Positions 1 through 64,000 of a stretch of DNA of 64,000 nt are shown piece after piece. The stretch's first letter is position 1, and each line of letters starts with the position of its first letter. Under the pieces are notes generated by a model, which did not search any database, was not told the DNA's origin, and saw only the letters and a program-made list of their open reading frames with translations. The stretch is from a virus. Where the stretch lies: IMG/VR virus record IMGVR_UViG_3300008113_000108, positions 57,418-121,417 of that record. One strand, written 5' to 3'. The position numbers and the translations under genes are program-made.

Positions 1-33
1 GGCAACTATCAGGGATTGGGTCTTTTTACTTGA
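1..33 (+). CDS. 3' end of an upstream gene, possibly regA
   Basis: The window opens in frame with eleven codons reading GNYQGLGLFT and a TGA stop at 31-33. In T4-like cyanophages the translational repressor gene regA usually lies just upstream of gp43, so this is probably its C-terminus, but ten residues cannot prove it. The stop codon lies inside the TTGACA of the next promoter. Confidence 0.35.
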   Translation, partial: GNYQGLGLFT

Positions 34-58
34 CAAGCGAGCCTGGGTATGCTACCAT
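30..58 (+). promoter_or_regulatory. Sigma70-type promoter upstream of the gp43 operon
   Basis: TTGACA at 30-35, a 17-nt spacer ending in TGC (extended -10), and TACCAT at 53-58. It should be read by the host housekeeping sigma factor and drive the downstream replication genes early in infection. Confidence 0.75.
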
Positions 59-86
59 ACATAGAGATGTTCTCCTGGAGCTTACC

Positions 87-452
87 ATGAATATTAAGCT
101 GATTCAACTTATTAACAATGACTATATTATCTGTGAGTACGAAGAACTAGATGAAGAGCCTTCTCTTTACATGAAGAATCCTTATCGAGTTGTGGAGCTA
201 ACCTATTGGGATTACAACGAAGACGATAAGCATTTTCCTCCAGATAATGCAGTGTTTCTGCAAACAACCGAAGAAAAAAATATTAAAGATGAAAAAGAGA
301 TTGTTACAGTTCAGAGTGATTATGCTCAATTACTCAAGTATCCACTATTCACCAACGATACAGATATCCTGTTAAATTCTGATAGGATCATGACAATTGT
401 TGATCCACTTCCAGAAGTTCTAAACCTTTACGTTCAACTAATTTCTAAATGA
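87..452 (+). CDS. Conserved cyanophage protein upstream of gp43
   Basis: A 121-residue acidic protein of unknown function. The ATG at 87 is preferred over an upstream non-ATG extension because GGAG at 77-80 is a well-placed ribosome binding site and the extension would run through the promoter. The stop overlaps the gp43 start as ATGA, so the two genes are translationally coupled. A small ORF at this place, between regA and gp43, is usual in T4-like cyanophages. I see no catalytic motif. A role linked to replication is inferred only from position. Confidence 0.7.
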   Translation: MNIKLIQLINNDYIICEYEELDEEPSLYMKNPYRVVELTYWDYNEDDKHFPPDNAVFLQTTEEKNIKDEKEIVTVQSDYAQLLKYPLFTNDTDILLNSDRIMTIVDPLPEVLNLYVQLISK

Positions 453-2941
453 GGTTTTATACCAACGTACAACTCATTCGTGATGTAGTTCACTATCGTG
501 GCTACAACAATGGAGTTCAGGAAATATTCCAGGACAAGTTTTCTCCTACTCTCTTTGTTCCATCCAAGAAGGAAAGTAAATATAAAACTCTAGATGGGGA
601 ATGCGTAAGTCCTATCAAATTTGATAAGACTAATGATGCAAAAGACTTTCTCAAGAAGTATGAGGATGTAAACAACTTTGTTGTTTATGGTTACGAGAGA
701 TTTCTGTATCAATACATTGCAGATCAGTTTCCAGAAGAGGAAATCAAGTTTGATATTTCTTCAATGAAGATCGTCTCTCTTGATATTGAGGTTGCATGTG
801 AGAACGGGTTTCCTAATGTGGAAGCTGCTGCCGAAGAAATGCTTTGTATTACAATCAAAGATATCAATACAAAGCAACTGATTGTATGGGGTGTTCGTGA
901 GTATGAGAACACTCGCTCAGATGTTGAGTATCGAGTATTCTGGACTGAGCAGGAAATGCTTCAAGACTTCCTGAATTGGTGGGTTCAGAATACTCCCGAT
1001 GTTGTGACTGGGTGGAACGTATACCTTTACGATATTCCATACATCATGCGTAGGCTAGATAAAGTTCTATCTACAAAGCATATGAAATCTATTTCTCCCT
1101 GGACTGTAGTGACCAATCGAGAAGTAGTAATCATGGGTAGACCACATATCATCTATGAGATTGCAGGTCTATCTGTTCTAGACTATCTTGATCTGTATAA
1201 AAAATTCACATATACAAACCAGGAATCATATCGTCTAGATCATATTGCATTTGTTGAGCTTGGAGAAAAGAAACTAGATCACTCCGAGTTTGAAAACTTC
1301 AAAGACTTCTATACAAAAGATTGGCAGAAGTTCATTGATTATAACATTCATGACGTAGAACTTGTTGACCGCATGGATGACAAGATGAAACTGATTGAAC
1401 TTGCAATCACCATGGCGTATGACGCAAAGGAGAACTTTGAAGATGTTTATTCTCAAGTAAAGACTTGGGACAATATCATCTTCAACTATCTAAAGCGTAA
1501 GCACATTGTAGTTCCTCCAAAAGTCAGTCAAAAGAAGGATTATGCATATGAAGGTGCATATGTAAAGGATCCTATTTTGGGTAAGCATGAGTGGGTGGTT
1601 TCATTTGACTTGAACTCACTGTATCCTCACCTCATCATGCAATACAATATCTCTCCTGAAACTCTTCTACAAGAGAGATTCCCAAGCATTAATGTAGATA
1701 AACTTCTCCATAAACAAATTGATACCAGTTCACTAGAATGTGCTACGGTATGTGCCAATGGAGCAATGTTTGATACTCATGAGCAAGGGTTCCTTCCCAA
1801 ACTGATGGAGAAGATCTATGAAGACCGAACCATCTACAAAAAGAAGATGCTTGCTGCCAAACAGCAATACGAAAAGACTCCAACGACGGAGTTGAAGAAA
1901 GAGATCGCCAGATGCAATAACATTCAGATGGCACGTAAGATTCAACTTAACTCTGCCTATGGTGCCATCGGAAATGAATACTTTAGGTATTTCCTGATCA
2001 CCAACGCAGAAGCTATTACTCTTTCTGGTCAGCTTTCAATTCGCTGGATTGAAAACAAGATGAATGCGTATCTAAATAAAATTCTCAAGACAGATAACGA
2101 AGATTATGTTGTTGCTTCAGATACTGATTCCATCTATCTCAATATGGGTCCTTTGGTCTCTCATATATTCAAGGGAAGAGAAGCGACTACTGAGAAAATT
2201 GTCAATTTCATTGATAAGATCTGTACGGTGGAACTTGAGCCTTATATTGAAAGTTCTTACCAAGAACTGGCGAACTATGTGAATGCATATTCCCAGAAGA
2301 TGAAGATGAAACGTGAGAACATTGCAGATAAAGGAATCTGGACTGCAAAGAAACGTTACATTCTCAACGTATGGGACTCTGAGGGTGTAAGATACGAGAA
2401 ACCCAAGATGAAAATCATGGGTCTTGAAACTGCACGATCCTCCACGCCATCATACTTCAGAGATAAATTGACTAAGGCATTTGAAATTATTCTGATGAAG
2501 GATAATGATGTTCTGATTGATTTCATCAATAAGGTTAAGATGGAAACTAGAAGACAAGATATTGTAGACATTTCATTCCCTCGTAGTTTGAACAATCTCA
2601 AGAAATACAAGGGATCATCTACACTGTATGCTCCAAAAACTCCAATCCAAGTCAGAGGAGCAATTCTATACAATCATCTTGTTAAAAAATTAAAGATTGC
2701 CAATAAGTATCCATATATTCAGGAAGGAGAAAAGATCAAGTTTGTATACTTGAAAACTCCTAACCCAATTCAAGAAAATGTGATATCATATTTTCAAACA
2801 CTGCCTCCAGAGTTTAATGTGCATAAGTATATTGACTTTGATATGCAGTTTTCCAAGAGCTTTCTAGAACCACTCAACTCAGTACTAAATTCTATTGGCT
2901 GGGTTTCTGAAAGACGAGGAACACTAGAAGCATTTTTGTAA
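449..2941 (+). CDS. 43: DNA polymerase gp43
   Basis: Replicative family B DNA polymerase of 830 residues (T4 gp43 is about 900), with 3'-5' proofreading. The exonuclease motif SLDIEVAC lies near residue 110. Polymerase motif A (FDLNSLYP) is near 385, motif B (KIQLNSAYG) near 497 and motif C (SDTDS) near 556, with the two metal-binding aspartates in A and C present. The C-terminus ends in a short hydrophobic tail of the kind that docks on the sliding clamp in this family. The gene overlaps its upstream neighbour by 4 nt and is followed 20 nt later by uvsX, forming a replication and recombination operon. No split or intein is seen. Confidence 0.97.
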   Translation: MRFYTNVQLIRDVVHYRGYNNGVQEIFQDKFSPTLFVPSKKESKYKTLDGECVSPIKFDKTNDAKDFLKKYEDVNNFVVYGYERFLYQYIADQFPEEEIKFDISSMKIVSLDIEVACENGFPNVEAAAEEMLCITIKDINTKQLIVWGVREYENTRSDVEYRVFWTEQEMLQDFLNWWVQNTPDVVTGWNVYLYDIPYIMRRLDKVLSTKHMKSISPWTVVTNREVVIMGRPHIIYEIAGLSVLDYLDLYKKFTYTNQESYRLDHIAFVELGEKKLDHSEFENFKDFYTKDWQKFIDYNIHDVELVDRMDDKMKLIELAITMAYDAKENFEDVYSQVKTWDNIIFNYLKRKHIVVPPKVSQKKDYAYEGAYVKDPILGKHEWVVSFDLNSLYPHLIMQYNISPETLLQERFPSINVDKLLHKQIDTSSLECATVCANGAMFDTHEQGFLPKLMEKIYEDRTIYKKKMLAAKQQYEKTPTTELKKEIARCNNIQMARKIQLNSAYGAIGNEYFRYFLITNAEAITLSGQLSIRWIENKMNAYLNKILKTDNEDYVVASDTDSIYLNMGPLVSHIFKGREATTEKIVNFIDKICTVELEPYIESSYQELANYVNAYSQKMKMKRENIADKGIWTAKKRYILNVWDSEGVRYEKPKMKIMGLETARSSTPSYFRDKLTKAFEIILMKDNDVLIDFINKVKMETRRQDIVDISFPRSLNNLKKYKGSSTLYAPKTPIQVRGAILYNHLVKKLKIANKYPYIQEGEKIKFVYLKTPNPIQENVISYFQTLPPEFNVHKYIDFDMQFSKSFLEPLNSVLNSIGWVSERRGTLEAFL

Positions 2942-2961
2942 ATTATTATTAGGAGTTAATC

Positions 2962-4002
2962 ATGAGTTTCTTAAATAGTGTTATCAAAGAGTTAGATAAC
3001 GAGTATGCAGGAATCGTCGAAGATGGAGTCGCCGCAGGAGATTGTGGGGGCTTTGTTGACACTGGGAGTTATATCTTTAATGCTCTCCTTAGTGGCAGTA
3101 TTTTTGGGGGGCTACCTAACAACAAGATTACAGCTCTCGCTGGTGAGTCATCTACTGGAAAAACTTTCTTTGCTCTCTCAATCGTTAAATTCTTCCTTCA
3201 ACAGAATCCTGATGGAGAAGTAATTTACTTTGAAACTGAGTCTGCAATTACCAAGGATATGATGACCAGTCGTGGTATTGATGCCAAACGAGTTGGTCTA
3301 GTTCCAGTATCTACAGTTCAGGAGTTTCGTACTCAATCAATCAAGGTTGTGGATGAGTACATGAAGCTAGCCAAGGGGGATCGTCCACCCCTGATGTTTG
3401 TGCTAGACTCTCTGGGAATGCTTGCGACCACCAAGGAGATCGAGGATGCCTCTGCAGGCAAGGAAACCAGGGATATGACACGTTCACAGGTTATTAAGTC
3501 TGTGTTCCGAATTCTTTCTCTCAAGCTAGGTACTGCTGGCATTCCTATGATTGTCACTAACCATACCTATGATGTTATTGGATCATACATGCCAACCAAA
3601 GAAATGGGTGGTGGCTCTGGTCTGAAGTATGCTGCTTCCACAATCATCTATCTGTCAAAATCAAAAGAGAAGGATGGAACCGAAGTTGTAGGTAACATCA
3701 TCAAGTGCAAAGCATTCAAGTCTAGGTTTACAAAAGAAAATTCTCTAATTGAAACGAGGTTGTTTTATGATGAACGTGGACTTGACAAGTACTATGGACT
3801 ACTGGAGCTGGGTGAGAAGTACGGAATTTTCACTAAGTCAGGTGGGCGTTATGAAATTGCTGGTGGCAAGTATTATGCTAAGGCTATTCTTTCGGAGCCT
3901 GATAAATTCTTTACGCCAGAAGTGATGCAGGCACTTGACGAATGTGCCAAAAAGGAGTATAGTTACGGAGCGGTAGAGACCTTTGATGGAGAAGATGATT
4001 GA
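2962..4002 (+). CDS. uvsX: UvsX recombinase (RecA-like)
   Basis: Strand-exchange ATPase of 346 residues, the T4 counterpart of RecA, used for recombination-dependent replication and repair. The Walker A motif GESSTGKT is near residue 63 and a Walker B-like hydrophobic strand ending in LDSLG is near 150. AGGAG lies just before the ATG at 2962. The C-terminus is acidic, as in UvsX and RecA. The gene sits between gp43 and gp41, the usual T4-like cyanophage order, and its stop overlaps the gp41 start by 4 nt. Confidence 0.95.
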
Positions 4003-5381
4003 TGGATAGAATTGAATCCAAGATTCTTTCAAACTTAATTTATGATGAACGGTACACCAGAAAAGTAATTCCATTTATTAAGGACACTTACTTTGAACTT
4101 CTATCTGAAAAAATTGTATTTCAGGAAATTCACAACTATGTGATGAAGTATGATGATATTCCTTCCAAGTCTGTTCTCAAAATCGAGATCGAGAATCGGA
4201 AGGATATCTCAGATGACATTTTTCAGACTTCAGTTAATCTAGTCAATGATCTCAAAGAAGAAAAATTTGATGATCAGTGGCTACTAGACACTACTGAAAA
4301 ATGGTGCAAAGATAGAGCCATTTATTTGGCTCTATTAGAATCAGTTAAAATTGCAGATGGAAAGGATAAGACTAGGAGCAAAGATTCCATTCCGTCTATT
4401 CTTTCCGATGCACTATCAGTTTCATTTGATGAACACGTTGGTCACGACTACATTTCAGACTCAGAATCCAGATATGATTTTTATCACAAAAAAGAAGACA
4501 AAATCCCATTCGACATTGAACTCCTCAACAAAATTACAAAAGGTGGTATCCCTAATAAGACTCTCAACGTCGCTCTTGCTGGTACGGGTGTCGGGAAAAG
4601 TTTATTCATGTGCCACATGGCTAGCTCCGTGCTCTTGCAGGGGCGCAATGTTCTCTACATTACACTTGAAATGGCAGAAGAACGCATTGCTGAACGAATT
4701 GATGCGAACCTCTTGAATGTAAATATTCAGGATATTATAGATCTCCCCAAATCAACTTACGAATCTAAAGTTAACAAACTAGCAGAGAAGACCAGAGGCA
4801 AGTTGATTATCAAAGAATATCCAACTGCATCTGCTCATGTTGGACATTTCAAATCTCTTCTAACTGATCTCGCATTAAAGAAAGGATTTAAGCCAGATAT
4901 CATCTTCATTGATTATCTAAATATCTGTGCATCTTCTCGATACAAAGGAACACTGGTAAACTCTTACACATATGTAAAAGCTATTGCCGAAGAGTTACGT
5001 GGTCTTGCTGTAGAGTGCAATGTTCCAATTGTATCTGCAACACAAACAACTCGTCAAGGTTATGGCAACACTGATGTAGAGCTTACTGATACTTCCGAAT
5101 CCTTTGGTCTTCCTGCTACTGCTGACTTCATGTTTGCTCTTATTAGCACAGAAGAACTTGAAGCTCTAAATCAAATCATGATCAAGCAGTTAAAAAATCG
5201 TTATAACGACCCAACCTCATACAAGAGATTCGTCGTGGGTATTGACAGAGCCAAGATGAAGCTGTATAATGTAGAGGACAGTGCTCAGAAAAATCTGACT
5301 GATTCTGGTCAGAAAGATGATGAGTACGATGAAAAACTATCCAAAAAACAAACTAGATCATTTGAAGGTTTTAAAGTATGA
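3999..5381 (+). CDS. 41: Replicative DNA helicase gp41
   Basis: Hexameric DnaB-family 5'-3' helicase of 460 residues that works with primase gp61 and loader gp59, both encoded in this window. Walker A GTGVGKS lies near residue 195. A Walker B strand ([10 protein letters not shown]) follows near 300, then a DnaB-type sensor region with SATQTTRQG. The start overlaps the uvsX stop and the stop overlaps the mazG start, so expression is probably coupled along the operon. Confidence 0.95.
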
Positions 5382-5818
5382 CAAAAAAGCTAATTAGTCT
5401 CAACGCATATCAAGATTTCGTTGGCGATACTACTAGTCTGGCTTCCAGTAATCCAGAAGAATTTGTAAATCGTATCAAAGAAGTTGAGCGGAAAAATCCA
5501 GAGGACAACGTAAATGCTGCTGGTGTTGATCTAAACCGACTTCTGACTGCTGCTATTGGTCTTACTGCTGAGGGTGGTGAGTTTGCTGAAGTTGTTAAAA
5601 AGATTGCTTTCCAGGGCAAACCTTACAATGAACAGTCACGAATTCACATGATCAAAGAGCTTGGTGATGTGATGTGGTATATTGCACAGGGTTGTATTGC
5701 TCTTGGAACTGACATCGAAGAAGTCCTAGAGACCAACGTAGAGAAGCTAACTGCTCGTTATCCTGAAGGAGTATTCCGAGTATTCCATTCTGAAAACCGT
5801 AAAGAAGGAGATATCTGA
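5378..5818 (+). CDS. mazG: MazG-like nucleotide pyrophosphohydrolase
   Basis: A 146-residue all-alpha NTP-PPase-type protein. The metal-binding pattern GGEFAEVVKK is near residue 68 and KELGDVMWY near 91. Family members hydrolyse nucleoside triphosphates or alarmones to monophosphates. Cyanophage MazG is a common metabolic gene linked to nucleotide supply or to the ppGpp signal, but its substrate cannot be read from sequence. It overlaps gp41 upstream and the next gene downstream by 3-4 nt. Confidence 0.88.
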   Translation: MTKKLISLNAYQDFVGDTTSLASSNPEEFVNRIKEVERKNPEDNVNAAGVDLNRLLTAAIGLTAEGGEFAEVVKKIAFQGKPYNEQSRIHMIKELGDVMWYIAQGCIALGTDIEEVLETNVEKLTARYPEGVFRVFHSENRKEGDI

Positions 5819-6237
5819 TGAACGTGAATGACTGCCTAAGTGATCTCTTTGGGAAAAATTCTACGATGATTTTGTCCGATATTGATAAGATTAGATCTCT
5901 AGGACAGTCATTTAACTTCACAGTTTCTGAACACAAAAAGTTTACAATTGCACTTAGGAATGCTGAAATGTCATTGCGAAAGAATTCAGCATTCCTAAAT
6001 TTTATTTCTAAAAATCAAAACTTTTATTTGTTTGTTGTATTTAAACAATTCATACAAACTGGAAATAAGTTAGATACCTTTGAAGAGTATTACACTAAAT
6101 TTGGCACACGATACAAAAACAAAATTTCTACCTACGGATTGCAATTCTTCAAACTATATAAACAAAGTTTTGAAGAACTTTATAAAATAGCAAATTATTT
6201 GCACACTGCAAAATCTATTGTGACAGTTAGAATTTGA
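5818..6237 (+). CDS. Hypothetical protein after mazG
   Basis: A 139-residue, Lys/Phe/Tyr-rich, predicted mostly helical protein of unknown function. The start forms a TGATG overlap with mazG, which supports real translation. Base composition is more AT-rich than in the genes before it, hinting at a different origin. No domain recognised. Confidence 0.6.
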   Translation: MNVNDCLSDLFGKNSTMILSDIDKIRSLGQSFNFTVSEHKKFTIALRNAEMSLRKNSAFLNFISKNQNFYLFVVFKQFIQTGNKLDTFEEYYTKFGTRYKNKISTYGLQFFKLYKQSFEELYKIANYLHTAKSIVTVRI

Positions 6238-6238
6238 C

Positions 6239-6245
6239 CTAAATA
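6239..6245 (+). promoter_or_regulatory. T4-like late promoter motif
   Basis: CTAAATA, 24 nt before the ATG at 6270. This motif recurs at the same distance before many genes in the window, consistent with gp55/gp33-dependent late transcription. Confidence 0.55.
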
Positions 6246-6269
6246 ATAAATGTAGAACTTTTGTTTTTG

Positions 6270-7454
6270 ATGAAGACATTTACACAATTTATAACAGAAG
6301 CAAGAACTCCCGCAGGAAAGGAAGCGGAGAAGAAAGGTCTTGTCCATATGGGCAAGGGTTACTATTCAAATGCCAAGGGAGAGATTGTAGCTAAGAGTGA
6401 GCAGGGCGGACAGAAGTTAGTTTCTATTTCAAAAGACGAGAAACAAAAATTAAAGAATGGTCAACCTTTAATGGGACCATCTTCAATGGCAGATGTTCAA
6501 AATGCACCTGCTCCACAACAACAATCGCAACCACAAGATGCAACCGCAGAGCCTGATCAGCTAGAGCATGGTCAAGGTCCTGCGGTTGTTATTACTTTTG
6601 GAAGATTTAATCCTCCTTCACTTGGACACGAACAATTAATCAGTGCAGTTCAAGAGCAAGCTGAAGAACTAGAAGCTGAATATAGAATATATCCAAGCCG
6701 CACATCAGATAAAAAGCAAAATCCTTTAGACTTCAAAACCAAATATAATATTCTCCAGCATGTATTTCCAGATCATGCAGAAAATATTATGAATGATCCT
6801 GAGAATGGAGATAACATTTACGATATTCTAACCTCACTTCATGACGAAGGATATCATCATGTTATCATTGTGTGCGGTGATGAGAATGTTCAAAAGTACG
6901 AGAAGATTGCTCAAAAGTACAATGGAACTGTTTATGACTTCTATGGAGTAGAAGTTGTCAGTGCAAACATGCAGGATCCTGACACAGATAAGTCAGAAGG
7001 AATCACAAGTTCAATGATGCGTAAAGCAGCACTTGAGAACGATTATGAAACTTTCAAGCAAGGGCTTCCTGGAAATGTCAGCAAAAAAGAGTGCCGTGCA
7101 ATTTACATGCAGGTAAGAAAATCATTAAACTTGAAAGAAGAACTTTGGAAAATTTCTCCAAGTTTAGATGCCGAGAATCTTCGTGAAGAATATTATCAGG
7201 GTAACATCTTTAAACTTGGAGAAAGAGTAATAGATTCCGTGACTGGTATTGATGGAAAGATTGTTACCAGAGGATCTAATTATGTAATCTTTGTCGATGA
7301 GCAAAAGAAGATTCATAGAACTTGGATTAAAGATTTAAGTTATCATCCAGGACCATTGGAAATTGGTACGGATGATTATCGAGAGTATCTTCAGAGAATG
7401 CATCCAACAGAACCTGTAAAGTCATTTACTAGAGGCAAACGAAAAGATAAATAA
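6270..7454 (+). CDS. Nucleotidyltransferase with a capsid-targeting-like N-terminus
   Basis: A 394-residue protein. The ATG at 6270 is preferred to the in-frame TTG at 6261 because it yields MKTFTQFITEA, which closely resembles the MKTYQEFIAEA capsid-targeting peptide of T4 internal proteins. It contains FITE-A, fitting the T4 gp21 prohead-protease rule (I/L-x-E then A/G). After a low-complexity linker, residues about 105-265 form a cytidylyltransferase/NMN-adenylyltransferase-type Rossmann fold, with GRFNPPSLGHEQL (HIGH-like) near 109 and GITSSMMRK near 246. The C-terminal 120 residues are unassigned. Placed behind a late promoter, it is likely packaged in the head. The nucleotide substrate is unknown. 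Confidence 0.8.
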   Translation: MKTFTQFITEARTPAGKEAEKKGLVHMGKGYYSNAKGEIVAKSEQGGQKLVSISKDEKQKLKNGQPLMGPSSMADVQNAPAPQQQSQPQDATAEPDQLEHGQGPAVVITFGRFNPPSLGHEQLISAVQEQAEELEAEYRIYPSRTSDKKQNPLDFKTKYNILQHVFPDHAENIMNDPENGDNIYDILTSLHDEGYHHVIIVCGDENVQKYEKIAQKYNGTVYDFYGVEVVSANMQDPDTDKSEGITSSMMRKAALENDYETFKQGLPGNVSKKECRAIYMQVRKSLNLKEELWKISPSLDAENLREEYYQGNIFKLGERVIDSVTGIDGKIVTRGSNYVIFVDEQKKIHRTWIKDLSYHPGPLEIGTDDYREYLQRMHPTEPVKSFTRGKRKDK

Positions 7455-7455
7455 T

Positions 7456-7463
7456 AATAAATA
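7456..7463 (+). promoter_or_regulatory. T4-like late promoter motif
   Basis: AATAAATA, 23 nt before the ATG at 7487. A second GATAAATA copy lies about 10 nt upstream at 7446. Confidence 0.5.
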
Positions 7464-7486
7464 AGAACTCAATTTAAGTGCAGAAT

Positions 7487-10351
7487 ATGGATTTATCTAT
7501 TGTCTCAAAATTCATGTCTCTCACCCCAGACATGATGTACAAGGCTACAAAAATGGTAGAATCTGCTCAGGCATATTTTCCAGGTGATGTGGACTCTCAA
7601 GAGCAGTATTTGCAAGAGAACTTAATTGACCAAACTCTTGAATACGCTCTAACTCTTCTAGAGGATAAGAAGATTAGAGATTACATGGGAGTTGCGGTAT
7701 ATACCAACGGAACCACATTTAGTGCTCCAACTCTAGCTCTTTACAATGTTGCTTCAATGCCAGAAATGAAGCAACGAATCCAAGCAAAGCTAAATGCTAA
7801 GAGTAATGTTCGTAAAGAAGAAACTGAATTAGTTCAAGAGAAGAAAAGACCTAAACTAAAAGGTCGCAAGTTCAATGGCAAGAATCCTTGGTGGAATTCT
7901 GATGGCGACGACAAACCATATGAGCCAGGTGATGACGTAAAAAAAACTAGAAAAGAAGCAGTAGATTATGTTGCTGAACTTTGGAAAGGTAGACACGGAC
8001 AGTCAGAGAAAGAGTATCAAGATAATAGATCTGATGCTGGCAAGAGAATCTCTGGAGACTCTCAAACTGGACCAAACTATTACACCAAGGGTCGTGCTCG
8101 TGGAGCTAAACCAGATGCGCCAACAGCACCTGGAGCAAAACCAGTAAATACTCCAAAGCTTAGCTCAAGCGAGAAAGAATATCATCAATACAATAAGAGT
8201 GGTGCAAAAAATAGAGCACAATATAATAAAGTTGGTGGTTCCAAAGGTCTTCCTGAGGAAGTAAATCTAGTCAATGAAGAGGATCCATGTTGGAAAGGAT
8301 ACACTCAAGTTGGAATGAAAAAGAAGGGTGGTCGTGAAGTTCCAAATTGTGTTCCTTCAAAAGGAGTTCCAAAAGCAAAAGGATATAAAGCTGAAGAAAC
8401 TTCAGTAGAAAAAATTGATAGAATTTCTAGAGAAAAGGTAGCTCAAAGAGCTGCCGCCGCAAAGGCAGATAGAGAAAAGAGAGCACAATCTGCATCACAA
8501 TTCCAGGCACATAAAAAGGAAGTTCTTGCAAAAGGTGGTCGCCCAGTAGATGCTCTTGATTCCTGGCAAAGGAAAAAGATGGCTGCTGCAAAAACAAATG
8601 AAGAACTTGCAGAATTTGCTGCAGATTATTTCATTGCAGAGGGTCTCAATGAGTATGGTATTGATATTCTAATTGAAGATCTAGGCATTGATGCTTTCTG
8701 TGATTATATTGAAGTTCTTGCAGAAGAAGAGGAAGTTCTTCTAGAGTGGAGAAGAGGTGCAGGCGGAACTAAAGTTCGTGGATCTGGAACTTCAAAATCT
8801 GGTAAGTCAATTGGTTCATTAAAAGGTGGTGCTAAGGCATCTGCTATTCGTGGAACTGCAGAGCATAAGGCAAGAAAAGCAGAAAAGGCAAAGGAATCAA
8901 GTAAGTCATCTGGAATGGCTGCAGCACTGAAGAGTCAATCTAAAGTTGCTAATGCCAAGAAATCACAGCCAGCAACAAAATCAACACCCACACAAACAAA
9001 AGAAAAATCAAAAGGTGGAATTCTCGGTGCTCTCAGAGCTAGAGCAGAAAGAGATACTGCACTTCTGAAAAAATCAGTAGATACAGCTAGAAAAGTAGGA
9101 GCTAGACGTGCAGCGGAAGTTAAAGCAACTTATGATGCAGTTAGAGAAAGGGGTAAAAAGGCTGAACAATCTGCATCAGCAACTAGAGCAAGAAGAAAAG
9201 CAACTGTCGCAGCAGGTAGAGCGGCTCAGGCTGCAGGTAGAACTGCAGTCAAAGCTGCAGGAGCTGCAGGAGCAGCTGCGGGATCAGCAGTAGCAGCTAA
9301 AAAGGCTGGCAAGTCAAACGCTGCTGCAGCAGGCAGAGCTGCTGGAACCTTTGTCAAGAAAATGACCAAGGAAGAAAAGGAACTACTCACACATTATTTC
9401 ATTGAATCTGAAATTGCATTTAACTATGATGAAGTTCAAGAGATCTTTGAATCACTTGATCAGGAGCACTTTGACTACTACATCGAAAAAGCGATGATGA
9501 TGGTAGAAGAATCTGAGCCATCAGCTCTAGAAATCATTCAAGAAAAACTAGGCACAGTATTCGGAGCCTCAGATTTTAACTTCTCAGATTGGAGACATCT
9601 AACCGAGAAGACTTCTGATGACGATTCTACTGGAAAATTTGTAAGACTAACACAAAACAATAGAACTGATAATACTCCAGATGTAAAGGGCAAAAGAAAG
9701 GATGGTGTAATTATCAATCCTCAAGTTGATATGAGAAGAGAAGAAGTTGAGCCAATTGAAGAGAAAGCTCCTCCAGGTGCTAAGTATGAGAGAATGGTTA
9801 AGCATATCAAGAAAGGTTATTCTGAAGGTGGGCTAACCAAAAAAGAAAAGAGCATTGCTTATGCTACTGCATGGAAAGCAAAAAACAAACAGCAGCAAGA
9901 GCAAGCTGATCCACAAGCTGCAAAAACAGCAGCTAAGAATCAGCAACAAATGAAGGCTCAAGATCAAATGAGAAGAAAGCAGCTAATGCTTCAGCAGCAA
10001 AGACTTCAAATGCAAAAGCAAGGAAAACTTCCAACAGGTCATACCATGGAAGAAGTCGAGCACGTAGATGAAGCAACTAGATACTCAAAGGAAACAGGTA
10101 AGAGCTTTAGAACTGGTAAGCCAGTTGTAAAAGGTGGAAGTGCTAAGAATGACAAAGCATTTCAAATGATTTCCAAAATGATGGGATCTAGCAGAGCTGG
10201 CACTCAACCAAGAGGACAGAAAAAAGAGCCAGGTAAAAAGCCACCAGAAGCAGGTAAGTATGGCGGTCCTCAATCTCCAGCACAAAAAGTAGCTGCTCGC
10301 CGTGCTGCTGCTCAGAGAGCAAAAGACATGATGCATTCAAGATTCGACTAA
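7487..10351 (+). CDS. Large Lys/Ala-rich virion-associated protein, H1-like centre
   Basis: About 955 residues. An in-frame GTG at 7478 would add three residues; the ATG at 7487 is chosen for convention. Segments in order: a small folded N-terminus (1-115); a basic disordered stretch including KKKGGREVPNC; an acidic segment (about 370-420) with YFIAEG, a possible gp21-type cleavage site; a Lys/Ala/Arg-rich block (about 420-625) resembling histone H1 tails; a second acidic segment (625-685); and a Gln/Lys-rich C-terminus. Late promoter, location beside the packaged nucleotidyltransferase and alternating acidic/basic blocks suggest a head-internal or prohead-core DNA-associated protein. This is inference; no enzyme domain is seen. 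Confidence 0.7.
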   Translation: MDLSIVSKFMSLTPDMMYKATKMVESAQAYFPGDVDSQEQYLQENLIDQTLEYALTLLEDKKIRDYMGVAVYTNGTTFSAPTLALYNVASMPEMKQRIQAKLNAKSNVRKEETELVQEKKRPKLKGRKFNGKNPWWNSDGDDKPYEPGDDVKKTRKEAVDYVAELWKGRHGQSEKEYQDNRSDAGKRISGDSQTGPNYYTKGRARGAKPDAPTAPGAKPVNTPKLSSSEKEYHQYNKSGAKNRAQYNKVGGSKGLPEEVNLVNEEDPCWKGYTQVGMKKKGGREVPNCVPSKGVPKAKGYKAEETSVEKIDRISREKVAQRAAAAKADREKRAQSASQFQAHKKEVLAKGGRPVDALDSWQRKKMAAAKTNEELAEFAADYFIAEGLNEYGIDILIEDLGIDAFCDYIEVLAEEEEVLLEWRRGAGGTKVRGSGTSKSGKSIGSLKGGAKASAIRGTAEHKARKAEKAKESSKSSGMAAALKSQSKVANAKKSQPATKSTPTQTKEKSKGGILGALRARAERDTALLKKSVDTARKVGARRAAEVKATYDAVRERGKKAEQSASATRARRKATVAAGRAAQAAGRTAVKAAGAAGAAAGSAVAAKKAGKSNAAAAGRAAGTFVKKMTKEEKELLTHYFIESEIAFNYDEVQEIFESLDQEHFDYYIEKAMMMVEESEPSALEIIQEKLGTVFGASDFNFSDWRHLTEKTSDDDSTGKFVRLTQNNRTDNTPDVKGKRKDGVIINPQVDMRREEVEPIEEKAPPGAKYERMVKHIKKGYSEGGLTKKEKSIAYATAWKAKNKQQQEQADPQAAKTAAKNQQQMKAQDQMRRKQLMLQQQRLQMQKQGKLPTGHTMEEVEHVDEATRYSKETGKSFRTGKPVVKGGSAKNDKAFQMISKMMGSSRAGTQPRGQKKEPGKKPPEAGKYGGPQSPAQKVAARRAAAQRAKDMMHSRFD

Positions 10352-10359
10352 AATAAATA
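10352..10359 (+). promoter_or_regulatory. T4-like late promoter motif
   Basis: AATAAATA directly after the preceding stop codon and 26 nt before the ATG at 10386. Confidence 0.5.
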
Positions 10360-10385
10360 GAAGTGAATCCTTTCTGGAGAAAATC

Positions 10386-10559
10386 ATGGGAGCATTAGTA
10401 GAAGTAGTAAAGCCACTACTACTTGCAGCAATGAATAGCTGCCACACTAAAAAACTAGTATGTGAACTACTTGATCGCTATGTAAACACCACTGATAATG
10501 ATATTGATAATGTACTAGCAGCAACAGTAAGAACTGCACTTCTAAAGAATTGTAAGTGA
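10386..10559 (+). CDS. Small protein, 57 residues
   Basis: Starts MGALVEVVKPLLLAAMNS, with CTGGAG placed 7 nt before the ATG. The N-terminal 16 residues are hydrophobic. The rest is charged, with two Cys near the middle. The stop overlaps the GTG start of the next ORF. Unknown function. The strong ribosome binding site and late promoter support expression. Confidence 0.6.
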   Translation: MGALVEVVKPLLLAAMNSCHTKKLVCELLDRYVNTTDNDIDNVLAATVRTALLKNCK

Positions 10560-10708
10560 TTGAATGTTTGCTGGTAAACTGGGGAGTGAGTCTAGTATTA
10601 GCTTTGCTCCTCAGCTTCTCTGAGTACCTTGGCAAGACAAAGAGATTTAAAGAAAATAGTATAATAGATTTTAGTAAAAACACTATAAGACGTATGCTGG
10701 GGAGGTAA
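10556..10708 (+). CDS. Small membrane protein, 50 residues, GTG start
   Basis: GTG start overlapping the previous stop (GTGA). Residues about 4-22 form one hydrophobic segment (LLVNWGVSLVLALLLSF), followed by a basic tail. The topology would fit a small membrane-inserted phage protein. I cannot assign holin or other function. Its TAA stop lies in the loop of the following terminator. Confidence 0.55.
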   Translation: MIECLLVNWGVSLVLALLLSFSEYLGKTKRFKENSIIDFSKNTIRRMLGR

Positions 10709-10720
10709 CTCCCCATTTTT
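10699..10720 (+). terminator. Intrinsic terminator
   Basis: Perfect 6-bp stem GGGGAG/CTCCCC with a GTAA loop, followed by ATTTTTT. The loop carries the stop codon of the preceding gene, and the next late promoter begins right after the T run. Confidence 0.85.
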
Positions 10721-10728
10721 TATAAATA
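10721..10728 (+). promoter_or_regulatory. T4-like late promoter (consensus)
   Basis: TATAAATA exactly matches the T4 late consensus, 32 nt before the ATG at 10760 and immediately behind a terminator, so the next gene is probably a separate late unit. Confidence 0.75.
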
Positions 10729-10759
10729 TTAATAGAATAAAAATTCAAGAGGGGTTTAA

Positions 10760-11398
10760 ATGTCTCTATACGGAAGAACTGATTCTACTGCAAACGTAAA
10801 TAAAGCAAAGAATGCTGTTGGTATTCCTGCTTCTAACTCCGCTGGCGGTGGTCCTAATTCAGTAACCAAAAGTTTTGTTTTTGTAGATAATACTGAAGCA
10901 CAACTAAATGAAAACAAAGTTCGTGGTATTACTGGTCCTGGTTGGTGGGCATATAGCACATATACTGATGCCGCAGGAAATACTCGTCATAAAGCTGAGC
11001 ATCTAGTTTTCATCTCTAACCCAGATACCAACGCAAACGAAACTCAGACTGATGATACTATTGCAGCAGACGTTGCATCAGCAGTAACAATCAACGTTGC
11101 ATATCCACAGAATGCTACTACATCATCTGGTGGTGCAACATTTACAGTTAATGGTCAAACCACCACAACTGGAACTCCAGGAACTCTTGTTTATCAGTGG
11201 CAAGTACAAACTGCAACTGGAACACGTTGGACCAATGTTACCAACACTGGAATCTACACAGGTGCTACAACTCACACTCTAACTCTAACTGGTGCTACTT
11301 CAACAGTTACTGGTTATAAGTATAGAGTAAAGATCACATCTGCTGGTGGTACTGAGGAAGTTATTTCTAGAACTGCAACTCTAACATTTGGCACCTGA
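10760..11398 (+). CDS. Probable virion structural protein with Ig-like C-terminal domain
   Basis: A 212-residue Thr/Ala/Asn-rich protein. The first 110 residues contain GPGWWAYSTYTDAAGNTRHK, a segment I associate with T4-like cyanophage structural proteins. Residues about 115-212 look like a bacterial Ig-like beta-sandwich (YQWQVQTATGTRW, GYKYRVKITSAGG), the kind of surface-display domain often found on phage heads and tails. GAGGGG precedes the ATG, and a consensus late promoter lies upstream. Likely surface-exposed in the virion. Confidence 0.7.
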   Translation: MSLYGRTDSTANVNKAKNAVGIPASNSAGGGPNSVTKSFVFVDNTEAQLNENKVRGITGPGWWAYSTYTDAAGNTRHKAEHLVFISNPDTNANETQTDDTIAADVASAVTINVAYPQNATTSSGGATFTVNGQTTTTGTPGTLVYQWQVQTATGTRWTNVTNTGIYTGATTHTLTLTGATSTVTGYKYRVKITSAGGTEEVISRTATLTFGT

Positions 11399-11404
11399 TA
11401 AAAT

Positions 11405-11767
11405 ATGAGATTTACTGAATTGAATGAAGATAACTTTTTGTTATTTGCAATAAAACATTATGACAATCCAAATGCAATGACAAAAGATGATTTTTTTGAA
11501 GACCTAAAACGTTTTAAGTATATTAAAAGATTACTGAAACGATTTGATAAAACGGGGATTCTCAAAACTCATCTTTTGTTAAATCATATTATAGTTGTTT
11601 ATAATATATTTGGCGATGCAGCTACACCAATATTATTCTTTAAAATAGAACAACAGTATTGGAAGTACTTGAAATCTTTTATGTTGTTCTTGAATAGAAT
11701 CGAACAAGACACACTTTCAACTATACAACCTGATTCATATTGTTTAGAGGAACTTAATAAAATATGA
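11405..11767 (+). CDS. Conserved T4-like cyanophage protein, 120 residues
   Basis: Starts MRFTELNEDNFLLFAIKHYD and is rich in aromatic and Leu residues, predicted helical. This type of small protein recurs in T4-like cyanophages, but I know no function for it. It lies 6 nt behind the Ig-like protein and overlaps the next start by 4 nt, so it is in the same late operon. Confidence 0.7.
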   Translation: MRFTELNEDNFLLFAIKHYDNPNAMTKDDFFEDLKRFKYIKRLLKRFDKTGILKTHLLLNHIIVVYNIFGDAATPILFFKIEQQYWKYLKSFMLFLNRIEQDTLSTIQPDSYCLEELNKI

Positions 11768-12147
11768 ACTACAACGAAGAAGTTGCTGCGAATAGTGTTG
11801 GTACAGGAGCTGCAGTATCTTTACCTCCTAGTGTTGAGCCACCAGGAATTCCTGCTTCCAAAAGAAAAAGGAAAAAACTAAAAGAGCAAAATTTATTTGA
11901 GAGTGGTGGAAAGGTAATTGACCAACTGAAACAGATTTCATTGGCGGGTCAACAAGGTATGGTTATGTTTGACAATGGAGAAAAGGCTCAAGTTTCTCCT
12001 GACAGTGCAAATAAACTAGTTGATTTATATAGAAATTTGAATGCTAGTAATAGAGTCAAGATGATCAAAACTATCAATTCATCTTCTGCTGGATTTGAAA
12101 AGATTTCGACATTTGCATCCTCCAGAGGTTCACAGCCAGTTCAGTAA
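11764..12147 (+). CDS. Hypothetical protein with a basic patch, 127 residues
   Basis: A Pro-rich N-terminus is followed by the strongly basic SKRKRKKLKEQ near residue 33, then a helical C-terminal region. It overlaps the previous stop by 4 nt. The basic patch might bind nucleic acid, but no domain is recognised. Confidence 0.6.
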   Translation: MNYNEEVAANSVGTGAAVSLPPSVEPPGIPASKRKRKKLKEQNLFESGGKVIDQLKQISLAGQQGMVMFDNGEKAQVSPDSANKLVDLYRNLNASNRVKMIKTINSSSAGFEKISTFASSRGSQPVQ

Positions 12148-12158
12148 CCGAGGGTAAA

Positions 12159-12575
12159 ATGTTTCAAAATTCTTCAACAGAAACTAAATTAGCTTTACTT
12201 GAAGAAAGACTCAGCGTATACGAGAGGATGATGAAAAAGATCGACTCTGCAATAGAAAAGATAAGTGAAACGAGTCAGACTATCAGTAAGATGCTAGCAA
12301 TACATGACGAGAGAATCGAACAAACCGTGAAGTCGGATGAGATTATAATTAAAATGGTGGAAGAGATAAAGAAGTCTAACACCACAGAGCATAAATCTGT
12401 ACTTGATAGAGTAGAAGAAATTGAAAAAACTGTTGGAGATTTGTTAAAATTCAGATGGCAGGTGGCAGCAATTTCGGGGGTGGTTGTGCTAGTTGTCGGA
12501 CTGGTCGTACCCTTTATTGACAACATGGTGGGAATGCACTATAATGGGGGGACTGAGCAGCCCTCCACTAAATGA
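12159..12575 (+). CDS. Coiled-coil protein with one C-terminal membrane segment
   Basis: 138 residues. Residues about 5-95 are continuous charged heptads (coiled coil), and residues about 102-122 (VAAISGVVVLVVGLVVPFI) form one membrane helix with a short tail. The architecture suggests a membrane-anchored oligomer. A holin or spanin-like role is possible but unproven. It overlaps gp61 by 4 nt, so it is expressed with replication genes. Confidence 0.65.
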   Translation: MFQNSSTETKLALLEERLSVYERMMKKIDSAIEKISETSQTISKMLAIHDERIEQTVKSDEIIIKMVEEIKKSNTTEHKSVLDRVEEIEKTVGDLLKFRWQVAAISGVVVLVVGLVVPFIDNMVGMHYNGGTEQPSTK

Positions 12576-13555
12576 GTTACATTGACACCAAATACATTAA
12601 CCTCATTTCTATTCGTCTAGAAAAATTTTCAAGAAAAAAAGATAACCTATACAACTTTCGTTGTCCCTACTGTGGCGATTCTGCGAAGAACAAGAATCGT
12701 GCAAGAGGGTTTTTCTTTCTGATGAAATCGGATATGGTGTATAAGTGCCATAACTGTGGAGTTGGAAGGAGTCTTGCAAACTTCCTAAAGGATATGGATG
12801 TAACTCTCCATGATGAATATGTCATGGAAAGATTTAAGTCTGGGCTAACTGGACGAGGATCTAATACAGCAAATCCAAAGATGATGGAGTTCAAGAAACC
12901 TGTGTTTATTAAAACACCGCTGTCCGAACTCCAAAAGATATCAGAACTAAATAATTCACACCCAGCAAAAGAATACCTTCTCAAAAGACAAATTCCAGAA
13001 AAATATCTTTCTAAGTTCTATTACGCAGAGGATTTTCATGCTTGGGCCAAAACAGAGAATTCAATCAAAGAGTCCAGAATCGTCATCCCACTCATGTCCA
13101 AAAGTGGAAAGCTTTTTGGATTTCAGGGGCGGGCTCTTGACAAAAATTCAAAACTACGCTATATTACTACCATCCTGGATGACAAGTACGTTAAACTATT
13201 TGGACTTGATACTGTAGACTTCGATAAAACCATCTATGTAACAGAGGGTCCATTCGACTCTCTTTTTCTGTCTAATGCTATCGCCATGTGCGGATCAGAC
13301 ATTTACCTAGATAAAAACATCTACAAAGATCGAGTATTCATTTTAGACAATGAGCCACGCAACGTACAAATCGTTAACAAGTATGACAAGCTTATTGATG
13401 CAGGAGAAAAAGTGGTAGTATGGCCAAGTACCATAAAAGAAAAAGATATTAACGATATGGTTATTGCTGGACTCAACCCACAGCAGATAATCGAACAAAA
13501 CACATTTCAAGGGTTGGAAGCTAAAGTTCAATTTACTACATGGAAGAAAGTATGA
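12572..13555 (+). CDS. 61: DNA primase gp61
   Basis: T4-type primase of 327 residues that makes RNA primers with helicase gp41. The N-terminal zinc-binding domain shows CPYCGDS (about residue 30) and CHNCGVG (about 61). The Toprim-like catalytic region has VTEGPFDSLF near 223 and an acidic FILDNEPRN near 256. The start overlaps the coiled-coil gene, and the stop overlaps the nrdA start as ATGA. Confidence 0.93.
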   Translation: MSYIDTKYINLISIRLEKFSRKKDNLYNFRCPYCGDSAKNKNRARGFFFLMKSDMVYKCHNCGVGRSLANFLKDMDVTLHDEYVMERFKSGLTGRGSNTANPKMMEFKKPVFIKTPLSELQKISELNNSHPAKEYLLKRQIPEKYLSKFYYAEDFHAWAKTENSIKESRIVIPLMSKSGKLFGFQGRALDKNSKLRYITTILDDKYVKLFGLDTVDFDKTIYVTEGPFDSLFLSNAIAMCGSDIYLDKNIYKDRVFILDNEPRNVQIVNKYDKLIDAGEKVVVWPSTIKEKDINDMVIAGLNPQQIIEQNTFQGLEAKVQFTTWKKV

Positions 13556-15852
13556 GTAACGGTACTAAAGTTAAAAAACGTAATGGTACTTTTGAATCTC
13601 TAGATCTAGATAAAATTCATAACATGGTTGAGTGTGCTTGCGGTGGTCTTGCAGGTGTGAGTGCCTCCCAGGTTGAAATCAACTCTGGAATTCAATTCTA
13701 TGATGGAATTACCACAGATGAAATCCAAGAAATCCTTGTTAGGTCAGCTAGTGATCTTATCAGCCTCGATAATCCAAATTATCAGTATGTTGCTGCTCGT
13801 CTCTTGCTTTTTGGTTTATATAAACAAGTCTTTGGAAATAACTGGAAAACTGGGTTCCCTTCAGTAGGATATCATCTTTACCAGGGCATCATGAAAGGTG
13901 TTTATGATAAAGAATTATCTTGTAAGTATACAGATGAAGAGTGGGACAAAATTAACTCTTGGATTGATCATGAAAGAGATTATCTTTTTACCTATGCTGG
14001 TCTTCGTCAAGTAGTAGATAAGTATTTGGTTCAGGACAGGAGTTCAAAGCAGATCTATGAAACTCCTCAATACATGTATATGCTAATCTCTGCGACTATC
14101 TTTGCAGAGTATCCAAAAGAAACAAGACTAGATTATGTCAAACGATACTACAACGCAATCTCTAAGCACAGAATCAACATTCCAACGCCAATCATGGCAG
14201 GCGTTAGAACCCCTCTTCGTCAATTTGCTTCTTGTGTGCTTATTGATTCTGACGATTCTCTCAATTCTATCTTCAGCTCTGACATGGCTATTGGCCGTTA
14301 TGTTGCACAGCGGGCTGGAATCGGTATCAACGCAGGCCGAATCAGGGGTATCAATAGCAAGATCCGTGGTGGAGAAGTTGCCCATACAGGAGTTATTCCA
14401 TTCCTCAAGAAATTTGAAGCGACGGTCAGGTGTTGCACTCAAAACGGCATACGTGGTGGTTCAGCTACAGTTCACTTCCCTATTTGGCACAAAGAAATAG
14501 AAGATATTCTTGTTCTAAAGAATAACAAAGGAACGGAGGACAACCGTGTACGTAAACTCGATTATTCCATTCAAATCTCCAAGATCTTCTATGAGAGGTT
14601 TATCCAAGGTAAAGAAATTTCGCTCTTCTCGCCCCACGACGTTCCAGGCTTGTATGATGCTTTTGGAACTGATAGTTTTGATCAACTATATGAGAGTTAT
14701 GAACGAGATCAGTCTATTCAAAGAAAGACTATCAGTGCTCAAGAACTATTCCTCGATCTGCTTAAAGAACGTGCTGAGACTGGTCGGATTTACATCATGA
14801 ATATTGACCACTGCAATTCTCATAGTTCCTTCCTAGACAAAGTAAATATGTCTAATCTCTGTCAGGAAATTACACTTCCTACAGTACCCATCAATCATAT
14901 TGATGATCAGGCAGGCGAGATTGCACTTTGTATTCTTTCTGCAATCAATGTCGGAAAGCTAAACAACTTCTCCGAACTAGAAGAACTTTGTGATCTTTCA
15001 GTTCGTGCTCTTGATGAACTCATTGATTATCAGAACTATCCAGTTGAAGCTGCACGTATCTCCACCGAGTCACGACGCTCACTTGGAATCGGCTATATTG
15101 GTCTTGCTCACTTCCTTGCTCGTAATGGTGTCAAGTATGAAGATTCTCAGGCTTGGAAACTAGTTCATGATTTAACTGAAGCATTCCAGTATTACTTACT
15201 CAAAGCATCAAATCAACTAGCTGTAGAGAAAGGTCCATGCGACTATTTTAATCGCACTAAGTATTCTCAAGGAATTCTTCCAATTGATACTTACAAGAAA
15301 GACGTAGACGAACTCGTACCTAACGAATTAAACCATGATTGGGAAACACTTAGAACATCCATCTTGGCTAACGGTCTCAGGCACTCAACACTGTCCGCAC
15401 AAATGCCATCGGAAAGCAGTTCCGTTGTGTCAAATGAAACAAATGGAATCGAGCCACCTAGAGATTACTTGTCCGTTAAGAAATCAAAGAAGGGACCTCT
15501 TAAGCAGATTGTCCCCAGCTATCAAACTCTCAAAAAGAATTATACACTTCTTTGGGAAATGCCTAGCAATATTGGTTATATCAATATTGTTGCAGTTATG
15601 CAAAAATTCTTCGATCAAGCGATTTCTGGAAACTGGTCATATAACCCAGAGAATTATGCCGATAATGAAGTACCTGTTAGCGTAATGGCACAAGACCTTC
15701 TAACCACATACAAGTATGGCTGGAAGACATCATACTATCAGAATACATATGATAGCAAATCTGATTCTGATGTAGAAGAGAAAGGAGAAGCTCTATCTCA
15801 ACTACTATCACAACTAGAATCTGATGAAGACTGCGAAAGCTGCAAAATCTAA
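13552..15852 (+). CDS. nrdA: Ribonucleotide reductase class Ia, large subunit NrdA
   Basis: 766 residues; the ATG at 13552 overlaps the gp61 stop and gives the expected N-terminus, whereas the in-frame ATG at 13540 would run into gp61. An ATP-cone-like domain occupies the first 90 residues. The catalytic loop NLCQEI near residue 436 carries the thiyl-radical Cys and Glu. Partner cysteines are in FASCVLI and IALCILS, and a C-terminal CESC pair accepts electrons. The enzyme reduces ribonucleoside diphosphates to supply dNTPs with NrdB, encoded 11 nt downstream. A glutaredoxin gene at 31096 could re-reduce it. Confidence 0.96.
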   Translation: MSNGTKVKKRNGTFESLDLDKIHNMVECACGGLAGVSASQVEINSGIQFYDGITTDEIQEILVRSASDLISLDNPNYQYVAARLLLFGLYKQVFGNNWKTGFPSVGYHLYQGIMKGVYDKELSCKYTDEEWDKINSWIDHERDYLFTYAGLRQVVDKYLVQDRSSKQIYETPQYMYMLISATIFAEYPKETRLDYVKRYYNAISKHRINIPTPIMAGVRTPLRQFASCVLIDSDDSLNSIFSSDMAIGRYVAQRAGIGINAGRIRGINSKIRGGEVAHTGVIPFLKKFEATVRCCTQNGIRGGSATVHFPIWHKEIEDILVLKNNKGTEDNRVRKLDYSIQISKIFYERFIQGKEISLFSPHDVPGLYDAFGTDSFDQLYESYERDQSIQRKTISAQELFLDLLKERAETGRIYIMNIDHCNSHSSFLDKVNMSNLCQEITLPTVPINHIDDQAGEIALCILSAINVGKLNNFSELEELCDLSVRALDELIDYQNYPVEAARISTESRRSLGIGYIGLAHFLARNGVKYEDSQAWKLVHDLTEAFQYYLLKASNQLAVEKGPCDYFNRTKYSQGILPIDTYKKDVDELVPNELNHDWETLRTSILANGLRHSTLSAQMPSESSSVVSNETNGIEPPRDYLSVKKSKKGPLKQIVPSYQTLKKNYTLLWEMPSNIGYINIVAVMQKFFDQAISGNWSYNPENYADNEVPVSVMAQDLLTTYKYGWKTSYYQNTYDSKSDSDVEEKGEALSQLLSQLESDEDCESCKI

Positions 15853-15863
15853 GGAGACCTTAC

Positions 15864-17027
15864 ATGGAATTTATTAAAAATACAAAAAGTGAAATCAAGG
15901 GTATGACCGTATTTAATAGTAATCATGTAGATACTAAAAAGCAACCAATGTTTTTTGGTAAGCCACTTGGAGTTCAAAGGTATGATAGCTACAAGTATCC
16001 TATCTTTGAAAAGCTAACTCAACAACAACTTGGATACTTCTGGAGACCCGAGGAGGTCTCCCTCCAGAAAGATCGTGCAGATTATCAAACACTTCGTCCC
16101 GAACAAAAACATATCTTCACTTCTAACCTGAAGTATCAGATCATGCTTGATTCTGTTCAGGGTCGTGGTCCTGGTCTTGCATTCCTTCCATATTGTTCTC
16201 TTCCAGAACTAGAAGCTTGCATGACCATCTGGGAAACTATGGAGATGATTCATAGTCGCTCATATACCTACATCATCAAGAATGTTTATTCTGATGTGAC
16301 TGAAGTATTTGATACTATTCTAGATGATGAAAAGATTCTAGAACGTGCCACTAGTGTTACTCAAGCATACGATGAACTTATTCAGTGTGCTCATCAATGG
16401 GATTCGGGAAATCTCTGGAGTCTAGGAGATCATACTACTGCAAATATTGAACTCAAAGAACTAAAGCGAAAGCTTTATCGTGCAATCATGAATGTAAACA
16501 TTCTTGAAGGTATTCGTTTCTATGTTTCATTTGCCTGCAGCTTTGCATTCGGTGAACTAAAACTCATGGAAGGATCTGCAAAAATCATTTCTCTAATTGC
16601 CCGTGATGAATCACAGCATCTTGTAATTACTCAAAACATCATCAAGAATTGGAAGAATGGTGATGATCCTCAGATGCTAGAAATCATTGCTGAAGAAGAG
16701 AATAATGTACGAGACATGTATCTTCGTGCAGTAAATGAAGAGAAAGCATGGGCAGAATATCTGTTCAAGGACGGTTCTATGATTGGTCTAAATGCTAAAC
16801 TTCTCTCTTCCTATGTTGAGTATATTGCCAACCGTAGAATGAAGGCAATCGGAATCAAACCAATGTTTGATATCTCTATGTCAAACAATCCACTTCCCTG
16901 GACTGAGCATTGGCTAAATTCCAAGATGATGCAGAATGCTCCACAAGAAACTGAAATCGAAAGTTATGTAATTGGTGGCATTAAGCAGGATATGAAGAAA
17001 GATACTTTCTCTGGATTTAAACTGTGA
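15864..17027 (+). CDS. nrdB: Ribonucleotide reductase class Ia, small subunit NrdB
   Basis: 387 residues. AAGGAG at 15851-15856 fixes the ATG at 15864. It is a ferritin-like diiron protein that makes the tyrosyl radical used by NrdA. Metal ligands are visible in LPELEACMTIWETMEMIHSR (about residue 114, E and ExxH) and ARDESQHL (about 247). The radical tyrosine is probably in SRSYTYI. The C-terminus (DTFSGFKL) resembles the NrdA-docking tail. It is followed by a late-regulated gene. Confidence 0.96.
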   Translation: MEFIKNTKSEIKGMTVFNSNHVDTKKQPMFFGKPLGVQRYDSYKYPIFEKLTQQQLGYFWRPEEVSLQKDRADYQTLRPEQKHIFTSNLKYQIMLDSVQGRGPGLAFLPYCSLPELEACMTIWETMEMIHSRSYTYIIKNVYSDVTEVFDTILDDEKILERATSVTQAYDELIQCAHQWDSGNLWSLGDHTTANIELKELKRKLYRAIMNVNILEGIRFYVSFACSFAFGELKLMEGSAKIISLIARDESQHLVITQNIIKNWKNGDDPQMLEIIAEEENNVRDMYLRAVNEEKAWAEYLFKDGSMIGLNAKLLSSYVEYIANRRMKAIGIKPMFDISMSNNPLPWTEHWLNSKMMQNAPQETEIESYVIGGIKQDMKKDTFSGFKL

Positions 17028-17035
17028 TTAATACT

Positions 17036-17079
17036 GGAGTTTTATAAATAATATTATAAAATAACATTTATAAAACTCC
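17036..17079 (+). promoter_or_regulatory. 13-bp inverted repeat carrying a late promoter and blocking the next start
   Basis: GGAGTTTTATAAA at 17036-17048 is perfectly complementary to TTTATAAAACTCC at 17067-17079. The late motif TATAAATA (17043-17050) lies in the left arm, and the right arm ends one base before the ATG at 17081. Read-through RNA would fold and hide the start, while late RNA begins inside the repeat and cannot fold it. Confidence 0.7.
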
Positions 17080-17080
17080 A

Positions 17081-18034
17081 ATGACAGAAACTCAAAGACT
17101 TTACGAATCATACTTTGCAGTATACAATGATGATCTCAGAGAGACTCTTTCTGAGGAAGCAGATCTATTTGAAGACGTAGATTATCTTTATGATGATGAG
17201 CTAGAAGAGATTGTTGACGAAACAATCGAGTCTATGATCGAAGAAGGTTATGATCTAGATGAGATTGAAGAAGCATTTGAAGACATTCTTGCAGAAGCTA
17301 CAGTAACTACTGGTCGTGGTGGTTATACAAAACTTAGCTCAGACAAGCGTTCAGCACCAGTAACAACTGGTCAAGGAACTGCAATGCGTCAGGCTGCTAG
17401 AAAGAAAGCTGTAGTATCTGCTGCTCGCCAGAGACAAGCTCAGGCAGTAAAGGATGCTCCAGGTAAAGCTGCAGGTAGAGTAAAGGCTGCGGTACAAAGT
17501 GGTGTAGCAAAAGCTAGAAAGGCAGTAGACACTGCTGCTGGCGATTATGCTGCTAAGCATAAACTAGTATCTGGCAAGAAGGGTCAAGCACTAAACAGAA
17601 GTGCTATCGGAATGAAGCAAGCTTCAAAAGATCCTTCTGGTCGTAGAGATATTCGTTCAAAGGTTGTTGGCCATCTTGCACAGAGAGCGGCTAACAAACT
17701 TCAGCGTGGAGTTGAAAAAGCAAAGGGTGCAGTTAAGTCTGCTGGTCAAGCTGCAGTAGCAAAAACTAAGTCTTCTAGCGATGCTGCTCAGGCTAAGATG
17801 CAAGCAGCAGGTTCTGCTGCGAAGAAGTCTGGTAAGAGCCTAGTCGGAAGAGTAGCTAGAAAGGTAGCTTCAGGTGCTGGTAAGCTTGCATCCAGACTTG
17901 GAGAAGAAGTAGATGTATACGATGTAGTTCTAGAGCATCTTCTAGAGGAAGGCTATGCCGAGACTCCAGAAGCAGCTCAGGCAATCATGGTTAATATGTC
18001 AGAAGCTTGGATCTCAGAGATCCTAGAAGGCTGA
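17081..18034 (+). CDS. Lys/Ala-rich H1-like virion-associated protein
   Basis: 317 residues in three blocks: a highly acidic N-terminus (1-72) ending in ILAE-A, which fits the gp21-type cleavage rule; a Lys/Ala/Arg-rich histone H1-like centre (about 100-270); and an acidic C-terminal module (YDVVLEHLLEEGYAETPEAA) containing LLEE-G, another potential cleavage site. I recall similar C-terminal modules in T4-like cyanophage head proteins. Likely a prohead-core or DNA-associated internal protein processed during maturation. No ribosome binding site is visible outside the upstream inverted repeat. Confidence 0.65.
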   Translation: MTETQRLYESYFAVYNDDLRETLSEEADLFEDVDYLYDDELEEIVDETIESMIEEGYDLDEIEEAFEDILAEATVTTGRGGYTKLSSDKRSAPVTTGQGTAMRQAARKKAVVSAARQRQAQAVKDAPGKAAGRVKAAVQSGVAKARKAVDTAAGDYAAKHKLVSGKKGQALNRSAIGMKQASKDPSGRRDIRSKVVGHLAQRAANKLQRGVEKAKGAVKSAGQAAVAKTKSSSDAAQAKMQAAGSAAKKSGKSLVGRVARKVASGAGKLASRLGEEVDVYDVVLEHLLEEGYAETPEAAQAIMVNMSEAWISEILEG

Positions 18035-18054
18035 TTTAAACCTCAAATTTCTCA

Positions 18055-18082
18055 AGAGACCCTATAGGGGTCTCTTTTTTTA
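18055..18082 (+). terminator. Intrinsic terminator
   Basis: AGAGACCC at 18055-18062 pairs with GGGTCTCT at 18068-18075 and is followed by seven T. It ends the nrdB / H1-like unit. Confidence 0.9.
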
Positions 18083-18156
18083 TGGCTGAGATCCCCAGTA
18101 AAAACGGCTGAAAAAACCCTGTTTTCTGCCTTATTAAGGGTTTTCTGGATGAGGGC

Positions 18157-18185
18157 TTGACAAGACTCCCAAAAGCATGTATAAT
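18157..18185 (+). promoter_or_regulatory. Consensus sigma70 promoter
   Basis: TTGACA (18157-18162), a 17-nt spacer and TATAAT (18180-18185): a perfect match to the bacterial consensus. It starts the accessory island. The 75 nt between the terminator and this promoter hold an AAAACCCT/AGGGTTTT inverted repeat. Confidence 0.85.
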
Positions 18186-18202
18186 AACTCTGTCAGGGTT
18201 CA

Positions 18203-18210
18203 GATAAATA
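18203..18210 (+). promoter_or_regulatory. Possible late promoter motif
   Basis: GATAAATA, 24 nt before the ATG at 18235, so the gene may be transcribed both early and late. Confidence 0.4.
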
Positions 18211-18234
18211 TTTTGAGTTATTATAGAATATATA

Positions 18235-18582
18235 ATGAAACCTCAGAGTGCTAAGGCTAAAGGTAGGAATTTACAGAAGTGGGTTAGAGATCAACTCATA
18301 GAACAACTAGAAATACATCCTGAAGATATTGAATCTAGATCTATGGGTGCTGGTGGAGAAGATTTGATTATGGCTAGAGCAGCCAGAAGTAAATTTCCCT
18401 TTTCTATAGAATGTAAAAATGTTGAAAAGTTAAATGTCTGGGAAGCATATGAGCAAGCTAAAGCAAACTGTGGAGATTATGAACCTATTGTGGTCATGAA
18501 AAAGAATCACAAGAAACCATTGGTAGTAGTAGACGCAGAGTACTTTATTAAACTATTCGGAGAGAAAAATGGCCAAGATTGA
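18235..18582 (+). CDS. PD-(D/E)xK nuclease, Holliday-junction-resolvase-like
   Basis: 115 residues. The restriction-like nuclease core shows E23/E31 in the first helices, SMGAGGEDLIM near residue 36 (catalytic Asp), and FSIECKN near 56 (the E-x-K motif), followed by an amphipathic helix VWEAYEQAKAN. Small stand-alone proteins with this layout include phage resolvases and VRR-Nuc-like nucleases. Role in branched-DNA processing is inferred. It overlaps the following gene by 14 nt. Confidence 0.7.
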   Translation: MKPQSAKAKGRNLQKWVRDQLIEQLEIHPEDIESRSMGAGGEDLIMARAARSKFPFSIECKNVEKLNVWEAYEQAKANCGDYEPIVVMKKNHKKPLVVVDAEYFIKLFGEKNGQD

Positions 18583-19270
18583 TCTACATAACTTCTTCAA
18601 ACATTTTGACGAAAAGAATCCAAAGCATGTTGCTGCGGTAGCACAGTTTGAAGAAGTATTATTAAAAAAAGTCCCAGAAGAAATGGATGATGTTTCTACA
18701 TGGGTTAAAACATTTAGAAGTAAACCAGAAAAAAAGGCACTAAATATTCTGGATAATTTTCCATGGTTCCCTCAAACAGATAATTACAGAGATGCTAACC
18801 GTACTTGTAACAGTTCTAGTTGTGCTATGTGTCTTGAGTATTTTAAACCAGGCACGTTAAAAGGACCAAAAGGAGACGATGCTTATGTTCAGAAAGTCTT
18901 CTCAATCGGAGATACCACAGATCACTTGGTACAAACAAGGGTTCTTGCTTCTTATGGAATTAAGTCGAGTTTCAGCTATTCCCTTTCTTTTGCTGATCTT
19001 GATCGAGAGCTTGCCGCTGGTAGACCTGTTGTTATTGGTATTCTTCATAGGGGCACTCTATCTGCTCCCACGGGAGGACACATGGTAGTTGTGATTGGCC
19101 GCACACCTGCTGGAGATTACATCGTAAATGACCCCTACGGTAGCCTCAACGACGGCTATACTGGTCCAGTGACCAATGGTAAAGGAGCAGTCTATCGACG
19201 ATCTGATCTAGCTCGTAGATGGTGTCCAGGTGGCAAGGATGGCTGGGGTAGGGTTTTCCAGGCACCATAA
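18569..19270 (+). CDS. C39-like (papain-fold) cysteine peptidase
   Basis: 233 residues. A possible catalytic triad is visible: Cys in CNSSSCAMC near residue 84, His in GGHMVVVIG near 169, and NDPYG near 187, the pattern of C39-like peptidases that share the papain fold. No secretion signal is seen. Possible roles are cleavage of a peptidoglycan peptide or a host protein; sequence alone does not decide. It overlaps the nuclease gene and is followed by a late motif at 19275. Confidence 0.7.
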   Translation: MAKIDLHNFFKHFDEKNPKHVAAVAQFEEVLLKKVPEEMDDVSTWVKTFRSKPEKKALNILDNFPWFPQTDNYRDANRTCNSSSCAMCLEYFKPGTLKGPKGDDAYVQKVFSIGDTTDHLVQTRVLASYGIKSSFSYSLSFADLDRELAAGRPVVIGILHRGTLSAPTGGHMVVVIGRTPAGDYIVNDPYGSLNDGYTGPVTNGKGAVYRRSDLARRWCPGGKDGWGRVFQAP

Positions 19271-19274
19271 GTTT

Positions 19275-19282
19275 TATAAATA
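19275..19282 (+). promoter_or_regulatory. T4-like late promoter (consensus)
   Basis: TATAAATA four nucleotides after the peptidase stop. It would transcribe the tRNA-Tyr / RlpA region late. Confidence 0.6.
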
Positions 19283-19293
19283 TCCCAAACACC

Positions 19294-19322
19294 TTGACAA
19301 CCAAATAGAAGTGTGTTAAGAT
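19294..19322 (+). promoter_or_regulatory. Sigma70-type promoter for the tRNA island
   Basis: TTGACA (19294-19299), a 17-nt spacer ending in TGT, and TAAGAT (19317-19322). It lies 116 nt upstream of tRNA-Tyr. Confidence 0.7.
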
Positions 19323-19438
19323 TGTTTTAAGTCTGAATCCAGTAAACCTTTTGGCATCTCCGCCACGAGTCCTGCTGGAAATATGTTACTCGCTATGCAG
19401 ATAGCATAGAAGGAGGCATTACTGGTTTCAGGCTTATC
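19323..19438 (+). other. Non-coding leader of the tRNA island
   Basis: No ORF. It can form GCTAT-GCAG-ATAGC and a CCAGT/ACTGG pairing. It is probably the 5' leader removed when tRNA-Tyr is processed. Confidence 0.4.
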
Positions 19439-19521
19439 GGGTAGGTGTCCGAGTGGTTTAAGGAACCTGACTGTAAATCAGGCGGCTCTGTCCAACGCTG
19501 GTTCAAATCCAGCCCTGCCCA
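19439..19521 (+). tRNA. tRNA-Tyr (GTA)
   Basis: Class II cloverleaf. The acceptor GGGTAGG pairs with CCTGCCC, the anticodon arm is CCTGA-CTGTAAA-TCAGG, a long variable arm is present, and the T arm has GGTTCAAATCC. No encoded CCA. Confidence 0.9.
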
Positions 19522-19642
19522 TTGACAACACCAATTTATATTATAAGCGATTGAGTTGTTGTCATTTTGTGCCCAGGAGATTGCCTCTTGAAAAAGAGGT
19601 GTACCCCTTTCTCTATTGGGATGTAGAGTTCTATTCAAATTA
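19522..19642 (+). other. Spacer with two strong hairpins
   Basis: TGACAACA (from 19523) can pair with TGTTGTCA near 19556-19563. CCTCTT-GAAA-AAGAGG (19584-19599) is a 6-bp GNRA hairpin without a T run. No tRNA could be fitted here. Confidence 0.4.
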
Positions 19643-20005
19643 ATGCGTTTTATTTCAACACTTCTTATCGCTTCAACACTTCTTGGATTTACGCCCCAAA
19701 AAGCTGAAGCAGCCAGCGGATGTTCAATGGCTTCTCATTATGGTGTCGGTGATGGATATCACGGTCAAACCACCGCTAACGGTGAAAGATACAATGCATA
19801 TGGTAAATCAGTAGCACATAAATGGCTTCCATTTGGTACTAGATTACGAGTGACAAATCAACGAAATGGAAAATCAGTTATTGTGCGAGTGAATGATAGA
19901 GGTCCATATGTCGGAGGACGAGACCTCGATCTGTCCTACGGGGCATTCTCTTCAATTGCACACCCAGGACAGGGAGTGGCGAGTGTCTGTTACTCTAGAG
20001 TTTAA
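19643..20005 (+). CDS. Secreted RlpA-like double-psi beta-barrel protein
   Basis: 120 residues from the ATG at 19643. A signal peptide (MRFISTLLIASTLLGFTPQKAEA) with an AEA cleavage site precedes a short mature RlpA-type domain: ASHYG, GERYNAYG, AHKWLPFGTRLRVTN, NGKSVIVRVNDRGPY, GRDLDLSYGA. The conserved His and Asp of RlpA lytic transglycosylases are in these motifs. Two cysteines near the mature ends may form a disulfide. There is no convincing lipobox. The product likely acts in the periplasm on peptidoglycan, assisting lysis or wall remodelling; the exact activity is inferred. Confidence 0.8.
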   Translation: MRFISTLLIASTLLGFTPQKAEAASGCSMASHYGVGDGYHGQTTANGERYNAYGKSVAHKWLPFGTRLRVTNQRNGKSVIVRVNDRGPYVGGRDLDLSYGAFSSIAHPGQGVASVCYSRV

Positions 20006-20007
20006 CA

Positions 20008-20036
20008 GATAAATATAGGGGAGACTTGATCTCCCC
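20008..20036 (+). promoter_or_regulatory. Late motif followed by a hairpin before the next start
   Basis: GATAAATA (20008-20015) is followed directly by GGGGAGA-CTTGA-TCTCCCC (20018-20036). The hairpin ends 6 nt before the ATG at 20043. With only a TTCCTC tail it is a weak terminator at best; it may control translation. Confidence 0.5.
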
Positions 20037-20042
20037 TTCCTC

Positions 20043-20441
20043 ATGAATAAGAAGCAGGTAATAAATTTTGCAATCATTGGTGTAATACTTACATCATCAG
20101 TAGGTGTACTTACAAAATGTACAGGGATTGATGAGATACATTGGTATGACCTGATTGACGAAATTCAAAGAAAGTATTTTCCAAACAGTCAATTAAACGA
20201 CTATATAATAAAGGATCCAGCACTCCTTGACCGTCGTGTTAAGAGAGATGTCGATAAAGCGATCAGTGATTATGAACGCTTGACAGGAGATGATGGACGT
20301 GTTAGACTTCCATCACCACGATACTCAGAAAAGCCCATAGATAGTTCTGTGTGCTATACTGATGAGTGTCGAGCACTAGGAGGAGAAATCCGACTTTGCT
20401 CTCCATGGGTTCCAGACTGCCCCTTGACAAACCGAGAATAG
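20043..20441 (+). CDS. Membrane-anchored or exported hypothetical protein
   Basis: 132 residues. The N-terminus NKKQVINFAIIGVILTSSVGVL is a signal or anchor segment, followed by a soluble domain with four cysteines in the last 30 residues (CYTDEC, LCSPWVPDC) that could form disulfides in the periplasm. Its neighbour is the secreted RlpA-like protein. Function unknown. Confidence 0.65.
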   Translation: MNKKQVINFAIIGVILTSSVGVLTKCTGIDEIHWYDLIDEIQRKYFPNSQLNDYIIKDPALLDRRVKRDVDKAISDYERLTGDDGRVRLPSPRYSEKPIDSSVCYTDECRALGGEIRLCSPWVPDCPLTNRE

Positions 20442-20452
20442 TCTGGTACAAT
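20424..20452 (+). promoter_or_regulatory. Sigma70-type promoter for tRNA-Arg
   Basis: TTGACA (20424-20429), a 17-nt spacer ending in TGG, and TACAAT (20447-20452). It overlaps the end of the preceding gene and lies 12 nt before tRNA-Arg. Confidence 0.75.
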
Positions 20453-20464
20453 TAACTGGCAAAT

Positions 20465-20538
20465 GACTCAGTAGCTCAGTTGGATAGAGCATCTGCCTTC
20501 TAAGCAGTTGGTCGGGGGTTCAAGTCCCTCCTGAGTCG
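20465..20538 (+). tRNA. tRNA-Arg (TCT)
   Basis: Acceptor GACTCAG pairs with CTGAGTC. The anticodon loop is CTTCTAA; the first anticodon-stem pair is a T-T mismatch. The D arm (AGCTCAGTTGGATAGAGC) and T arm (GGGTTCAAGTCCC) are normal. Confidence 0.88.
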
Positions 20539-20567
20539 TGACAACTGAATATTTAAGGTATGCACCA

Positions 20568-20822
20568 ATGTACAAAATTAGATGCAAAGATTGCAACATG
20601 GAGTTGCATGTAACTCAACCAAATCGTGGTCAATCATGTAAGTGTCCCAATAGAGCTTACATACGACTTGACAATAACGGATTACCTGTTATAGTAGCTG
20701 ATGACATGACCAGAATTGAAATGGTAAGTGGATTTACAAAACCAAAAGAGAAACAAAAGTCTGTTGAACATTTTGATGTTCCCAAGAGACGAATACGCAG
20801 ACTAGATTACGAAGTTCGTTAA
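20568..20822 (+). CDS. Small zinc-ribbon-like protein
   Basis: 84 residues from the ATG at 20568 (AAGG upstream). A longer reading from a GTG would start inside tRNA-Arg. The N-terminus has CKDC and CKC, a probable zinc knuckle, followed by a basic C-terminus (PKRRIRRLDYEVR). Possibly nucleic-acid binding; no named function. Confidence 0.65.
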   Translation: MYKIRCKDCNMELHVTQPNRGQSCKCPNRAYIRLDNNGLPVIVADDMTRIEMVSGFTKPKEKQKSVEHFDVPKRRIRRLDYEVR

Positions 20823-20831
20823 TTTAGTCTA

Positions 20832-20903
20832 GGGAGTATAGCTTAATGGTTAGAGCGGGCTCCTTATAAGGGCTTAGTCTGGGTTCAACTCCCAGTATTC
20901 CCA
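20832..20903 (+). tRNA. tRNA-Ile (TAT)
   Basis: Acceptor GGGAGTA pairs with TATTCCC (one G-T). The anticodon arm is GGCTC-CTTATAA-GGGCT, giving anticodon TAT for the AUA codon. The T arm is TGGGTTCAACTCCCA. Confidence 0.83.
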
Positions 20904-21173
20904 TTAGGAATCGACGGGTTCCTAAAGAATGTGGCAGAACAATCCTTGTGGTTACTCACGGGATAATGCAATAGGTTAGGGGTGGTGCCCGCTGTATCGT
21001 TGAGAAATCAAAGGTATAGAACTTCCGACCAAGAAGAATCTAGGTTCCTGGAAATACGGTTGTCAGTGTAACCATCCAGGTTGTGGGTATGACAGATTCC
21101 CACCATTCACCCAAAACATTCATCATCAGAGGTTGCCAGTTTGCAGATGATGTCTCAGTAATAACTGGAATTG
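20904..21173 (+). other. Structured non-coding stretch between tRNA genes
   Basis: 270 nt with no supportable ORF and no cloverleaf, but with many hairpins: TTAGGAA/TTCCTAA (20904-20925) directly behind tRNA-Ile; CCTGGA/TCCAGG with inner GGTT/AACC (21047-21080); GTGGG/CCCAC (21083-21103); CATCATC/GATGATG (21121-21152); and a competing CCAGTT/AACTGG (21136-21168). It could be decayed tRNA genes or a structured RNA. Confidence 0.45.
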
Positions 21174-21233
21174 GGAAGAATAATGAAGCCGCTTGATTTT
21201 AAATCAAGATTAAACATGCATCTTATTCTTCCA
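21174..21233 (+). ncRNA. Two-level hairpin resembling a tRNA without D and T arms
   Basis: A perfect 10-bp outer stem, GGAAGAATAA with TTATTCTTCC, encloses CTTGA-TTTTAAA-TCAAG, a 5-bp stem with a 7-base loop like an anticodon arm. It ends five bases before tRNA-Glu. Loop positions 34-36 would read TTA. It may be a tRNA relic or a processing signal. Confidence 0.4.
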
Positions 21234-21238
21234 TCAAG

Positions 21239-21309
21239 GTCTCATCGTCTAACTGGTCAGGACGACGCCCTTTCAAGGCGTAAATTCGGGTTCAATCCCC
21301 GATGAGACT
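21239..21309 (+). tRNA. tRNA-Glu (TTC)
   Basis: Acceptor GTCTCAT pairs with ATGAGAC. The anticodon loop CTTTCAA sits in a CGCC/GGCG stem, and the T arm is CGGGTTCAATCCCCG. Confidence 0.88.
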
Positions 21310-21313
21310 ACCA

Positions 21314-21387
21314 CGGGCATTAGCTCAGTTTGGTAGAGCGCCGTCTTTGGGAGGCGGATGCCGAAGGTTCAAATCCTTCATGCCCGA
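21314..21387 (+). tRNA. tRNA-Pro (TGG)
   Basis: Acceptor CGGGCAT pairs with ATGCCCG. The anticodon arm is CCGTC-TTTGGGA-GGCGG and the T arm is GAAGGTTCAAATCCTTC. It lies only four bases after tRNA-Glu. Confidence 0.9.
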
Positions 21388-21488
21388 CTTACCGTTACCA
21401 GAACTTTTTCTGACGGTATATCGTAGATGAACTGCAAAGTCAGTATACGGATAGAGGTTAGGTCCCTGGTTTCACACCTAATCCATCT
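21388..21488 (+). other. Spacer with nested hairpins
   Basis: TACCGT/ACGGTA encloses CAGAA/TTCTG (about 21390-21419), and TTAGG/CCTAA lies near the 3' end. No gene seen. Confidence 0.35.
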
Positions 21489-21561
21489 GGGGGATTAGCT
21501 CAATTGGTAGAGCAGCGCCTTTGCAAGGCGAAGGTTAGGAGTTCAAATCTCCTATTCTCCA
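21489..21561 (+). tRNA. tRNA-Ala (TGC)
   Basis: Acceptor GGGGGAT pairs with ATTCTCC (two G-T pairs). The anticodon arm is GCGCC-TTTGCAA-GGCGA and the T arm is AGGAGTTCAAATCTCCT. Confidence 0.88.
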
Positions 21562-21581
21562 TTCCCACTATATTATTTTTT

Positions 21582-21695
21582 ATGGGAGACTCAGTTAAGT
21601 ATCAAATTGAAAAGGCTGAACATGCACTTCGTTCTGCACTTGAACTAGGTGCAATGCATGAAGATCCTTATACTCTTCAGCTTTACAAAAGCTAG
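21582..21695 (+). CDS. Microprotein, 37 residues
   Basis: Reads MGDSVKYQIEKAEHALRSAL and on to QLYKS, a single amphipathic helix, beginning 20 nt after tRNA-Ala behind a T-rich stretch. I have the impression that this peptide recurs in cyanophage tRNA regions; function unknown. Confidence 0.6.
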   Translation: MGDSVKYQIEKAEHALRSALELGAMHEDPYTLQLYKS

Positions 21696-21709
21696 GTTAC
21701 ATTATTATC

Positions 21710-21826
21710 ATGGGTAAAACTCAACATGTAGTAGAAGACTTTAACGTAGAAGGTGGAATTCCTTTTGCCACAAATTATCCTAATGTTGAGGAAGTTAATT
21801 CTCCAGACATTAATCTAATTACCTAA
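21710..21826 (+). CDS. Microprotein, 38 residues
   Basis: Reads MGKTQHVVEDFNVEGGIPF and on to DINLIT. It starts 14 nt behind the previous microprotein, with no clear ribosome binding site. Acidic; function unknown. A CTAAATA motif overlaps its stop. Confidence 0.45.
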   Translation: MGKTQHVVEDFNVEGGIPFATNYPNVEEVNSPDINLIT

Positions 21827-21880
21827 ATATCATCAATACCTCTCAAGCCTATCTAAAGAAGCTCAAACAGAGAGGTCACT

Positions 21881-21951
21881 GCGAATGTGGTGTAGCGGTA
21901 ACATCCCATCCTTCCAAGTTGGTGTCACGGGTTCGATCCCCGTCATTCGCT
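21881..21951 (+). tRNA. tRNA-Gly (TCC)
   Basis: Acceptor GCGAATG pairs with CATTCGC. The anticodon arm is CCATC-CTTCCAA-GTTGG and the T arm is ACGGGTTCGATCCCCGT. Confidence 0.9.
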
Positions 21952-21972
21952 TCCTCAATCCTTGAGGTTATT

Positions 21973-22128
21973 ATGTCACTTATTTCACAAAAAGATAGGG
22001 ATCTTGCTATTGAAGCATTAGACTTCTATCTCTTCAATAAAAAATTTGATTTTACTGAAGAAAAAAGAATGGAAGTTAATGCTCTCATTAACTGGATTAA
22101 ACTAGAAAAAACTAAACATGAAAATTAA
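21973..22128 (+). CDS. Small charged helical protein, 51 residues
   Basis: The ATG at 21973 follows GAGG at 21964-21967. A longer reading would begin inside tRNA-Gly and is rejected. The sequence (SLISQKDRDLAIEALDFYLF and on) is helical and charged. It overlaps the next microprotein by 11 nt. Function unknown. Confidence 0.6.
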   Translation: MSLISQKDRDLAIEALDFYLFNKKFDFTEEKRMEVNALINWIKLEKTKHEN

Positions 22129-22282
22129 TCTTTGGTATTGTGAACATATGAAACAATGGAGATGGACTCTTGTAGATGATCATCGTCCAGTTGTTAAAAT
22201 GGAGTCTGGTCAACAACCAGATCTTCGGGTAGCAATGAATGACATTGCAAACACTGTTGAATATATGTTAAGTCATCAGTGA
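22118..22282 (+). CDS. Small protein, 54 residues
   Basis: Begins MKINLWYCEHMKQWRWTLVD; Trp-rich N-terminus, then a helical C-terminus. It overlaps the previous frame by 11 nt and ends seven bases before tRNA-Asn. Function unknown. Confidence 0.6.
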   Translation: MKINLWYCEHMKQWRWTLVDDHRPVVKMESGQQPDLRVAMNDIANTVEYMLSHQ

Positions 22283-22288
22283 TTTCTT

Positions 22289-22360
22289 TGGGGTGTAGTT
22301 CAGCGGTAGAACGCTTGACTGTTAATCAAGTTGTCGCAGGTTCGATCCCTGCCACCCCAG
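22289..22360 (+). tRNA. tRNA-Asn (GTT)
   Basis: Acceptor TGGGGTG pairs with CACCCCA. The anticodon arm is CTTGA-CTGTTAA-TCAAG and the T arm is GCAGGTTCGATCCCTGC. Confidence 0.92.
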
Positions 22361-22379
22361 TTACTACAATTCGTAGTAA
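22361..22379 (+). other. Hairpin abutting the tRNA-Asn 3' end
   Basis: TTACTAC-AATTC-GTAGTAA is a perfect 7-bp stem starting directly after the tRNA discriminator base. It may help 3' processing, as at tRNA-Ile (20904). Confidence 0.45.
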
Positions 22380-22463
22380 ACTGTAGGAACCAAAACCTCT
22401 TCCTGGTCACTGGCTGGGTAATGTAAAGAGGGAGGCTTAAGGTGATGCTCTCCCCTCCTACCA

Positions 22464-22470
22464 CTAAATA
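22464..22470 (+). promoter_or_regulatory. T4-like late promoter motif
   Basis: CTAAATA, 21 nt before the ATG at 22492. Confidence 0.5.
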
Positions 22471-22491
22471 CATGTATCGAAGGATACAGTC

Positions 22492-22752
22492 ATGAAATAT
22501 AAGATCTCATCGAACTATTGTTTTTACAATAACGAAATTGTTGAGATGTATTTCATCAATAATGTTCCATTTACATTTGAAGAACTTCCTCAAATAATGC
22601 AGGATGATCCCTACATTCAAATTGAAGCTTCAAACAATGAAGAGTATAGTCCAGAAGATCTATATAAAACTTCATTCTATTTGATAGACGAAGAATGTCA
22701 TCCTTGTTTATTCCCAGTGGACTTAGAAAACCCAGAAGATATGCCTGAGTAA
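22492..22752 (+). CDS. Hypothetical acidic protein, 86 residues
   Basis: AAGGA lies 9 nt before the ATG. The protein is acidic, with four Cys but no zinc-finger spacing. It has a late motif upstream and an inverted repeat with a second late motif at its end. Function unknown. Confidence 0.6.
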   Translation: MKYKISSNYCFYNNEIVEMYFINNVPFTFEELPQIMQDDPYIQIEASNNEEYSPEDLYKTSFYLIDEECHPCLFPVDLENPEDMPE

Positions 22753-22781
22753 TTTGTAAATACTATAAATAGTTACAAATT
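22751..22781 (+). promoter_or_regulatory. Inverted repeat around a consensus late promoter
   Basis: AATTTGTAA (22751-22759) and TTACAAATT (22773-22781) are perfect complements around TATAAATA (22764-22771), just upstream of the HNH gene start at 22792. Read-through RNA can fold a hairpin next to the start; RNA made from the late promoter cannot. Confidence 0.6.
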
Positions 22782-22791
22782 ACTTTCTAGT

Positions 22792-23148
22792 ATGAAAACT
22801 TGTTCTAAGTGTGGTATAGAAAAACCATTGACAGAATACCACTCTGCTGGTATTATAGATGGCAAAAGATACCTTCGTGGAGAATGTAAAGTTTGCCAAA
22901 AGAAGGTAGTCAAAAAAAGAAACAATTCTATCCGTGAAGACTACATTGAATGGAAAAAAACTCTCAAGTGTAATAGATGTGGATTTGATGATTATCGTGC
23001 TCTTCAATTTCATCATGAGAGAGACAAAGAATATAATATAGCAGAAATGCTTCGTTCTGGATTTTCTCTTGAAAAGATTAAATTTGAAGCAGAGAAATGT
23101 AAAGTTCTTTGTGCTAATTGTCATCAGATTCATCATTCACGCCTCTAA
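22792..23148 (+). CDS. HNH endonuclease with N-terminal zinc finger
   Basis: 118 residues. CSKCG (residue 4) and CKVC (32) form an N-terminal zinc finger. A second Cys pair (CNRCGFDD, about 62) begins the HNH core, with LQFHHERDKEYN near 74 and CANCHQIHHSRL at the C-terminus giving the catalytic His and zinc ligands. It is probably a free-standing homing endonuclease. It lies among tRNA genes, and its last 8 nt overlap tRNA-Thr. The late promoter inside an inverted repeat resembles control of T4 I-TevI. Confidence 0.82.
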   Translation: MKTCSKCGIEKPLTEYHSAGIIDGKRYLRGECKVCQKKVVKKRNNSIREDYIEWKKTLKCNRCGFDDYRALQFHHERDKEYNIAEMLRSGFSLEKIKFEAEKCKVLCANCHQIHHSRL

Positions 23149-23211
23149 AGCATTGTGGTGATGCACCGCTCTTGTAAAGCGGAGACGACAGTTCAATTCT
23201 GTCTAGAGGCT
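23141..23211 (+). tRNA. tRNA-Thr (TGT)
   Basis: Acceptor GCCTCTA pairs with TAGAGGC. The anticodon arm is CCGCT-CTTGTAA-AGCGG and the T arm is ACAGTTCAATTCTGT. The first 8 bases are also the end of the HNH reading frame. Confidence 0.9.
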
Positions 23212-23232
23212 TTGTATGCTAGGATAGCTACT

Positions 23233-23442
23233 ATGTATGAAGACCTTACCACCTTTGAAAAACAACTAGCTCAATTTGGAGATAGAGTCCAAGTTATTGT
23301 TGGACTTGAAGTTGGAGGAAAGCTTCATGCAGATGAAGCCTACAAACAGATTAAAGATCTTGTAAAGGATCTTAAAAAACTTCGTAAGAGTGAATTAAAG
23401 CATGGCAACGATCTCGACAATTCAAACTTTGGATTCCAGTGA
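23233..23442 (+). CDS. Small helical protein, 69 residues
   Basis: The ATG at 23233 follows AGGAT. An upstream GTG would lie inside tRNA-Thr. The sequence has a helical, Lys-rich C-terminal half (YKQIKDLVKDLKKLRK). It overlaps the next gene by 41 nt. Function unknown. Confidence 0.6.
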   Translation: MYEDLTTFEKQLAQFGDRVQVIVGLEVGGKLHADEAYKQIKDLVKDLKKLRKSELKHGNDLDNSNFGFQ

Positions 23443-23998
23443 AGAAGATCCTGGATTTGAAATTACTCATTTGTCATTCCGAAAGAGAACATCTGAAGGC
23501 ATATATGGTGGTCCAGTAGATTACTACATTGGCAACATCGTATTTCGTTTGACGAATGAAGAAGCGAAAGGTCGCATGGAGTATATTCTATCAGAGAATG
23601 AAAGGGTTCGTGTGGCACCAGATGAAGAACTTCATGACAAATATTATGATGGATTAAGTTTTAATCTTTCAGATGCTTGTAAAGAAGAAGAAGCAGTAGA
23701 AGATGAAAACGGAGAAAAATTTTATCCAGTTAAAATTACGAACAAGCATAATTTAGAAGACGAGGATGTATTCATCTGGGCATATCGTCGTAACATGGAT
23801 CCTATGCATAGTTTTGTAGAATACATTGAGAAGTTTGATTGTTACAGAATGCACGAATACTTCCAGGACACCCCTGTAGTTCGTGGTATAATACAGTATC
23901 TCCAAGACATGAAAGATGGCAAACCCAATCCAAGTCGTACAGTCTATCATGAGCAGTTTCTCACCACGCTCACAAACCTCTGTTGGTGGTGGGACTAG
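23402..23998 (+). CDS. Hypothetical protein, 198 residues
   Basis: Acidic mixed alpha/beta protein; no recognised domain. Notable aromatic segments are GGPVDYYIGNIVFRL near 38 and the C-terminal LCWWWD. It overlaps both neighbours in other frames (41 and 50 nt), typical of compact early phage genes. Confidence 0.65.
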   Translation: MATISTIQTLDSSEEDPGFEITHLSFRKRTSEGIYGGPVDYYIGNIVFRLTNEEAKGRMEYILSENERVRVAPDEELHDKYYDGLSFNLSDACKEEEAVEDENGEKFYPVKITNKHNLEDEDVFIWAYRRNMDPMHSFVEYIEKFDCYRMHEYFQDTPVVRGIIQYLQDMKDGKPNPSRTVYHEQFLTTLTNLCWWWD

Positions 23999-24122
23999 GC
24001 AGTGCTCAAAATGTCACATTGAATACCCCCTTGACAAAGACCACTACCAAGTGGTAAAATACTTTCGTTCTGGATTTTCATATTATTGCAATGAATGCAA
24101 TAAACCGAAGCCCAGAGACTAG
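23949..24122 (+). CDS. Small zinc-finger protein, 57 residues
   Basis: Starts MSSFSPRSQTSVGG and carries CSKCHIEYPLDKDHYQ then CNECNKPKP, a CxxC-x25-CxxC zinc ribbon like the N-terminal finger of the HNH proteins in this window but with no nuclease core. It could be a domain cut off from a homing endonuclease or a regulator. It overlaps the previous gene by 50 nt. Confidence 0.6.
   Translation: MSSFSPRSQTSVGGGTRQCSKCHIEYPLDKDHYQVVKYFRSGFSYYCNECNKPKPRD
24031..24060 (+). promoter_or_regulatory. Sigma70-type promoter
   Basis: TTGACA (24031-24036), an 18-nt spacer ending in TGG, and TAAAAT (24055-24060), inside the 3' half of the zinc-finger gene. Confidence 0.55.
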
Positions 24123-24191
24123 CCAACTAAATATACTGAGACACGGATGGTCTATAACAGCACTGGTCGGGAGCAACCCCCTTTAATTTCT

Positions 24192-24389
24192 ATGAAAAAT
24201 ACCCAATACTGTTCACTCAAGTTATTAAGTATCTGCACTGAAATTGAAAGTGTAATTAACACACTTAAACAAATTCAGGACCGTATGGACCTGAAAAATT
24301 ATGTTAAAATTCAGGAAACAATTAAAATACTTGATGAACACAAACACTATATTTGGAAAATTTATACTGATATAGAGGTCTCGGAATGA
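24192..24389 (+). CDS. Hypothetical helical protein, 65 residues
   Basis: The ATG at 24192 is preferred to 24147, which is too close to the CTAAATA late motif at 24127-24133. Helical, with repeated Ile/Leu/Lys heptads. Function unknown. Confidence 0.5.
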   Translation: MKNTQYCSLKLLSICTEIESVINTLKQIQDRMDLKNYVKIQETIKILDEHKHYIWKIYTDIEVSE

Positions 24390-24544
24390 CTTAAAAACTT
24401 GCCCTGGTGGAGTCAAGTATGACCCAATTTAGTCCTCGTCGGATTGGACATTAAATATGCCGACTGGTGCGGATGAAGAGTTTTTGACTCTGCCGAGTTT
24501 CCAGTTTTCTCGTAATCAAAACTGGTGGCGAGCCTGCAAAGGGG
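24390..24544 (+). other. Non-coding stretch with strong hairpins
   Basis: No plus-strand gene. AGAGT-TTTTG-ACTCT (24477-24491) and a perfect 8-bp CCAGTTTT/AAAACTGG stem (24501-24525) precede the next promoter. It might be a structured RNA or the decayed end of the tRNA island. Confidence 0.4.
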
Positions 24545-24573
24545 TTGACAACCCCAACTACTCCTGCTATAGT
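24545..24573 (+). promoter_or_regulatory. Sigma70-type promoter inside a small hairpin
   Basis: TTGACA (24545-24550) sits in GGGGTT-GAC-AACCCC. A 17-nt spacer ending in TGC leads to TATAGT (24568-24573). Transcription should begin about 24580, five bases before the tRNA-like element. Confidence 0.75.
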
Positions 24574-24584
24574 AGGAGTTTCAT

Positions 24585-24654
24585 GGAAGTGAAGCCAACT
24601 GGAACGGCACGGAGACAATCCATACAGTAGTTGGTTCGATCCCAACCACTTCCC
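24585..24654 (+). tRNA. tRNA-like element with no anticodon stem
   Basis: The acceptor GGAAGTG pairs perfectly with CACTTCC. The D arm GCC-AACTGGAAC-GGC and the T arm GTTGG-TTCGATC-CCAAC are perfect. The 20 bases between them cannot form a 5-bp anticodon stem in any register I tried, so no identity is given. It has its own strong promoter. It may be a degenerate tRNA or a tRNA mimic. Confidence 0.45.
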
Positions 24655-24657
24655 AAA

Positions 24658-24665
24658 TATAAATA
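24658..24665 (+). promoter_or_regulatory. T4-like late promoter (consensus)
   Basis: TATAAATA, 26 nt before the ATG at 24692. Confidence 0.65.
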
Positions 24666-24691
24666 AAATCTGTAGTTAATCATTTAAAATT

Positions 24692-25573
24692 ATGATGATT
24701 CGTTCATTTATTGCTGCTGGTGTTGCTGCTGCTTCTATTGCTGCTCCTGCCATGGCACAAGTCACCAGTGTTTCACAATTGCGTGACGTTCAACCAACCG
24801 AATGGTCATACCAGGCTATTTCTAACCTAGTATCTCGTTATGGTTGTGTTGCTGGTTTCCCTGATGGTACTTTCCGTCCTGGTGAACCAGCTACTCGTGC
24901 TCAGCTTGCTGCACTAACCAATGCATGTCTGGATCGTATTAGCGAATTCCAAACTGCTGCAGATGCACAACTAGCTGCTGCTCTACGTGCTGAGTTTGCT
25001 AAGGAACTCGGTGCTACCAATGCCCGTGTAAGTGCTCTAGAAGTAGCTGCTGCTCAAAAAGCTCAGGGTGTTGGCAACTATCTAGGTGTTGGTGTTCTTC
25101 TCAATCAGCAAGGTGTTGCTGGCAACGGTTATAGTGCTCAGCGTACTATTTCTGGTGCTACTGTTCAGGCACGTTATGCTGTGAAGAACTTTACCAACCT
25201 GAATGCTGTTTCAGTTCGTCCCTATGCTAGCTTCGTAGGTTCTCCTGCTGGTCAGATTGGTTCTGGTGGTGGTGCTCTTGTTTCATATGATTGGAGCATT
25301 TCCCGTGCTAAGTCTGGTGTAAGTCGTGCTAACATCTATACTGGTGTTGGTTATCAGATCCCCTTTGTAAACAACACTGCTGCTAATTATCAGTCTGCTG
25401 TTGGCAACCGTGGTCAAGTTGTTCTTGCTCTTGGCGTAGAAGGTCGTATCACCAACTCACTAGTTGGTTTTGCTGATCTCAAGTTTCCTACCACCAATGC
25501 TGCTAACAGCTATGGTGCTACCAACGGAACCTATTCACCTGTGTTCACCACGGGTCTGGGATTCAAGTTCTGA
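24692..25573 (+). CDS. Outer-membrane porin-like protein with SLH domain
   Basis: 293 residues. The signal peptide MIRSFIAAGVAAASIAAPAMA ends in AMA (a second ATG at 24695 is equally possible as start). Residues about 28-80 are one S-layer homology domain (WSYQAISNLVSRYGCVAGFPDGTFRPGEPATRAQ), a short coiled coil follows (about 85-122), and the rest is an Ala/Gly/Tyr-rich beta-barrel-like region ending in TTGLGFKF with a terminal Phe, as in outer membrane proteins. This is the layout of cyanobacterial SLH porins but shorter. It could be a host-derived gene altering the outer membrane during infection; the purpose is inference. Confidence 0.8.
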   Translation: MMIRSFIAAGVAAASIAAPAMAQVTSVSQLRDVQPTEWSYQAISNLVSRYGCVAGFPDGTFRPGEPATRAQLAALTNACLDRISEFQTAADAQLAAALRAEFAKELGATNARVSALEVAAAQKAQGVGNYLGVGVLLNQQGVAGNGYSAQRTISGATVQARYAVKNFTNLNAVSVRPYASFVGSPAGQIGSGGGALVSYDWSISRAKSGVSRANIYTGVGYQIPFVNNTAANYQSAVGNRGQVVLALGVEGRITNSLVGFADLKFPTTNAANSYGATNGTYSPVFTTGLGFKF

Positions 25574-25586
25574 TTCTCTAACAATT

Positions 25587-25610
25587 GGGGGTTGACAAAC
25601 CCCCTTTTTT
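25587..25610 (+). terminator. Intrinsic terminator after the porin-like gene
   Basis: Stem GGGGGTT/AACCCCC with loop GACA, followed by six T. The top of the hairpin doubles as the -35 element of the next promoter. Confidence 0.9.
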
Positions 25611-25620
25611 CATATATAAT
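25592..25620 (+). promoter_or_regulatory. Sigma70 promoter overlapping the terminator, for hli
   Basis: TTGACA (25592-25597) lies in the terminator hairpin, the 17-nt spacer includes the T run, and TATAAT (25615-25620) is consensus. It drives the hli pair. Confidence 0.85.
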
Positions 25621-25645
25621 AATGTAACAATTTGTAATAAACACA

Positions 25646-25840
25646 ATGACAGTAACAACTAATGATCGTGGGCAAATGAATATGTTTGCTAAAGAGCCCA
25701 CAATGTATTATGAAAATTATGGAATGTATACACCCTTTGAAATTAAGGAACGTACTAATGGGCGCTGGGCAATGGTCGGCATTATTGCTGCTTTCATTTC
25801 TTATTCTATCACAGGTAAACTATTCTTCGGAATCTTTTGA
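25646..25840 (+). CDS. hli: High-light-inducible protein (Hli)
   Basis: 64 residues. The C-terminal part (ERTNGRWAMVGIIAAFISY) is the chlorophyll-binding helix of the Hli/CAB family, with the Glu and Asn/Arg residues that bind chlorophyll. Such proteins protect photosystems from excess light and stabilise chlorophyll proteins in the thylakoid. The 30-residue N-terminal extension is polar. A second hli gene begins 11 nt downstream. Confidence 0.93.
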   Translation: MTVTTNDRGQMNMFAKEPTMYYENYGMYTPFEIKERTNGRWAMVGIIAAFISYSITGKLFFGIF

Positions 25841-25851
25841 GGAGGAAAACA

Positions 25852-25971
25852 ATGGAAAAGATCTTCACAGAAAAGGCTGAGCGCCTAAATGGTCGTCTCG
25901 CTATGCTTGGATTCGTAGCTGCAGTTGGTGCATATCTCGCCACTGGTCAAGTAATTCCAGGTGTATGGTGA
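25852..25971 (+). CDS. hli: Short high-light-inducible protein (Hli)
   Basis: 39 residues, with GGAGG at 25841-25845 fixing the ATG. Almost the whole protein is the Hli helix (AERLNGRLAMLGFVAAVGAY), with the chlorophyll-binding E-x-x-N-G-R pattern. It is very short for the family, with essentially no N-terminal extension. Co-transcribed with the longer hli and probably dimerises in the thylakoid membrane. Confidence 0.92.
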   Translation: MEKIFTEKAERLNGRLAMLGFVAAVGAYLATGQVIPGVW

Positions 25972-25972
25972 T

Positions 25973-26059
25973 ATGGGAGAAGTAGTTTTTACAGTTACTA
26001 GTATTTCATTTCTAGTATTACTATTTCACTCTATCAATAAACTTTCAGAAACATACTAA
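25973..26059 (+). CDS. 28-residue membrane peptide after hli
   Basis: Starts one base after the hli stop. One hydrophobic helix (VVFTVTSISFLVLLF) is followed by HSINKLSETY. It resembles small photosystem subunits in size and topology only; I cannot match it to a named one. The same operon suggests a thylakoid role, or it may be chance. Confidence 0.4.
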   Translation: MGEVVFTVTSISFLVLLFHSINKLSETY

Positions 26060-26065
26060 TAAATA
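26058..26065 (+). promoter_or_regulatory. Late promoter motif before lysozyme
   Basis: AATAAATA, 26 nt before the lysozyme ATG. The expected late start point falls inside the left arm of the following hairpin. Confidence 0.5.
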
Positions 26066-26066
26066 C

Positions 26067-26091
26067 AGGAGGTTCTACACCTCCTTTTTTT
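26067..26091 (+). terminator. Terminator hairpin abutting the lysozyme start
   Basis: AGGAGG-TTCTACA-CCTCCT followed by seven T in all and then the ATG at 26092. It should end hli transcripts; late RNA starting within the left arm would escape it. Confidence 0.8.
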
Positions 26092-26724
26092 ATGGCTATA
26101 AAATTTATTGATGCGGCAAAGCATAGTAAAGGATATATGCATCAGAACGATGCGTGGGAGTATTTACAGCAAAATACTTCTCCTAGTGTATTAGAAGAAT
26201 TTGAAAAAAGATTTAGAAACGAATATAAAGTATCCAATCCATCTATAGTTCCAGAATGTGGATTGGATTTGGTTAAAGAATTTGAAGGATGTAAATTAAG
26301 TGCATATTATGATCCCCATACTGGTGGACTTCCAATCACAATTGGCTGGGGAAGTACCAGAGATATGAGTGGAAAGCCATTTAAAATCACTGATAAAATT
26401 ACTCAGGTACAAGCAGATCAACTACTTGAGTATCAAGCTAGAAATCAGTTCCTTCCACCACTAACCAAGATTCCATATTGGAATGAAATGAATGAAGAAA
26501 TGAGAGGAGCACTACTCTCATTTGCATATAATCTAGGTGCTAACTTTTATGGATCCGAAGGATTTACTACTATAACTAAAGTGCTAAAAGATAAGTCTTG
26601 GCACATGGTTCCAGAAGCACTTTATCGTTATCGTAATCCAGGATCATCTGTAGAGAAAGGTCTTGCACGTAGACGCAGAGCTGAAGGTGCTTTATGGGAA
26701 AAGGGACTTAGTAAACTTAAATAA
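26092..26724 (+). CDS. Endolysin, T4-lysozyme type (GH24)
   Basis: 210 residues. After a 50-residue N-terminal extension unlike T4 lysozyme comes the GH24 catalytic region: KEFEGCK (catalytic Glu near residue 63), YYDPHTGG (Asp near 72) and ITIGWGST (Thr near 81). The fold continues through LLSFAYNLG and ends in GLARRRRAEGALWEKG, characteristic of muramidases. It cleaves the glycan backbone of peptidoglycan at lysis. No signal peptide, so a holin or other export route is needed. The late promoter fits timing. Confidence 0.92.
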   Translation: MAIKFIDAAKHSKGYMHQNDAWEYLQQNTSPSVLEEFEKRFRNEYKVSNPSIVPECGLDLVKEFEGCKLSAYYDPHTGGLPITIGWGSTRDMSGKPFKITDKITQVQADQLLEYQARNQFLPPLTKIPYWNEMNEEMRGALLSFAYNLGANFYGSEGFTTITKVLKDKSWHMVPEALYRYRNPGSSVEKGLARRRRAEGALWEKGLSKLK

Positions 26725-26874
26725 TTTTCTTCCTTTCTTTGCAGGTCTGCGAATAAAACGATTAACCTCAACCGATTGTCTTTTTGGTTGAGGTCTTCTA
26801 TTTTCTAGCATCATTCCATCATTGGTCAATAATCTGGCTATGATTAAAAACTCAATGAGTATTGTTTTTGTCAT
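26692..26874 (-). CDS. Small protein, 60 residues, last gene of the minus-strand operon
   Basis: GAGGG lies just before the ATG on the minus strand. A short hydrophobic N-terminus (TILIEFLIIARLL) is followed by a very basic tail (RRPQPKRQ, RRPAKKGRK). It overlaps the 41-residue gene by 23 nt and runs 33 nt into the 3' end of lysozyme from the other side. Overlap style and ribosome site support it; the convergent overlap is a caution. Confidence 0.45.
   Translation of the reverse strand: MTKTILIEFLIIARLLTNDGMMLENRRPQPKRQSVEVNRFIRRPAKKGRKLFKFTKSLFP
26765..26794. terminator. Hairpin between lysozyme and the minus-strand genes
   Basis: ACCTCAACC and GGTTGAGGT form a 9-bp stem around a 12-nt T-rich loop. 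There is no long T run on either side, so it is a possible bidirectional terminator only. Confidence 0.4.
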
Positions 26875-26977
26875 TGCCCTCTAAGTAATCTAACATCATG
26901 ATGTAGGTTAAAAAACTTAGTGTGCCCAATAGTATTATTCCGAGTCCTATTGAAACTCCCCATGGAAAGTCATTCAT
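26852..26977 (-). CDS. Small membrane protein, 41 residues
   Basis: Reads MNDFPWGVSIGLGIILLGTL with one membrane helix, then an acidic tail. Its start overlaps the stop of the 94-residue gene by 8 nt. It is part of the minus-strand operon beside lysozyme. A holin-like role is possible; nothing specific is seen. Confidence 0.6.
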   Translation of the reverse strand: MNDFPWGVSIGLGIILLGTLSFLTYIMMLDYLEGNDKNNTH

Positions 26978-27254
26978 CTTCTTTTTTCTTTTTAAGGTCT
27001 GCTTTGAGTGCTATTATAGTAGCAAGAAGTGACATCAAAGTTTGAACAGATTCTGATGTATTATCATCACATTTACTTGGAGGTTTTGCCCCAGTTTGAT
27101 TAAATGCTTTTACAAGATACAAATAATGTAAACTGGTCATTACTTTAAAATTGCAGATGACATAATTTGTAAATGTCATTGCAACGATAGATGTTGCAAC
27201 AAAAGCAACTAGCAAAGGAACAATATTATCTAGGGTTGGAAATCTAAATTTCAT
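26970..27254 (-). CDS. Membrane protein, 94 residues, possible holin-like
   Basis: The first 35 residues include a hydrophobic helix (NIVPLLVAFVATSIVAMTF), and a second apolar segment (TLMSLLATIIALKADL) is followed by the highly charged C-terminus KKKKEDE. One or two membrane helices, a charged tail and the neighbouring endolysin make it the best holin candidate in the window, but only by position and topology. It overlaps both neighbours. Confidence 0.65.
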   Translation of the reverse strand: MKFRFPTLDNIVPLLVAFVATSIVAMTFTNYVICNFKVMTSLHYLYLVKAFNQTGAKPPSKCDDNTSESVQTLMSLLATIIALKADLKKKKEDE

Positions 27255-27438
27255 TTTTATGAATCCAAGTTTTTAATTCATGTAAATATTCTCTTAGCAT
27301 GTTAGCTTTTTCTTCATGCCAAGGATCTTCAGTTTTCAAGTATTGTCTTGTGTGATTATCTATCGCTTTTAATATATTGTGGATAGGAGCATTCCACGGT
27401 TCCCTAATGGGAGTATTAAATGTTCTTCTCTCGTCCAT
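27244..27438 (-). CDS. Small soluble protein, 64 residues
   Basis: Reads MDERRTFNTPIREPWNAPIH and on; helical, with Trp and His residues. It overlaps the preceding gene by 23 nt and the following one by 11 nt. Function unknown. Confidence 0.6.
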   Translation of the reverse strand: MDERRTFNTPIREPWNAPIHNILKAIDNHTRQYLKTEDPWHEEKANMLREYLHELKTWIHKNEI

Positions 27439-27580
27439 ATAGGTTCTGCTCCATGTAGGTATATAACTTTTCTTTCAGTTCACTATATACATCCCACATT
27501 TCTTCAGAACCAGTTTTCTCCTGGTAAGCATTGCAAGCTAAAATTAAGTAGTCTATGTCGGTGGAGTTAAGTTTATACAT
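27416..27580 (-). CDS. Small acidic protein, 54 residues, first gene of the minus-strand operon
   Basis: Starts MYKLNSTDIDYLILACNAYQ; an upstream in-frame ATG at 27598 adds six residues but lies too near the promoter motif. The only clear promoter motif for the operon is the minus-strand CTAAATA at 27608-27602. Function unknown. Confidence 0.55.
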   Translation of the reverse strand: MYKLNSTDIDYLILACNAYQEKTGSEEMWDVYSELKEKLYTYMEQNLYGREKNI

Positions 27581-27601
27581 TCGTAATTTCCAACTCAACT
27601 A

Positions 27602-27608
27602 TATTTAG
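27602..27608 (-). promoter_or_regulatory. Late promoter motif, minus strand
   Basis: CTAAATA on the minus strand, 21 nt before the ATG at 27580 and back-to-back with the psbA promoters. Confidence 0.5.
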
Positions 27609-27616
27609 GAAACCCC

Positions 27617-27645
27617 TTGACAAATTTCAGGGGTCGTGCTACTAT
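27617..27645 (+). promoter_or_regulatory. Sigma70-type promoter of psbA
   Basis: TTGACA (27617-27622), a 17-nt spacer ending in TGC, and TACTAT (27640-27645). The -10 shares bases with the late motif. Confidence 0.75.
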
Positions 27646-27650
27646 AAATA
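27643..27650 (+). promoter_or_regulatory. Late promoter of psbA
   Basis: A consensus TATAAATA overlapping the sigma70 -10 by three bases, 63 nt before the psbA ATG. Confidence 0.7.
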
Positions 27651-27713
27651 AGTGTTAAGGAATCAACACATTCCTTAACATATTTTTACAAACCATTACG
27701 TTCTTTTAAGACT

Positions 27714-28793
27714 ATGACTGCAACTCTCGCTCAACAGCGTGGGAGCAACACTTGGGAACAATTCTGCGAGTGGGTGACTTCCACCAATAACCGTCTATAC
27801 GTCGGTTGGTTCGGAACTCTAATGATTCCAACACTTCTCGCTGCTACTATCTGTTTCATTGTTGCTTTCATTGCTGCTCCTCCTGTCGATATCGACGGTA
27901 TCCGTGAGCCTGTTTCTGGCTCACTCATGTATGGAAACAACATCATCTCTGGTGCTGTTGTTCCTTCTAGCAATGCTATCGGCCTGCACTTTTACCCCAT
28001 TTGGGAAGCTGCTTCACTTGATGAGTGGCTATATAATGGTGGACCATTTCAACTAATCGTCTTCCATTTTCTAATTGGTATCTATGCTTACATGGGTCGT
28101 GAATGGGAACTATCTTACCGACTGGGTATGCGTCCTTGGATTTGTGTTGCCTACTCTGCACCCGTTGCTGCTGCTAGCGCAGTGTTTCTGGTCTATCCAT
28201 TCGGTCAGGGATCCTTCTCTGATGCGATGCCTCTGGGGATTTCAGGAACTTTCAACTACATGCTTGTTTTCCAGGCAGAACACAACATTCTTATGCACCC
28301 TTTCCATATGCTGGGAGTTGCTGGTGTCTTCGGTGGTTCTCTTTTCTCTGCTATGCACGGATCTCTTGTCACCTCTAGTCTTGTACGTGAGACGACAGAA
28401 ACTGAATCACAGAACTACGGTTACAAGTTCGGACAAGAAGAAGAAACCTACAACATTGTAGCTGCTCATGGTTATTTTGGTCGCCTTATTTTCCAATATG
28501 CTTCCTTCAATAACTCACGTTCACTACACTTCTTCCTTGCTGCTTGGCCTGTAGTTGGCATCTGGTTTGCTGCTCTCGGTGTTAGCACCATGGCATTCAA
28601 CCTCAACGGATTCAACTTCAACCAGTCTCTGCTTGATAGTGGCAACCGTGTCATTCCTACTTGGGCTGACATCCTCAACCGTGCTAACCTTGGTTTTGAA
28701 GTGATGCATGAACGCAACGCTCACAACTTCCCTCTTGACCTTGCCGCTGCTGATATGACCCCTGTGGCACTTACCGCACCAGCTATCGGTTGA
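27714..28793 (+). CDS. psbA: Photosystem II reaction centre protein D1
   Basis: 359 residues, full length and uninterrupted. Redox and manganese-cluster residues are all present: Tyr161, Asp170, Glu189, His190, His332, Glu333, His337, Asp342 and Ala344, plus chlorophyll/quinone ligands His198, His215 and Ser264. Residue 130 is Glu, as in high-light-type cyanobacterial D1 forms, rather than Gln. The C-terminal extension after Ala344 is retained for processing. It replaces fast-turning-over host D1 to keep photosynthesis running during infection. Overlapping early and late promoters precede it, and an HNH nuclease gene follows. No intron is seen. Confidence 0.99.
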
Positions 28794-28818
28794 CAATCTC
28801 ACGATAACGTGCTAAGAT
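28790..28818 (+). promoter_or_regulatory. Sigma70-type promoter across the psbA stop codon
   Basis: TTGACA (28790-28795) contains the psbA TGA. A 17-nt spacer ending in TGC leads to TAAGAT (28813-28818). It starts RNA about 28825, within the left arm of the following terminator. Confidence 0.75.
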
Positions 28819-28820
28819 TA

Positions 28821-28847
28821 GAGAGCCTAAATGGGCTCTCTTTTTTT
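28821..28847 (+). terminator. psbA terminator
   Basis: GAGAGCC and GGCTCTC form a 7-bp stem around TAAATG, followed by seven T and directly by the next ATG at 28848. Confidence 0.9.
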
Positions 28848-29216
28848 ATGACTGAAAATGACGAATTGAAAACTAAAATTTGTGTCTATTGCAACCAGGA
28901 AAAACCATTATCGGGTTATCCTGGACACCGAGGACATAAAGATAGGTTAGATACAAGATGTAGGCAATGTATTAGTGAGCAAAATAAATTGAGATATAAA
29001 CTCAAAAAAACTGCTCCACCAAAACCAGAAGTGTGTGATCTGTGTGGAAAGAAACCTCCACATAATAAAAAGATTGTTCTTGATCACTGCCATGAAACTG
29101 GAACATTTCGTGGATGGCTATGTGACCCATGCAACGTTGGATTGGGCAACCTGGGAGACAATCTTGAGTCTCTTACCATGGCGGTTCAATATCTTCAGGA
29201 GCGATCTAGGGGTTGA
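28848..29216 (+). CDS. HNH endonuclease, endonuclease VII type, next to psbA
   Basis: 122 residues from the ATG directly behind the terminator. The N-terminal zinc finger has CVYC (residue 12) and CRQC (38). The recombination-endonuclease-VII-like core has CDLCGKKP (64), LDHCHETGTFRGWLC (78) and CDPCNVGLG (94). In Synechococcus phage S-PM2 a free-standing homing endonuclease (F-CphI) is encoded beside psbA; this gene has the same position, though the homology is not checked. Its stop lies in the next TTGACA. Confidence 0.88.
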   Translation: MTENDELKTKICVYCNQEKPLSGYPGHRGHKDRLDTRCRQCISEQNKLRYKLKKTAPPKPEVCDLCGKKPPHNKKIVLDHCHETGTFRGWLCDPCNVGLGNLGDNLESLTMAVQYLQERSRG

Positions 29217-29241
29217 CAAGCATCTAGAAATGGTGTATGAT
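29213..29241 (+). promoter_or_regulatory. Sigma70-type promoter
   Basis: TTGACA (29213-29218) contains the HNH stop codon. A 17-nt spacer leads to TATGAT (29236-29241), 22 nt before the next ATG. Confidence 0.75.
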
Positions 29242-29263
29242 ACTCAAGTGAATTTAAAAAATT

Positions 29264-29932
29264 ATGACAAAATACAACATGTGGGTTAGCTCTGGAGATA
29301 CTTCATGGGCTAGAACTTACTTCAATGAACTTGGAGCTGTTCAATTAACTCAAGAACAAGTTGATAAGTATTTCACTTTTGATGAAAAAGGCGTAATTCA
29401 ATTCGATGATGAAGTTCTTTGCGAAGCAACTGACCGAGATTGGGACGATCCAGAAAATGATTTTCCTACTTGGGATACAATTACTGATGGATGTATTTGT
29501 TGGGGTCCTGATGTGGACGATCAAAACATCGGTATTTCCCCAGTAGATGATGATGAAAATCCTATTTGGGTACAACCTATCGAACAACTCACTTACTATT
29601 CAAAAGAAGATATTGAAGAGTCTGTTCATTATGAAGAAGAACCTGGCAAAGCCGTTGCATGTATTCTACCTGAAATGGAAAATAAAGACGGAGTATGGAT
29701 TCTTTACAACTCATATGAACGTGGCGGGTACATCGGTGAATTTGAAATTCCCGATGGAGAAGAATTCGATCCTTCTAAACTAATTGTTCACCTCACTGAA
29801 GTTGCTGAGTCTTGGACTGTAGTGAGTGGAATCGAATACAACGGGGAAGATATATATTGTGAAGGCGATACCATTGGCAAAGGAATCGACTGGTATGTGT
29901 ATCACAATGGAAATCTTAAAAGTTTTAAATGA
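29264..29932 (+). CDS. Acidic hypothetical protein, 222 residues
   Basis: Very acidic, Trp- and Tyr-rich. Residues 1-10 read MTKYNMWVSS and the middle is dominated by Asp/Glu (DWDDPENDFPTWD, GPDVDDQN). It has its own early promoter. The charge pattern would suit a DNA-mimic or inhibitor-type early protein, but this is speculation. It overlaps the next start as ATGA. Confidence 0.65.
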   Translation: MTKYNMWVSSGDTSWARTYFNELGAVQLTQEQVDKYFTFDEKGVIQFDDEVLCEATDRDWDDPENDFPTWDTITDGCICWGPDVDDQNIGISPVDDDENPIWVQPIEQLTYYSKEDIEESVHYEEEPGKAVACILPEMENKDGVWILYNSYERGGYIGEFEIPDGEEFDPSKLIVHLTEVAESWTVVSGIEYNGEDIYCEGDTIGKGIDWYVYHNGNLKSFK

Positions 29933-30162
29933 ATATGGAAGAACAAATCATTGATGTTGAATCAACTGCAGTAGTTGAAGAAGAAACAGTACTAACTCCA
30001 GAACTTAGTCTGAATGAAGATAGGATTAAAACTCCTGCTGAGATTAGAAAAGATCTTGAGCAACTTAAACAATTAAATAAGCAACTTAAAAAAATCAAAC
30101 GATACATGAGAAGTCCTCTGCACGAAATTCGTCAGATGGACGCTAGAACATCAATCAATTAG
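29929..30162 (+). CDS. Small coiled-coil protein, 77 residues
   Basis: An acidic N-terminal half, then Lys/Leu heptads (IRKDLEQLKQLNKQLKKIK). Translationally coupled to the acidic protein. It ends 11 nt before a terminator. Function unknown. Confidence 0.6.
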   Translation: MNMEEQIIDVESTAVVEEETVLTPELSLNEDRIKTPAEIRKDLEQLKQLNKQLKKIKRYMRSPLHEIRQMDARTSIN

Positions 30163-30173
30163 TGATATATAAT

Positions 30174-30196
30174 AAGTAACCTTTGGTTACTTTTTT
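30174..30196 (+). terminator. Terminator directly before tRNA-Ser
   Basis: AAGTAACC-TTT-GGTTACTT with six T at its end. The tRNA begins at the next base. Confidence 0.85.
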
Positions 30197-30283
30197 GGAG
30201 GGGCAATCCGATTGGCGACGGAACCTGTCTTGAAAACAGTTGAGGTGTTAAAGCCCTTGGGGGTTCGACTCCCCCTCCCTCCG
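30197..30283 (+). tRNA. tRNA-Ser (TGA)
   Basis: Class II, 87 nt. Acceptor GGAGGGG pairs with TCCCTCC, the anticodon arm is CCTGT-CTTGAAA-ACAGT, a long variable arm is present, and the T arm is GGGGGTTCGACTCCCCC. Confidence 0.92.
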
Positions 30284-30300
30284 TTGTCCGTTATAATTTT

Positions 30301-30456
30301 ATGGATGAAACTTTTTATAAAGAATTTTGTGAACGGATTCAACACAGCTTACAAATTTCCATAAAGCATGGACACAATGATTACGCATTGGGACTAAAAA
30401 AATCTGTAATGATTTTAAATGAACTGAGGAAGAAGTATCAAACTGAGTCTAAATAG
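30301..30456 (+). CDS. Small charged protein, 51 residues
   Basis: Reads MDETFYKEFCERIQHSLQIS and ends KKYQTESK; helical and charged. It begins 17 nt after tRNA-Ser. No ribosome site is obvious. A CTAAATA late motif overlaps its stop. Confidence 0.5.
   Translation: MDETFYKEFCERIQHSLQISIKHGHNDYALGLKKSVMILNELRKKYQTESK
30449..30455 (+). promoter_or_regulatory. T4-like late promoter motif
   Basis: CTAAATA, 25 nt before the ATG at 30481. Confidence 0.45.
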
Positions 30457-30480
30457 TAGCACTCTTTATTGATAAGTCCC

Positions 30481-30687
30481 ATGGAAAAGTGTCCAGCATG
30501 TGGAGTAATTATTGAAGATGGAGTTGCTAAGTTTTCATATGGTAAGCCAGGAGATTTAGAGTTTCTAGCTCAAAGAGTTTGCCAATATCGTAAAGTTGAT
30601 TCTCCATGTATTAATCCTTGTTTTAATGAGGAACATGATTATCCCCCTGGATATGACGAAGCCCCTAATTTTAATGTACCATTATGA
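30481..30687 (+). CDS. Cys-rich small protein, 68 residues
   Basis: CPACG at residue 4 plus three later Cys (VCQY, CINPC) suggest a zinc-binding fold. Followed by a Pro/Asn-rich acidic tail. The ATG at 30481 is preferred to an upstream TTG. It overlaps the next start by 4 nt. Confidence 0.6.
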   Translation: MEKCPACGVIIEDGVAKFSYGKPGDLEFLAQRVCQYRKVDSPCINPCFNEEHDYPPGYDEAPNFNVPL

Positions 30688-30869
30688 ATACTGAAAACCA
30701 AGAAATTGAAATTGAGTTAGATGATAAAACTGCTGCTTTAGCTCATATAATGGCTGAAGAAAAAGGCATTACAGTCGAAGAGCTTATTAGACAATGTTTG
30801 GATGAAGCCATAGAAAGTGGTTATTTTGATAATCCAGAGAATGTCACAACTGATGATCCATTAGACTGA
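30684..30869 (+). CDS. Ribbon-helix-helix-like small protein, 61 residues
   Basis: A beta strand then two helices (EIEIELDDKTAALAHIMAEE, KGITVEELIRQCLDEAI) resembles ribbon-helix-helix DNA-binding proteins, though it lacks the usual basic N-terminus, so the DNA-binding role is uncertain. Coupled to both neighbours by 1-4 nt overlaps. Confidence 0.55.
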   Translation: MNTENQEIEIELDDKTAALAHIMAEEKGITVEELIRQCLDEAIESGYFDNPENVTTDDPLD

Positions 30870-31030
30870 TGGAGTATTCGATATACCTATCATTATTTTT
30901 AGCAGTATTTGCATACGTTTGCATTACTGATCCAAATGTTCTTGAATGGATCAGTATAAAAATTAATCACTTTATTGTGGATATGCAGTTAAAGTATATC
31001 AAACTTAAGTGGATGTTTAAAAAATTCTGA
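30869..31030 (+). CDS. Small membrane protein, 53 residues
   Basis: TGATG overlap with the previous gene. An N-terminal hydrophobic segment (YLSLFLAVFAYVCI), then a basic amphipathic tail ending KLKWMFKKF. Function unknown. Confidence 0.55.
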   Translation: MEYSIYLSLFLAVFAYVCITDPNVLEWISIKINHFIVDMQLKYIKLKWMFKKF

Positions 31031-31036
31031 CTTTCA

Positions 31037-31063
31037 AAGGGGGCTTGACAGCCCCCTTCTTTT
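31037..31063 (+). terminator. Terminator whose loop is TTGACA
   Basis: AAGGGGGC and GCCCCCTT form an 8-bp stem whose six-base loop is exactly TTGACA, followed by TCTTTTTT. The loop is the -35 of the glutaredoxin promoter. Confidence 0.9.
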
Positions 31064-31073
31064 TTGGTATACT
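31045..31073 (+). promoter_or_regulatory. Sigma70-type promoter nested in the terminator
   Basis: TTGACA (31045-31050, the hairpin loop), a 17-nt spacer made of the right stem arm and T run and ending in TGG, and TATACT (31068-31073). It drives the glutaredoxin to gp59 gene group. Confidence 0.85.
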
Positions 31074-31095
31074 ACTGGGGTGACTCAAACGTAAC

Positions 31096-31332
31096 ATGCA
31101 AATTACAATTTATAGTAAAGACAATTGCCCCTATTGCGAGAAAATCAAGCGAGTATTTGATTTGCTTGAATTGAGTTTTGTCGAATATAAATTGAATGAA
31201 CATTTTACTCGACAAAACTTTATTGACGAATTTGGAGACGAAGCCACCTTTCCAAGAGTATTCATTGACAATGATATGATTGGTGGTTGCGTAGATACCA
31301 TTGCTTATCTCAAGGAGAACAAAATTCTATGA
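31096..31332 (+). CDS. Glutaredoxin
   Basis: 78 residues with the dithiol active site CPYC at residues 11-14, TFPRVFIDNDMIGG (cis-Pro and glutathione-binding loop) near 51, and GG-C-D. Likely the electron donor for the phage NrdA/NrdB ribonucleotide reductase, as T4 NrdC is for its own. Its stop overlaps the next start as ATGA. Confidence 0.93.
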   Translation: MQITIYSKDNCPYCEKIKRVFDLLELSFVEYKLNEHFTRQNFIDEFGDEATFPRVFIDNDMIGGCVDTIAYLKENKIL

Positions 31333-32030
31333 GCCAGATCGCAGCTTTCATTGACACTGTTATTGATGATTTTGTTATCACTCGCAAAAAGTCAAAAGCT
31401 AACTTTATTCAGTTCCTTCGATCAGAAGATATTGACCGAAGAACTATCAATGATTTTGTAGACAATAAACTGGGTTTTGTTCTAGAACAAATTGATGAAT
31501 TAACCATTGCACTAGATGGTGAAGATCAAGTAGTAAAAGAAGGGTATGGAAACTTTCGTCGTCCAGAGATACGAGAGTTTAAAGATCTTCTAAATCAGAT
31601 TGTAGATGATCTTTACACCTACAAAAACTCTAAAAAGATTGTTCGCAAAAGGAGAAAGGTATCCCCAGATAAAATTGTGAAGTATGTCAAACTTTACGAT
31701 AAAGAACTGGAGCTAGGTGGTAATACATACAAGCCAGGCAAGCCACAAGACATCATTGGAGCCAAGTATGTATTTCTATACAACATCGAAAAGCGAGAGC
31801 TTTGTTATTATGTCGGAAGGTCTTTATCAGTTCGTCGCACTATGATTGATGGTTTCGATCCAGAGAAATCATGGGTACGAACTTTACGAAAGCCAGAAGA
31901 ATTTCTAACTGAAGTTATTTCTTGCACTAAATTTAATGCTGAGAATATCGGCAGTCACTTGACAACTAAACCAAAGTCTCCTTCTGGTAGAATGACACCG
32001 AAGCACATTCTAATCAAAGTTATTACATGA
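31329..32030 (+). CDS. Hypothetical protein, 233 residues
   Basis: A helical acidic N-terminal half, a basic linker (KKIVRKRRKVSPDK near 102), and a C-terminal region with YVFLYNIEKRELCYYVGRSL that is beta-rich. I recognise no family with a function. It overlaps glutaredoxin by 4 nt and the next gene by 4 nt, so it is in the same early operon. Confidence 0.65.
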   Translation: MSQIAAFIDTVIDDFVITRKKSKANFIQFLRSEDIDRRTINDFVDNKLGFVLEQIDELTIALDGEDQVVKEGYGNFRRPEIREFKDLLNQIVDDLYTYKNSKKIVRKRRKVSPDKIVKYVKLYDKELELGGNTYKPGKPQDIIGAKYVFLYNIEKRELCYYVGRSLSVRRTMIDGFDPEKSWVRTLRKPEEFLTEVISCTKFNAENIGSHLTTKPKSPSGRMTPKHILIKVIT

Positions 32031-32194
32031 CATCTATTCAAGAAAAGTTACTAAATAAAAATGTAAGAGCAATGATAAGTGGGAGGAAAAAAGACTTGAA
32101 AAAGCCTGACTTCCACTTCGATAAAATAGTTTCCATTTTCAAACGAAACTACAGAGTGGAAGTCAAAATCTTCATCCAAGATCAACAAGACTAA
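32027..32194 (+). CDS. Small basic protein, 55 residues
   Basis: ATGA overlap with the previous gene. Reads MTSIQEKLLNKNVRAMISGR, a Lys-rich centre, then IFKRNYRVEVKIFIQDQQD. Possibly nucleic-acid binding by charge only. Confidence 0.55.
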   Translation: MTSIQEKLLNKNVRAMISGRKKDLKKPDFHFDKIVSIFKRNYRVEVKIFIQDQQD

Positions 32195-32214
32195 CACTCT
32201 AAAGGGAAAGAACC

Positions 32215-32451
32215 ATGGCAAATCTATTAATTTTACTTACTGTATTTGCAGTAGGATTTGTTTTAATAGGACTAAGTTTTTTAATTGGAATGGTGTTTGG
32301 ATGGTTCGCTAATGAATATTTCAATCCGATTTCAAATCATACTAATACTGGTCATCCAGAAATGTATGACGAGAATGGGAATTATATTACCGAGGAATTA
32401 ATTGCTGTACGTTTTGAAGACGACGAAGACGACGAAGACGAAGAGGATTAA
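32215..32451 (+). CDS. Small membrane protein with acidic tail, 78 residues
   Basis: One long N-terminal membrane segment (residues 3-33, LILLTVFAVGFVLIGLSFLI), then a soluble tail ending in a run of Asp/Glu. AAGGGAAAG precedes the ATG. Located just before RNase H. Function unknown. Confidence 0.65.
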   Translation: MANLLILLTVFAVGFVLIGLSFLIGMVFGWFANEYFNPISNHTNTGHPEMYDENGNYITEELIAVRFEDDEDDEDEED

Positions 32452-32454
32452 TTT

Positions 32455-33336
32455 ATGATACTGGTTGATATGAATCAGTGCATGATTAGTAATTTGATGA
32501 TGCAAACTAAACTGAGTGACGGATTGGACGAAAGTATGATCCGTCACATGGTATTAACATCTCTCAAAGCTTACAAAAAGAAATTTCATGCAGAGTATGG
32601 AAATTTAGTTCTTTGTTACGATAGTAAGCACTATTGGAGAAAAGAATTCTTCCCATACTACAAACAGAATAGAAAGAAGGATAGAGAAAAATCATCCTTC
32701 GATTGGAATCAAATCTTTGAAATTCTCAATAAAATCAGAGACGAGATTCGTGACAACTTTCCATACATCGTAATGGAAATCTATGGAGCAGAAGCAGATG
32801 ATATCATTGCTACTCTCTGCAAACATGTTTCCATTCAGAACATCAAACGACAAAAGGATAATTTAAAAACAGAGAAAGTCTTAATTTTATCAGGAGATAA
32901 AGACTTCATTCAATTATCTAAGTATCCTTGTGTCACTCAATACAATCCTGTACAGAAAAAATATGTTACAGATGGTATTGATCCAAAACTTTATATCAGA
33001 GAACACGTAATTAAAGGAGATCGTTCTGACGGTATTCCAAACTTTCTATCTGCTTCTGACACGTTTGTTTCTGGAAAGAGACAAAAGCCCATTAGCAAAA
33101 AGAACATAGCTAAGTGGGTACTATCAGAACCAGAAAGCTATTGTAATCAGGAACAGCTAGCGAACTATCATCGCAATCTCAAGCTAATTGATCTTGCTTG
33201 TATTCCTACTACAATAGAAGAAAAAATTATAGATGAATACAACTTGTTAAATAGTAACAAACCCAAACAGGTATCAATAAATTATTTTATTGAAAACAAA
33301 TTAGTTTCACTATTAAATGAAATGGAGGATTTTTAA
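32455..33336 (+). CDS. rnh: RNase H / 5'-3' flap exonuclease
   Basis: 293 residues of the T4 RNase H (FEN/PIN) family, which removes RNA primers from lagging-strand fragments. Metal-binding acidic clusters are visible: ILVDMN at residue 2, CYDSKHYWR near 59, EIYGAEADD near 110, LSGDKDF near 146, and GDRSDGIPN near 188. It acts with gp32 and DNA polymerase, both in this window. Confidence 0.92.
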   Translation: MILVDMNQCMISNLMMQTKLSDGLDESMIRHMVLTSLKAYKKKFHAEYGNLVLCYDSKHYWRKEFFPYYKQNRKKDREKSSFDWNQIFEILNKIRDEIRDNFPYIVMEIYGAEADDIIATLCKHVSIQNIKRQKDNLKTEKVLILSGDKDFIQLSKYPCVTQYNPVQKKYVTDGIDPKLYIREHVIKGDRSDGIPNFLSASDTFVSGKRQKPISKKNIAKWVLSEPESYCNQEQLANYHRNLKLIDLACIPTTIEEKIIDEYNLLNSNKPKQVSINYFIENKLVSLLNEMEDF

Positions 33337-33339
33337 CTC

Positions 33340-33792
33340 ATGGCTGAATTACCAGTAGAAAGACTTCTGCTCTCAGAAGTTCTACAAAAAGTATCTAATG
33401 CTAAAACGAAAAAGGAAAAGATCGGACTGCTAAACAAATATAAGACTCCTGCACTACAATCAATTCTAATCTGGAACTTTGATGATAGTGTAGTTTCTAT
33501 GTTGCCTGAAGGAGACGTACCTTATACTCCTAATGAAGCTCCAGTAGATACGGAGCACACTCGACTACTCCATGAGTATCGAATTCTTTATAACTTTGTT
33601 AAGGGTGGTAATGATGGTCTCTCTGGAAACAAAAGAGAAACCATGTTCATCCAACTCCTAGAAAGTCTTCATCAAGATGAAGCAAAACTTCTCTGCATGG
33701 TAAAAGATAAACTTGTAGGTAAGAAATATAAGATTACCAAAGCCTGTGTAGAAGAAGCTTATCCAGAAATTAAGTGGGGAAATAGGTCGTGA
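33340..33792 (+). CDS. Conserved T4-like phage protein (DUF6433-like)
   Basis: 150 residues. The segment MLPEGDVPYTPNEAPVDTEH near 53 and LLESLHQDEAKLL near 107 match, from memory, a protein family found beside replication genes in many T4-like phages, recorded as a domain of unknown function. Helical. It lies 3 nt after RNase H, so it is coupled. Confidence 0.7.
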   Translation: MAELPVERLLLSEVLQKVSNAKTKKEKIGLLNKYKTPALQSILIWNFDDSVVSMLPEGDVPYTPNEAPVDTEHTRLLHEYRILYNFVKGGNDGLSGNKRETMFIQLLESLHQDEAKLLCMVKDKLVGKKYKITKACVEEAYPEIKWGNRS

Positions 33793-33793
33793 T

Positions 33794-34051
33794 ATGTGTA
33801 AGATTGTACACCAAGACTGTGATAAAAGTCTAGCTGCTGATAAGACCCTACCTCTAAACTCATATTTGGTCACGTATACACTTGACAATCAGCTCAAATA
33901 TGATATAGTGGTATGTAACAAGCGGGCTCAGATCTTCGACATGTACTGGGACAAGTACCGAGAGGGTCTAAAGGATATCCGCTGGACTGATGGCAAAGTC
34001 AATCCTAAACTCTGGGGAAACCCGCCAAAAGAACCTAAAAAGAAAAAGTAA
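33794..34051 (+). CDS. Hypothetical basic protein, 85 residues
   Basis: Begins MCKIVHQDCDKSLAADKTLP and ends in a Lys-rich tail (PPKEPKKKK). Mixed fold, two N-terminal Cys. It sits between the DUF6433-like gene and thyX. Function unknown. Confidence 0.6.
   Translation: MCKIVHQDCDKSLAADKTLPLNSYLVTYTLDNQLKYDIVVCNKRAQIFDMYWDKYREGLKDIRWTDGKVNPKLWGNPPKEPKKKK
33882..33909 (+). promoter_or_regulatory. Possible internal promoter before thyX
   Basis: TTGACA (33882-33887), a 16-nt spacer and TATAGT (33904-33909), inside the previous coding region. Weaker than the others because the spacer differs and no extended -10 is present. Confidence 0.35.
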
Positions 34052-34053
34052 TT

Positions 34054-34716
34054 ATGAGCAATGTTTATTTGATTTCACTCAGTCAAGGGGCAGGCAAACT
34101 AGAAGGTAAGTCTGCCCAAGAAGTGATTACATATACTGCCCGTGTAAGTAATCCAGCAAATCAAGAAAATTTTGATACTGCATCTAAGCTTCTTCGTTAT
34201 TGCATTCGTCAGAATCACTGGTCAATCTTTGAGCAAGCTGATATGACTCTAGAAATCAATACTAGTAGAGGAATTGCAGCTCAAATTCTTCGTCACCGTT
34301 CATTTACATTCCAGGAATTTTCACAGCGGTATGCTGATACCAAACTTCTTTCTGATCGCCCTCTGATTCCTGATCTTCGCAGACAGGATGACAAGAATCG
34401 TCAAAACTCTATTGATGATTTTGGCGATTATGTAAAGCTAAAGATGCAAGGTGAAATCCAAGACTACTTTGACAGAGGACAGCAACTTTATGATAGTCTT
34501 CTTAATCAAGGTGTTGCTAAGGAATGTGCAAGATTTGTACTTCCACTATCAACTCCAACTAGAATTTACATGAAGGGCTCAGCTAGGTCATGGATACATT
34601 ACATCAATCTTCGCTCTGCTCATGGCACTCAGAAAGAGCACATGGACATTGCCAACGAATGTAAAGAAGTATTTAAAACTGCTTTCCCTGATCTTGCCGA
34701 AGCTTTAGAATGGTGA
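34054..34716 (+). CDS. thyX: Flavin-dependent thymidylate synthase ThyX
   Basis: 220 residues. The diagnostic RHRxxxxxxxS motif is RHRSFTFQEFS near residue 80, preceded by NHWSIFEQADMTLEI (FAD and dUMP pocket). It makes dTMP from dUMP using methylene-tetrahydrofolate, FAD and NADPH, supplying thymidine for phage DNA. The C-terminal half has RFVLPLSTPTRIYMKGS, which completes the dUMP site. Confidence 0.95.
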   Translation: MSNVYLISLSQGAGKLEGKSAQEVITYTARVSNPANQENFDTASKLLRYCIRQNHWSIFEQADMTLEINTSRGIAAQILRHRSFTFQEFSQRYADTKLLSDRPLIPDLRRQDDKNRQNSIDDFGDYVKLKMQGEIQDYFDRGQQLYDSLLNQGVAKECARFVLPLSTPTRIYMKGSARSWIHYINLRSAHGTQKEHMDIANECKEVFKTAFPDLAEALEW

Positions 34717-34736
34717 TCTGATCTTCCCTCTATATT

Positions 34737-35285
34737 ATGAACATCTTTTATTTGAACTATAACCCAGTTGTGTGTGCTCAAGAGCATTGCGATAAACATG
34801 TTGTAAAAATGATTGTTGAGTATGCACAACTTCTATCAACCGCTCATCGAGTTCTTGACGGTATTGGTTATTACGAACTTTCTAGTAAGAATCGACAAGT
34901 CAAGAGATTCAAACTCGATGAGCCAAGGGAATCAAATCTCTATAAAGCTTGTCATATTAACCACCCTTCTGCTGTCTGGGCTAGGAGTTCTAAATCACAT
35001 TACAAGTGGCTCTACGAGTTATTTGAACAATGCTGCATTGAATACACCAGGAGGTATGGCAAATTCCATGCTACTGAATCTCTAAAAGGATATTTACGAC
35101 ATACTCCTAATAATCTTCCAGATCTTGGATGGTCAGAACCTCCTCCAGCAATGCCCGATAAATACAAGCAAGCTGATTCAATTCAGTCGTATCGCAATTA
35201 TTACATTGGAGAAAAAGTTTCCTTTGCGAAATGGAAATCTCCAGCTACTATTCCTGAATGGTTTAAAACACATGCCTACGTATAA
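34737..35285 (+). CDS. Conserved phage protein of unknown function, 182 residues
   Basis: Its N-terminal region HCDKHVVKMIVEYAQLLSTAHR near residue 18 is rich in His and is, in my memory, shared by many tailed phages. The conserved His/Asp/Glu suggest metal or nucleic-acid binding, but I cannot name an activity. Followed with 14-nt overlap by the next gene. Confidence 0.6.
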   Translation: MNIFYLNYNPVVCAQEHCDKHVVKMIVEYAQLLSTAHRVLDGIGYYELSSKNRQVKRFKLDEPRESNLYKACHINHPSAVWARSSKSHYKWLYELFEQCCIEYTRRYGKFHATESLKGYLRHTPNNLPDLGWSEPPPAMPDKYKQADSIQSYRNYYIGEKVSFAKWKSPATIPEWFKTHAYV

Positions 35286-35505
35286 ATTCCGAGATAATAA
35301 CACTGGTGAGATCTTTGAGAAGTGGATGTATATGGCAGAGAGGGAACCTTATCTAAAAGAAAATCCACACATTAATCAGGTTCCCACTGGAATGTCTTCC
35401 GTCAGTGAAGTCGGGGATTGGAAAAATACCAAAGTACCTGGCTCATTTAAAGACGTTCTAGGACGCATCAAAAAATCATATCCTAATTCCACATTTGAAG
35501 TATGA
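35272..35505 (+). CDS. Small conserved protein upstream of phoH, 77 residues
   Basis: The N-terminus MPTYKFRDNNTGEIFEKWM resembles the opening strands of FmdB-type zinc ribbons but lacks the Cys pairs. The ATG at 35272 overlaps the previous frame by 14 nt. Its stop overlaps the phoH start by 4 nt. Confidence 0.65.
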   Translation: MPTYKFRDNNTGEIFEKWMYMAEREPYLKENPHINQVPTGMSSVSEVGDWKNTKVPGSFKDVLGRIKKSYPNSTFEV

Positions 35506-36257
35506 CTAGTTCCCGCAGAAAGAAAAACGAATCCTCCTTTGCAGACCTATCTGCTAAAAAGGTCAGGAGAAAAAAGCCTATTGATCTAGAGCATATGGTT
35601 GATATTCAACCTCTGACTCCAGCTCAAGAAAAAGTATTTGAATCATACGCTCAGGATAAGAATTTATTTTTATATGGTGCGGCTGGAACTGGTAAAACAT
35701 TCGTTAGCCTATACCTAGCACTCAAAGATGTTCTAAACGAAAGAACACCATATGATAAAGTTTATATGGTTCGTTCTCTAGTTTCCACTAGAGAGATTGG
35801 CTTCCTTCCAGGAGATCATGAAGATAAATCAAGTCTTTATCAAATTCCATATAAGAATATGGTAAAGTACATGTTTGAAATGCCAGACGATGCATCATTT
35901 GAAATGCTATACGGCAATCTAAAGAATCAAGGAACAATTAGTTTCTGGAGTACTTCATTCATTCGTGGTACTACACTTGACAATGCTATCATCATTGTAG
36001 ATGAAAGTCAGAACCTAAACTTCCACGAACTAGATTCTATTATCACTAGGGTCGGACAAGATACCAAGATTATTTTCTGTGGTGATGTTCAGCAAACAGA
36101 CCTTATCAAGACTAATGAAAAGAATGGAATTCTAAACTTCATGAGTATTCTCAATACTATGGAAGAGTTTTCTATGATTGAATTTGGTATTCCTGATATT
36201 GTTCGTTCTGGTCTAATCAGAAGTTATCTAATTAGTAAACTTAATTTGGGATTCTAA
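35502..36257 (+). CDS. phoH: PhoH-like ATPase
   Basis: 251 residues. After a basic N-terminus (about 35 residues) comes the P-loop ATPase core: GAAGTGKT near residue 60, MVRSLVSTREIGFLPG near 89, Walker B IIIVDESQN near 163, and a sensor FCGDVQQTD near 189. PhoH is common in marine phages and linked loosely to phosphate stress or RNA metabolism; its role is not settled. It is coupled to the upstream gene. Confidence 0.93.
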   Translation: MTSSRRKKNESSFADLSAKKVRRKKPIDLEHMVDIQPLTPAQEKVFESYAQDKNLFLYGAAGTGKTFVSLYLALKDVLNERTPYDKVYMVRSLVSTREIGFLPGDHEDKSSLYQIPYKNMVKYMFEMPDDASFEMLYGNLKNQGTISFWSTSFIRGTTLDNAIIIVDESQNLNFHELDSIITRVGQDTKIIFCGDVQQTDLIKTNEKNGILNFMSILNTMEEFSMIEFGIPDIVRSGLIRSYLISKLNLGF

Positions 36258-36259
36258 TA

Positions 36260-36922
36260 GTGTTTGTACATCTAAATAATGCTTCTTTGATTGATTTAGT
36301 CGCAGAGACTACCGAAAGCGGAAGGGTCTATGTTACTCCAGAGGGTAACAAGTATCCTTCCGTTACTACTGTAATTGGAGCTAAATCAAAACAATCCATT
36401 CTAGAATGGAGAAAGCGAGTAGGTGAAGCAGAAGCAAATCGTATTTCTTCTAGAGCAGCTTCTAGAGGAACTTCTCTTCATTCTATGAACGAAGATTACC
36501 TAAATAATATATTCGATGAAGAGAAGTACAAAACCAAGGTACTTCCTCTATTCATGTTCAAGCACCTTAAACCGTTTTTAAACAAGATTAACAACATTCA
36601 TGTTTTAGAAGGTGCTCTATACAGCGACAGACTGCAACTGGCTGGACGAGTTGATTGCATTGCAGAATATGAAAATGAGCTTGCAATCATAGACTTCAAA
36701 ACTTCTACTGAACCTAAAAAGCGGGAATGGATTGAAAATTACATTGCACAGGAGTGTGCATATGCTATGATGTACTATGAACGCACTGGAATCAAAGTCA
36801 AAAAACTAGTGACTCTGATTGCTTGCGAGGATGGAGAGGTTCAAGTTTTTCAAGAGTATGATATTAAAAAGTATATGAGTGTGTTGATGTCATACATCAA
36901 CCATTGGAAAGAAACCCACTAA
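36260..36922 (+). CDS. PD-(D/E)xK exonuclease, RecB/Cas4-like fold
   Basis: 220 residues with a GTG start 2 nt after the phoH stop. RGTSLHSMNEDYL near residue 73, LAGRVDCIAEYENELAIIDFKT near 125 (Asp, then D-x-K), and ECAYAMMYYERTG near 169 (QxxxY-like) give the RecB nuclease-family signature. It probably degrades or processes DNA ends. It stands alone, without cas genes. Confidence 0.8.
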   Translation: MFVHLNNASLIDLVAETTESGRVYVTPEGNKYPSVTTVIGAKSKQSILEWRKRVGEAEANRISSRAASRGTSLHSMNEDYLNNIFDEEKYKTKVLPLFMFKHLKPFLNKINNIHVLEGALYSDRLQLAGRVDCIAEYENELAIIDFKTSTEPKKREWIENYIAQECAYAMMYYERTGIKVKKLVTLIACEDGEVQVFQEYDIKKYMSVLMSYINHWKETH

Positions 36923-36934
36923 TTTCAGACTCTA

Positions 36935-37273
36935 ATGGATCAAAGTAAAAAACTAAAAAAGACTGGTAAAGATCCAGTAAAACCCGAAAGTTTTTACAAG
37001 AACTCTCCGTGTGTATCTGAATCTTTTGAACAAATTATTGAGGACAAGTTTATGACTACTGCGAAATTTTCTATGGAAGTTGAGGAGATTGTAAAGACAA
37101 ATCAAGGAGGAATTAATTACATTGAAGCAATATTAATTTATTGTGAAAAGTATGATATTGAATTGGAGAGTGTTTCCAAATTGATTTCAAAACCACTAAA
37201 AGAAAAACTTAAAGTTGATGCACAACGCATGAACTTTATGAAGAAAACTTCTAGGGCACGGCTTCCTCTATGA
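36935..37273 (+). CDS. 33: Late transcription co-activator gp33
   Basis: 112 residues, the same size as T4 gp33. The region GGINYIEAILIYCEKYDIEL near residue 58 matches the helical RNA-polymerase-flap-binding part (T4 has an equivalent SYLEA pattern), and the hydrophobic C-terminus RARLPL could be the clamp-binding tail. With gp55 it would couple late promoters to the sliding clamp. Many late motifs in the window fit this. Overlaps gp59 by 4 nt. Confidence 0.78.
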   Translation: MDQSKKLKKTGKDPVKPESFYKNSPCVSESFEQIIEDKFMTTAKFSMEVEEIVKTNQGGINYIEAILIYCEKYDIELESVSKLISKPLKEKLKVDAQRMNFMKKTSRARLPL

Positions 37274-37857
37274 ATGGATTTGAAGTTTACAAACTTTACC
37301 TCGCTATAAAATTACATTTTACTTCAGATAGTTACAACTATTTTACCTTCAACGGAAAAACAAGAACTACTCTTCAATCTTTTGAAAAACGAAGAGACAA
37401 ATATTTTTTTAAAAAACTAGCAACAAAATTTAGTCAAGAAGAACTAATACAATACTTTGTTGCTCACTTCGTACAGAATGAGGATACTTGGATTGGAGAC
37501 ATATCCAAGATAGAAAACTCTTCTGTATATTTGGAGTGGACAAAGAAAATACAGAGCATGTCATTTGTATTTTCTAATGATGTAGATCAGCTATTGAAAG
37601 ATTTAGAATTTGAACAAATATTCAAGGTTACTTCTACTCATCCACCTTTACTGAAGAAATACTTATCAAAGTCTATATCACTAGAGACTCTAGTTATCTT
37701 CAACAAATTGCTAAATTTTGTCAAAGATTTTGACAAGACTATTGCAGATCCTGTGGTCTGGCCAGAACTCAAAAGGAAGGTACTGAAATACGAACCTTTC
37801 CTTTTGGTAGACAAACCTAAATATAAACAGATACTTTTGTCGAAGGTAACGAACTGA
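37270..37857 (+). CDS. 59: Helicase loader gp59
   Basis: 195 residues. The N-terminal FEVYKLYLAIKLHFTSDSYN followed by an NYFTFNGK segment is typical of T4 gp59, which loads gp41 helicase onto gp32-coated forked DNA. Mostly helical and basic. Placed between gp33 and the DUF1825-like gene, upstream of gp32, as in other T4-like cyanophages. Confidence 0.88.
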   Translation: MNGFEVYKLYLAIKLHFTSDSYNYFTFNGKTRTTLQSFEKRRDKYFFKKLATKFSQEELIQYFVAHFVQNEDTWIGDISKIENSSVYLEWTKKIQSMSFVFSNDVDQLLKDLEFEQIFKVTSTHPPLLKKYLSKSISLETLVIFNKLLNFVKDFDKTIADPVVWPELKRKVLKYEPFLLVDKPKYKQILLSKVTN

Positions 37858-38192
37858 TGTCTTTCTTTGAACAAGAATTAATTCGTGATGAATTAGAAGA
37901 AATGTCAACACTATATCAAGAGATTGCTTTCTTGATGTATAGTCCACATGAAAAATCTGAAGATGATCGTAGAGAATGTTTAGATAAATTAGAAAGACTC
38001 GTAGAACTTCAAGAGCTTCTCTATTTTAGAGCAAAGTATTCTAGCGATACCGAAGCCGAAGAGTTTGTAGAAATGCTTCGTGCCTCAGCAGCTTTTCTCG
38101 GGGTGCCCTCGGACATTGATGTGTCACAAATCTTCATCCAGATGAAGGAGGACATTTCCAGAGCCAAGGAAAAGCTTGACAAATCTATCTGA
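37857..38192 (+). CDS. DUF1825-like protein
   Basis: 111 residues, starting MSFFEQELIRDELEEMSTLY. It resembles DUF1825, a helical family of cyanobacteria and their phages with no known activity. Its start overlaps the gp59 stop by one base (TGATG), and the next promoter overlaps its 3' end. A host-derived gene is likely, from the family's distribution. Confidence 0.7.
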   Translation: MSFFEQELIRDELEEMSTLYQEIAFLMYSPHEKSEDDRRECLDKLERLVELQELLYFRAKYSSDTEAEEFVEMLRASAAFLGVPSDIDVSQIFIQMKEDISRAKEKLDKSI

Positions 38193-38204
38193 ACCTGCTA
38201 CCAT
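38176..38204 (+). promoter_or_regulatory. Sigma70-type promoter of gp32
   Basis: TTGACA (38176-38181), a 17-nt spacer ending in TGC, and TACCAT (38199-38204). The resulting leader of about 57 nt contains short inverted repeats (CCAT/ATGG, GAACC/GGTTC spanning the promoter). T4 gp32 controls its own translation through leader structure, so this leader is a candidate for the same. Confidence 0.75.
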
Positions 38205-38266
38205 GGTCTCATGGGTTCGGGTTCACAGGCCAAATCCATTTAATCCAATCAATACGGAGAATACAC

Positions 38267-39166
38267 ATGTCATTTGCAACACTCAAGCGTAACTCAACCT
38301 CTGCTTTCGATAAGCTAACCCAGGAAATCGAAAAGATGTCCACCACTGAAGGTGGTGCTGATGAACGTTTCTGGAAGCCAGAGATGGACAAAGCAGGTAA
38401 TGGTTATGCAGTAATCCGTTTCCTTCCCGCTCCTGAAGGGGAAGATGTTCCTTGGGCGAAAGTCTGGAGTCATGCTTTCCAAGGTCCTGGCGGATGGTAC
38501 ATTGAGAATTCCCTAACTACCCTCAACAAGAAAGATCCAGTTGGTGAACTGAATCGTCAACTGTGGAACAGCGGTAGTGATAAAGATAAAGAGATTGCTC
38601 GTAAGCAAAAGCGTAAACTATCATATTACAGCAACATCTATGTAATCAAAGATCCTGCTCATCCAGAGAACGAAGGTAAAGTATTCCTTTACAAGTTTGG
38701 TAAGAAGATCTTCGACAAGATTACTGAAGCAATGCAACCTGCATTTGCAGATGAAACCGCCATCAATCCATTTGACTTCTGGACTGGTGCAGACTTCAAA
38801 CTCAAGCTTCGTAAGGTTGAAGGTTACTGGAATTATGATAAGTCTGAGTTTTCTGATCCTGGTACTCTAGGAGACTTCGATGATGATCAACTAGAGAAAA
38901 TCTATTCCAAGACTCACAGCCTTGCTCAGTTTACTGCAGAAGACAACTTCAAGTCCTATGAAGAACTTCAGAAGCGTCTAGATATGGTTCTGAATTCTCG
39001 TCCAGCACAACGAGTTGATCGTGAAACCTATGAAGATGAAGAAGAAACTACAGTAGAATCTTTCGCTGCTAGTGCTGCTCCTTCCTTCTCTTCACGTTCT
39101 ACCAGTAGCAATGACGATGAAGATGATACTCTGAGCTACTTTGCTCGACTAGCTGAAGAAGACTGA
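38267..39166 (+). CDS. 32: Single-stranded DNA-binding protein gp32
   Basis: 299 residues. The N-terminus FATLKRNSTSAFDKLTQEIE carries the basic cooperativity motif (T4 LAST-like KRNST). The OB-fold core contains FQGPGGWYIENSLTTL near 77 and VFLYKFGKKIFDKI near 145. The C-terminal 45 residues are Ser-rich then acidic, the tail that contacts partner proteins. Unlike T4 gp32, it has no cysteine at all, so the zinc knuckle is missing. It has its own promoter and terminator. Confidence 0.95.
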   Translation: MSFATLKRNSTSAFDKLTQEIEKMSTTEGGADERFWKPEMDKAGNGYAVIRFLPAPEGEDVPWAKVWSHAFQGPGGWYIENSLTTLNKKDPVGELNRQLWNSGSDKDKEIARKQKRKLSYYSNIYVIKDPAHPENEGKVFLYKFGKKIFDKITEAMQPAFADETAINPFDFWTGADFKLKLRKVEGYWNYDKSEFSDPGTLGDFDDDQLEKIYSKTHSLAQFTAEDNFKSYEELQKRLDMVLNSRPAQRVDRETYEDEEETTVESFAASAAPSFSSRSTSSNDDEDDTLSYFARLAEED

Positions 39167-39176
39167 TAATATTAAA

Positions 39177-39198
39177 GGGGGCGCAAGCCCCCTTTTTT
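39177..39198. terminator. Terminator of gp32, shared with the convergent tail genes
   Basis: GGGGGC-GCAA-GCCCCC (GNRA tetraloop) flanked by AAA and six T. Works on the plus strand for gp32; on the minus strand it has only TTTAATATT and is weaker. Confidence 0.9.
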
Positions 39199-39833
39199 CA
39201 TGGAGTCTCGGATAATCTAACTCCAGCAGAATCAATCTTGTATTGTGTATCGTAGGCAAATAGAGTTTCAATTTCTTCCTTCATCACGCTCAAGAACTCT
39301 GGCTTGATTAAAAAGATATCTCTTTTCTTTTCGTTTTCTCTGTACTCAAATTCTCTATTAGTTATTCTATCCATGACCATCGCACCGCTCAAATTATTGA
39401 ATGTGAATGATGGATAGTAATTGACGTTTTGTTGTTCAGTTCTACCTTCATTGTATTCAATAATTACTCCTCCTTCAAGAATTACACTATCACCATTATA
39501 GATTGTCTTTGTTTCCCAATATCTAACATTATTTTGAGTATTGCCATACTTCTTTTCAATTGCCAGATCTAACTCATAGTCAGATACTGGCCAGTCATTG
39601 TGAACATCAATGATATTGTTTAGAATTAAAATAGTCCAGTACCATTCTGGAGATCCATAAACTCTATTGGAAATGATTTCTGGAGTTTCTCCTGTCTGAA
39701 TAGTATACCTAGTTGATGCTACATACAGAGCATTTAAGTTGTCTCTAAATCTAACTCTGCGAAATAAATTTTTTGATAACTTAACACCACCTTTATAAGG
39801 ATAATAGAAGTTTGGTTGTGAATCAAAAAACAT
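39198..39833 (-). CDS. 53: Baseplate wedge protein gp53
   Basis: 211 residues (T4 gp53 about 196). The segment YTIQTGETPEIISNRVYGSPEWYWTILILN near 43 is the LysM-like wedge core conserved in gp53. It helps close the baseplate wedges around the hub. On the minus strand directly after gp48 (1 nt apart), sharing its late promoter. Confidence 0.88.
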   Translation of the reverse strand: MFFDSQPNFYYPYKGGVKLSKNLFRRVRFRDNLNALYVASTRYTIQTGETPEIISNRVYGSPEWYWTILILNNIIDVHNDWPVSDYELDLAIEKKYGNTQNNVRYWETKTIYNGDSVILEGGVIIEYNEGRTEQQNVNYYPSFTFNNLSGAMVMDRITNREFEYRENEKKRDIFLIKPEFLSVMKEEIETLFAYDTQYKIDSAGVRLSETP

Positions 39834-39834
39834 T

Positions 39835-40824
39835 TTAGTATCCTCCGTTTTGATCTAAGACATTATCTGCAGTAATGATCTCAGTTTCTGCAAAGCTTAG
39901 ATTCAAATCATACGCAACAGGTGCAGGACCACTTAGCCCATTTCCGTTGGCTAGATGTGTAGCCCATACATTATCTGGTGTATAGTTTACTGATACAGAT
40001 TTGAGTACACAAGGTTTAATTTTTGGTAGTGATTGAATTACTACATCTGAAGTCCCAGCCTTTACCCATCTAAGATCAAATATATTAGGAACAGTTAGCC
40101 ATCTATCACTCAATCTTGCAGTTGATGAAGTGTTCTCAGTTGTTTGTTGAAATCCTCCACTGCTGCTATAGTTTGGAAGTGAGTAGTATCTGAGAGCCTT
40201 GATGATTCTATGAATTCTTGATTGCTCTGAATTGTTTCTAGGAACTAGTTTCCAGGAAAAGTTAAATTCTCTTACTGCGATTCCTTTGAATACTTGTTCA
40301 ACGTAAGGGTTTAAAATTTTTCCGCCAACTCCTTGAGTGAGAAGCTCTGCACTAGGAGCACCAGGAACCTTCTGAAGCTCCTTTAGAAGCACCTCTGGGA
40401 TCCCTCCTGCTGCGAGCTGGGATAGCTGCTGACCAATATTGGATCCCCCCGCTGCCGCTGCTGCAGCCAACGCTGGAGCCATTTTCCCTACGATCCCAGC
40501 ATTATCAGTAGACCAACTTAACTGATCATCAAATTTAATATCATTAGGGATTGGAAGTAATACAGTTGATAGTTTCTTTCTATTTCTTGTAGATGTAACT
40601 CCGTTTGTAATCTGAGTTACTTGATTGACAGATTGAATATTTGACAGCGAAGTTACTTCAGTACCACCAGCTCTGCCCGACTTTGAGATAGGAACATATT
40701 CAAGTATGTCAAGCTTGAGCATATCGACCATACTATTTTTGTCTGGCCAATATAAATCATTTTGAAAGGCATTTTGTGCATAGTCTCCATTCGGATTACT
40801 ATAAGATTTACTTGCTGTTGTCAT
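39835..40824 (-). CDS. 48: Baseplate tail-tube cap protein gp48
   Basis: 329 residues. The N-terminal extension LKLDILEYVPISKSGR precedes an Ala/Gly-rich linker, and the C-terminal tube-like domain reads KGIAVREFNFSWKLVPRNNS, with IIKALRYYSLP near 210. It matches the gp48/gp54 class that nucleates the tail tube on the hub. It is divergent from gp4, with the two starts only 35 nt apart. Confidence 0.82.
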   Translation of the reverse strand: MTTASKSYSNPNGDYAQNAFQNDLYWPDKNSMVDMLKLDILEYVPISKSGRAGGTEVTSLSNIQSVNQVTQITNGVTSTRNRKKLSTVLLPIPNDIKFDDQLSWSTDNAGIVGKMAPALAAAAAAGGSNIGQQLSQLAAGGIPEVLLKELQKVPGAPSAELLTQGVGGKILNPYVEQVFKGIAVREFNFSWKLVPRNNSEQSRIHRIIKALRYYSLPNYSSSGGFQQTTENTSSTARLSDRWLTVPNIFDLRWVKAGTSDVVIQSLPKIKPCVLKSVSVNYTPDNVWATHLANGNGLSGPAPVAYDLNLSFAETEIITADNVLDQNGGY

Positions 40825-40829
40825 AAATA
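40822..40829 (+). promoter_or_regulatory. Late promoter for gp4, overlapping the gp48 start codon
   Basis: CATAAATA; its first three bases are the complement of the gp48 ATG. It lies 30 nt upstream of the gp4 ATG. Confidence 0.55.
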
Positions 40830-40854
40830 TTTTATGATATGCCCTTTATATTAA

Positions 40855-40862
40855 TATTTATG
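40855..40862 (-). promoter_or_regulatory. Late promoter for gp48/gp53, overlapping the gp4 start codon
   Basis: CATAAATA on the minus strand; its first three bases are the complement of the gp4 ATG. It lies 30 nt upstream of the gp48 ATG. Confidence 0.55.
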
Positions 40863-41297
40863 AATACTTTAAAGGGAAAATACATCCCAAAAAACATTCA
40901 TAAGTATAAAGGCAACTATAGAAACATAATCTATAGGTCTTCATGGGAATTAAAGTTCATGAAGTATTGTGACACTAGACCAAATGTGCTAGAATGGGGA
41001 TCTGAGGAAATTGTTATTCCGTATAGATCTCCTTTGGACAATAGAATACACAGATACTTTGTAGATTTTTATGTTAAGATTCAAGACAGTGATGGGACTA
41101 TCACAAAGTATCTGATTGAAATAAAGCCAAGCAAACAAACAGTTCCCCCCAAAAAGCCTCAGAGACAAACTAAAGGTTATATCTATGAAGTTACTGAGTA
41201 TGTAAAGAATCAGGCTAAATGGAAAGCCGCTAAAGAATTCTGTGATGATAGAATGTGGAAGTTTAAAATCCTCACAGAGTCAGAGCTAAAGGTATGA
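40860..41297 (+). CDS. 4: Head completion protein gp4
   Basis: 145 residues from the ATG at 40860; an in-frame ATG at 40839 is less likely because the T4-like N-terminus begins at GKYIPKN. NIIYRSSWELKFMKYCDT near 21, then IHRYFVDFYV and YLIEIKPSKQ (Asp and E-x-K of a restriction-like nuclease fold), match gp4/gp50-type head completion proteins that finish the packaged head before tail joining. Overlaps the next gene by 4 nt. Confidence 0.85.
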   Translation: MNTLKGKYIPKNIHKYKGNYRNIIYRSSWELKFMKYCDTRPNVLEWGSEEIVIPYRSPLDNRIHRYFVDFYVKIQDSDGTITKYLIEIKPSKQTVPPKKPQRQTKGYIYEVTEYVKNQAKWKAAKEFCDDRMWKFKILTESELKV

Positions 41298-41854
41298 AAA
41301 GAGAAGTATCGGCTAGGACAAGGAAAGATACAAATCTGAATATATTTCAGCAGGTAGATGCTCTTGTTAAAAATGAGAAGGGATTTGGGACAAAGAGTTA
41401 CAGTTGGTATAAAGAAAATGTCGCAGCAGTAGCTAAGAAAAATGACATTTATAAAACCTTAGTTACTCTGGATGAAACTTTAGTTCCTAGTGGAGGTGTT
41501 TTATATTTGTTTGAGTATAATGCTACATGGGCAAGGAAGCTTCCATATTATGATGAATTTCCATTGGTCTATATGTTGCAAGGTGGAAGAAAATTTTTTG
41601 GAGCAAATCTACATTATCTAAATTATCCTACCAGATACAAAGTATTAAAAAGTATTATAGATGGACGACCAACAATTCCGAAACAGTGTTTTCATAATTA
41701 TGTTTATGAAGGTCTTGAAACACCGCTATTTAAAATAAATAGTGAAGATTGGATGAAATCTATCTTCCTGCCATTGGAAAGTTTTGTCAGCAGGCAAAGA
41801 GGATCATATAAACAAGTAAGTAAATCCTTTGTTTGGGGAGATTCAAAACGATGA
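41294..41854 (+). CDS. Virion assembly protein, possibly DNA end protector gp2
   Basis: 186 residues. The motif YLFEYNATWARKLPYYDEF near 74 and FFGANLHYLNY near 106 is familiar from T4-like tail or head genes. T4 has gene 2 next to gene 4, so gp2 is possible from context, but the length is shorter and I am not certain. Coupled to both neighbours by overlaps. Confidence 0.5.
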   Translation: MKREVSARTRKDTNLNIFQQVDALVKNEKGFGTKSYSWYKENVAAVAKKNDIYKTLVTLDETLVPSGGVLYLFEYNATWARKLPYYDEFPLVYMLQGGRKFFGANLHYLNYPTRYKVLKSIIDGRPTIPKQCFHNYVYEGLETPLFKINSEDWMKSIFLPLESFVSRQRGSYKQVSKSFVWGDSKR

Positions 41855-42681
41855 GTACAATTATAAGTACTGATATTCAAAATTTTAATGACTTTAAATC
41901 CTACGTAGGACGTTATGGATTTTCATTAAATAACTTTTATGACGTGCAATTCCTCTTGGCAAATAATGGCAATAGTTTTCTACAAAGTATTTTTACCAGA
42001 GGTCTAGCTACCAATAGTGGTTCTGGTCAGGGCATATCTACTCTGATGAGACTGTATGCAGATGAGTGTACCATTCCAGGATACTCTATTGCTACAGGAG
42101 ATTTCAGAATTACGAACAGTCCTAACATGAAATATGGTTATGGAATTGTCAACAATGAAATTACGATGTCATTTATATCCGATGCAGATGCAGAAATACG
42201 AAAGACATTTGACTCCTGGGGAAACTTTATTTACTCTAGTGTGTCATCTGCAACGGATCAATCAAACCCATTGAACATTAATTCTACAGATCAATTAGGA
42301 AGAACCAGATATAAAGACGAATACGTTTTGGACATTGCTATCATCAAGCTTGAGAGATATGGAAGTAGTGTTAGAAATTTTGCTAAGAATCCTTTAGATA
42401 GGCTTTCCCCTGGAAGGACAGTTCCTCATTCTAGATTATTCCCTGGAACTGATACTTCAGCTCTTCAGATGGTGAAGTCTGGTTTTGGAGATGCAATTCA
42501 AAAATATTCTATGAGATTGCAGAATTGTTTTCCAACTACTATCTCTGCAATTCCTTTGAATAGTGGGTCTTCACAACTTGTTAAAATTCAAGTTACATTT
42601 GAATATGATCTAGCAGTACCAACATCTCAGACTGGAGGAACTGCAGATGCAACTGGTAAGTGGAAGACTGTTATTGGGTGA
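41851..42681 (+). CDS. Tail-tube initiator-like protein (gp54 or gp19 fold)
   Basis: 276 residues from the ATG at 41851, overlapping the previous stop. The central part (MKYGYGIVNNEITMSFISDA near 97, then FDSWGNFIYS) and the end (QVTFEYDLAV) show the tail-tube fold shared by gp19, gp48 and gp54. By size and position among baseplate genes it is most likely gp54, the tube initiator. Followed by a late motif at 42682. Confidence 0.65.
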   Translation: MSTIISTDIQNFNDFKSYVGRYGFSLNNFYDVQFLLANNGNSFLQSIFTRGLATNSGSGQGISTLMRLYADECTIPGYSIATGDFRITNSPNMKYGYGIVNNEITMSFISDADAEIRKTFDSWGNFIYSSVSSATDQSNPLNINSTDQLGRTRYKDEYVLDIAIIKLERYGSSVRNFAKNPLDRLSPGRTVPHSRLFPGTDTSALQMVKSGFGDAIQKYSMRLQNCFPTTISAIPLNSGSSQLVKIQVTFEYDLAVPTSQTGGTADATGKWKTVIG

Positions 42682-42688
42682 CTAAATA
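42682..42688 (+). promoter_or_regulatory. T4-like late promoter motif
   Basis: CTAAATA, 25 nt before the gp26 ATG at 42714. Confidence 0.55.
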
Positions 42689-42713
42689 ATTTTAAATTAT
42701 ATTATAATTTACT

Positions 42714-43424
42714 ATGCCTTTACCTAAATTAGTTGCGCCGACTTATGAGTTGGAACTTCCTTCAACTAGTCAAAAAATTAAGTATCGTCCATTCCTAGTT
42801 AAAGAAGAAAAAATTCTTCTCCTCGCTATGGAATCTGAAGATGAAAAGCAAATGATCAACGCAGTTCAGACTATTCTCAAGAACTGCATTCAAACTAAAT
42901 TGAAAGTAGAAGATCTTTCTATTTTTGATATTGAATATCTTTTCCTCAACATTCGTGCTAAGTCAGTTGGAGAAGAAATTGAACTGAATATCACTTGTCC
43001 TGATGATGGAGAAACTACTGTTCCTGTAACAATTAATGTTGAGGACATTAAAGTTCAAAAGTCAGATGATCATGAAAAAATTATTGCAATGAATGATTCT
43101 ATTTCCATTACCATGAAATATCCAAGCATGGAAATGTTTGTTCAAAACAACCTATCTGGTAATGTGAAGACTGAAGACATTTTTGAAATTGCTTCTTCTT
43201 GTATTGATCAGGTTGTTGATGGTGAAGAAGTGTATGAAGTCAAGAGCTTCAGCAAAAAAGAAATCAATGAATTCTTGGATAGTCTTGATACAAATCAGTT
43301 CATGAAGATTCAGAAATTCTTTGAGACCATGCCTAAATTAAGTCACACAGTCAATGTGACTAATCCAAACACGAAAAAGGATAACGAAGTTGTTATTGAG
43401 GGTCTTGCATCTTTTTTCGCATAG
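42714..43424 (+). CDS. 26: Baseplate hub protein gp26 (zero-frame product)
   Basis: 236 residues. LPSTSQKIKYRPFLVKEEKILLLAMES near residue 15 and FDIEYLFLNIRAKSVGEE near 75 are characteristic of the T4 gp26-type baseplate chaperone family. It helps assemble the hub. The final codons, ending in Phe-Phe-Ala-stop, contain U UUU UUC, which reads as a -1 slippery site leading into the gp51-like frame. Confidence 0.88.
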   Translation: MPLPKLVAPTYELELPSTSQKIKYRPFLVKEEKILLLAMESEDEKQMINAVQTILKNCIQTKLKVEDLSIFDIEYLFLNIRAKSVGEEIELNITCPDDGETTVPVTINVEDIKVQKSDDHEKIIAMNDSISITMKYPSMEMFVQNNLSGNVKTEDIFEIASSCIDQVVDGEEVYEVKSFSKKEINEFLDSLDTNQFMKIQKFFETMPKLSHTVNVTNPNTKKDNEVVIEGLASFFA

Positions 43425-43446
43425 CTCTAGCACATGAGACGCTAGA
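43412..43446 (+). promoter_or_regulatory. Predicted -1 programmed frameshift signal
   Basis: Slippery heptamer T TTT TTC (43412-43418) in the gp26 frame, a 7-nt spacer GCATAGC containing the zero-frame stop, and a hairpin TCTAGC-ACATGAGAC-GCTAGA (43426-43446). The arrangement matches the standard slippery site / spacer / stimulator layout. Confidence 0.65.
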
Positions 43447-43606
43447 AAATTATTTTCGGATTAACTTTATATTATTGCAGCATCATAAATGGTCACTAAC
43501 TGAAATTGAAACTATGCTTCCATGGGAAAGAGATGTTTATGTTCAGATGTTAATTGATTTTATTGAAGAAGAAAATAATCGAAATAAAACTTCTCAGCCT
43601 CTATAG
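43412..43606 (+). CDS. 51: gp51-like hub assembly domain, reached by frameshift from gp26
   Basis: An open -1 frame of 64 codons reading FFRIALAHETLENYFRINFI and on to NNRNKTSQPL, with WSLTEIETMLPWERDVY matching what I know as cyanophage gp51, the hub assembly catalyst. The frame is closed by TGA about 15 nt upstream and has no ATG, GTG or TTG before the conserved region, so it has no ordinary start. Fusion to gp26 by -1 slippage would give 235 + 62 = 297 residues. Confidence 0.7.
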   Translation, partial: FFRIALAHETLENYFRINFILLQHHKWSLTEIETMLPWERDVYVQMLIDFIEEENNRNKTSQPL

Positions 43607-43609
43607 TAA

Positions 43610-46600
43610 ATGGCAATTTCACTCTTTAGTCTAAAGAAATCTCCTACACAGAAAGTAACTTCTTTCATAGATCCAACTAAGTTTGGTGGGGCAGCTTCTG
43701 GTGGGAGAAAAAGATTACAGAGTGAAGTTGTCGAAGCTAAAATTGCAAATAAAGAAGTAAAAGAATTAGGGTATATCAGAAGAGCACTAGAAACTTTAGT
43801 AAGCATTGAAAAAAGACATTACGATTTAGTAACAGATTCTATTAAACAGTTTGTCCTATCTGAAGAAAAGAGACAAGCTAGAGAAGAAGAGTCCATGCAG
43901 GAATCTTCCAAAGATAAAGAGAAAAATAAAAAGGAAGAAAAAAATCCATTAGTAAGAGAAGGCAAAAAAAGACTTGAAGGATTTGGTGAATTCCTTCAAG
44001 GATTGATGAAGATGTTCATCGGGTATAAAATTTTAGAGTGGGCATCTAAACCAGAGAACGGAAAGAAGATTCAAAATATAATTAACTTCTTTGGAAGACT
44101 GTTTAAATTTATAGGTGTTATCGGAAAAGGAATTGCAATTGCATTTGGAGCAACTCCGATAGGAATAGTTTTAAATAATCTTCCAAAGGCATTTGATCTT
44201 GTAATCAAAGTAATAGGAGGAATTGTAGATTTTCTCACATTCAAATGGATGGGAGAATCTATACAAAATGTTGGAAAATTAATTGGTGATTCGATTAATG
44301 TACTAAAAATTATTCCTGAAAGTATTGGCAAGGTCATTGATTTTGTTACAAATTTAATTCCCAACTTCATTGAAAATGTTTTAACTGAGGGATTGTTTGG
44401 AAGTCAGAAGCAACTACAACAAGAATTAGATCAATCAGAAAAGACTGGAACTGCAACTTCAGGTTCGGACACTGGAGGAGCACCTAATCAACAAACACCT
44501 CAAATAGATTTTGGAAAAGTTTTAGGTGATTCAATTAAAGGAGTTGCAAGTAAAGTTCTAGAGAACGTAATTCCAGGCGGCAAATTTATATCTGATGTTG
44601 GGAAAGGAATCTCAGGATTGTTTGGCGGGGATAAAGATCTTCCTAAGTTAGCCAAGGGTGGCATTGTAACAAAACCAACTGAAGCCATTGTTGGGGAAGC
44701 TGGTCCTGAAGCAATTTTACCATTAGATAAACTAGGGTCATTTGGAATTGCAGACTTCAAAGGAAAAGTTGATAAACAAATTCCTAAGTTCATCAAACTA
44801 TTGACCCTTCCATTTAAAATTATTGGTGCTGGAATTGTAGCGCTCATTTCATCTAGTGTATCAAACATTCCTGGTTTGGGTCCAGTATTGATGCCATTAA
44901 TTTCAAACGTTGCTTCAATGTTTGGCATTCCACCTTCATTAGTCAAGGGAATGTCTAACTTTGCTGCGGCGGCAGTATCTACTGTCGGCAAAGGAATATC
45001 AGGTGCAGCTGAAATCTTTGGATCCAAGGAACCAAAGATTCAAAAGACAGATGAGTTTAAACCATCTGGAGATACATCCGTCAGAGGATTGTTGGGTGAC
45101 ATTTTAACTGCATTGATAAGCAAGAATTCATCCGATACAAAACCTACTCAAACTCCATCAGCTCCTCCTGCGGGAGCATCCCCAGCTCCATCAGCAGCTC
45201 CAACTTCTGGTGCTCCTGCGATGCCACCAAACGCATCTATGGCAAAGCCAGGTGAAGCATCTGTTCAGAACCTAGAAGGAACTGTATCAGATTTACAGAA
45301 GAAAGGATTTAAGTATGTTAATAATACTGCAAATAGATTCTTCCAAGATGAACAGGGAAGATTATATGAGGCAGCTAGGACTGGATCTACTTTAGCTGGT
45401 GCAGATAAATTTAAACTAAAGGCAGTAACTCAAGAACAAATTGATAAAGGATTCACTGCTGCTGGAAGTGAGAGAACTACTGGCAGCAGAAATAATCAAG
45501 AAATTCAAAGACAATTAGAAATGTTCCGAATCATCAATGAAGGAGGAACACTGAGAAAACAAACCACTGGATCTGAAACTCAAGTCAAGCAAGATGGTAA
45601 GTGGCAAAATAAAGCTACTGGTGGAAATATTCATGGGTTTGGGGATGGCGATAAGTATCCAGCATTACTAGAGGCTGGAGAGTACGTTCTAAACAAAAAT
45701 GCTGTTAAAGGAGTTGGGGGACAAAAGTTCCTAGACAAAATTAACTTTGATATGTTCCCAAGATTTGGAAATGATATCTCAAGACTATATGATAATGATA
45801 AGGTAGTTACTAGAACATATGCAAATGGAGGCATTATTGCTGCAGCAAAACAAGCAGTGTCTCAGGGAAAGAGAGGTCCAGCATCTCCTCCATGTGCTTC
45901 ATGGGTTAGAATGGTTCTAGGTATGGCTGGTAGTCCAGCGGCAAATAAAGTTACTGCAAAAGGAGATCTAGATCCAGAGAAGAAAACCTGGGGTCCTAAC
46001 ATGGCAGCTTCATTTGCTGGTAGTGATATGGGTGAAATTATTGGAAGTCAGGGAAATCTTCAGCCAGGTGATGTGGTCTTACATAGAAACACATATGGGA
46101 ATTATCCTGCAGGTGCGGTAACTCACGTATCTATTGCATCTGAAAAGAAAGGTAAAATTTACCATCAACCAACTTCTGGGGCACCACCAACAGAAGGAAG
46201 TATTTGGAACTTTAAAGCAGGTATTAGATTAGGCGGAAGCGGAGGAACACTTCCTACAAGCACTACTTCTGGTGGAGGGGGTGGTGATTCTTCTTCAACT
46301 CCAGATTGGTCATCCATTGGAACTGAACTTGGAAATCTATTTAAAACAATGAATACTCCAGTTCAAGCAGAACCTCAAGAACCTCCTAAAATAACTGCCT
46401 CAGTTCCTGCAACTTCTCAGAGACTACAATCTGCACAAAAGGAAAATGTCAAGATAGAAGCTGAGAAAAGAGTTGCTGGGAAAAAATCTACTGGTAATGT
46501 TGTTACAATTGGCGATCCAAATAGAACTATTACGGAGTCAAATACTAAAGCAATAACTCAACCTTTAGGTGGAACTACTCCTCCAATTCCACTATCTGTC

Positions 46601-46618
46601 TATCCTGTAAACCCATAA
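43610..46618 (+). CDS. Tape-measure-like hub protein with a cysteine peptidase-like domain
   Basis: 1002 residues. The N-terminus (residues 40-110) is coiled coil, and apolar segments follow at about 125-250. GGIVTKPTEAIVGEAGPEAI near 350 is a motif common in tape-measure proteins, and PALLEAGEYVLNKNAV near 680 is a variant. Near residues 755-860, SPPCASWVRMVLGMAG, QPGDVVL and VTHVSIAS look like an NlpC/P60- or CHAP-like Cys/His peptidase. It probably sets tail length and opens peptidoglycan cross-links at entry. The C-terminal module is shared with the next gene. Confidence 0.75.
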   Translation: MAISLFSLKKSPTQKVTSFIDPTKFGGAASGGRKRLQSEVVEAKIANKEVKELGYIRRALETLVSIEKRHYDLVTDSIKQFVLSEEKRQAREEESMQESSKDKEKNKKEEKNPLVREGKKRLEGFGEFLQGLMKMFIGYKILEWASKPENGKKIQNIINFFGRLFKFIGVIGKGIAIAFGATPIGIVLNNLPKAFDLVIKVIGGIVDFLTFKWMGESIQNVGKLIGDSINVLKIIPESIGKVIDFVTNLIPNFIENVLTEGLFGSQKQLQQELDQSEKTGTATSGSDTGGAPNQQTPQIDFGKVLGDSIKGVASKVLENVIPGGKFISDVGKGISGLFGGDKDLPKLAKGGIVTKPTEAIVGEAGPEAILPLDKLGSFGIADFKGKVDKQIPKFIKLLTLPFKIIGAGIVALISSSVSNIPGLGPVLMPLISNVASMFGIPPSLVKGMSNFAAAAVSTVGKGISGAAEIFGSKEPKIQKTDEFKPSGDTSVRGLLGDILTALISKNSSDTKPTQTPSAPPAGASPAPSAAPTSGAPAMPPNASMAKPGEASVQNLEGTVSDLQKKGFKYVNNTANRFFQDEQGRLYEAARTGSTLAGADKFKLKAVTQEQIDKGFTAAGSERTTGSRNNQEIQRQLEMFRIINEGGTLRKQTTGSETQVKQDGKWQNKATGGNIHGFGDGDKYPALLEAGEYVLNKNAVKGVGGQKFLDKINFDMFPRFGNDISRLYDNDKVVTRTYANGGIIAAAKQAVSQGKRGPASPPCASWVRMVLGMAGSPAANKVTAKGDLDPEKKTWGPNMAASFAGSDMGEIIGSQGNLQPGDVVLHRNTYGNYPAGAVTHVSIASEKKGKIYHQPTSGAPPTEGSIWNFKAGIRLGGSGGTLPTSTTSGGGGGDSSSTPDWSSIGTELGNLFKTMNTPVQAEPQEPPKITASVPATSQRLQSAQKENVKIEAEKRVAGKKSTGNVVTIGDPNRTITESNTKAITQPLGGTTPPIPLSVYPVNP

Positions 46619-46619
46619 C

Positions 46620-49496
46620 ATGCAAACTATCACTCCGATAAAGTCAGGTGCATTTTTAAATTCTAGTAAGCGTTTAGCAGAGCTTACTAGAATTCGTAGT
46701 GCTTCTATTACTTTACTGAAGTATAAAAAAGATAGACTTAAGTTAGAATTAAAGTACAAGCAAACTAGAGATAAGTTTGAAACTAGACAAAATATATTAG
46801 ACAGAGAAAAAGCTCAAGAAAAGAAGAAACAAAAAACTATTAAAAGCAGGCTAGCCAGAAAATCTGAAAGAGCTGCCTCTGGTGGATTACTAGATTTGCT
46901 ATTTACATTTGCAAAACTAAAGGTATTACTTTGGGCAGCAGACCCAAAGAATGTCAAGGCATTACAGGGACTATTTGAATTTTTTAAAGGTGTTTTTAAA
47001 GTCATAGACTTCTTTGCAACTATTGGAGTTGAAGGTCTACTAGGAGGTCTTGGAGATTTAGTATCACCAGAGAGCACAAATATTCAAAGATTATTTGCAG
47101 TCTTCAAGATATTTGGTGGATTCTTTATTCTATCAAAGATGCTTAGATGGTCTAATCCATTTAATGCAATTAAGGATCTTCAAAGAAATAAAGGCATAAT
47201 TTCAAAGATATTTAAATCTCTTGCATCCAAAGATTTTAAATCTGCACTTGATGGAATCAAGAAGTTATTAACTCCTCAAATATTCAGAAAAGGTTTAGGT
47301 CAATCTATTCAGAGAGTAATACTCAAAGTATTTGGAAAGGGTGGACTAAAAGCTGTTCAAGCATTAGCAACAAAGCTAGGATTTAAAACTGCTCAGCAAT
47401 TAGTTAAAGGTGGAATTGCAAAAGGTGCTTCTGCAATTGGAAAGAGAATTCCTTTAATTGGTCCATTTATTGGACTTGGAATTAACTTATTGATGGGCGT
47501 TCCTCTGGATGTCTCTCTAGTTAGATTTGCTGGAGCTGCTGCGGGTGAGTGGATTGGAAGACTTTTATTTGGATTACTAGGTGCATTTTTAGGAAGTGTA
47601 ATTCCAGGTGCTGGCACAGCATTAGGTGGTGCTGCTGGTCTAGCTGTTGGTGGTTTTATTGGAAATCTAATTGGTGAATGGTTGGCAGACTTAATGTATG
47701 GTGGGCTGAAATCTTTATTTGGCGGAAAGAAAAAGGAAGAACCAGCACTTGCAGTTGGTGGTATTGTAACAAAACCAACTAGAGCATTAATTGGTGAAGC
47801 AGGACCAGAAGCAGTCATTCCTCTTGGGCAAATTTATAATGGAAGCATTTTAAATGCTCCTCTTGGAATTGTTGCATCATCAATGATTGGTGGTATTGAT
47901 GCACTCATAACATCAATGGGTCCAGTAGGACTAGCATTCAGACCATTTGCATCTCAATTATTAGCACCATATGCAAGAGAATTTGGAAAGGAAAATTATA
48001 CGTTCTCTTCTAATCTTGCCAAAAAATCTGGAGCAACAATAAAAGCATCTCCTGAAAAAGACACTGAAGATCAGCAGGTATTGAGTGCAGTTGTTGGAAC
48101 AGATCTTCCACTAACAATTATTGATAAGAAGCAAGATGAAAAGCAAGATCGTTATAATACTGGATTTAGTGTTCGTGAAATCCTTGCTGATATTTTAAAC
48201 AACATCATCAACATTGATTTTCGTGATGGAGCTGGTGGTCCTGGTGGTGGAGGAGGCGGTGGCGGTGGAACCGATCAGGCATTGACTGCTGCTGATCTAG
48301 ACGCTATTAAGGCATCATCTGCAGATAAACGTGCTGCAGCTCACCTTGCAACTTTAGAGGCATCTGCCCCACAACATGTTGCCGACGTATATCAAGTTAT
48401 TCTAAACAGAGCTGCTAATCAAAGTGGTGGTATTCCTGCAGTCATTACTGCTAAAGAACAGTTCAGTCCATACTCTGCTGCATTGTATGGCTCAAGTGCT
48501 GATGGTGCTGCTGCTAGAAAATATGGTGGTCTTGGACTAACCAAAAAAGAACTATTTGATTTAGCTGGAAAGTCAGATGGTATTCAACAATTAACTAGTA
48601 GATTCCAAGCTGGAAATCCTAAAGTTGCTGCTCAAGTTCTTGCTGACTTTGAGAAGAATGGACCACTATCTCAGAATGCAAAGAAATTTGTTGGTGGTGC
48701 TCAATACTTCATGGGATATAAAGTTACTTCAAATGATAGAAGAAGATCAGATGGAGGAAACTGGTTCAGAGATAGATACCAAACTGGTGGTGTTGTTGCA
48801 ACTCAAGGTGTTGGTGATACTGGTCCTGGTTATACTATTCAGGGAGCTACAGATCAGAGAGGAAGACCTATAGTATTCTCTCAAGCTGCTGCTTCAGCAT
48901 TCGCAAAAATGATGAAGGATTCGGGTGGAGTAGTCAAAGGATCTGATGTTGCAAGTAGCAAGAGAAGTCCAAAGAAAAATTCTGATGTTGGAGGTGCAGC
49001 TAGGTCTAAGCATCTTTATGGAATCGCTATGGATATTCATGGATCCTCTGAGAAGTGGATTAGAAAGAATGGTTCTAAGTATGGATGGATTGTGAATGAT
49101 TATCCAGGATCTCACGGAGGACACTTTGAGTTTGGTGGTCCTGGAATAAAACCATCTGATGCACAGCAACAACAAAGTGCTCCAGGCAATGAAGGAAATC
49201 AAGATACTTCTGAACCACCAAATTGGGATTCTATTGCTAATGAACTTGGCAATTTATATAAACTACTAAATCCTTCTGCACCTTCAGTAGACTCACAAAG
49301 TCTAGCTTCTCAGAGCATGGACTTTTTACAAGCATCCAAATTGGATGTTAAACTTTCTGATACATATATTATATCACAGGGAAGTACTTCGGTTTCAAGC
49401 TTTAATGTACTAACACCACTTCCTCAAGCAGATTATTCTACTGGTGGATTCTCTCATATGGATAGCTCAGCATACCAATTACAAAGTAGACTATAA
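46620..49496 (+). CDS. Second tape-measure-like protein with two wall-hydrolase domains
   Basis: 958 residues, paralogous in layout to its upstream neighbour: an N-terminal coiled coil, apolar helices (about 80-370), and GGIVTKPTRALIGEAGPEAV near 380. A Gly-rich linker near 545 leads to a SleB-like hydrolase (about 560-700, HVADVYQVILNRAANQSGG). An M15 peptidase follows (about 745-845) with SKHLYGIAMDIHG and GGHFEFG giving zinc ligands His, Asp and His. The C-terminal PNWDSIANELGNLYK matches PDWSSIGTELGNLFK in the neighbour. It likely cuts peptidoglycan at infection. Confidence 0.78.
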   Translation: MQTITPIKSGAFLNSSKRLAELTRIRSASITLLKYKKDRLKLELKYKQTRDKFETRQNILDREKAQEKKKQKTIKSRLARKSERAASGGLLDLLFTFAKLKVLLWAADPKNVKALQGLFEFFKGVFKVIDFFATIGVEGLLGGLGDLVSPESTNIQRLFAVFKIFGGFFILSKMLRWSNPFNAIKDLQRNKGIISKIFKSLASKDFKSALDGIKKLLTPQIFRKGLGQSIQRVILKVFGKGGLKAVQALATKLGFKTAQQLVKGGIAKGASAIGKRIPLIGPFIGLGINLLMGVPLDVSLVRFAGAAAGEWIGRLLFGLLGAFLGSVIPGAGTALGGAAGLAVGGFIGNLIGEWLADLMYGGLKSLFGGKKKEEPALAVGGIVTKPTRALIGEAGPEAVIPLGQIYNGSILNAPLGIVASSMIGGIDALITSMGPVGLAFRPFASQLLAPYAREFGKENYTFSSNLAKKSGATIKASPEKDTEDQQVLSAVVGTDLPLTIIDKKQDEKQDRYNTGFSVREILADILNNIINIDFRDGAGGPGGGGGGGGGTDQALTAADLDAIKASSADKRAAAHLATLEASAPQHVADVYQVILNRAANQSGGIPAVITAKEQFSPYSAALYGSSADGAAARKYGGLGLTKKELFDLAGKSDGIQQLTSRFQAGNPKVAAQVLADFEKNGPLSQNAKKFVGGAQYFMGYKVTSNDRRRSDGGNWFRDRYQTGGVVATQGVGDTGPGYTIQGATDQRGRPIVFSQAAASAFAKMMKDSGGVVKGSDVASSKRSPKKNSDVGGAARSKHLYGIAMDIHGSSEKWIRKNGSKYGWIVNDYPGSHGGHFEFGGPGIKPSDAQQQQSAPGNEGNQDTSEPPNWDSIANELGNLYKLLNPSAPSVDSQSLASQSMDFLQASKLDVKLSDTYIISQGSTSVSSFNVLTPLPQADYSTGGFSHMDSSAYQLQSRL

Positions 49497-50818
49497 TGAA
49501 TCAACAATTTGCTGGAGATTTTTCTCTAAAAGAAGTTAGATTATATCCTATAAAAGATGAAGCCAAATTAGCTGGCAACAAAAATTATATTGATATCAAG
49601 CAATTAGTTCAAGAAGTTACTTTATATGAGAGTGTAATTTCTACAAGTTTATACTGTCAATTTGTAGTCCAGGATATTGGAAATAATATCATTGGAGAGT
49701 TACCATTAATTGGTCAAGAGAGAATCGAAGTTATTATATCAACTTTATATGCAAACTATAATCTAAACTTCTACATTCATAAAATTGATGGTAGAGTGAT
49801 GGAAGAAAAGAACCAAGTGTATGTGGTTCATTGTGTAAGTAAAGAAGCATTGATGAATGAATATACTAGAATTCGTGAAAGACTTGGAGGAAAGAAAGCA
49901 GAAGATTTTATTGAAGATAAGTTAAAGACCATCAGCAATAAAAAGTTCAATAAGGATGCTACCTTATATCCTTTCGACATGTATGTTCCGAATTGGAGAT
50001 TATTTGATGCTGCAGTTTGGATGTCTAGAAGAAGTGTAGCATCAAAATATAAAGATTCTGTTGGGTATCTATTTTACGAAACTCTGGAGGGATATAATTT
50101 TAAATCTCTAGATGTTCTGTTCAATGCTCCTCAGTATCCAAACAATTCTACTAGATATGCGTTTGCCCAGGGCAACACTGATGTATCAAAAACAGAAGCC
50201 AACAACTATAGAATCATAAAATATTCTTCTACTAAAGCATTTGATATTTTTGAAGATCTTCGTAATGGAGCCTTCTGCCACAATGCTCTGTATGTTGATA
50301 TCAATAACAGAAACTATCAAAACTGGGTGACAAACGCATCAAGTTATTGGAAAGACATGACTCATTTGGGAAACATGACTCCATTCCCAAATGAAGATTT
50401 ACTCAAGAAGCCATCAAGATTAGTTTATAGACCTACAACTATTTCTACATTTGGATGGAAAGATATGTCTTCATCTGAAATTGAAAGTCTCAATCACATT
50501 GATGAAGTAAACAAGAACTTTGAGAAATCTATCTATAGATATTATTTCCTAGAGTATAACAAGATGGAGATTTCTATTCCAGGAGATCTAAAACTCAGAG
50601 CAGGTAGTGTAATCAATGTTTCTATTCCATCTCCAAAGAGAACTAGCGCAAGCAAGGTAATAGAAGACAAGAGACTTAGTGGAAAGTATTTGGTTCACTC
50701 AGTCAAGCATACGATCCTAAATAGAACTGAATTGAGGACCATTGCCACGTTAACTAGAGATTCTTTTGGAGGCAATGAAATCAATAACATCTCCGCAGAA
50801 ACTAGAGAAACCATCTAA
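49496..50818 (+). CDS. 27: Baseplate hub protein gp27
   Basis: 440 residues (T4 gp27 is 391). It contains LVQEVTLYESVISTSLYCQF near 38 and KLRAGSVINVSIPSPKR near 362, the tube-like barrel pattern of gp27, and LSGKYLVHSVKHTI near 396. It forms the trimeric hub ring that carries the gp5 spike. Coupled one base after the upstream gene and one base before the next. Confidence 0.82.
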   Translation: MNQQFAGDFSLKEVRLYPIKDEAKLAGNKNYIDIKQLVQEVTLYESVISTSLYCQFVVQDIGNNIIGELPLIGQERIEVIISTLYANYNLNFYIHKIDGRVMEEKNQVYVVHCVSKEALMNEYTRIRERLGGKKAEDFIEDKLKTISNKKFNKDATLYPFDMYVPNWRLFDAAVWMSRRSVASKYKDSVGYLFYETLEGYNFKSLDVLFNAPQYPNNSTRYAFAQGNTDVSKTEANNYRIIKYSSTKAFDIFEDLRNGAFCHNALYVDINNRNYQNWVTNASSYWKDMTHLGNMTPFPNEDLLKKPSRLVYRPTTISTFGWKDMSSSEIESLNHIDEVNKNFEKSIYRYYFLEYNKMEISIPGDLKLRAGSVINVSIPSPKRTSASKVIEDKRLSGKYLVHSVKHTILNRTELRTIATLTRDSFGGNEINNISAETRETI

Positions 50819-51033
50819 TGGATAACAATTTAGACAACCATATAGAAAAAAATCGCAGTGAGATTTTTGATCCCAACACAAATTCTCAGCGTCGTCGTTT
50901 CCTAGAGGGTGAACTAGATTCCCTATTGAAGTACAAAGAAAATAATCCAAGTAAAATTGAAGACCCAACACCTTTAGAATTATTCTGTGATGAAAATCCA
51001 GATGCTCCTGAATGCCGCATTTACGAAGTTTAA
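50818..51033 (+). CDS. Small acidic protein between gp27 and gp5, 71 residues
   Basis: Reads MDNNLDNHIEKNRSEIFDPN, then a basic helix (QRRRFLEGELDSLLKY), ending with two Cys (LFCDENPDAPECRIYEV). Overlaps the gp27 stop (TAATG). Its place suggests a hub accessory or assembly factor; unproven. Confidence 0.65.
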   Translation: MDNNLDNHIEKNRSEIFDPNTNSQRRRFLEGELDSLLKYKENNPSKIEDPTPLELFCDENPDAPECRIYEV

Positions 51034-51036
51034 TTC

Positions 51037-53478
51037 ATGTCAATTAATCCTACATTACAAAGCTCTGCTTTCCTTGGCAATAGTGACTTTACTTGGTGGT
51101 TAGGCACAGTAGAGAACTCTGATGATAGAGATGCCAAGTTGGGTAGAGTTCGTGTAAAAATTCTTGGATTTCATGATCCATATGAAAAGCCAGAAAATTT
51201 ACCTTGGGCTTTAGTTCTTCAACCAACTACAAACCCTGCAATTAGTGGTGTAGGTAATGCTGCCAACTCTTTGAAGGCAGGAAGTTTTGTTATGGGATTT
51301 TTCCTAGACTATCCAGATTGTCAGCAGCCTGTAGTTCTAGGATCATTTTATAGCCAAATCAAATCAGTAGTAATTCCAGACTCTCCATCTGCAGCCACAA
51401 ATCCTGGTGCTGTAAATGCCATCACTCCAAAGCAAACTGAGACTGGACAACCACAAGATTCAGAAAGAACCAATGATGCGGGAGGTCTTGCATCTGAATC
51501 TGTAGCTGCATCTTCTCTTCCTGCTTCACCATCTAATCCATCAGGTAATTTAGGTGCAACTTCAGTTGCAGATGGTAAAGATGGTCCTGCTAAAACTCTA
51601 GCAGAAGATATCAAAAGATGTATTGAAGGTCTTGGAAATATATTTAAGACTGGTATTGTATATAATCCAAATGCTTTAAACCCAACTCTGACCCATGATG
51701 TTTCTATTGAACAAAATTATATTCCTGTTGCTAATGTAGGATCATTTCCTCCAGTAGGGCAAATTAAAATTGGAAATGAGGTGATTGGATATAATGGAAA
51801 GAATGAAACATCTCTAGTTCTCCTCAAACGAGGAATGAATAAATCTAAACCTGTTGCTCACACTAAAGGTGCATCAGTAACTTATATCAAGAAAACTGAT
51901 ACTCCTATTGAGATCTACGGTAAGTTTACCAACAAAGTTGTTGATCTAAAGAGTGCTGTAGATAGATGCTTACAGGTAATCAGAAACTTAATTTGGTATG
52001 TCGTCAACCAAGTTAAGTCTTGGTTAATGGCAGAGGTTACAAAAATTCTAAATGCAATTGGTCTAGCTTCCAGCAGTCCAATTCCGTATTTTGTTAAGAC
52101 TGTAACTGAAGTTATCATTCAGATTCTGAGAACCATTGGTTGCACTTTAGATGAAGCTTTAGTTGATGCTTTGATGAAAGGAATTGAAGGATTCATCAAG
52201 GACTTTGTAGAGAATCTTGCTAATGATCTTCTATCTCTAGCAGAAAATTACATTCGATTTGCAGAAGAATGTATCAATAATGTATTTGGTTCTATATTTG
52301 AAATCGTTTCTATTGGAACTGAAATTGCAAATGCAGTCACTGGAATCATTCAGCTAATTGAAAGTGTTGGTAAGATTGGAGAGATGGGTGCTCTATTTGA
52401 TTCCGATGGATATGTCAATGCAAACTTACTATCAAATGTTGGAAACATTGTATCATTCATTCTAAACTTACTTGGCATCGGTTGCAATAGAACTACTGAT
52501 TCTCCAATTCAAATAGATTGGAACGAATGTTCCCTAACAGGAAATAATTGTAATCCATTTAACTTCAGAGTTACAAATAATATTCAAGGTAAATGGAACC
52601 CAGAATATTCTAAGCAGTTTATTCAAGCTAGTGAAAGACATGTTATTGTTATGGATGATACTCCATATAATAACAGACTTGTCATTGAAGCTGTTGGCAG
52701 TAGAACTGGTTTCCAAATTGATGATGATGGAAATATTCGTGTTACAAATAGTAACAATAAAGTTGAAGTAACTTTTGGAAAGCAAGAAGTTACTATCATG
52801 GGAGATGCTCACGTTAAAGTCAAAGGAAATTATCACCTCAAAGTCGGTGGCGATTACCATTTAGAAGTCGATGGAAAGTATAGTGTCTTTGCAAACAGAG
52901 AAAGTAAAGTAACATATAATGGCGAGCACGAAACAATTTACAAGAATGATTCTAAACTCAGCGCCGCAAATGGATTTGCTCTAGCTGCATCTAAACTTGG
53001 ACTATCTGCATCAGGTCAATTAGATTTGTATGCACCTTCATTCAGCACATTCTGCACAGAACAAAACCATCTCTGTACTGGTTCATGGAACTTGTTTGCT
53101 CTATATGATAACAAATACATTGGATTGAATTCCTTCAGACTTATTGGTGCCAATAAGATTAGTTTGCGTGCTGGAGCAAATACTGATATTGGCACAGGTA
53201 TTTCAAATACATTCCAAGCAGCATTGGAAAACACTTGGAAAGGTGGTATTTTGAATACTACTATCATGGGAACCAACAATACAAACAAGCTAGCTATTGA
53301 TTCCAAGAATACTGTTGGTGTTACATCTAAGTCTAGACTTGCAGTGCAGATTGAATCTGTTGGCGGACCAAACTTCTGTGCGATTGCTGCACCAGAGTCT
53401 AGAGATTCTGCTGGACCTATTATAGATAGAAGTGCAACTCTCTGCATGAGACAAGCACCGATCATTATTGATAACTAA
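51037..53478 (+). CDS. 5: Baseplate central spike gp5, without lysozyme domain
   Basis: 813 residues. The N-terminal OB-fold reads WWLGTVENSDDRDAKLGRVR near 15, with VVLGSFYSQ near 100. A Ser/Pro/Gln linker and a long helical middle region (about 290-480) replace the T4 lysozyme domain, of which no catalytic motif is seen. Residues about 540-720 contain short VKG, VGG and VDG repeats (HVKVKGNYHLKVGGDYHLEV), the triple beta-helix needle. It pierces the outer membrane. The wall-cutting role probably moved to the tape-measure-like proteins. Confidence 0.88.
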   Translation: MSINPTLQSSAFLGNSDFTWWLGTVENSDDRDAKLGRVRVKILGFHDPYEKPENLPWALVLQPTTNPAISGVGNAANSLKAGSFVMGFFLDYPDCQQPVVLGSFYSQIKSVVIPDSPSAATNPGAVNAITPKQTETGQPQDSERTNDAGGLASESVAASSLPASPSNPSGNLGATSVADGKDGPAKTLAEDIKRCIEGLGNIFKTGIVYNPNALNPTLTHDVSIEQNYIPVANVGSFPPVGQIKIGNEVIGYNGKNETSLVLLKRGMNKSKPVAHTKGASVTYIKKTDTPIEIYGKFTNKVVDLKSAVDRCLQVIRNLIWYVVNQVKSWLMAEVTKILNAIGLASSSPIPYFVKTVTEVIIQILRTIGCTLDEALVDALMKGIEGFIKDFVENLANDLLSLAENYIRFAEECINNVFGSIFEIVSIGTEIANAVTGIIQLIESVGKIGEMGALFDSDGYVNANLLSNVGNIVSFILNLLGIGCNRTTDSPIQIDWNECSLTGNNCNPFNFRVTNNIQGKWNPEYSKQFIQASERHVIVMDDTPYNNRLVIEAVGSRTGFQIDDDGNIRVTNSNNKVEVTFGKQEVTIMGDAHVKVKGNYHLKVGGDYHLEVDGKYSVFANRESKVTYNGEHETIYKNDSKLSAANGFALAASKLGLSASGQLDLYAPSFSTFCTEQNHLCTGSWNLFALYDNKYIGLNSFRLIGANKISLRAGANTDIGTGISNTFQAALENTWKGGILNTTIMGTNNTNKLAIDSKNTVGVTSKSRLAVQIESVGGPNFCAIAAPESRDSAGPIIDRSATLCMRQAPIIIDN

Positions 53479-53483
53479 TATTA

Positions 53484-53538
53484 CAGGGGTTGACAGGCCG
53501 AGTCCTGTGTGCTATGATACCTAGGTATTGAACCCCTG
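53484..53538 (+). promoter_or_regulatory. Sigma70-type promoter inside inverted repeats
   Basis: TTGACA (53490-53495), a 17-nt spacer ending in TGC, and TATGAT (53513-53518). CAGGGGTT (53484-53491) and AACCCCTG (53531-53538) flank it. A perfect 12-bp palindrome ATACCTAGGTAT (53517-53528) covers the end of the -10 and the start point, a candidate operator. Confidence 0.7.
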
Positions 53539-53541
53539 CCT

Positions 53542-53727
53542 ATGAACATCCGATCCGACTCAACGCTAAACCGAGTGGAAGTTGATGTTCTTTCTAGAAC
53601 TATTCATCTTCATGGCGATGATGGAGAGTACCTTGAAGTACATGAACCAGATCCACAAGACTTTACAAACATGTGTAACTTTATCAATGAAAGTTTGAAT
53701 ACTGATATGATTGAGTACAAGTATTGA
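53542..53727 (+). CDS. Small acidic protein, 61 residues
   Basis: Reads MNIRSDSTLNRVEVDVLSRT and ends FINESLNTDMIEYKY. A beta-rich first half, then a helix. It starts directly after the inverted repeat and is isolated from the tail genes by its own promoter. Function unknown. The 84-nt gap to tRNA-Leu is T-rich, with only AGGA-TTTTTTG-TCCT as a weak hairpin. Confidence 0.6.
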   Translation: MNIRSDSTLNRVEVDVLSRTIHLHGDDGEYLEVHEPDPQDFTNMCNFINESLNTDMIEYKY

Positions 53728-53811
53728 AAATCAAAATGCCCCTTTAATTACCAAATACCCCCAAAAAAATTCCCCAGGATTTTTTGTCCTATAGGTTTTT
53801 TTGGGTTTATT

Positions 53812-53894
53812 GGGCGTATGGTGAAATTGGTAAACACAACTGACTTAAAATCAGTCGAGGATTCCTCTTGTCGGTTCAAGTCCGACTATGCCCA
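53812..53894 (+). tRNA. tRNA-Leu (TAA)
   Basis: Class II. Acceptor GGGCGTA pairs with TATGCCC (one G-T), the anticodon arm is ACTGA-CTTAAAA-TCAGT, a long variable arm is present, and the T arm is GTCGGTTCAAGTCCGAC. Confidence 0.92.
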
Positions 53895-53900
53895 TAAATA
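53894..53900 (+). promoter_or_regulatory. Late promoter motif directly behind tRNA-Leu
   Basis: ATAAATA beginning at the tRNA discriminator base, 25 nt before the speD start codon. AAATAAA/TTTATTT flank the next few bases. Confidence 0.5.
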
Positions 53901-53925
53901 AATCATCGTTTATTTTGACACGGAA

Positions 53926-54261
53926 TTGAAAAAGCTAGGAAAACACTGTGTAGCAGAACTGTACGGCTGCGATCATTCAATTCTCGATAACGAGAAAACT
54001 TTAATTGAATTAATCAAAGAATCTATTGATATTGCTGACGCAACTCTTTTAGACATTTGCTCTTATAAATTCCAGCCACAGGGGGTTACAATCGTAGCTT
54101 TGCTGTCAGAAAGTCATATTTCTATTCACACTTGGCCCGAAGATGGCAACGTCGCATTAGACGTTTTTACCTGCGGAAGTTCTAAGCCAGATTTAGCACT
54201 TTTGCACATCATAAACTTCCTAAAACCATCTGAATATAACATGAATTGCTTTGATCGGTAA
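53926..54261 (+). CDS. speD: S-adenosylmethionine decarboxylase proenzyme SpeD
   Basis: 111 residues (short prokaryotic type, about 115-125). A TTG start codon at 53926 is proposed because no ATG, GTG or CTG fits before the conserved KKLGKHCVAELYGC. LLSESHISIHTWPE near residue 65 holds the Glu-Ser site where self-cleavage makes the pyruvoyl group, and VFTCGSS supplies the catalytic Cys. It makes decarboxylated AdoMet for polyamine synthesis. A known cyanophage metabolic gene. Only a weak ribosome site (GGA) is visible. Confidence 0.9.
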   Translation: MKKLGKHCVAELYGCDHSILDNEKTLIELIKESIDIADATLLDICSYKFQPQGVTIVALLSESHISIHTWPEDGNVALDVFTCGSSKPDLALLHIINFLKPSEYNMNCFDR

Positions 54262-54265
54262 GCAT

Positions 54266-54288
54266 ATCTAGTATAAATAAATCTAGAT
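54266..54288 (+). promoter_or_regulatory. Late promoter within a short inverted repeat
   Basis: TATAAATA (54272-54279) lies between ATCTAG (54266-54271) and CTAGAT (54283-54288), 35 nt before the giant gene's ATG. Confidence 0.6.
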
Positions 54289-54314
54289 TTTTTACCTCCG
54301 TCACGGTAACTCAT

Positions 54315-57300
54315 ATGGCTTTAACTAGAATCACTTCTGGTGGTATTGCTCCTGGTGTTGTCATTAAGTTTGATAATAATAATACTCCAACATCTCCAGC
54401 TTTCAGTTTCAATAATCCTAGCGATACTGGAACTGGTATCTATCAACCAGCAACTAACGAAATTGGTATTGCAACTGCTGGACAACCAAGGCTGATTGTT
54501 AAAGCTGACGGTAAAGTTATTTCATATAACGAAGACGGGACTCCTGCAGTACTTGGTGGTACTAACCCAGACTTCGTAAATGCTAGCAATATTATGCTTT
54601 ATGTCAACCAGTCTGACTTAAATGCGACTGATGCATTATCCAACGACGGAGGTAATGTAAACAGACCATTCAAATCAATTGAACGTGCTCTACTAGAAGC
54701 TGCACGTAGAAGCTATGTTGCTGGCAATAGCAATGATAAGTTTGAGGCATTCACCATCATGGTTATGCCTGGCGACTATACTATTGACAACCGCCCAGGT
54801 GTTATCGGAACAAATAATCTAACATTCACGAACTTTGAACAGGAACTATACAAGTTCAACCCTAAGAATGGTGGCGTTATCGTTCCTAGAGGTACTTCTA
54901 TCGTCGGTTACGACCTTCGTAAGACAGTTATTCGTCCTAAGTTCGTTCCAACTCCTAGCGGAGTGCTTGGAGCAGATACTGGAGATGCTTACAGAATCAG
55001 TCATGTGCTGTATGATGCAGCAAACATGATGGAGAGAAACCGTGGATACATCCAGGAGCAAGCATGGCTATATGCTAAGTCTCAGTATCCTTCTCTCACT
55101 TATCTAAACGATACTTGCAAGAGAGATATCGGTTACTTCATTGATGGAATTATTTCTGACCTTCGCCAAGGTGGAAACCAGAACTCTTTCATCGTCGGTG
55201 AATTCTACACTGATGGAACAACTTGGAAGTTCCTAAATTCACCAAACGAGAGAGCAGCAACCAAGGTCGCATTCAACTATGCAAGAGACCTACTCGTAAA
55301 GGCTGCAAATAACTGGGCAGGTTCATATGCTCATACTCCACTTGCAGGTTCTACAGTAACTAAGACCACATTTAGTGCTGGTGTAGATTATACAGTAGGA
55401 AATGGCGACTGCTCATCTGTCGAGTCTGCAGTTACTGTTCTAACATCAATCGTAACTGGAATCATTGATTATCCAGATACATATACAACTCTTTACAATA
55501 AGACTCCTGGTGTATTTGAACAGACCTCCATCTTCAAGGTAACTGGTGGTTGTTATTTCTGGCAGATGACCTTCAAGGATGCAAAGACTGCTCCTTTCAA
55601 TGGCGTAACATATAATATTAGTGGAGTTCCATCATTCACCACTGCTGCAGACGCTAACTACTCTCACCATAAAGTTGTTGCATTTACATATGCAGACCAA
55701 AGAACAACTGATGGTGAACTAGATCAATACTACAAGAAGATTGACCTCTGGGATACCACAATTGATGGTGGTAACGCAAGACAGGTTAAGAAGGAAGAAT
55801 ACGAGATCGTTGGTGATAGAAGCAAGAACACCACAATTGATACTGTTAACTCCTGCTCACCATACATCTTCAACTGTTCACTACGTTCTGTCCTCGGTAT
55901 GTGCGGTATGCATACTGATGGTAGCAAAGTTGCAGAGAACAGCTTCAAGTCAATGGTTGTTGCTCAGTTCACTGGTATCTCACTTCAGAGAGACAACAAC
56001 GCATTCTATCAGCCAAAAGATCTTGAAGGAGATAATAATAACTCACTATACAACGATTCAACTGGTACTACTAATCCACCAATCTACGCAGATCCTGATG
56101 CAGAGTATCGTCCAGAATGGAGACACTTCCACATCAAGGCATCTAACGGTGGCTTCATTCAGGTAGTTTCCGTTTTCGCAGTTGGTTATGCTGACCAGTT
56201 CCTAGCTGAGTCTGGTGGTGATATGTCTATCACCAACTCCAACTCTAACTTCGGTCAGATCTCTCTGCGTGCTAAGGGTGCTCAGTTCAGTGCATTCGCA
56301 CCTGCTTCACAAGGTAAGATCACTGCTGTTATTCCACCAAGAGGTATTTCTTCAACTCAGAGTTCTGCTGAATTCTATGCAATTGATTACTCAACCACTT
56401 GGCAGAAGAACGGACAAGGTGACAAGATTTACAATGCAAACCAAGTTGCAACTTTCACCTCTAACCAGAACAAGTTCAGAATTTACCTAGATATCGGTGG
56501 TCTAAACTCAGAGAATGATATTCCAGAACTCATTGTAGATGCAGTAGATCAAACCTCTGGAACCACAGTAACCAAGAGATATCTAAACTTCGGTAGCAAC
56601 GGAAACTATAATCTATTCAGAGATTACTACAGCACTTCAGGTACAATAGCTGCATCTGAAGCTAAGATTCAAACTACAGTAGAAACTGAAACTGGTGGAG
56701 TCAATACTTACACTGCAGCAGTTGCTATTAATGGAGAAACTGCTGGTGAAACAACAGGAAATAACGCTCAGAGACAAGGTTATTTCTGGGATCCAACAGT
56801 AAATAAAGTATACATTAAGATCAATGCAGACGATGCTGCAACTGATGCTTTCCTCAGTAACTTCATCTTTGCCACAACTTCAGAATCAGTATTCACCACA
56901 ACTGAAACTACAAACCCAGATGGTTCTATTTCAATTGTAACTGGAACCAGCAATATCACTGTTCTTCAGTACTTCGATGGATTCCCATCAACTCTAGCTA
57001 CTGCTAAGTACATTGATAACAGAGCATCATCACCTAATGATCTACTCTGGAGAATTGAATATACAATTCCAAAGGGCATTTCAACTATTCCAAAGCCACC
57101 TGAGAAGAGATTCGTCATCAAGGGTACTCGCCCAGAAAACGGTGTTGATGGTATGCCATACACCGATTATCGCTTCATGATCTGGGACGTTGAAGAAATC
57201 ACTTCATGGGAAAAGAATGTACGTGATGGCAGATATTATCTAACAGTTATTCGTACAGATATCAACAAGTTTGTAGATTCAACTGCAAACACTCCTGATA

Positions 57301-60300
57301 CAATTACTAGAAGACCAACTGGAATCACTCCTTCTGCTGCATTTACAACTTCATTCATTGAAGCTGTAAATAACTTCGATAAGGAGACCAGAGTAACCTC
57401 CAACGTAAACTACCTATATCCTTCAATCAACGAAGAAGGTCCTACTTATGATGTAAGAAGAATCTGGAACCCACCACAAACAGATTCTCGTGTACTTGTA
57501 GAGCCAATTGCTGCAGGTAAGAGAGTTAAGGATCTATCCGTACCTAACGCTAAGTATTACAGAGGCGGTTCTACACCATTTGCAGATATTCCTGCAATGA
57601 CCTCTGTAACTGCAGAAGCAGTACATCGTCTTGTACAATCTCTTGATCTCAGATATGCACAGTCAACCACTGCATCAACCTCAAGAGTTGTAGTTGCTCC
57701 AGTTCTATCATGGGATAGCCGTGCTGGTGCAAATGAATATACTACTTCAGAAGTAAATATCTATGGTACTGGTTCTTTCCGTTATGGTGCAAATGGAACC
57801 AGACAAAGCATTCCTACAACTGCATCACCAAACGTATTTGGTATTGATGCAGAAGCTTCAGATAGAAGAATTCCAGTTGTAGCTGCTGGCGCTTCATTCA
57901 CTGCTCCATCTTCATCTAATTCAGATAGCATCAATAGTGCTGCACCAACAATTCCACTCTACAGACCATCCATCCTACGTGCATCTTCACACACCTGGGA
58001 ATATATCGGTTTAGGTTCTGGTAACTATTCAACTGGTTTCCCAAATCTGCAGACAAGAGTTCTCAAGAACTACGAACAGTTCATTGCACAGGGTTATGAA
58101 AACTCTGGTGGTTTCGTTGCTTCATCTGGTACAAACTCTAACGGCGACTTCTACATTGGAAACCAAGTTGTTCAGGCAGGTGGTACATCAACAGTAACTC
58201 TAAACGTACCTAAAGTACGTAAGTCTTCTGAGTCCAACTATGTTGATATCACTAACCTAGAGAACAGAATTTCTAACGCTGTTGTCAACGTAACTGCTGC
58301 AATTGGTAGAAATTCATCTTCACAGAATGCTCTAAAGGCACTATCAAACTTCTTCAACACTGCTAAGCTAAGTGTTACTGACCGTGCAACCATTCAGAGC
58401 TTGATTGTCAATGACAGACTATTCATTGCAAACACAAGAATCAACAATGGTTCAAACTTCCCAGAAGCAAACACCGAGGCATTTGGTTTCGTTAAGGCAG
58501 CAAGACCAGAGAAGACTGGTTTCATCTCAACTGATACCAATGACAGACTCTATGTTTCACCTAAGTTCCTCGATGCTTGGAGAATCAAGAGACAGCTAGT
58601 TTCAGCTTCTAACATTACTCTAGATAACAACAGAATTTATCTACAGCCACTAAGCAGAACTCTACTCGATAGTGCTTCAACTTCAACTTCAACTGGAATT
58701 ACAACTTCAACTTCAACTCTAACTGTAAAAGAATCTGCAGGTATTCCTACCTATGGTGTTCTTGATATTGACATGTCACTCAAGTATGTTGAAGTTGGTG
58801 ATTATCAAGTAGATGGAAGCAACAGAATCTATCTAAATCCAAGAATTAATGTTAACCTAAACTATACTACTATTGATTATACTTCAAATATCATCACTCT
58901 CAATGCAAACCAAAACTACATTGGAAGACAATCATATCTAGAAAACGTTCTAGGAACATCTGGATATAACTCTGTAATTAAGCATTGGTCCAGCCCAATT
59001 GATGATGGTGCAAGTGCAAGTGAGAAGGATATTAAGTATCTACGCTCAAATCTAACTCAGAACTTCAGTGTAAGTGCTGCAGGAAACCCAACTCCAGAAT
59101 CCCCAGTAAATCTATTCATCAGCACAACTGATTGGCCATCTTGGCCAGATCGTGGTGCAGTAACTCTAAGAGAATATCCAAAGAATGGTTCTTACAGATA
59201 TTCAACTTATGTTTACTACAAGGGAGCTACTGGTCAGTTAATTCTTGTCAGAAAGGTTGCAAACGCTTCTGGAAATGATACTGGACATACCTATAACGTA
59301 ACATATAATAATGGTTATGCTGGTATTCCTTCCAAGAACGTATTCTTCTCTGGTTGTACAACCACCGTATCCTTTGCTGATAGATGGGCAAGGGAAGAGC
59401 CATTCATTCCATCAGTTGAGTCAATTTCAGAAGATATCGACCTAGAATCTGCAACTCTATACACAGTTCCTGAAAAGTCAGTTGGTTATACTGGAGATAT
59501 TGATGACACCTTCATTAACAATAGCCTACCAAACCCATTCAGCTCCAAGGCTCTAGGTGTCAACCTACAGAACAGACAAGCTGTTAAGAAGTTTGCTCCA
59601 CTGACAACATTTGGTCAAGTACAAACATGGTGTGAGACTTCAGGATTCAACGTCAACGATAACGTTGAACTTCTAATGAAGCCTGGTTACTATAAACTAG
59701 ATGGTGCTTCATTCCCATGTAGAATTACAATTAATGGTACTGGTTTACAAAAGAGCAGCGTATTTGCTGGTAAAGAGCAGACTGGAACCTCACAAGGTAG
59801 AATGGGTGGTTATCTAGAAACCAGCACCAAGAGAGGAGATAGCATTTACTTCTATCGTGCCCCATCATTTGGGGATCAGTGGGGCAACAACACAGATAGA
59901 CTTTATACAACTGTAAGTGGTGGACTAACTTCTAAGGGTGGATTTGATCTTTCTAATGTTCACTTCCTAGGTCTAAATGATGCAGTAATCAAGAATGAAA
60001 TTCTCGATGAAGCATATTCAACTGATTCACTAATTTCTGAAGCAAGAAAGGCAGTTAGAAAGGCATATTACATTAAGAATACCAGCAACTTCCCAAATAC
60101 AACTACAACTGATGGAATTGCAGGAGCACTAACTTTCACTGCAAATACCACTGGTGGTCAAGGTAAAGCTACAATTAGCTACTATCTAAACAGTGATGAC
60201 ATCATGGTAGCTGCTCTAGGAGCTGCAACTGATGGTGATATCAACACTGCTGATAAGACAACTTCTCGCTACATGATTATTACCATTGAAGCGAATAAGT

Positions 60301-63300
60301 TCTTCAGCACATCTGATCAAAGACAATATTTTATCTGGGCAAGAAATTACATCATCCCAGGTACAACTCTATACTGGCTACCAAGTGGTGGAACTGTTTC
60401 ATCTGCAACAAGAAGTACCAAAGTAGTTAATGTCCGTTATACAAACCGTTCAGTAGCAACTACTTGGGACACCACTTCAACTGAAAAGATTGAAGTTCTA
60501 GTTTCAACTTATCAGGGCACTTCAAATAATACAAACAAAGGTAACAGTTCAGCATACACCAATGCTACTGAGGATCTAGATCTAAACAGTGGTGCTGGTG
60601 CATATACAAATGGTAATGACGCTAAGGCAGTATTTGTAAATGAAGATGGTGCAGAATTTGCATCTCTAACTTACAACTGGGCTCTCAATAATAGAAGAAG
60701 ATTCCTACCAAGAGGATTTGCTTTTGCTGGTGGTTATCAGGGTGCTATTATCTACACAGTTCAGTCAACTGCTGCAGAAGGTTCTACTTCACTAACTCTT
60801 GACAGCATTGAAGGTCTAAAGACTGGAGATATTATTTTCGGAACTAACATTCCTGCAGGTGCTACAATTACAGTACCAACTTCTGGAACCACTATTACTC
60901 TAAGTAATGCAGTTCTAGCTGGTGGTTGCCCATCAGGTTCAAAAGTTTCATTCACTCAAACCGATGACTTTGGCAACGAGATTGTTAAGTTTGACAAGCC
61001 AGAAATCTTTGGTATCATCAATGGTTATGAGCAGGGAACTATTAACCTAGTAGTTGACCTAAACCCAAGCGTTGATATTGATCCAACAATTCGTCAGTAT
61101 CCATTCACAGGATTCTCTTCCTATGTTGCAATGTTGATGCAATTTAAGTCATCAACAGGTGAAGATGGCGGGATTACACTTCCATACTTCTACAATGGAT
61201 TTAAGAGAATTACTGGTACAACATCTTCAAGATTCGTACTACTACAAGTTTCTCCTGGTGCTATTGCATCCATCAGCGATCCAACAAACCCAGCAGCAAA
61301 CGTAAACCCATACATCGACAACTCTGGTATTAACGCAGGTATTCTATCCAGATTCGCAACCTTCGGTCCATTCTCACTACAATCTGGTGGTGGTAAAGGA
61401 ACTGGATTTACTGCAAGCAACATTACTGCAAGCAATGTAAGCACAACTGCTGGTCTCAAGTCACTTCTAGATGCTGCAATCACCAATGGTGGTTCAGGTT
61501 ACAACACTGTAGCAACTGTAATCGTAAATCCAATCTCAGGTGCAACTGGAAGCGGAGCTACATTTAGTGTAAACATTAGCTCCACTGGAGCAATCACTTC
61601 ATTCAATGTAGGTGGAACAATTACCACTCCATACAACGGAAGCTTCTCAGTTACTGTTGTAGATAGAAAGGGCTTCATCATGGTTAACAATAGACTAGTT
61701 AGCCTCTCCACCACAAGCTTTAGAAATGATGAAGAATTCATTGCAGTTTGTAAGGAAAACCTACTCGTTGAAAACTGCCCATACCTAAGAAGTGGTACTA
61801 CTCAGACTAATACATTCGGTAAGAACATTTATCTAAACTGGCCATATTCACACAGAGCCCTCAGAAGAAGATTCCTTGCGGCATCACTACCAAACATTGG
61901 TAACTTCTGTGCTCCACTTGTTAACGTAGATGCAATCCCAGGTTCTAACGTACCATTTAATGTCATTGATGTTACCATCGGTGCTCAGTCTCCTGCAGAT
62001 ACTTCAGCAAACAGATTTGGCGGCGGATACTCTGGTGGCGTAATTCGTGCAAGAGGTTCAAACCTATCTCTCCGTGGTGTAAGAATCAGAGGAAACCTAT
62101 CACTAGATTGGACTGGTCTACTTTATACTGGATCTGCTAGAAACCAAGGTTCATTCACTTATGGTCACTCTGTAGAAATGCTACAGATGGAAGATGAGAA
62201 CAAGTTCTCACAACTAGGAAGTGGAAATGAATACACCATTGGTGTTGCTAAGGATGACGAAGACTTCCAGAGAAAGACTGAGTATGATCCAAGAAACAAC
62301 TGCTTCATCGAACCAGCTAAGGATCCATATGGAACACTTGCTGACGCAGACTCCAGAACATTCCCAATTAACACATATCAAGCTATCAGAAGGTTCAACC
62401 AGAAGACCACTTCAATTACAGTTGATGGCACTACCATCTCTGCAGGTGGTCTACTAACCAAGATTGAACTAACTGAAAGATATGAAACTCCATTCCCAAT
62501 TTACTATAATGATCTTGACACTGGATATACTGGAGATGAATCTGGTATTCGTCTAAGATGGAACAATACTGGTGCTTCTGTAAGCAGTGCTTCATCTGTA
62601 GGTGGAACACTAGCAGCAAGACAACTTTCATTCCTATATCGTGAAGACGATCAGGAAGTTGTATCTAACATCTTCCTTGGAGCATTTGCATCAAGAATTG
62701 TTAAGACTACAAACATTGCAACTTCATATGCAACCGTAACCAAAGTTCAACTTCCAACCACAGCATATAATGCTTCAGGAACAGCAACCAGTGGCGGCAC
62801 ATGGAGACTTGCACTGATTACATTCAGTGGATCAATTCCTCTCAGCACTGCAAATGGTTCAACCATTAAATTCCTAACAAACTATCTAACTACAAACAGA
62901 TATAAGTATATCACTACTTCAACTGCAAGATATGCTAAGCAAGAATATCAAGGTCATGCAGAACTCAATCTTGTAGAGACTGGAACTCCTCAATATGCAA
63001 TTCACTCTGATATCAGAGTTGAAAAAACAGGAACTCCAAGTGCAAACCTCAGCAGAAGCAACGTAGTTTACCTAGTAAATAATCGTGACTCTGCAGGAAC
63101 AACTCCAGGTAGAGCATACATTTCAACTGATGGTTCTGGAAACATCACTACATTTGATATCATTAGTTATGGTTCTGGACACCTAGAATCTGACACCTTC
63201 AAGATCACTTCTGACTCTGCAGGCACTAACATTGTAACTGGTGGTATCACTCTAACTGCTGTTAGAAACCTAACTGATGACATTCAGATGTTTGAGCCTG

Positions 63301-64000
63301 GTGAATTCATCGGTGTTCTTCCATCAAACTGCTTCGTTCTAAACAGCATCAACAACCCAAGCGTTGCAAACATTAAGGCAGAGCTACAAAAAGCTAAGCT
63401 AATCTTTAAGCCAGGAAGCTATGTATTGTTCAACGGTACATACTACAAGATTGCTAAGGACAGCGTTAGCTATTCTAACAAGCCATATCTAGGTGTTTAC
63501 AGATATGTAAACTCTCTAAACACTGCAGATATTCGTGCAAATATCGTAGTAATGCTTGAGGATGTTGAGTACAAGCCAACATATGGTTCTAATGTAAGAT
63601 TTGATATCTTTGATAACGATAACCTACTTGATTACTGGCCAACTTCTGGAAGATGTGTAATTGGAAACCTAGAAACTTGCGATTTCGTCAAGGGTGGAGA
63701 TCCAACTACAAATACTGGTTATACTCTAACTCTAACCAGAAGCATGACCAAGTACTACCCACACTATATTCGTGACTGGGAAGGTCTTGATCCTAATGAT
63801 TCTCTATCAGAAGATGTTACCGTTGAAAGCTTTGTTCCAACTACAATCAGACTTGCTGATCCAGTTGACGCAACTTGCTTCGGATTCAAGAGAATCAAGC
63901 CAGATACTTCAAACATCGCCAACGTTACCACCAAGGGTTATATTTCACCAACTGGTAAGTATTCAACCTCTGTCGCTAAGGTTTCAATTCCTTCAGCCGC
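54315..64000 (+). CDS. Giant virion structural / fibre-like protein (runs off window)
   Basis: An uninterrupted frame of at least 3228 codons from ATG 54315 to the window end, no stop. Begins MALTRITSGGIAPGVVIKFD. Thr/Ser/Asn/Gly-rich throughout, with many short beta segments. Residues about 180-215 (GGVIVPRGTSIVGYDLRKTVIRP) and 1760-1820 (VELLMKPGYYKLDG) look like parallel beta-helix (pectin-lyase-like) starts, and CKRDIGYFIDGIISDLRQGG near 265 is a motif I associate with cyanophage structural proteins. Likely a tail fibre, baseplate-attached fibre or similar adsorption protein. A consensus late promoter is upstream. No other gene is supported in this 9.7 kb. Confidence 0.8.
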   Translation, partial: MALTRITSGGIAPGVVIKFDNNNTPTSPAFSFNNPSDTGTGIYQPATNEIGIATAGQPRLIVKADGKVISYNEDGTPAVLGGTNPDFVNASNIMLYVNQSDLNATDALSNDGGNVNRPFKSIERALLEAARRSYVAGNSNDKFEAFTIMVMPGDYTIDNRPGVIGTNNLTFTNFEQELYKFNPKNGGVIVPRGTSIVGYDLRKTVIRPKFVPTPSGVLGADTGDAYRISHVLYDAANMMERNRGYIQEQAWLYAKSQYPSLTYLNDTCKRDIGYFIDGIISDLRQGGNQNSFIVGEFYTDGTTWKFLNSPNERAATKVAFNYARDLLVKAANNWAGSYAHTPLAGSTVTKTTFSAGVDYTVGNGDCSSVESAVTVLTSIVTGIIDYPDTYTTLYNKTPGVFEQTSIFKVTGGCYFWQMTFKDAKTAPFNGVTYNISGVPSFTTAADANYSHHKVVAFTYADQRTTDGELDQYYKKIDLWDTTIDGGNARQVKKEEYEIVGDRSKNTTIDTVNSCSPYIFNCSLRSVLGMCGMHTDGSKVAENSFKSMVVAQFTGISLQRDNNAFYQPKDLEGDNNNSLYNDSTGTTNPPIYADPDAEYRPEWRHFHIKASNGGFIQVVSVFAVGYADQFLAESGGDMSITNSNSNFGQISLRAKGAQFSAFAPASQGKITAVIPPRGISSTQSSAEFYAIDYSTTWQKNGQGDKIYNANQVATFTSNQNKFRIYLDIGGLNSENDIPELIVDAVDQTSGTTVTKRYLNFGSNGNYNLFRDYYSTSGTIAASEAKIQTTVETETGGVNTYTAAVAINGETAGETTGNNAQRQGYFWDPTVNKVYIKINADDAATDAFLSNFIFATTSESVFTTTETTNPDGSISIVTGTSNITVLQYFDGFPSTLATAKYIDNRASSPNDLLWRIEYTIPKGISTIPKPPEKRFVIKGTRPENGVDGMPYTDYRFMIWDVEEITSWEKNVRDGRYYLTVIRTDINKFVDSTANTPDTITRRPTGITPSAAFTTSFIEAVNNFDKETRVTSNVNYLYPSINEEGPTYDVRRIWNPPQTDSRVLVEPIAAGKRVKDLSVPNAKYYRGGSTPFADIPAMTSVTAEAVHRLVQSLDLRYAQSTTASTSRVVVAPVLSWDSRAGANEYTTSEVNIYGTGSFRYGANGTRQSIPTTASPNVFGIDAEASDRRIPVVAAGASFTAPSSSNSDSINSAAPTIPLYRPSILRASSHTWEYIGLGSGNYSTGFPNLQTRVLKNYEQFIAQGYENSGGFVASSGTNSNGDFYIGNQVVQAGGTSTVTLNVPKVRKSSESNYVDITNLENRISNAVVNVTAAIGRNSSSQNALKALSNFFNTAKLSVTDRATIQSLIVNDRLFIANTRINNGSNFPEANTEAFGFVKAARPEKTGFISTDTNDRLYVSPKFLDAWRIKRQLVSASNITLDNNRIYLQPLSRTLLDSASTSTSTGITTSTSTLTVKESAGIPTYGVLDIDMSLKYVEVGDYQVDGSNRIYLNPRINVNLNYTTIDYTSNIITLNANQNYIGRQSYLENVLGTSGYNSVIKHWSSPIDDGASASEKDIKYLRSNLTQNFSVSAAGNPTPESPVNLFISTTDWPSWPDRGAVTLREYPKNGSYRYSTYVYYKGATGQLILVRKVANASGNDTGHTYNVTYNNGYAGIPSKNVFFSGCTTTVSFADRWAREEPFIPSVESISEDIDLESATLYTVPEKSVGYTGDIDDTFINNSLPNPFSSKALGVNLQNRQAVKKFAPLTTFGQVQTWCETSGFNVNDNVELLMKPGYYKLDGASFPCRITINGTGLQKSSVFAGKEQTGTSQGRMGGYLETSTKRGDSIYFYRAPSFGDQWGNNTDRLYTTVSGGLTSKGGFDLSNVHFLGLNDAVIKNEILDEAYSTDSLISEARKAVRKAYYIKNTSNFPNTTTTDGIAGALTFTANTTGGQGKATISYYLNSDDIMVAALGAATDGDINTADKTTSRYMIITIEANKFFSTSDQRQYFIWARNYIIPGTTLYWLPSGGTVSSATRSTKVVNVRYTNRSVATTWDTTSTEKIEVLVSTYQGTSNNTNKGNSSAYTNATEDLDLNSGAGAYTNGNDAKAVFVNEDGAEFASLTYNWALNNRRRFLPRGFAFAGGYQGAIIYTVQSTAAEGSTSLTLDSIEGLKTGDIIFGTNIPAGATITVPTSGTTITLSNAVLAGGCPSGSKVSFTQTDDFGNEIVKFDKPEIFGIINGYEQGTINLVVDLNPSVDIDPTIRQYPFTGFSSYVAMLMQFKSSTGEDGGITLPYFYNGFKRITGTTSSRFVLLQVSPGAIASISDPTNPAANVNPYIDNSGINAGILSRFATFGPFSLQSGGGKGTGFTASNITASNVSTTAGLKSLLDAAITNGGSGYNTVATVIVNPISGATGSGATFSVNISSTGAITSFNVGGTITTPYNGSFSVTVVDRKGFIMVNNRLVSLSTTSFRNDEEFIAVCKENLLVENCPYLRSGTTQTNTFGKNIYLNWPYSHRALRRRFLAASLPNIGNFCAPLVNVDAIPGSNVPFNVIDVTIGAQSPADTSANRFGGGYSGGVIRARGSNLSLRGVRIRGNLSLDWTGLLYTGSARNQGSFTYGHSVEMLQMEDENKFSQLGSGNEYTIGVAKDDEDFQRKTEYDPRNNCFIEPAKDPYGTLADADSRTFPINTYQAIRRFNQKTTSITVDGTTISAGGLLTKIELTERYETPFPIYYNDLDTGYTGDESGIRLRWNNTGASVSSASSVGGTLAARQLSFLYREDDQEVVSNIFLGAFASRIVKTTNIATSYATVTKVQLPTTAYNASGTATSGGTWRLALITFSGSIPLSTANGSTIKFLTNYLTTNRYKYITTSTARYAKQEYQGHAELNLVETGTPQYAIHSDIRVEKTGTPSANLSRSNVVYLVNNRDSAGTTPGRAYISTDGSGNITTFDIISYGSGHLESDTFKITSDSAGTNIVTGGITLTAVRNLTDDIQMFEPGEFIGVLPSNCFVLNSINNPSVANIKAELQKAKLIFKPGSYVLFNGTYYKIAKDSVSYSNKPYLGVYRYVNSLNTADIRANIVVMLEDVEYKPTYGSNVRFDIFDNDNLLDYWPTSGRCVIGNLETCDFVKGGDPTTNTGYTLTLTRSMTKYYPHYIRDWEGLDPNDSLSEDVTVESFVPTTIRLADPVDATCFGFKRIKPDTSNIANVTTKGYISPTGKYSTSVAKVSIPSA

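What the first reader, a model, noticed from the sequence alone, without database searches (positions are those of the whole stretch)
43395..43606. Predicted -1 programmed frameshift fusing gp26 to gp51
Seen: the gp51-like frame has no usable start codon, being closed by TGA about 15 nt before the heptamer. It meets gp26 at T TTT TTC in the correct zero-frame phase, followed after 7 nt by a 6-bp hairpin with a 9-nt loop. Known: many tailed phages make a tail assembly chaperone pair (lambda gpG/gpGT) by -1 slippage. gp26 and gp51 are usually listed as two genes in T4-like phages. Inferred: this phage makes gp26 (236 residues) plus a minor fusion of about 297, so gp26/gp51 may be the T4-like version of the G/GT system.
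Basis: partly seen in the sequence, partly recalled or inferred. Interest (0 to 1): 0.85.

Follow-up and report, generated by a model that had tools for sequence, protein, structure and literature searches.

The report
Frameshifted tail-assembly chaperone in a cyanophage
A phage that infects cyanobacteria very probably makes two versions of one tail-building helper protein from a single gene, by letting some ribosomes slip back one base at a run of six Ts; the trick is conserved and already described for T4-like phages, though this copy had not been annotated.

Summary
gp26 ends ...TCT TTT TTC GCA TAG. T_TTT_TTC at 43412-43418 is in phase, and the -1 frame runs 62 codons on (gp51 domain, phrog_634, E 2e-28) with no ATG before codon 33. 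All 80 IMG/VR relatives plus the window (56 alleles) keep the heptamer at the same place with an open -1 frame. In 74 more distant alleles, 68 keep T_TTT_TTN while the 7th base varies (C/T/A/G, so Phe becomes Leu). The -1 frame is under purifying selection (pN/pS 0.25, against 1.15 and 2.29 in the other frames). Eleven complete relatives, nine with the heptamer, have one such gene. T4 has two: gp26 equals the short form and gp51 the long, fused form.

The hairpin is present but not conserved and no better than chance.

The interpretation (gp26/gp51 = T4-like G/GT) is supported but not new. Vladimirov et al. 2022 (unreadable here) identified T4-like tail assembly chaperones; papers citing it mention short-plus-fused gene pairs and poly-T -1 signals.

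A side result looks newer. In cyanobacterial contractile injection loci, DUF6760 lies in the -1 frame of a tail-assembly-chaperone gene, with G_GGG_GAR at the junction in 35 of 35 loci.

The parts
42714..43424 (+). gp26 / TAC-N (short form, 236 aa), zero frame, stop TAG 43422-43424
   Evidence: PF12322 T4_baseplate E 1e-78, phrog_150 E 4e-85; AlphaFold2 pLDDT 87.6
43412..43418 (+). slippery heptamer T_TTT_TTC
   Evidence: invariant in 81/81 close relatives; T_TTT_TTN in 68 of 74 more distant alleles
43418..43606 (+). -1 frame: gp51 / TAC-C domain (62 codons plus TAG), read as the tail of a 297-aa fusion
   Evidence: phrog_634 E 2e-28 on 43400-43603; pN/pS 0.25; three-helix model, pLDDT 84
43398..43402 (+). 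Shine-Dalgarno-like GAGGG, 9 nt before the heptamer; candidate upstream stimulator (weak)
   Evidence: Group mean anti-SD energy -6.6 vs -5.4 kcal/mol for synonymous recodings (0/300), but the window alone is not unusual (0.39)
43426..43446 (+).
41851..42681 (+). upstream tail tube gene
   Evidence: PF23849 Phage_TTP_2 E 5e-13; phrog_45 tail tube E 7e-28
43610..46618 (+). downstream 1002-aa tail protein, possibly tape-measure-like
   Evidence: weak matches to tape measure PHROGs over short stretches (best 6.6e-7)

Best explanation
This is the tail assembly chaperone locus of a T4-like cyanomyovirus. Most ribosomes translate gp26 (TAC-N, 236 aa) and stop at TAG 43422. A minority slip one base back on U_UUU_UUC (43412-43418), read CGC AUA GCU... 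and make a 297-aa fusion, gp26-gp51 (TAC-NC). By analogy with lambda gpG/gpGT, the short form coats the tape measure protein and the rare long form recruits tail tube subunits; neither would stay in the virion. Shown here: the heptamer, its phase and invariance, the selected -1 frame, the lack of an early start codon, single gene copy, and domain identity with T4 gp26 and gp51. Inferred: that slippage occurs, its efficiency, and the chaperone role.
For: 81/81 sequences keep TTTTTTC exactly 10 nt before the gp26 stop with the -1 frame open to the gp51 end or the contig end; these are 56 alleles, 35 clusters at 90% nt identity and 9 at 75%. The residue before Phe-Phe varies (Ser, Asn, Ala) but its codon always ends in T. 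In 74 further alleles, 68 keep T_TTT_TTN while N is C 27, A 21, T 19 or G 1, so the zero-frame residue changes Phe to Leu but six Ts remain. pN/pS is 0.25 in the -1 frame against 1.15 and 2.29 in the other two, which carry stops in 35/35. The heptamer recurs at the same place in S-SM2, P-SSM5, ValKK3, Aeh1, Mendera and SRB7757 (as TTTTTTC), phiN3 and Melnitz-3 (TTTTTTT) and RHph_I34 (TTTTTTG), and in Cronobacter phage S13. Single PF12322 gene in the window's record and in 11/11 complete relatives; two in T4. T4 gp26 matches only the PF12322 part; T4 gp51 matches PF12322 plus the gp51 tail, so T4 carries the short and long forms as separate genes. T4-type short genes lack the heptamer. PHROG 150 itself extends into the gp51 region.
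Against: No direct evidence of a fusion protein. No conserved downstream structure. VAP7 and K474 lack the heptamer and have a gp51 frame starting on an ATG that overlaps the gp26 stop, so separate translation is possible in some lineages. Of 35 representatives, about two thirds have an ATG within the first few codons after the slip site. The gp26 model has no significant PDB match; the HK97 tail assembly chaperone appears only as a weak hit.
Confidence: 0.93

Rival explanations
1. gp51 is a separate gene, translated by re-initiation or coupled initiation just after the gp26 stop; the T run is incidental.
For: Public records annotate gp51 as its own small gene. VAP7, K474, RHph_I34, ValKK3 and Mendera have an ATG overlapping the gp26 stop by one base; many cyanophages have an ATG a few nt after it.
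Against: In the window's own clade no ATG exists before codon 20-33 of the domain, and in the Melnitz-3-like clade the annotated or visible starts would cut off the conserved FF.IALSH..LE.Y part. It does not explain invariance of six Ts while the zero-frame residue changes, nor the in-frame fusion in T4 gp51.
Confidence: 0.04
2. The fusion arises by RNA polymerase slippage on the T run (a mixed mRNA population) rather than by ribosomal frameshifting.
For: Six to seven Ts can in principle induce transcriptional slippage; a Menderavirus record (L191) has five Ts where its relative L190 has six, which could be slippage, mutation or a sequencing error.
Against: The run is held at T6N in the exact X_XXY_YYZ phase with variable flanks and is not lengthened as expected for polymerase slippage sites (the last point is general knowledge).
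Confidence: 0.02
3. Sequencing or assembly error split one in-frame gene.
For: T runs are error-prone; T4 gp51 is in-frame.
Against: The same split at the same base in 56 distinct alleles from many independent assemblies, in isolate genomes and across several phage families.
Confidence: 0.01

Closest known systems
Tail assembly chaperones of T4-like phages (gp26/gp51; Vladimirov, Gautam & Davidson 2022, Virology 566:9-15)
   Same: Same protein family and short/long logic. Citing papers report short plus fused long genes in some T4-like phages (PMC10885494) and poly-T -1 signals in TAC-N genes of T4-like phages (PMC12846349).
   Different: The paper itself could not be read, so whether this cyanophage clade was included is unknown. 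This copy is unannotated and lies in an uncultivated virus.
Lambda gpG/gpGT (-1 frameshift, tail assembly chaperone)
   Same: Gene after the tail tube gene, 3'-terminal slippery heptamer, short protein plus rare C-terminally extended form; neither product in mature virions (lambda: PMC5009743).
   Different: Lambda uses GGGAAAG (general knowledge); here U_UUU_UUC. Fold similarity to the HK97 chaperone is only weak.
Tail assembly chaperone of Vandenendeviridae/Andersonviridae (Pseudomonas phage Adele, PMC12846349)
   Same: -1 frameshift at a conserved poly-T motif (GTTTTT) at the end of TAC-N, -1 frame open throughout.
   Different: Different slip motif and chaperone lineage.
T4 gp26 and gp51 themselves
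   Same: PF12322 in both; gp51 also carries the gp51 tail domain.
   Different: Two separate genes, on opposite strands in T4; the short gene has no heptamer. In RB43 a long gene is directly followed by an overlapping short downstream gene.

Membership tests
T4_baseplate / gp26 family (PF12322, phrog_150) | Full-length profile match above cut-off | tested here: met
   264 bits vs cut-off 24.5; 2-219 of 219
gp51 family (phrog_634) | Profile match of the -1 frame | tested here: met
   E 2.1e-28, profile 55-116 of 121
[quoted passage not shown]
Frameshifted tail assembly chaperone (G/GT type) | -1 frame under selection as protein and lacking its own start | tested here: met
   pN/pS 0.25; no ATG before codon 33 in the window; some relatives do have an early ATG
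Frameshifted tail assembly chaperone (G/GT type) | Lies between tail tube gene and tape measure gene | tested here: inconclusive
   Tube gene upstream is clear; downstream 1002- and 958-aa proteins, the first with only weak tape-measure matches
Frameshifted tail assembly chaperone (G/GT type) | Chaperone fold (HK97 gp13-like) | tested here: inconclusive
   Foldseek: no match with E <= 0.001; 2ob9 (HK97 chaperone) probability 0.28 over 62 columns and 3fgx rmsd 1.9 over 51 columns are weak
Frameshifted tail assembly chaperone (G/GT type) | Both products made at a fixed ratio; needed for assembly, absent from virion | not testable with these tools
   Needs proteomics or genetics
-1 frameshift with downstream stem-loop stimulator | Conserved structure 5-9 nt after the heptamer | tested here: not met
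   Hairpin present in the window but pairs broken in many relatives, z -0.89

The most novel reading that the evidence does not exclude
The gp26/gp51 frameshift is one branch of a wider chaperone system that also serves contractile injection systems encoded in bacterial chromosomes. In cyanobacteria a ~120-aa tail-assembly-chaperone gene (phrog_508, E 1.7e-7 for the two copies tested) is followed in the -1 frame by DUF6760, a remote relative of the gp51 domain (profile-profile E 4.7e-5), with a G_GGG_GAR slip site in 35 of 35 loci. Other cyanobacterial loci encode an in-frame fused gp26-gp51-like gene. So phages and injection machines have used three solutions for the short/long pair: frameshift, duplication, and a fused gene.
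Probability: 0.7. Interest if true: 0.62.

Novelty: new member of a known kind. Interest (0 to 1): 0.42.

Why it matters
[quoted passage not shown] Reading them as the short and long forms of one chaperone explains why both exist and how cyanophages manage with one gene. It also corrects annotation: most of the cyanophage and relative records inspected carry a truncated 'gp51', a 'hypothetical protein' or nothing in this stretch. The injection-system counterpart, if confirmed, would extend programmed frameshifting to a widespread chromosomal nanomachine.

Tried and rejected
Downstream hairpin as conserved stimulator: tested by pair counting, consensus folding and shuffles; not supported. Rfam: nothing near the site. 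Upstream SD-like stimulator: group mean stronger than synonymous recodings, but relatives are not independent and the window alone is unremarkable. Profile search of IMG/VR with a cross-family alignment failed for lack of conserved stretches. PDB sequence searches gave no relatives. Foldseek of the gp51 domain gave nothing useful. Tree of 21 chaperones: T4 gp26 and gp51 have very long branches and their place is unresolved, so the timing of a duplication is not claimed. gp26 relatives in prokaryote genomes by pattern search: none.

Full report
What is there. gp26 occupies 42714-43424 (236 aa) and ends TCT TTT TTC GCA TAG. The heptamer T_TTT_TTC lies at 43412-43418 in the phase needed for tandem -1 slippage. 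The -1 frame is closed by TGA at 43397-43399 and then open to TAG 43604-43606, giving a fusion of 235 + 62 = 297 residues. Its first ATG comes at 43514, halfway through the domain. gp26 is PF12322/phrog_150; the -1 frame is phrog_634 ('baseplate hub assembly catalyst', gp51) and also matches the C-terminal end of the phrog_150 profile, so some members of that family are fused. The window lies in a 121,417-base IMG/VR record with a single PF12322 gene. It carries psbA (359-aa ORF at 27714-28793, relatives in cyanobacteria at 85-92% identity), a tail tube gene upstream and large tail proteins downstream.

Is it more than chance? Yes. In about 12,400 codons of the listed + strand genes only three in-phase T_TTT_TTN heptamers occur. 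Two meet a -1 stop at once; only the gp26 one extends past its gene. Among 80 IMG/VR relatives (56-86% identity), all keep TTTTTTC exactly 10 nt before the stop with the -1 frame open. They make 56 alleles including the window, 35 clusters at 90% nucleotide identity and 9 at 75%. The chance that an x-Phe-Phe site is written T_TTT_TTC is about 0.08 per lineage from codon use in these genes; even nine independent lineages would make this very unlikely.

The strongest argument comes from more distant relatives. A second set of 74 distinct alleles, most related to Methylophilales phage Melnitz-3, has TTTTTTC 27 times, TTTTTTA 21, TTTTTTT 19 and TTTTTTG once. The zero-frame residue thus changes between Phe and Leu while six Ts persist: selection acts on slipperiness, not on the amino acid. 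The six without it are four T4-type short genes, VAP7, and a Menderavirus record with one T fewer than its relative. Isolate genomes from several families carry it too: S-SM2, P-SSM5, ValKK3, Aeh1, Mendera, SRB7757 (TTTTTTC), phiN3 and Melnitz-3 (TTTTTTT), RHph_I34 (TTTTTTG), and Cronobacter phage S13.

Selection on the -1 frame. Among 11 members of the window's clade, pN/pS is 0.25 in the -1 frame, against 1.15 and 2.29 in the other two, which carry stops in all 35 cluster representatives.

The stimulator. RNAalifold predicts a different, weak structure with no compensatory change. A GAGGG 9 nt upstream could act as an internal Shine-Dalgarno stimulator as in dnaX (general knowledge); support is suggestive only.

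T4 explains the logic. Searching complete genomes for PF12322 gives one gene in each of 11 relatives, of which nine have the heptamer, and two in T4. T4 gp26 matches the PF12322 domain and stops at its end. T4 gp51 matches the same domain (E 4e-52) and continues into the gp51 tail; phrog_150 aligns over residues 3-248. T4 therefore encodes the short and long forms separately, and its short gene has no heptamer. In RB43 a long gene is followed by an overlapping short downstream gene; I did not scan that second gene against PF12322. A tree does not resolve when this arose, because T4 branches are very long.

Alternatives. Some phages (VAP7, K474) have no heptamer and a gp51 frame starting at an ATG that overlaps the gp26 stop; these may use coupled translation. 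About two thirds of the 35 cluster representatives have an ATG within a few codons of the slip site. In the window's clade this is not available.

Prior work. [quoted passage not shown] The PRFect paper cites it for T4-like phages that carry one short and one fused long gene. The phage Adele paper cites it for poly-T -1 signals in TAC-N genes of T4-like phages. The general idea is therefore published; I cannot say whether this cyanophage clade was included.

Structure. AlphaFold2 gives a confident gp26 model (pLDDT 87.6) and a three-helix gp51 domain (84.3). Foldseek finds other gp26 proteins but no significant PDB match; the HK97 chaperone 2ob9 is only a weak hit. The chaperone assignment rests on gene logic and prior work more than on fold.

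A wider lead. The -1 domain weakly matched DUF6760. I therefore looked at DUF6760 in cyanobacterial genomes. In 35 of 36 loci read (one was truncated) it lies in the -1 frame of a short upstream gene, with G_GGG_GAR in phase at the junction. The codon before GGG always ends in G although it encodes Ala, Ser, Val, Leu, Met or Glu; 20 of 35 have no ATG, GTG or TTG in the first 16 codons of the -1 frame. Two of the upstream proteins were tested and match phrog_508 'tail assembly chaperone' (E about 1.7e-7). DUF6760 and the gp51 domain align by profile-profile comparison (E 4.7e-5, probability 68). The genes sit behind sheath- and tube-like ORFs in several of these loci, judged by eye. Other cyanobacterial loci have an in-frame fused PF12322 protein with a gp51-like end. 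The two papers in the library that mention both contractile injection and ribosomal frameshifting are reviews of phage tails, judged by title and abstract. The loci are related to one another, so 35 is not 35 independent events.

Verdict. The finding is real and its interpretation very probably right. As biology of T4-like phages it is a new member of a known kind. The injection-system counterpart is the part a specialist would find new.

Noticed in passing
L284-L298, L300-L319 (cyanobacterial genomes; DUF6760 at about 1501 of each locus): DUF6760 lies in the -1 frame of a tail-assembly-chaperone-like gene with G_GGG_GAR at the junction in 35/35 loci, with no canonical start codon in the first 16 codons in 20 of them: candidate -1 frameshift in contractile injection systems.
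   Followed up: partly
L278-L282: PF12322 genes in cyanobacterial contractile-tail loci are single ORFs of about 240 aa that already end in a gp51-like tail (..EAEILAMSPYRRQLYLEMV): an in-frame fused long form, no frameshift needed.
   Followed up: partly
L090 2240-2420 (Vibrio phage VAP7), L091 2220-2405 (Vibrio phage K474): No T6 heptamer; gp51-like frame starts at an ATG overlapping the gp26 stop. May have replaced frameshifting by coupled translation.
   Followed up: partly
L088 2218-2383 (Aeh1), L320 2170-2332 (Cronobacter phage S13): gp51 frame left unannotated between gp26 and the next gene in public records.
   Followed up: yes
L191 2225-2300 versus L190: One Menderavirus record has five Ts at the slip site where its relative has six; mutation or homopolymer sequencing error.
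   Followed up: partly
L321 2501-3794 (RB43): Long gp51-type gene directly followed by an overlapping short downstream gene, perhaps a tandem long/short pair; the second gene was not scanned against PF12322.
   Followed up: no
window 39198-40824, - strand: Two genes on the minus strand (329 and 211 aa) interrupt the + strand tail region; they look like baseplate proteins by eye, not checked.
   Followed up: no
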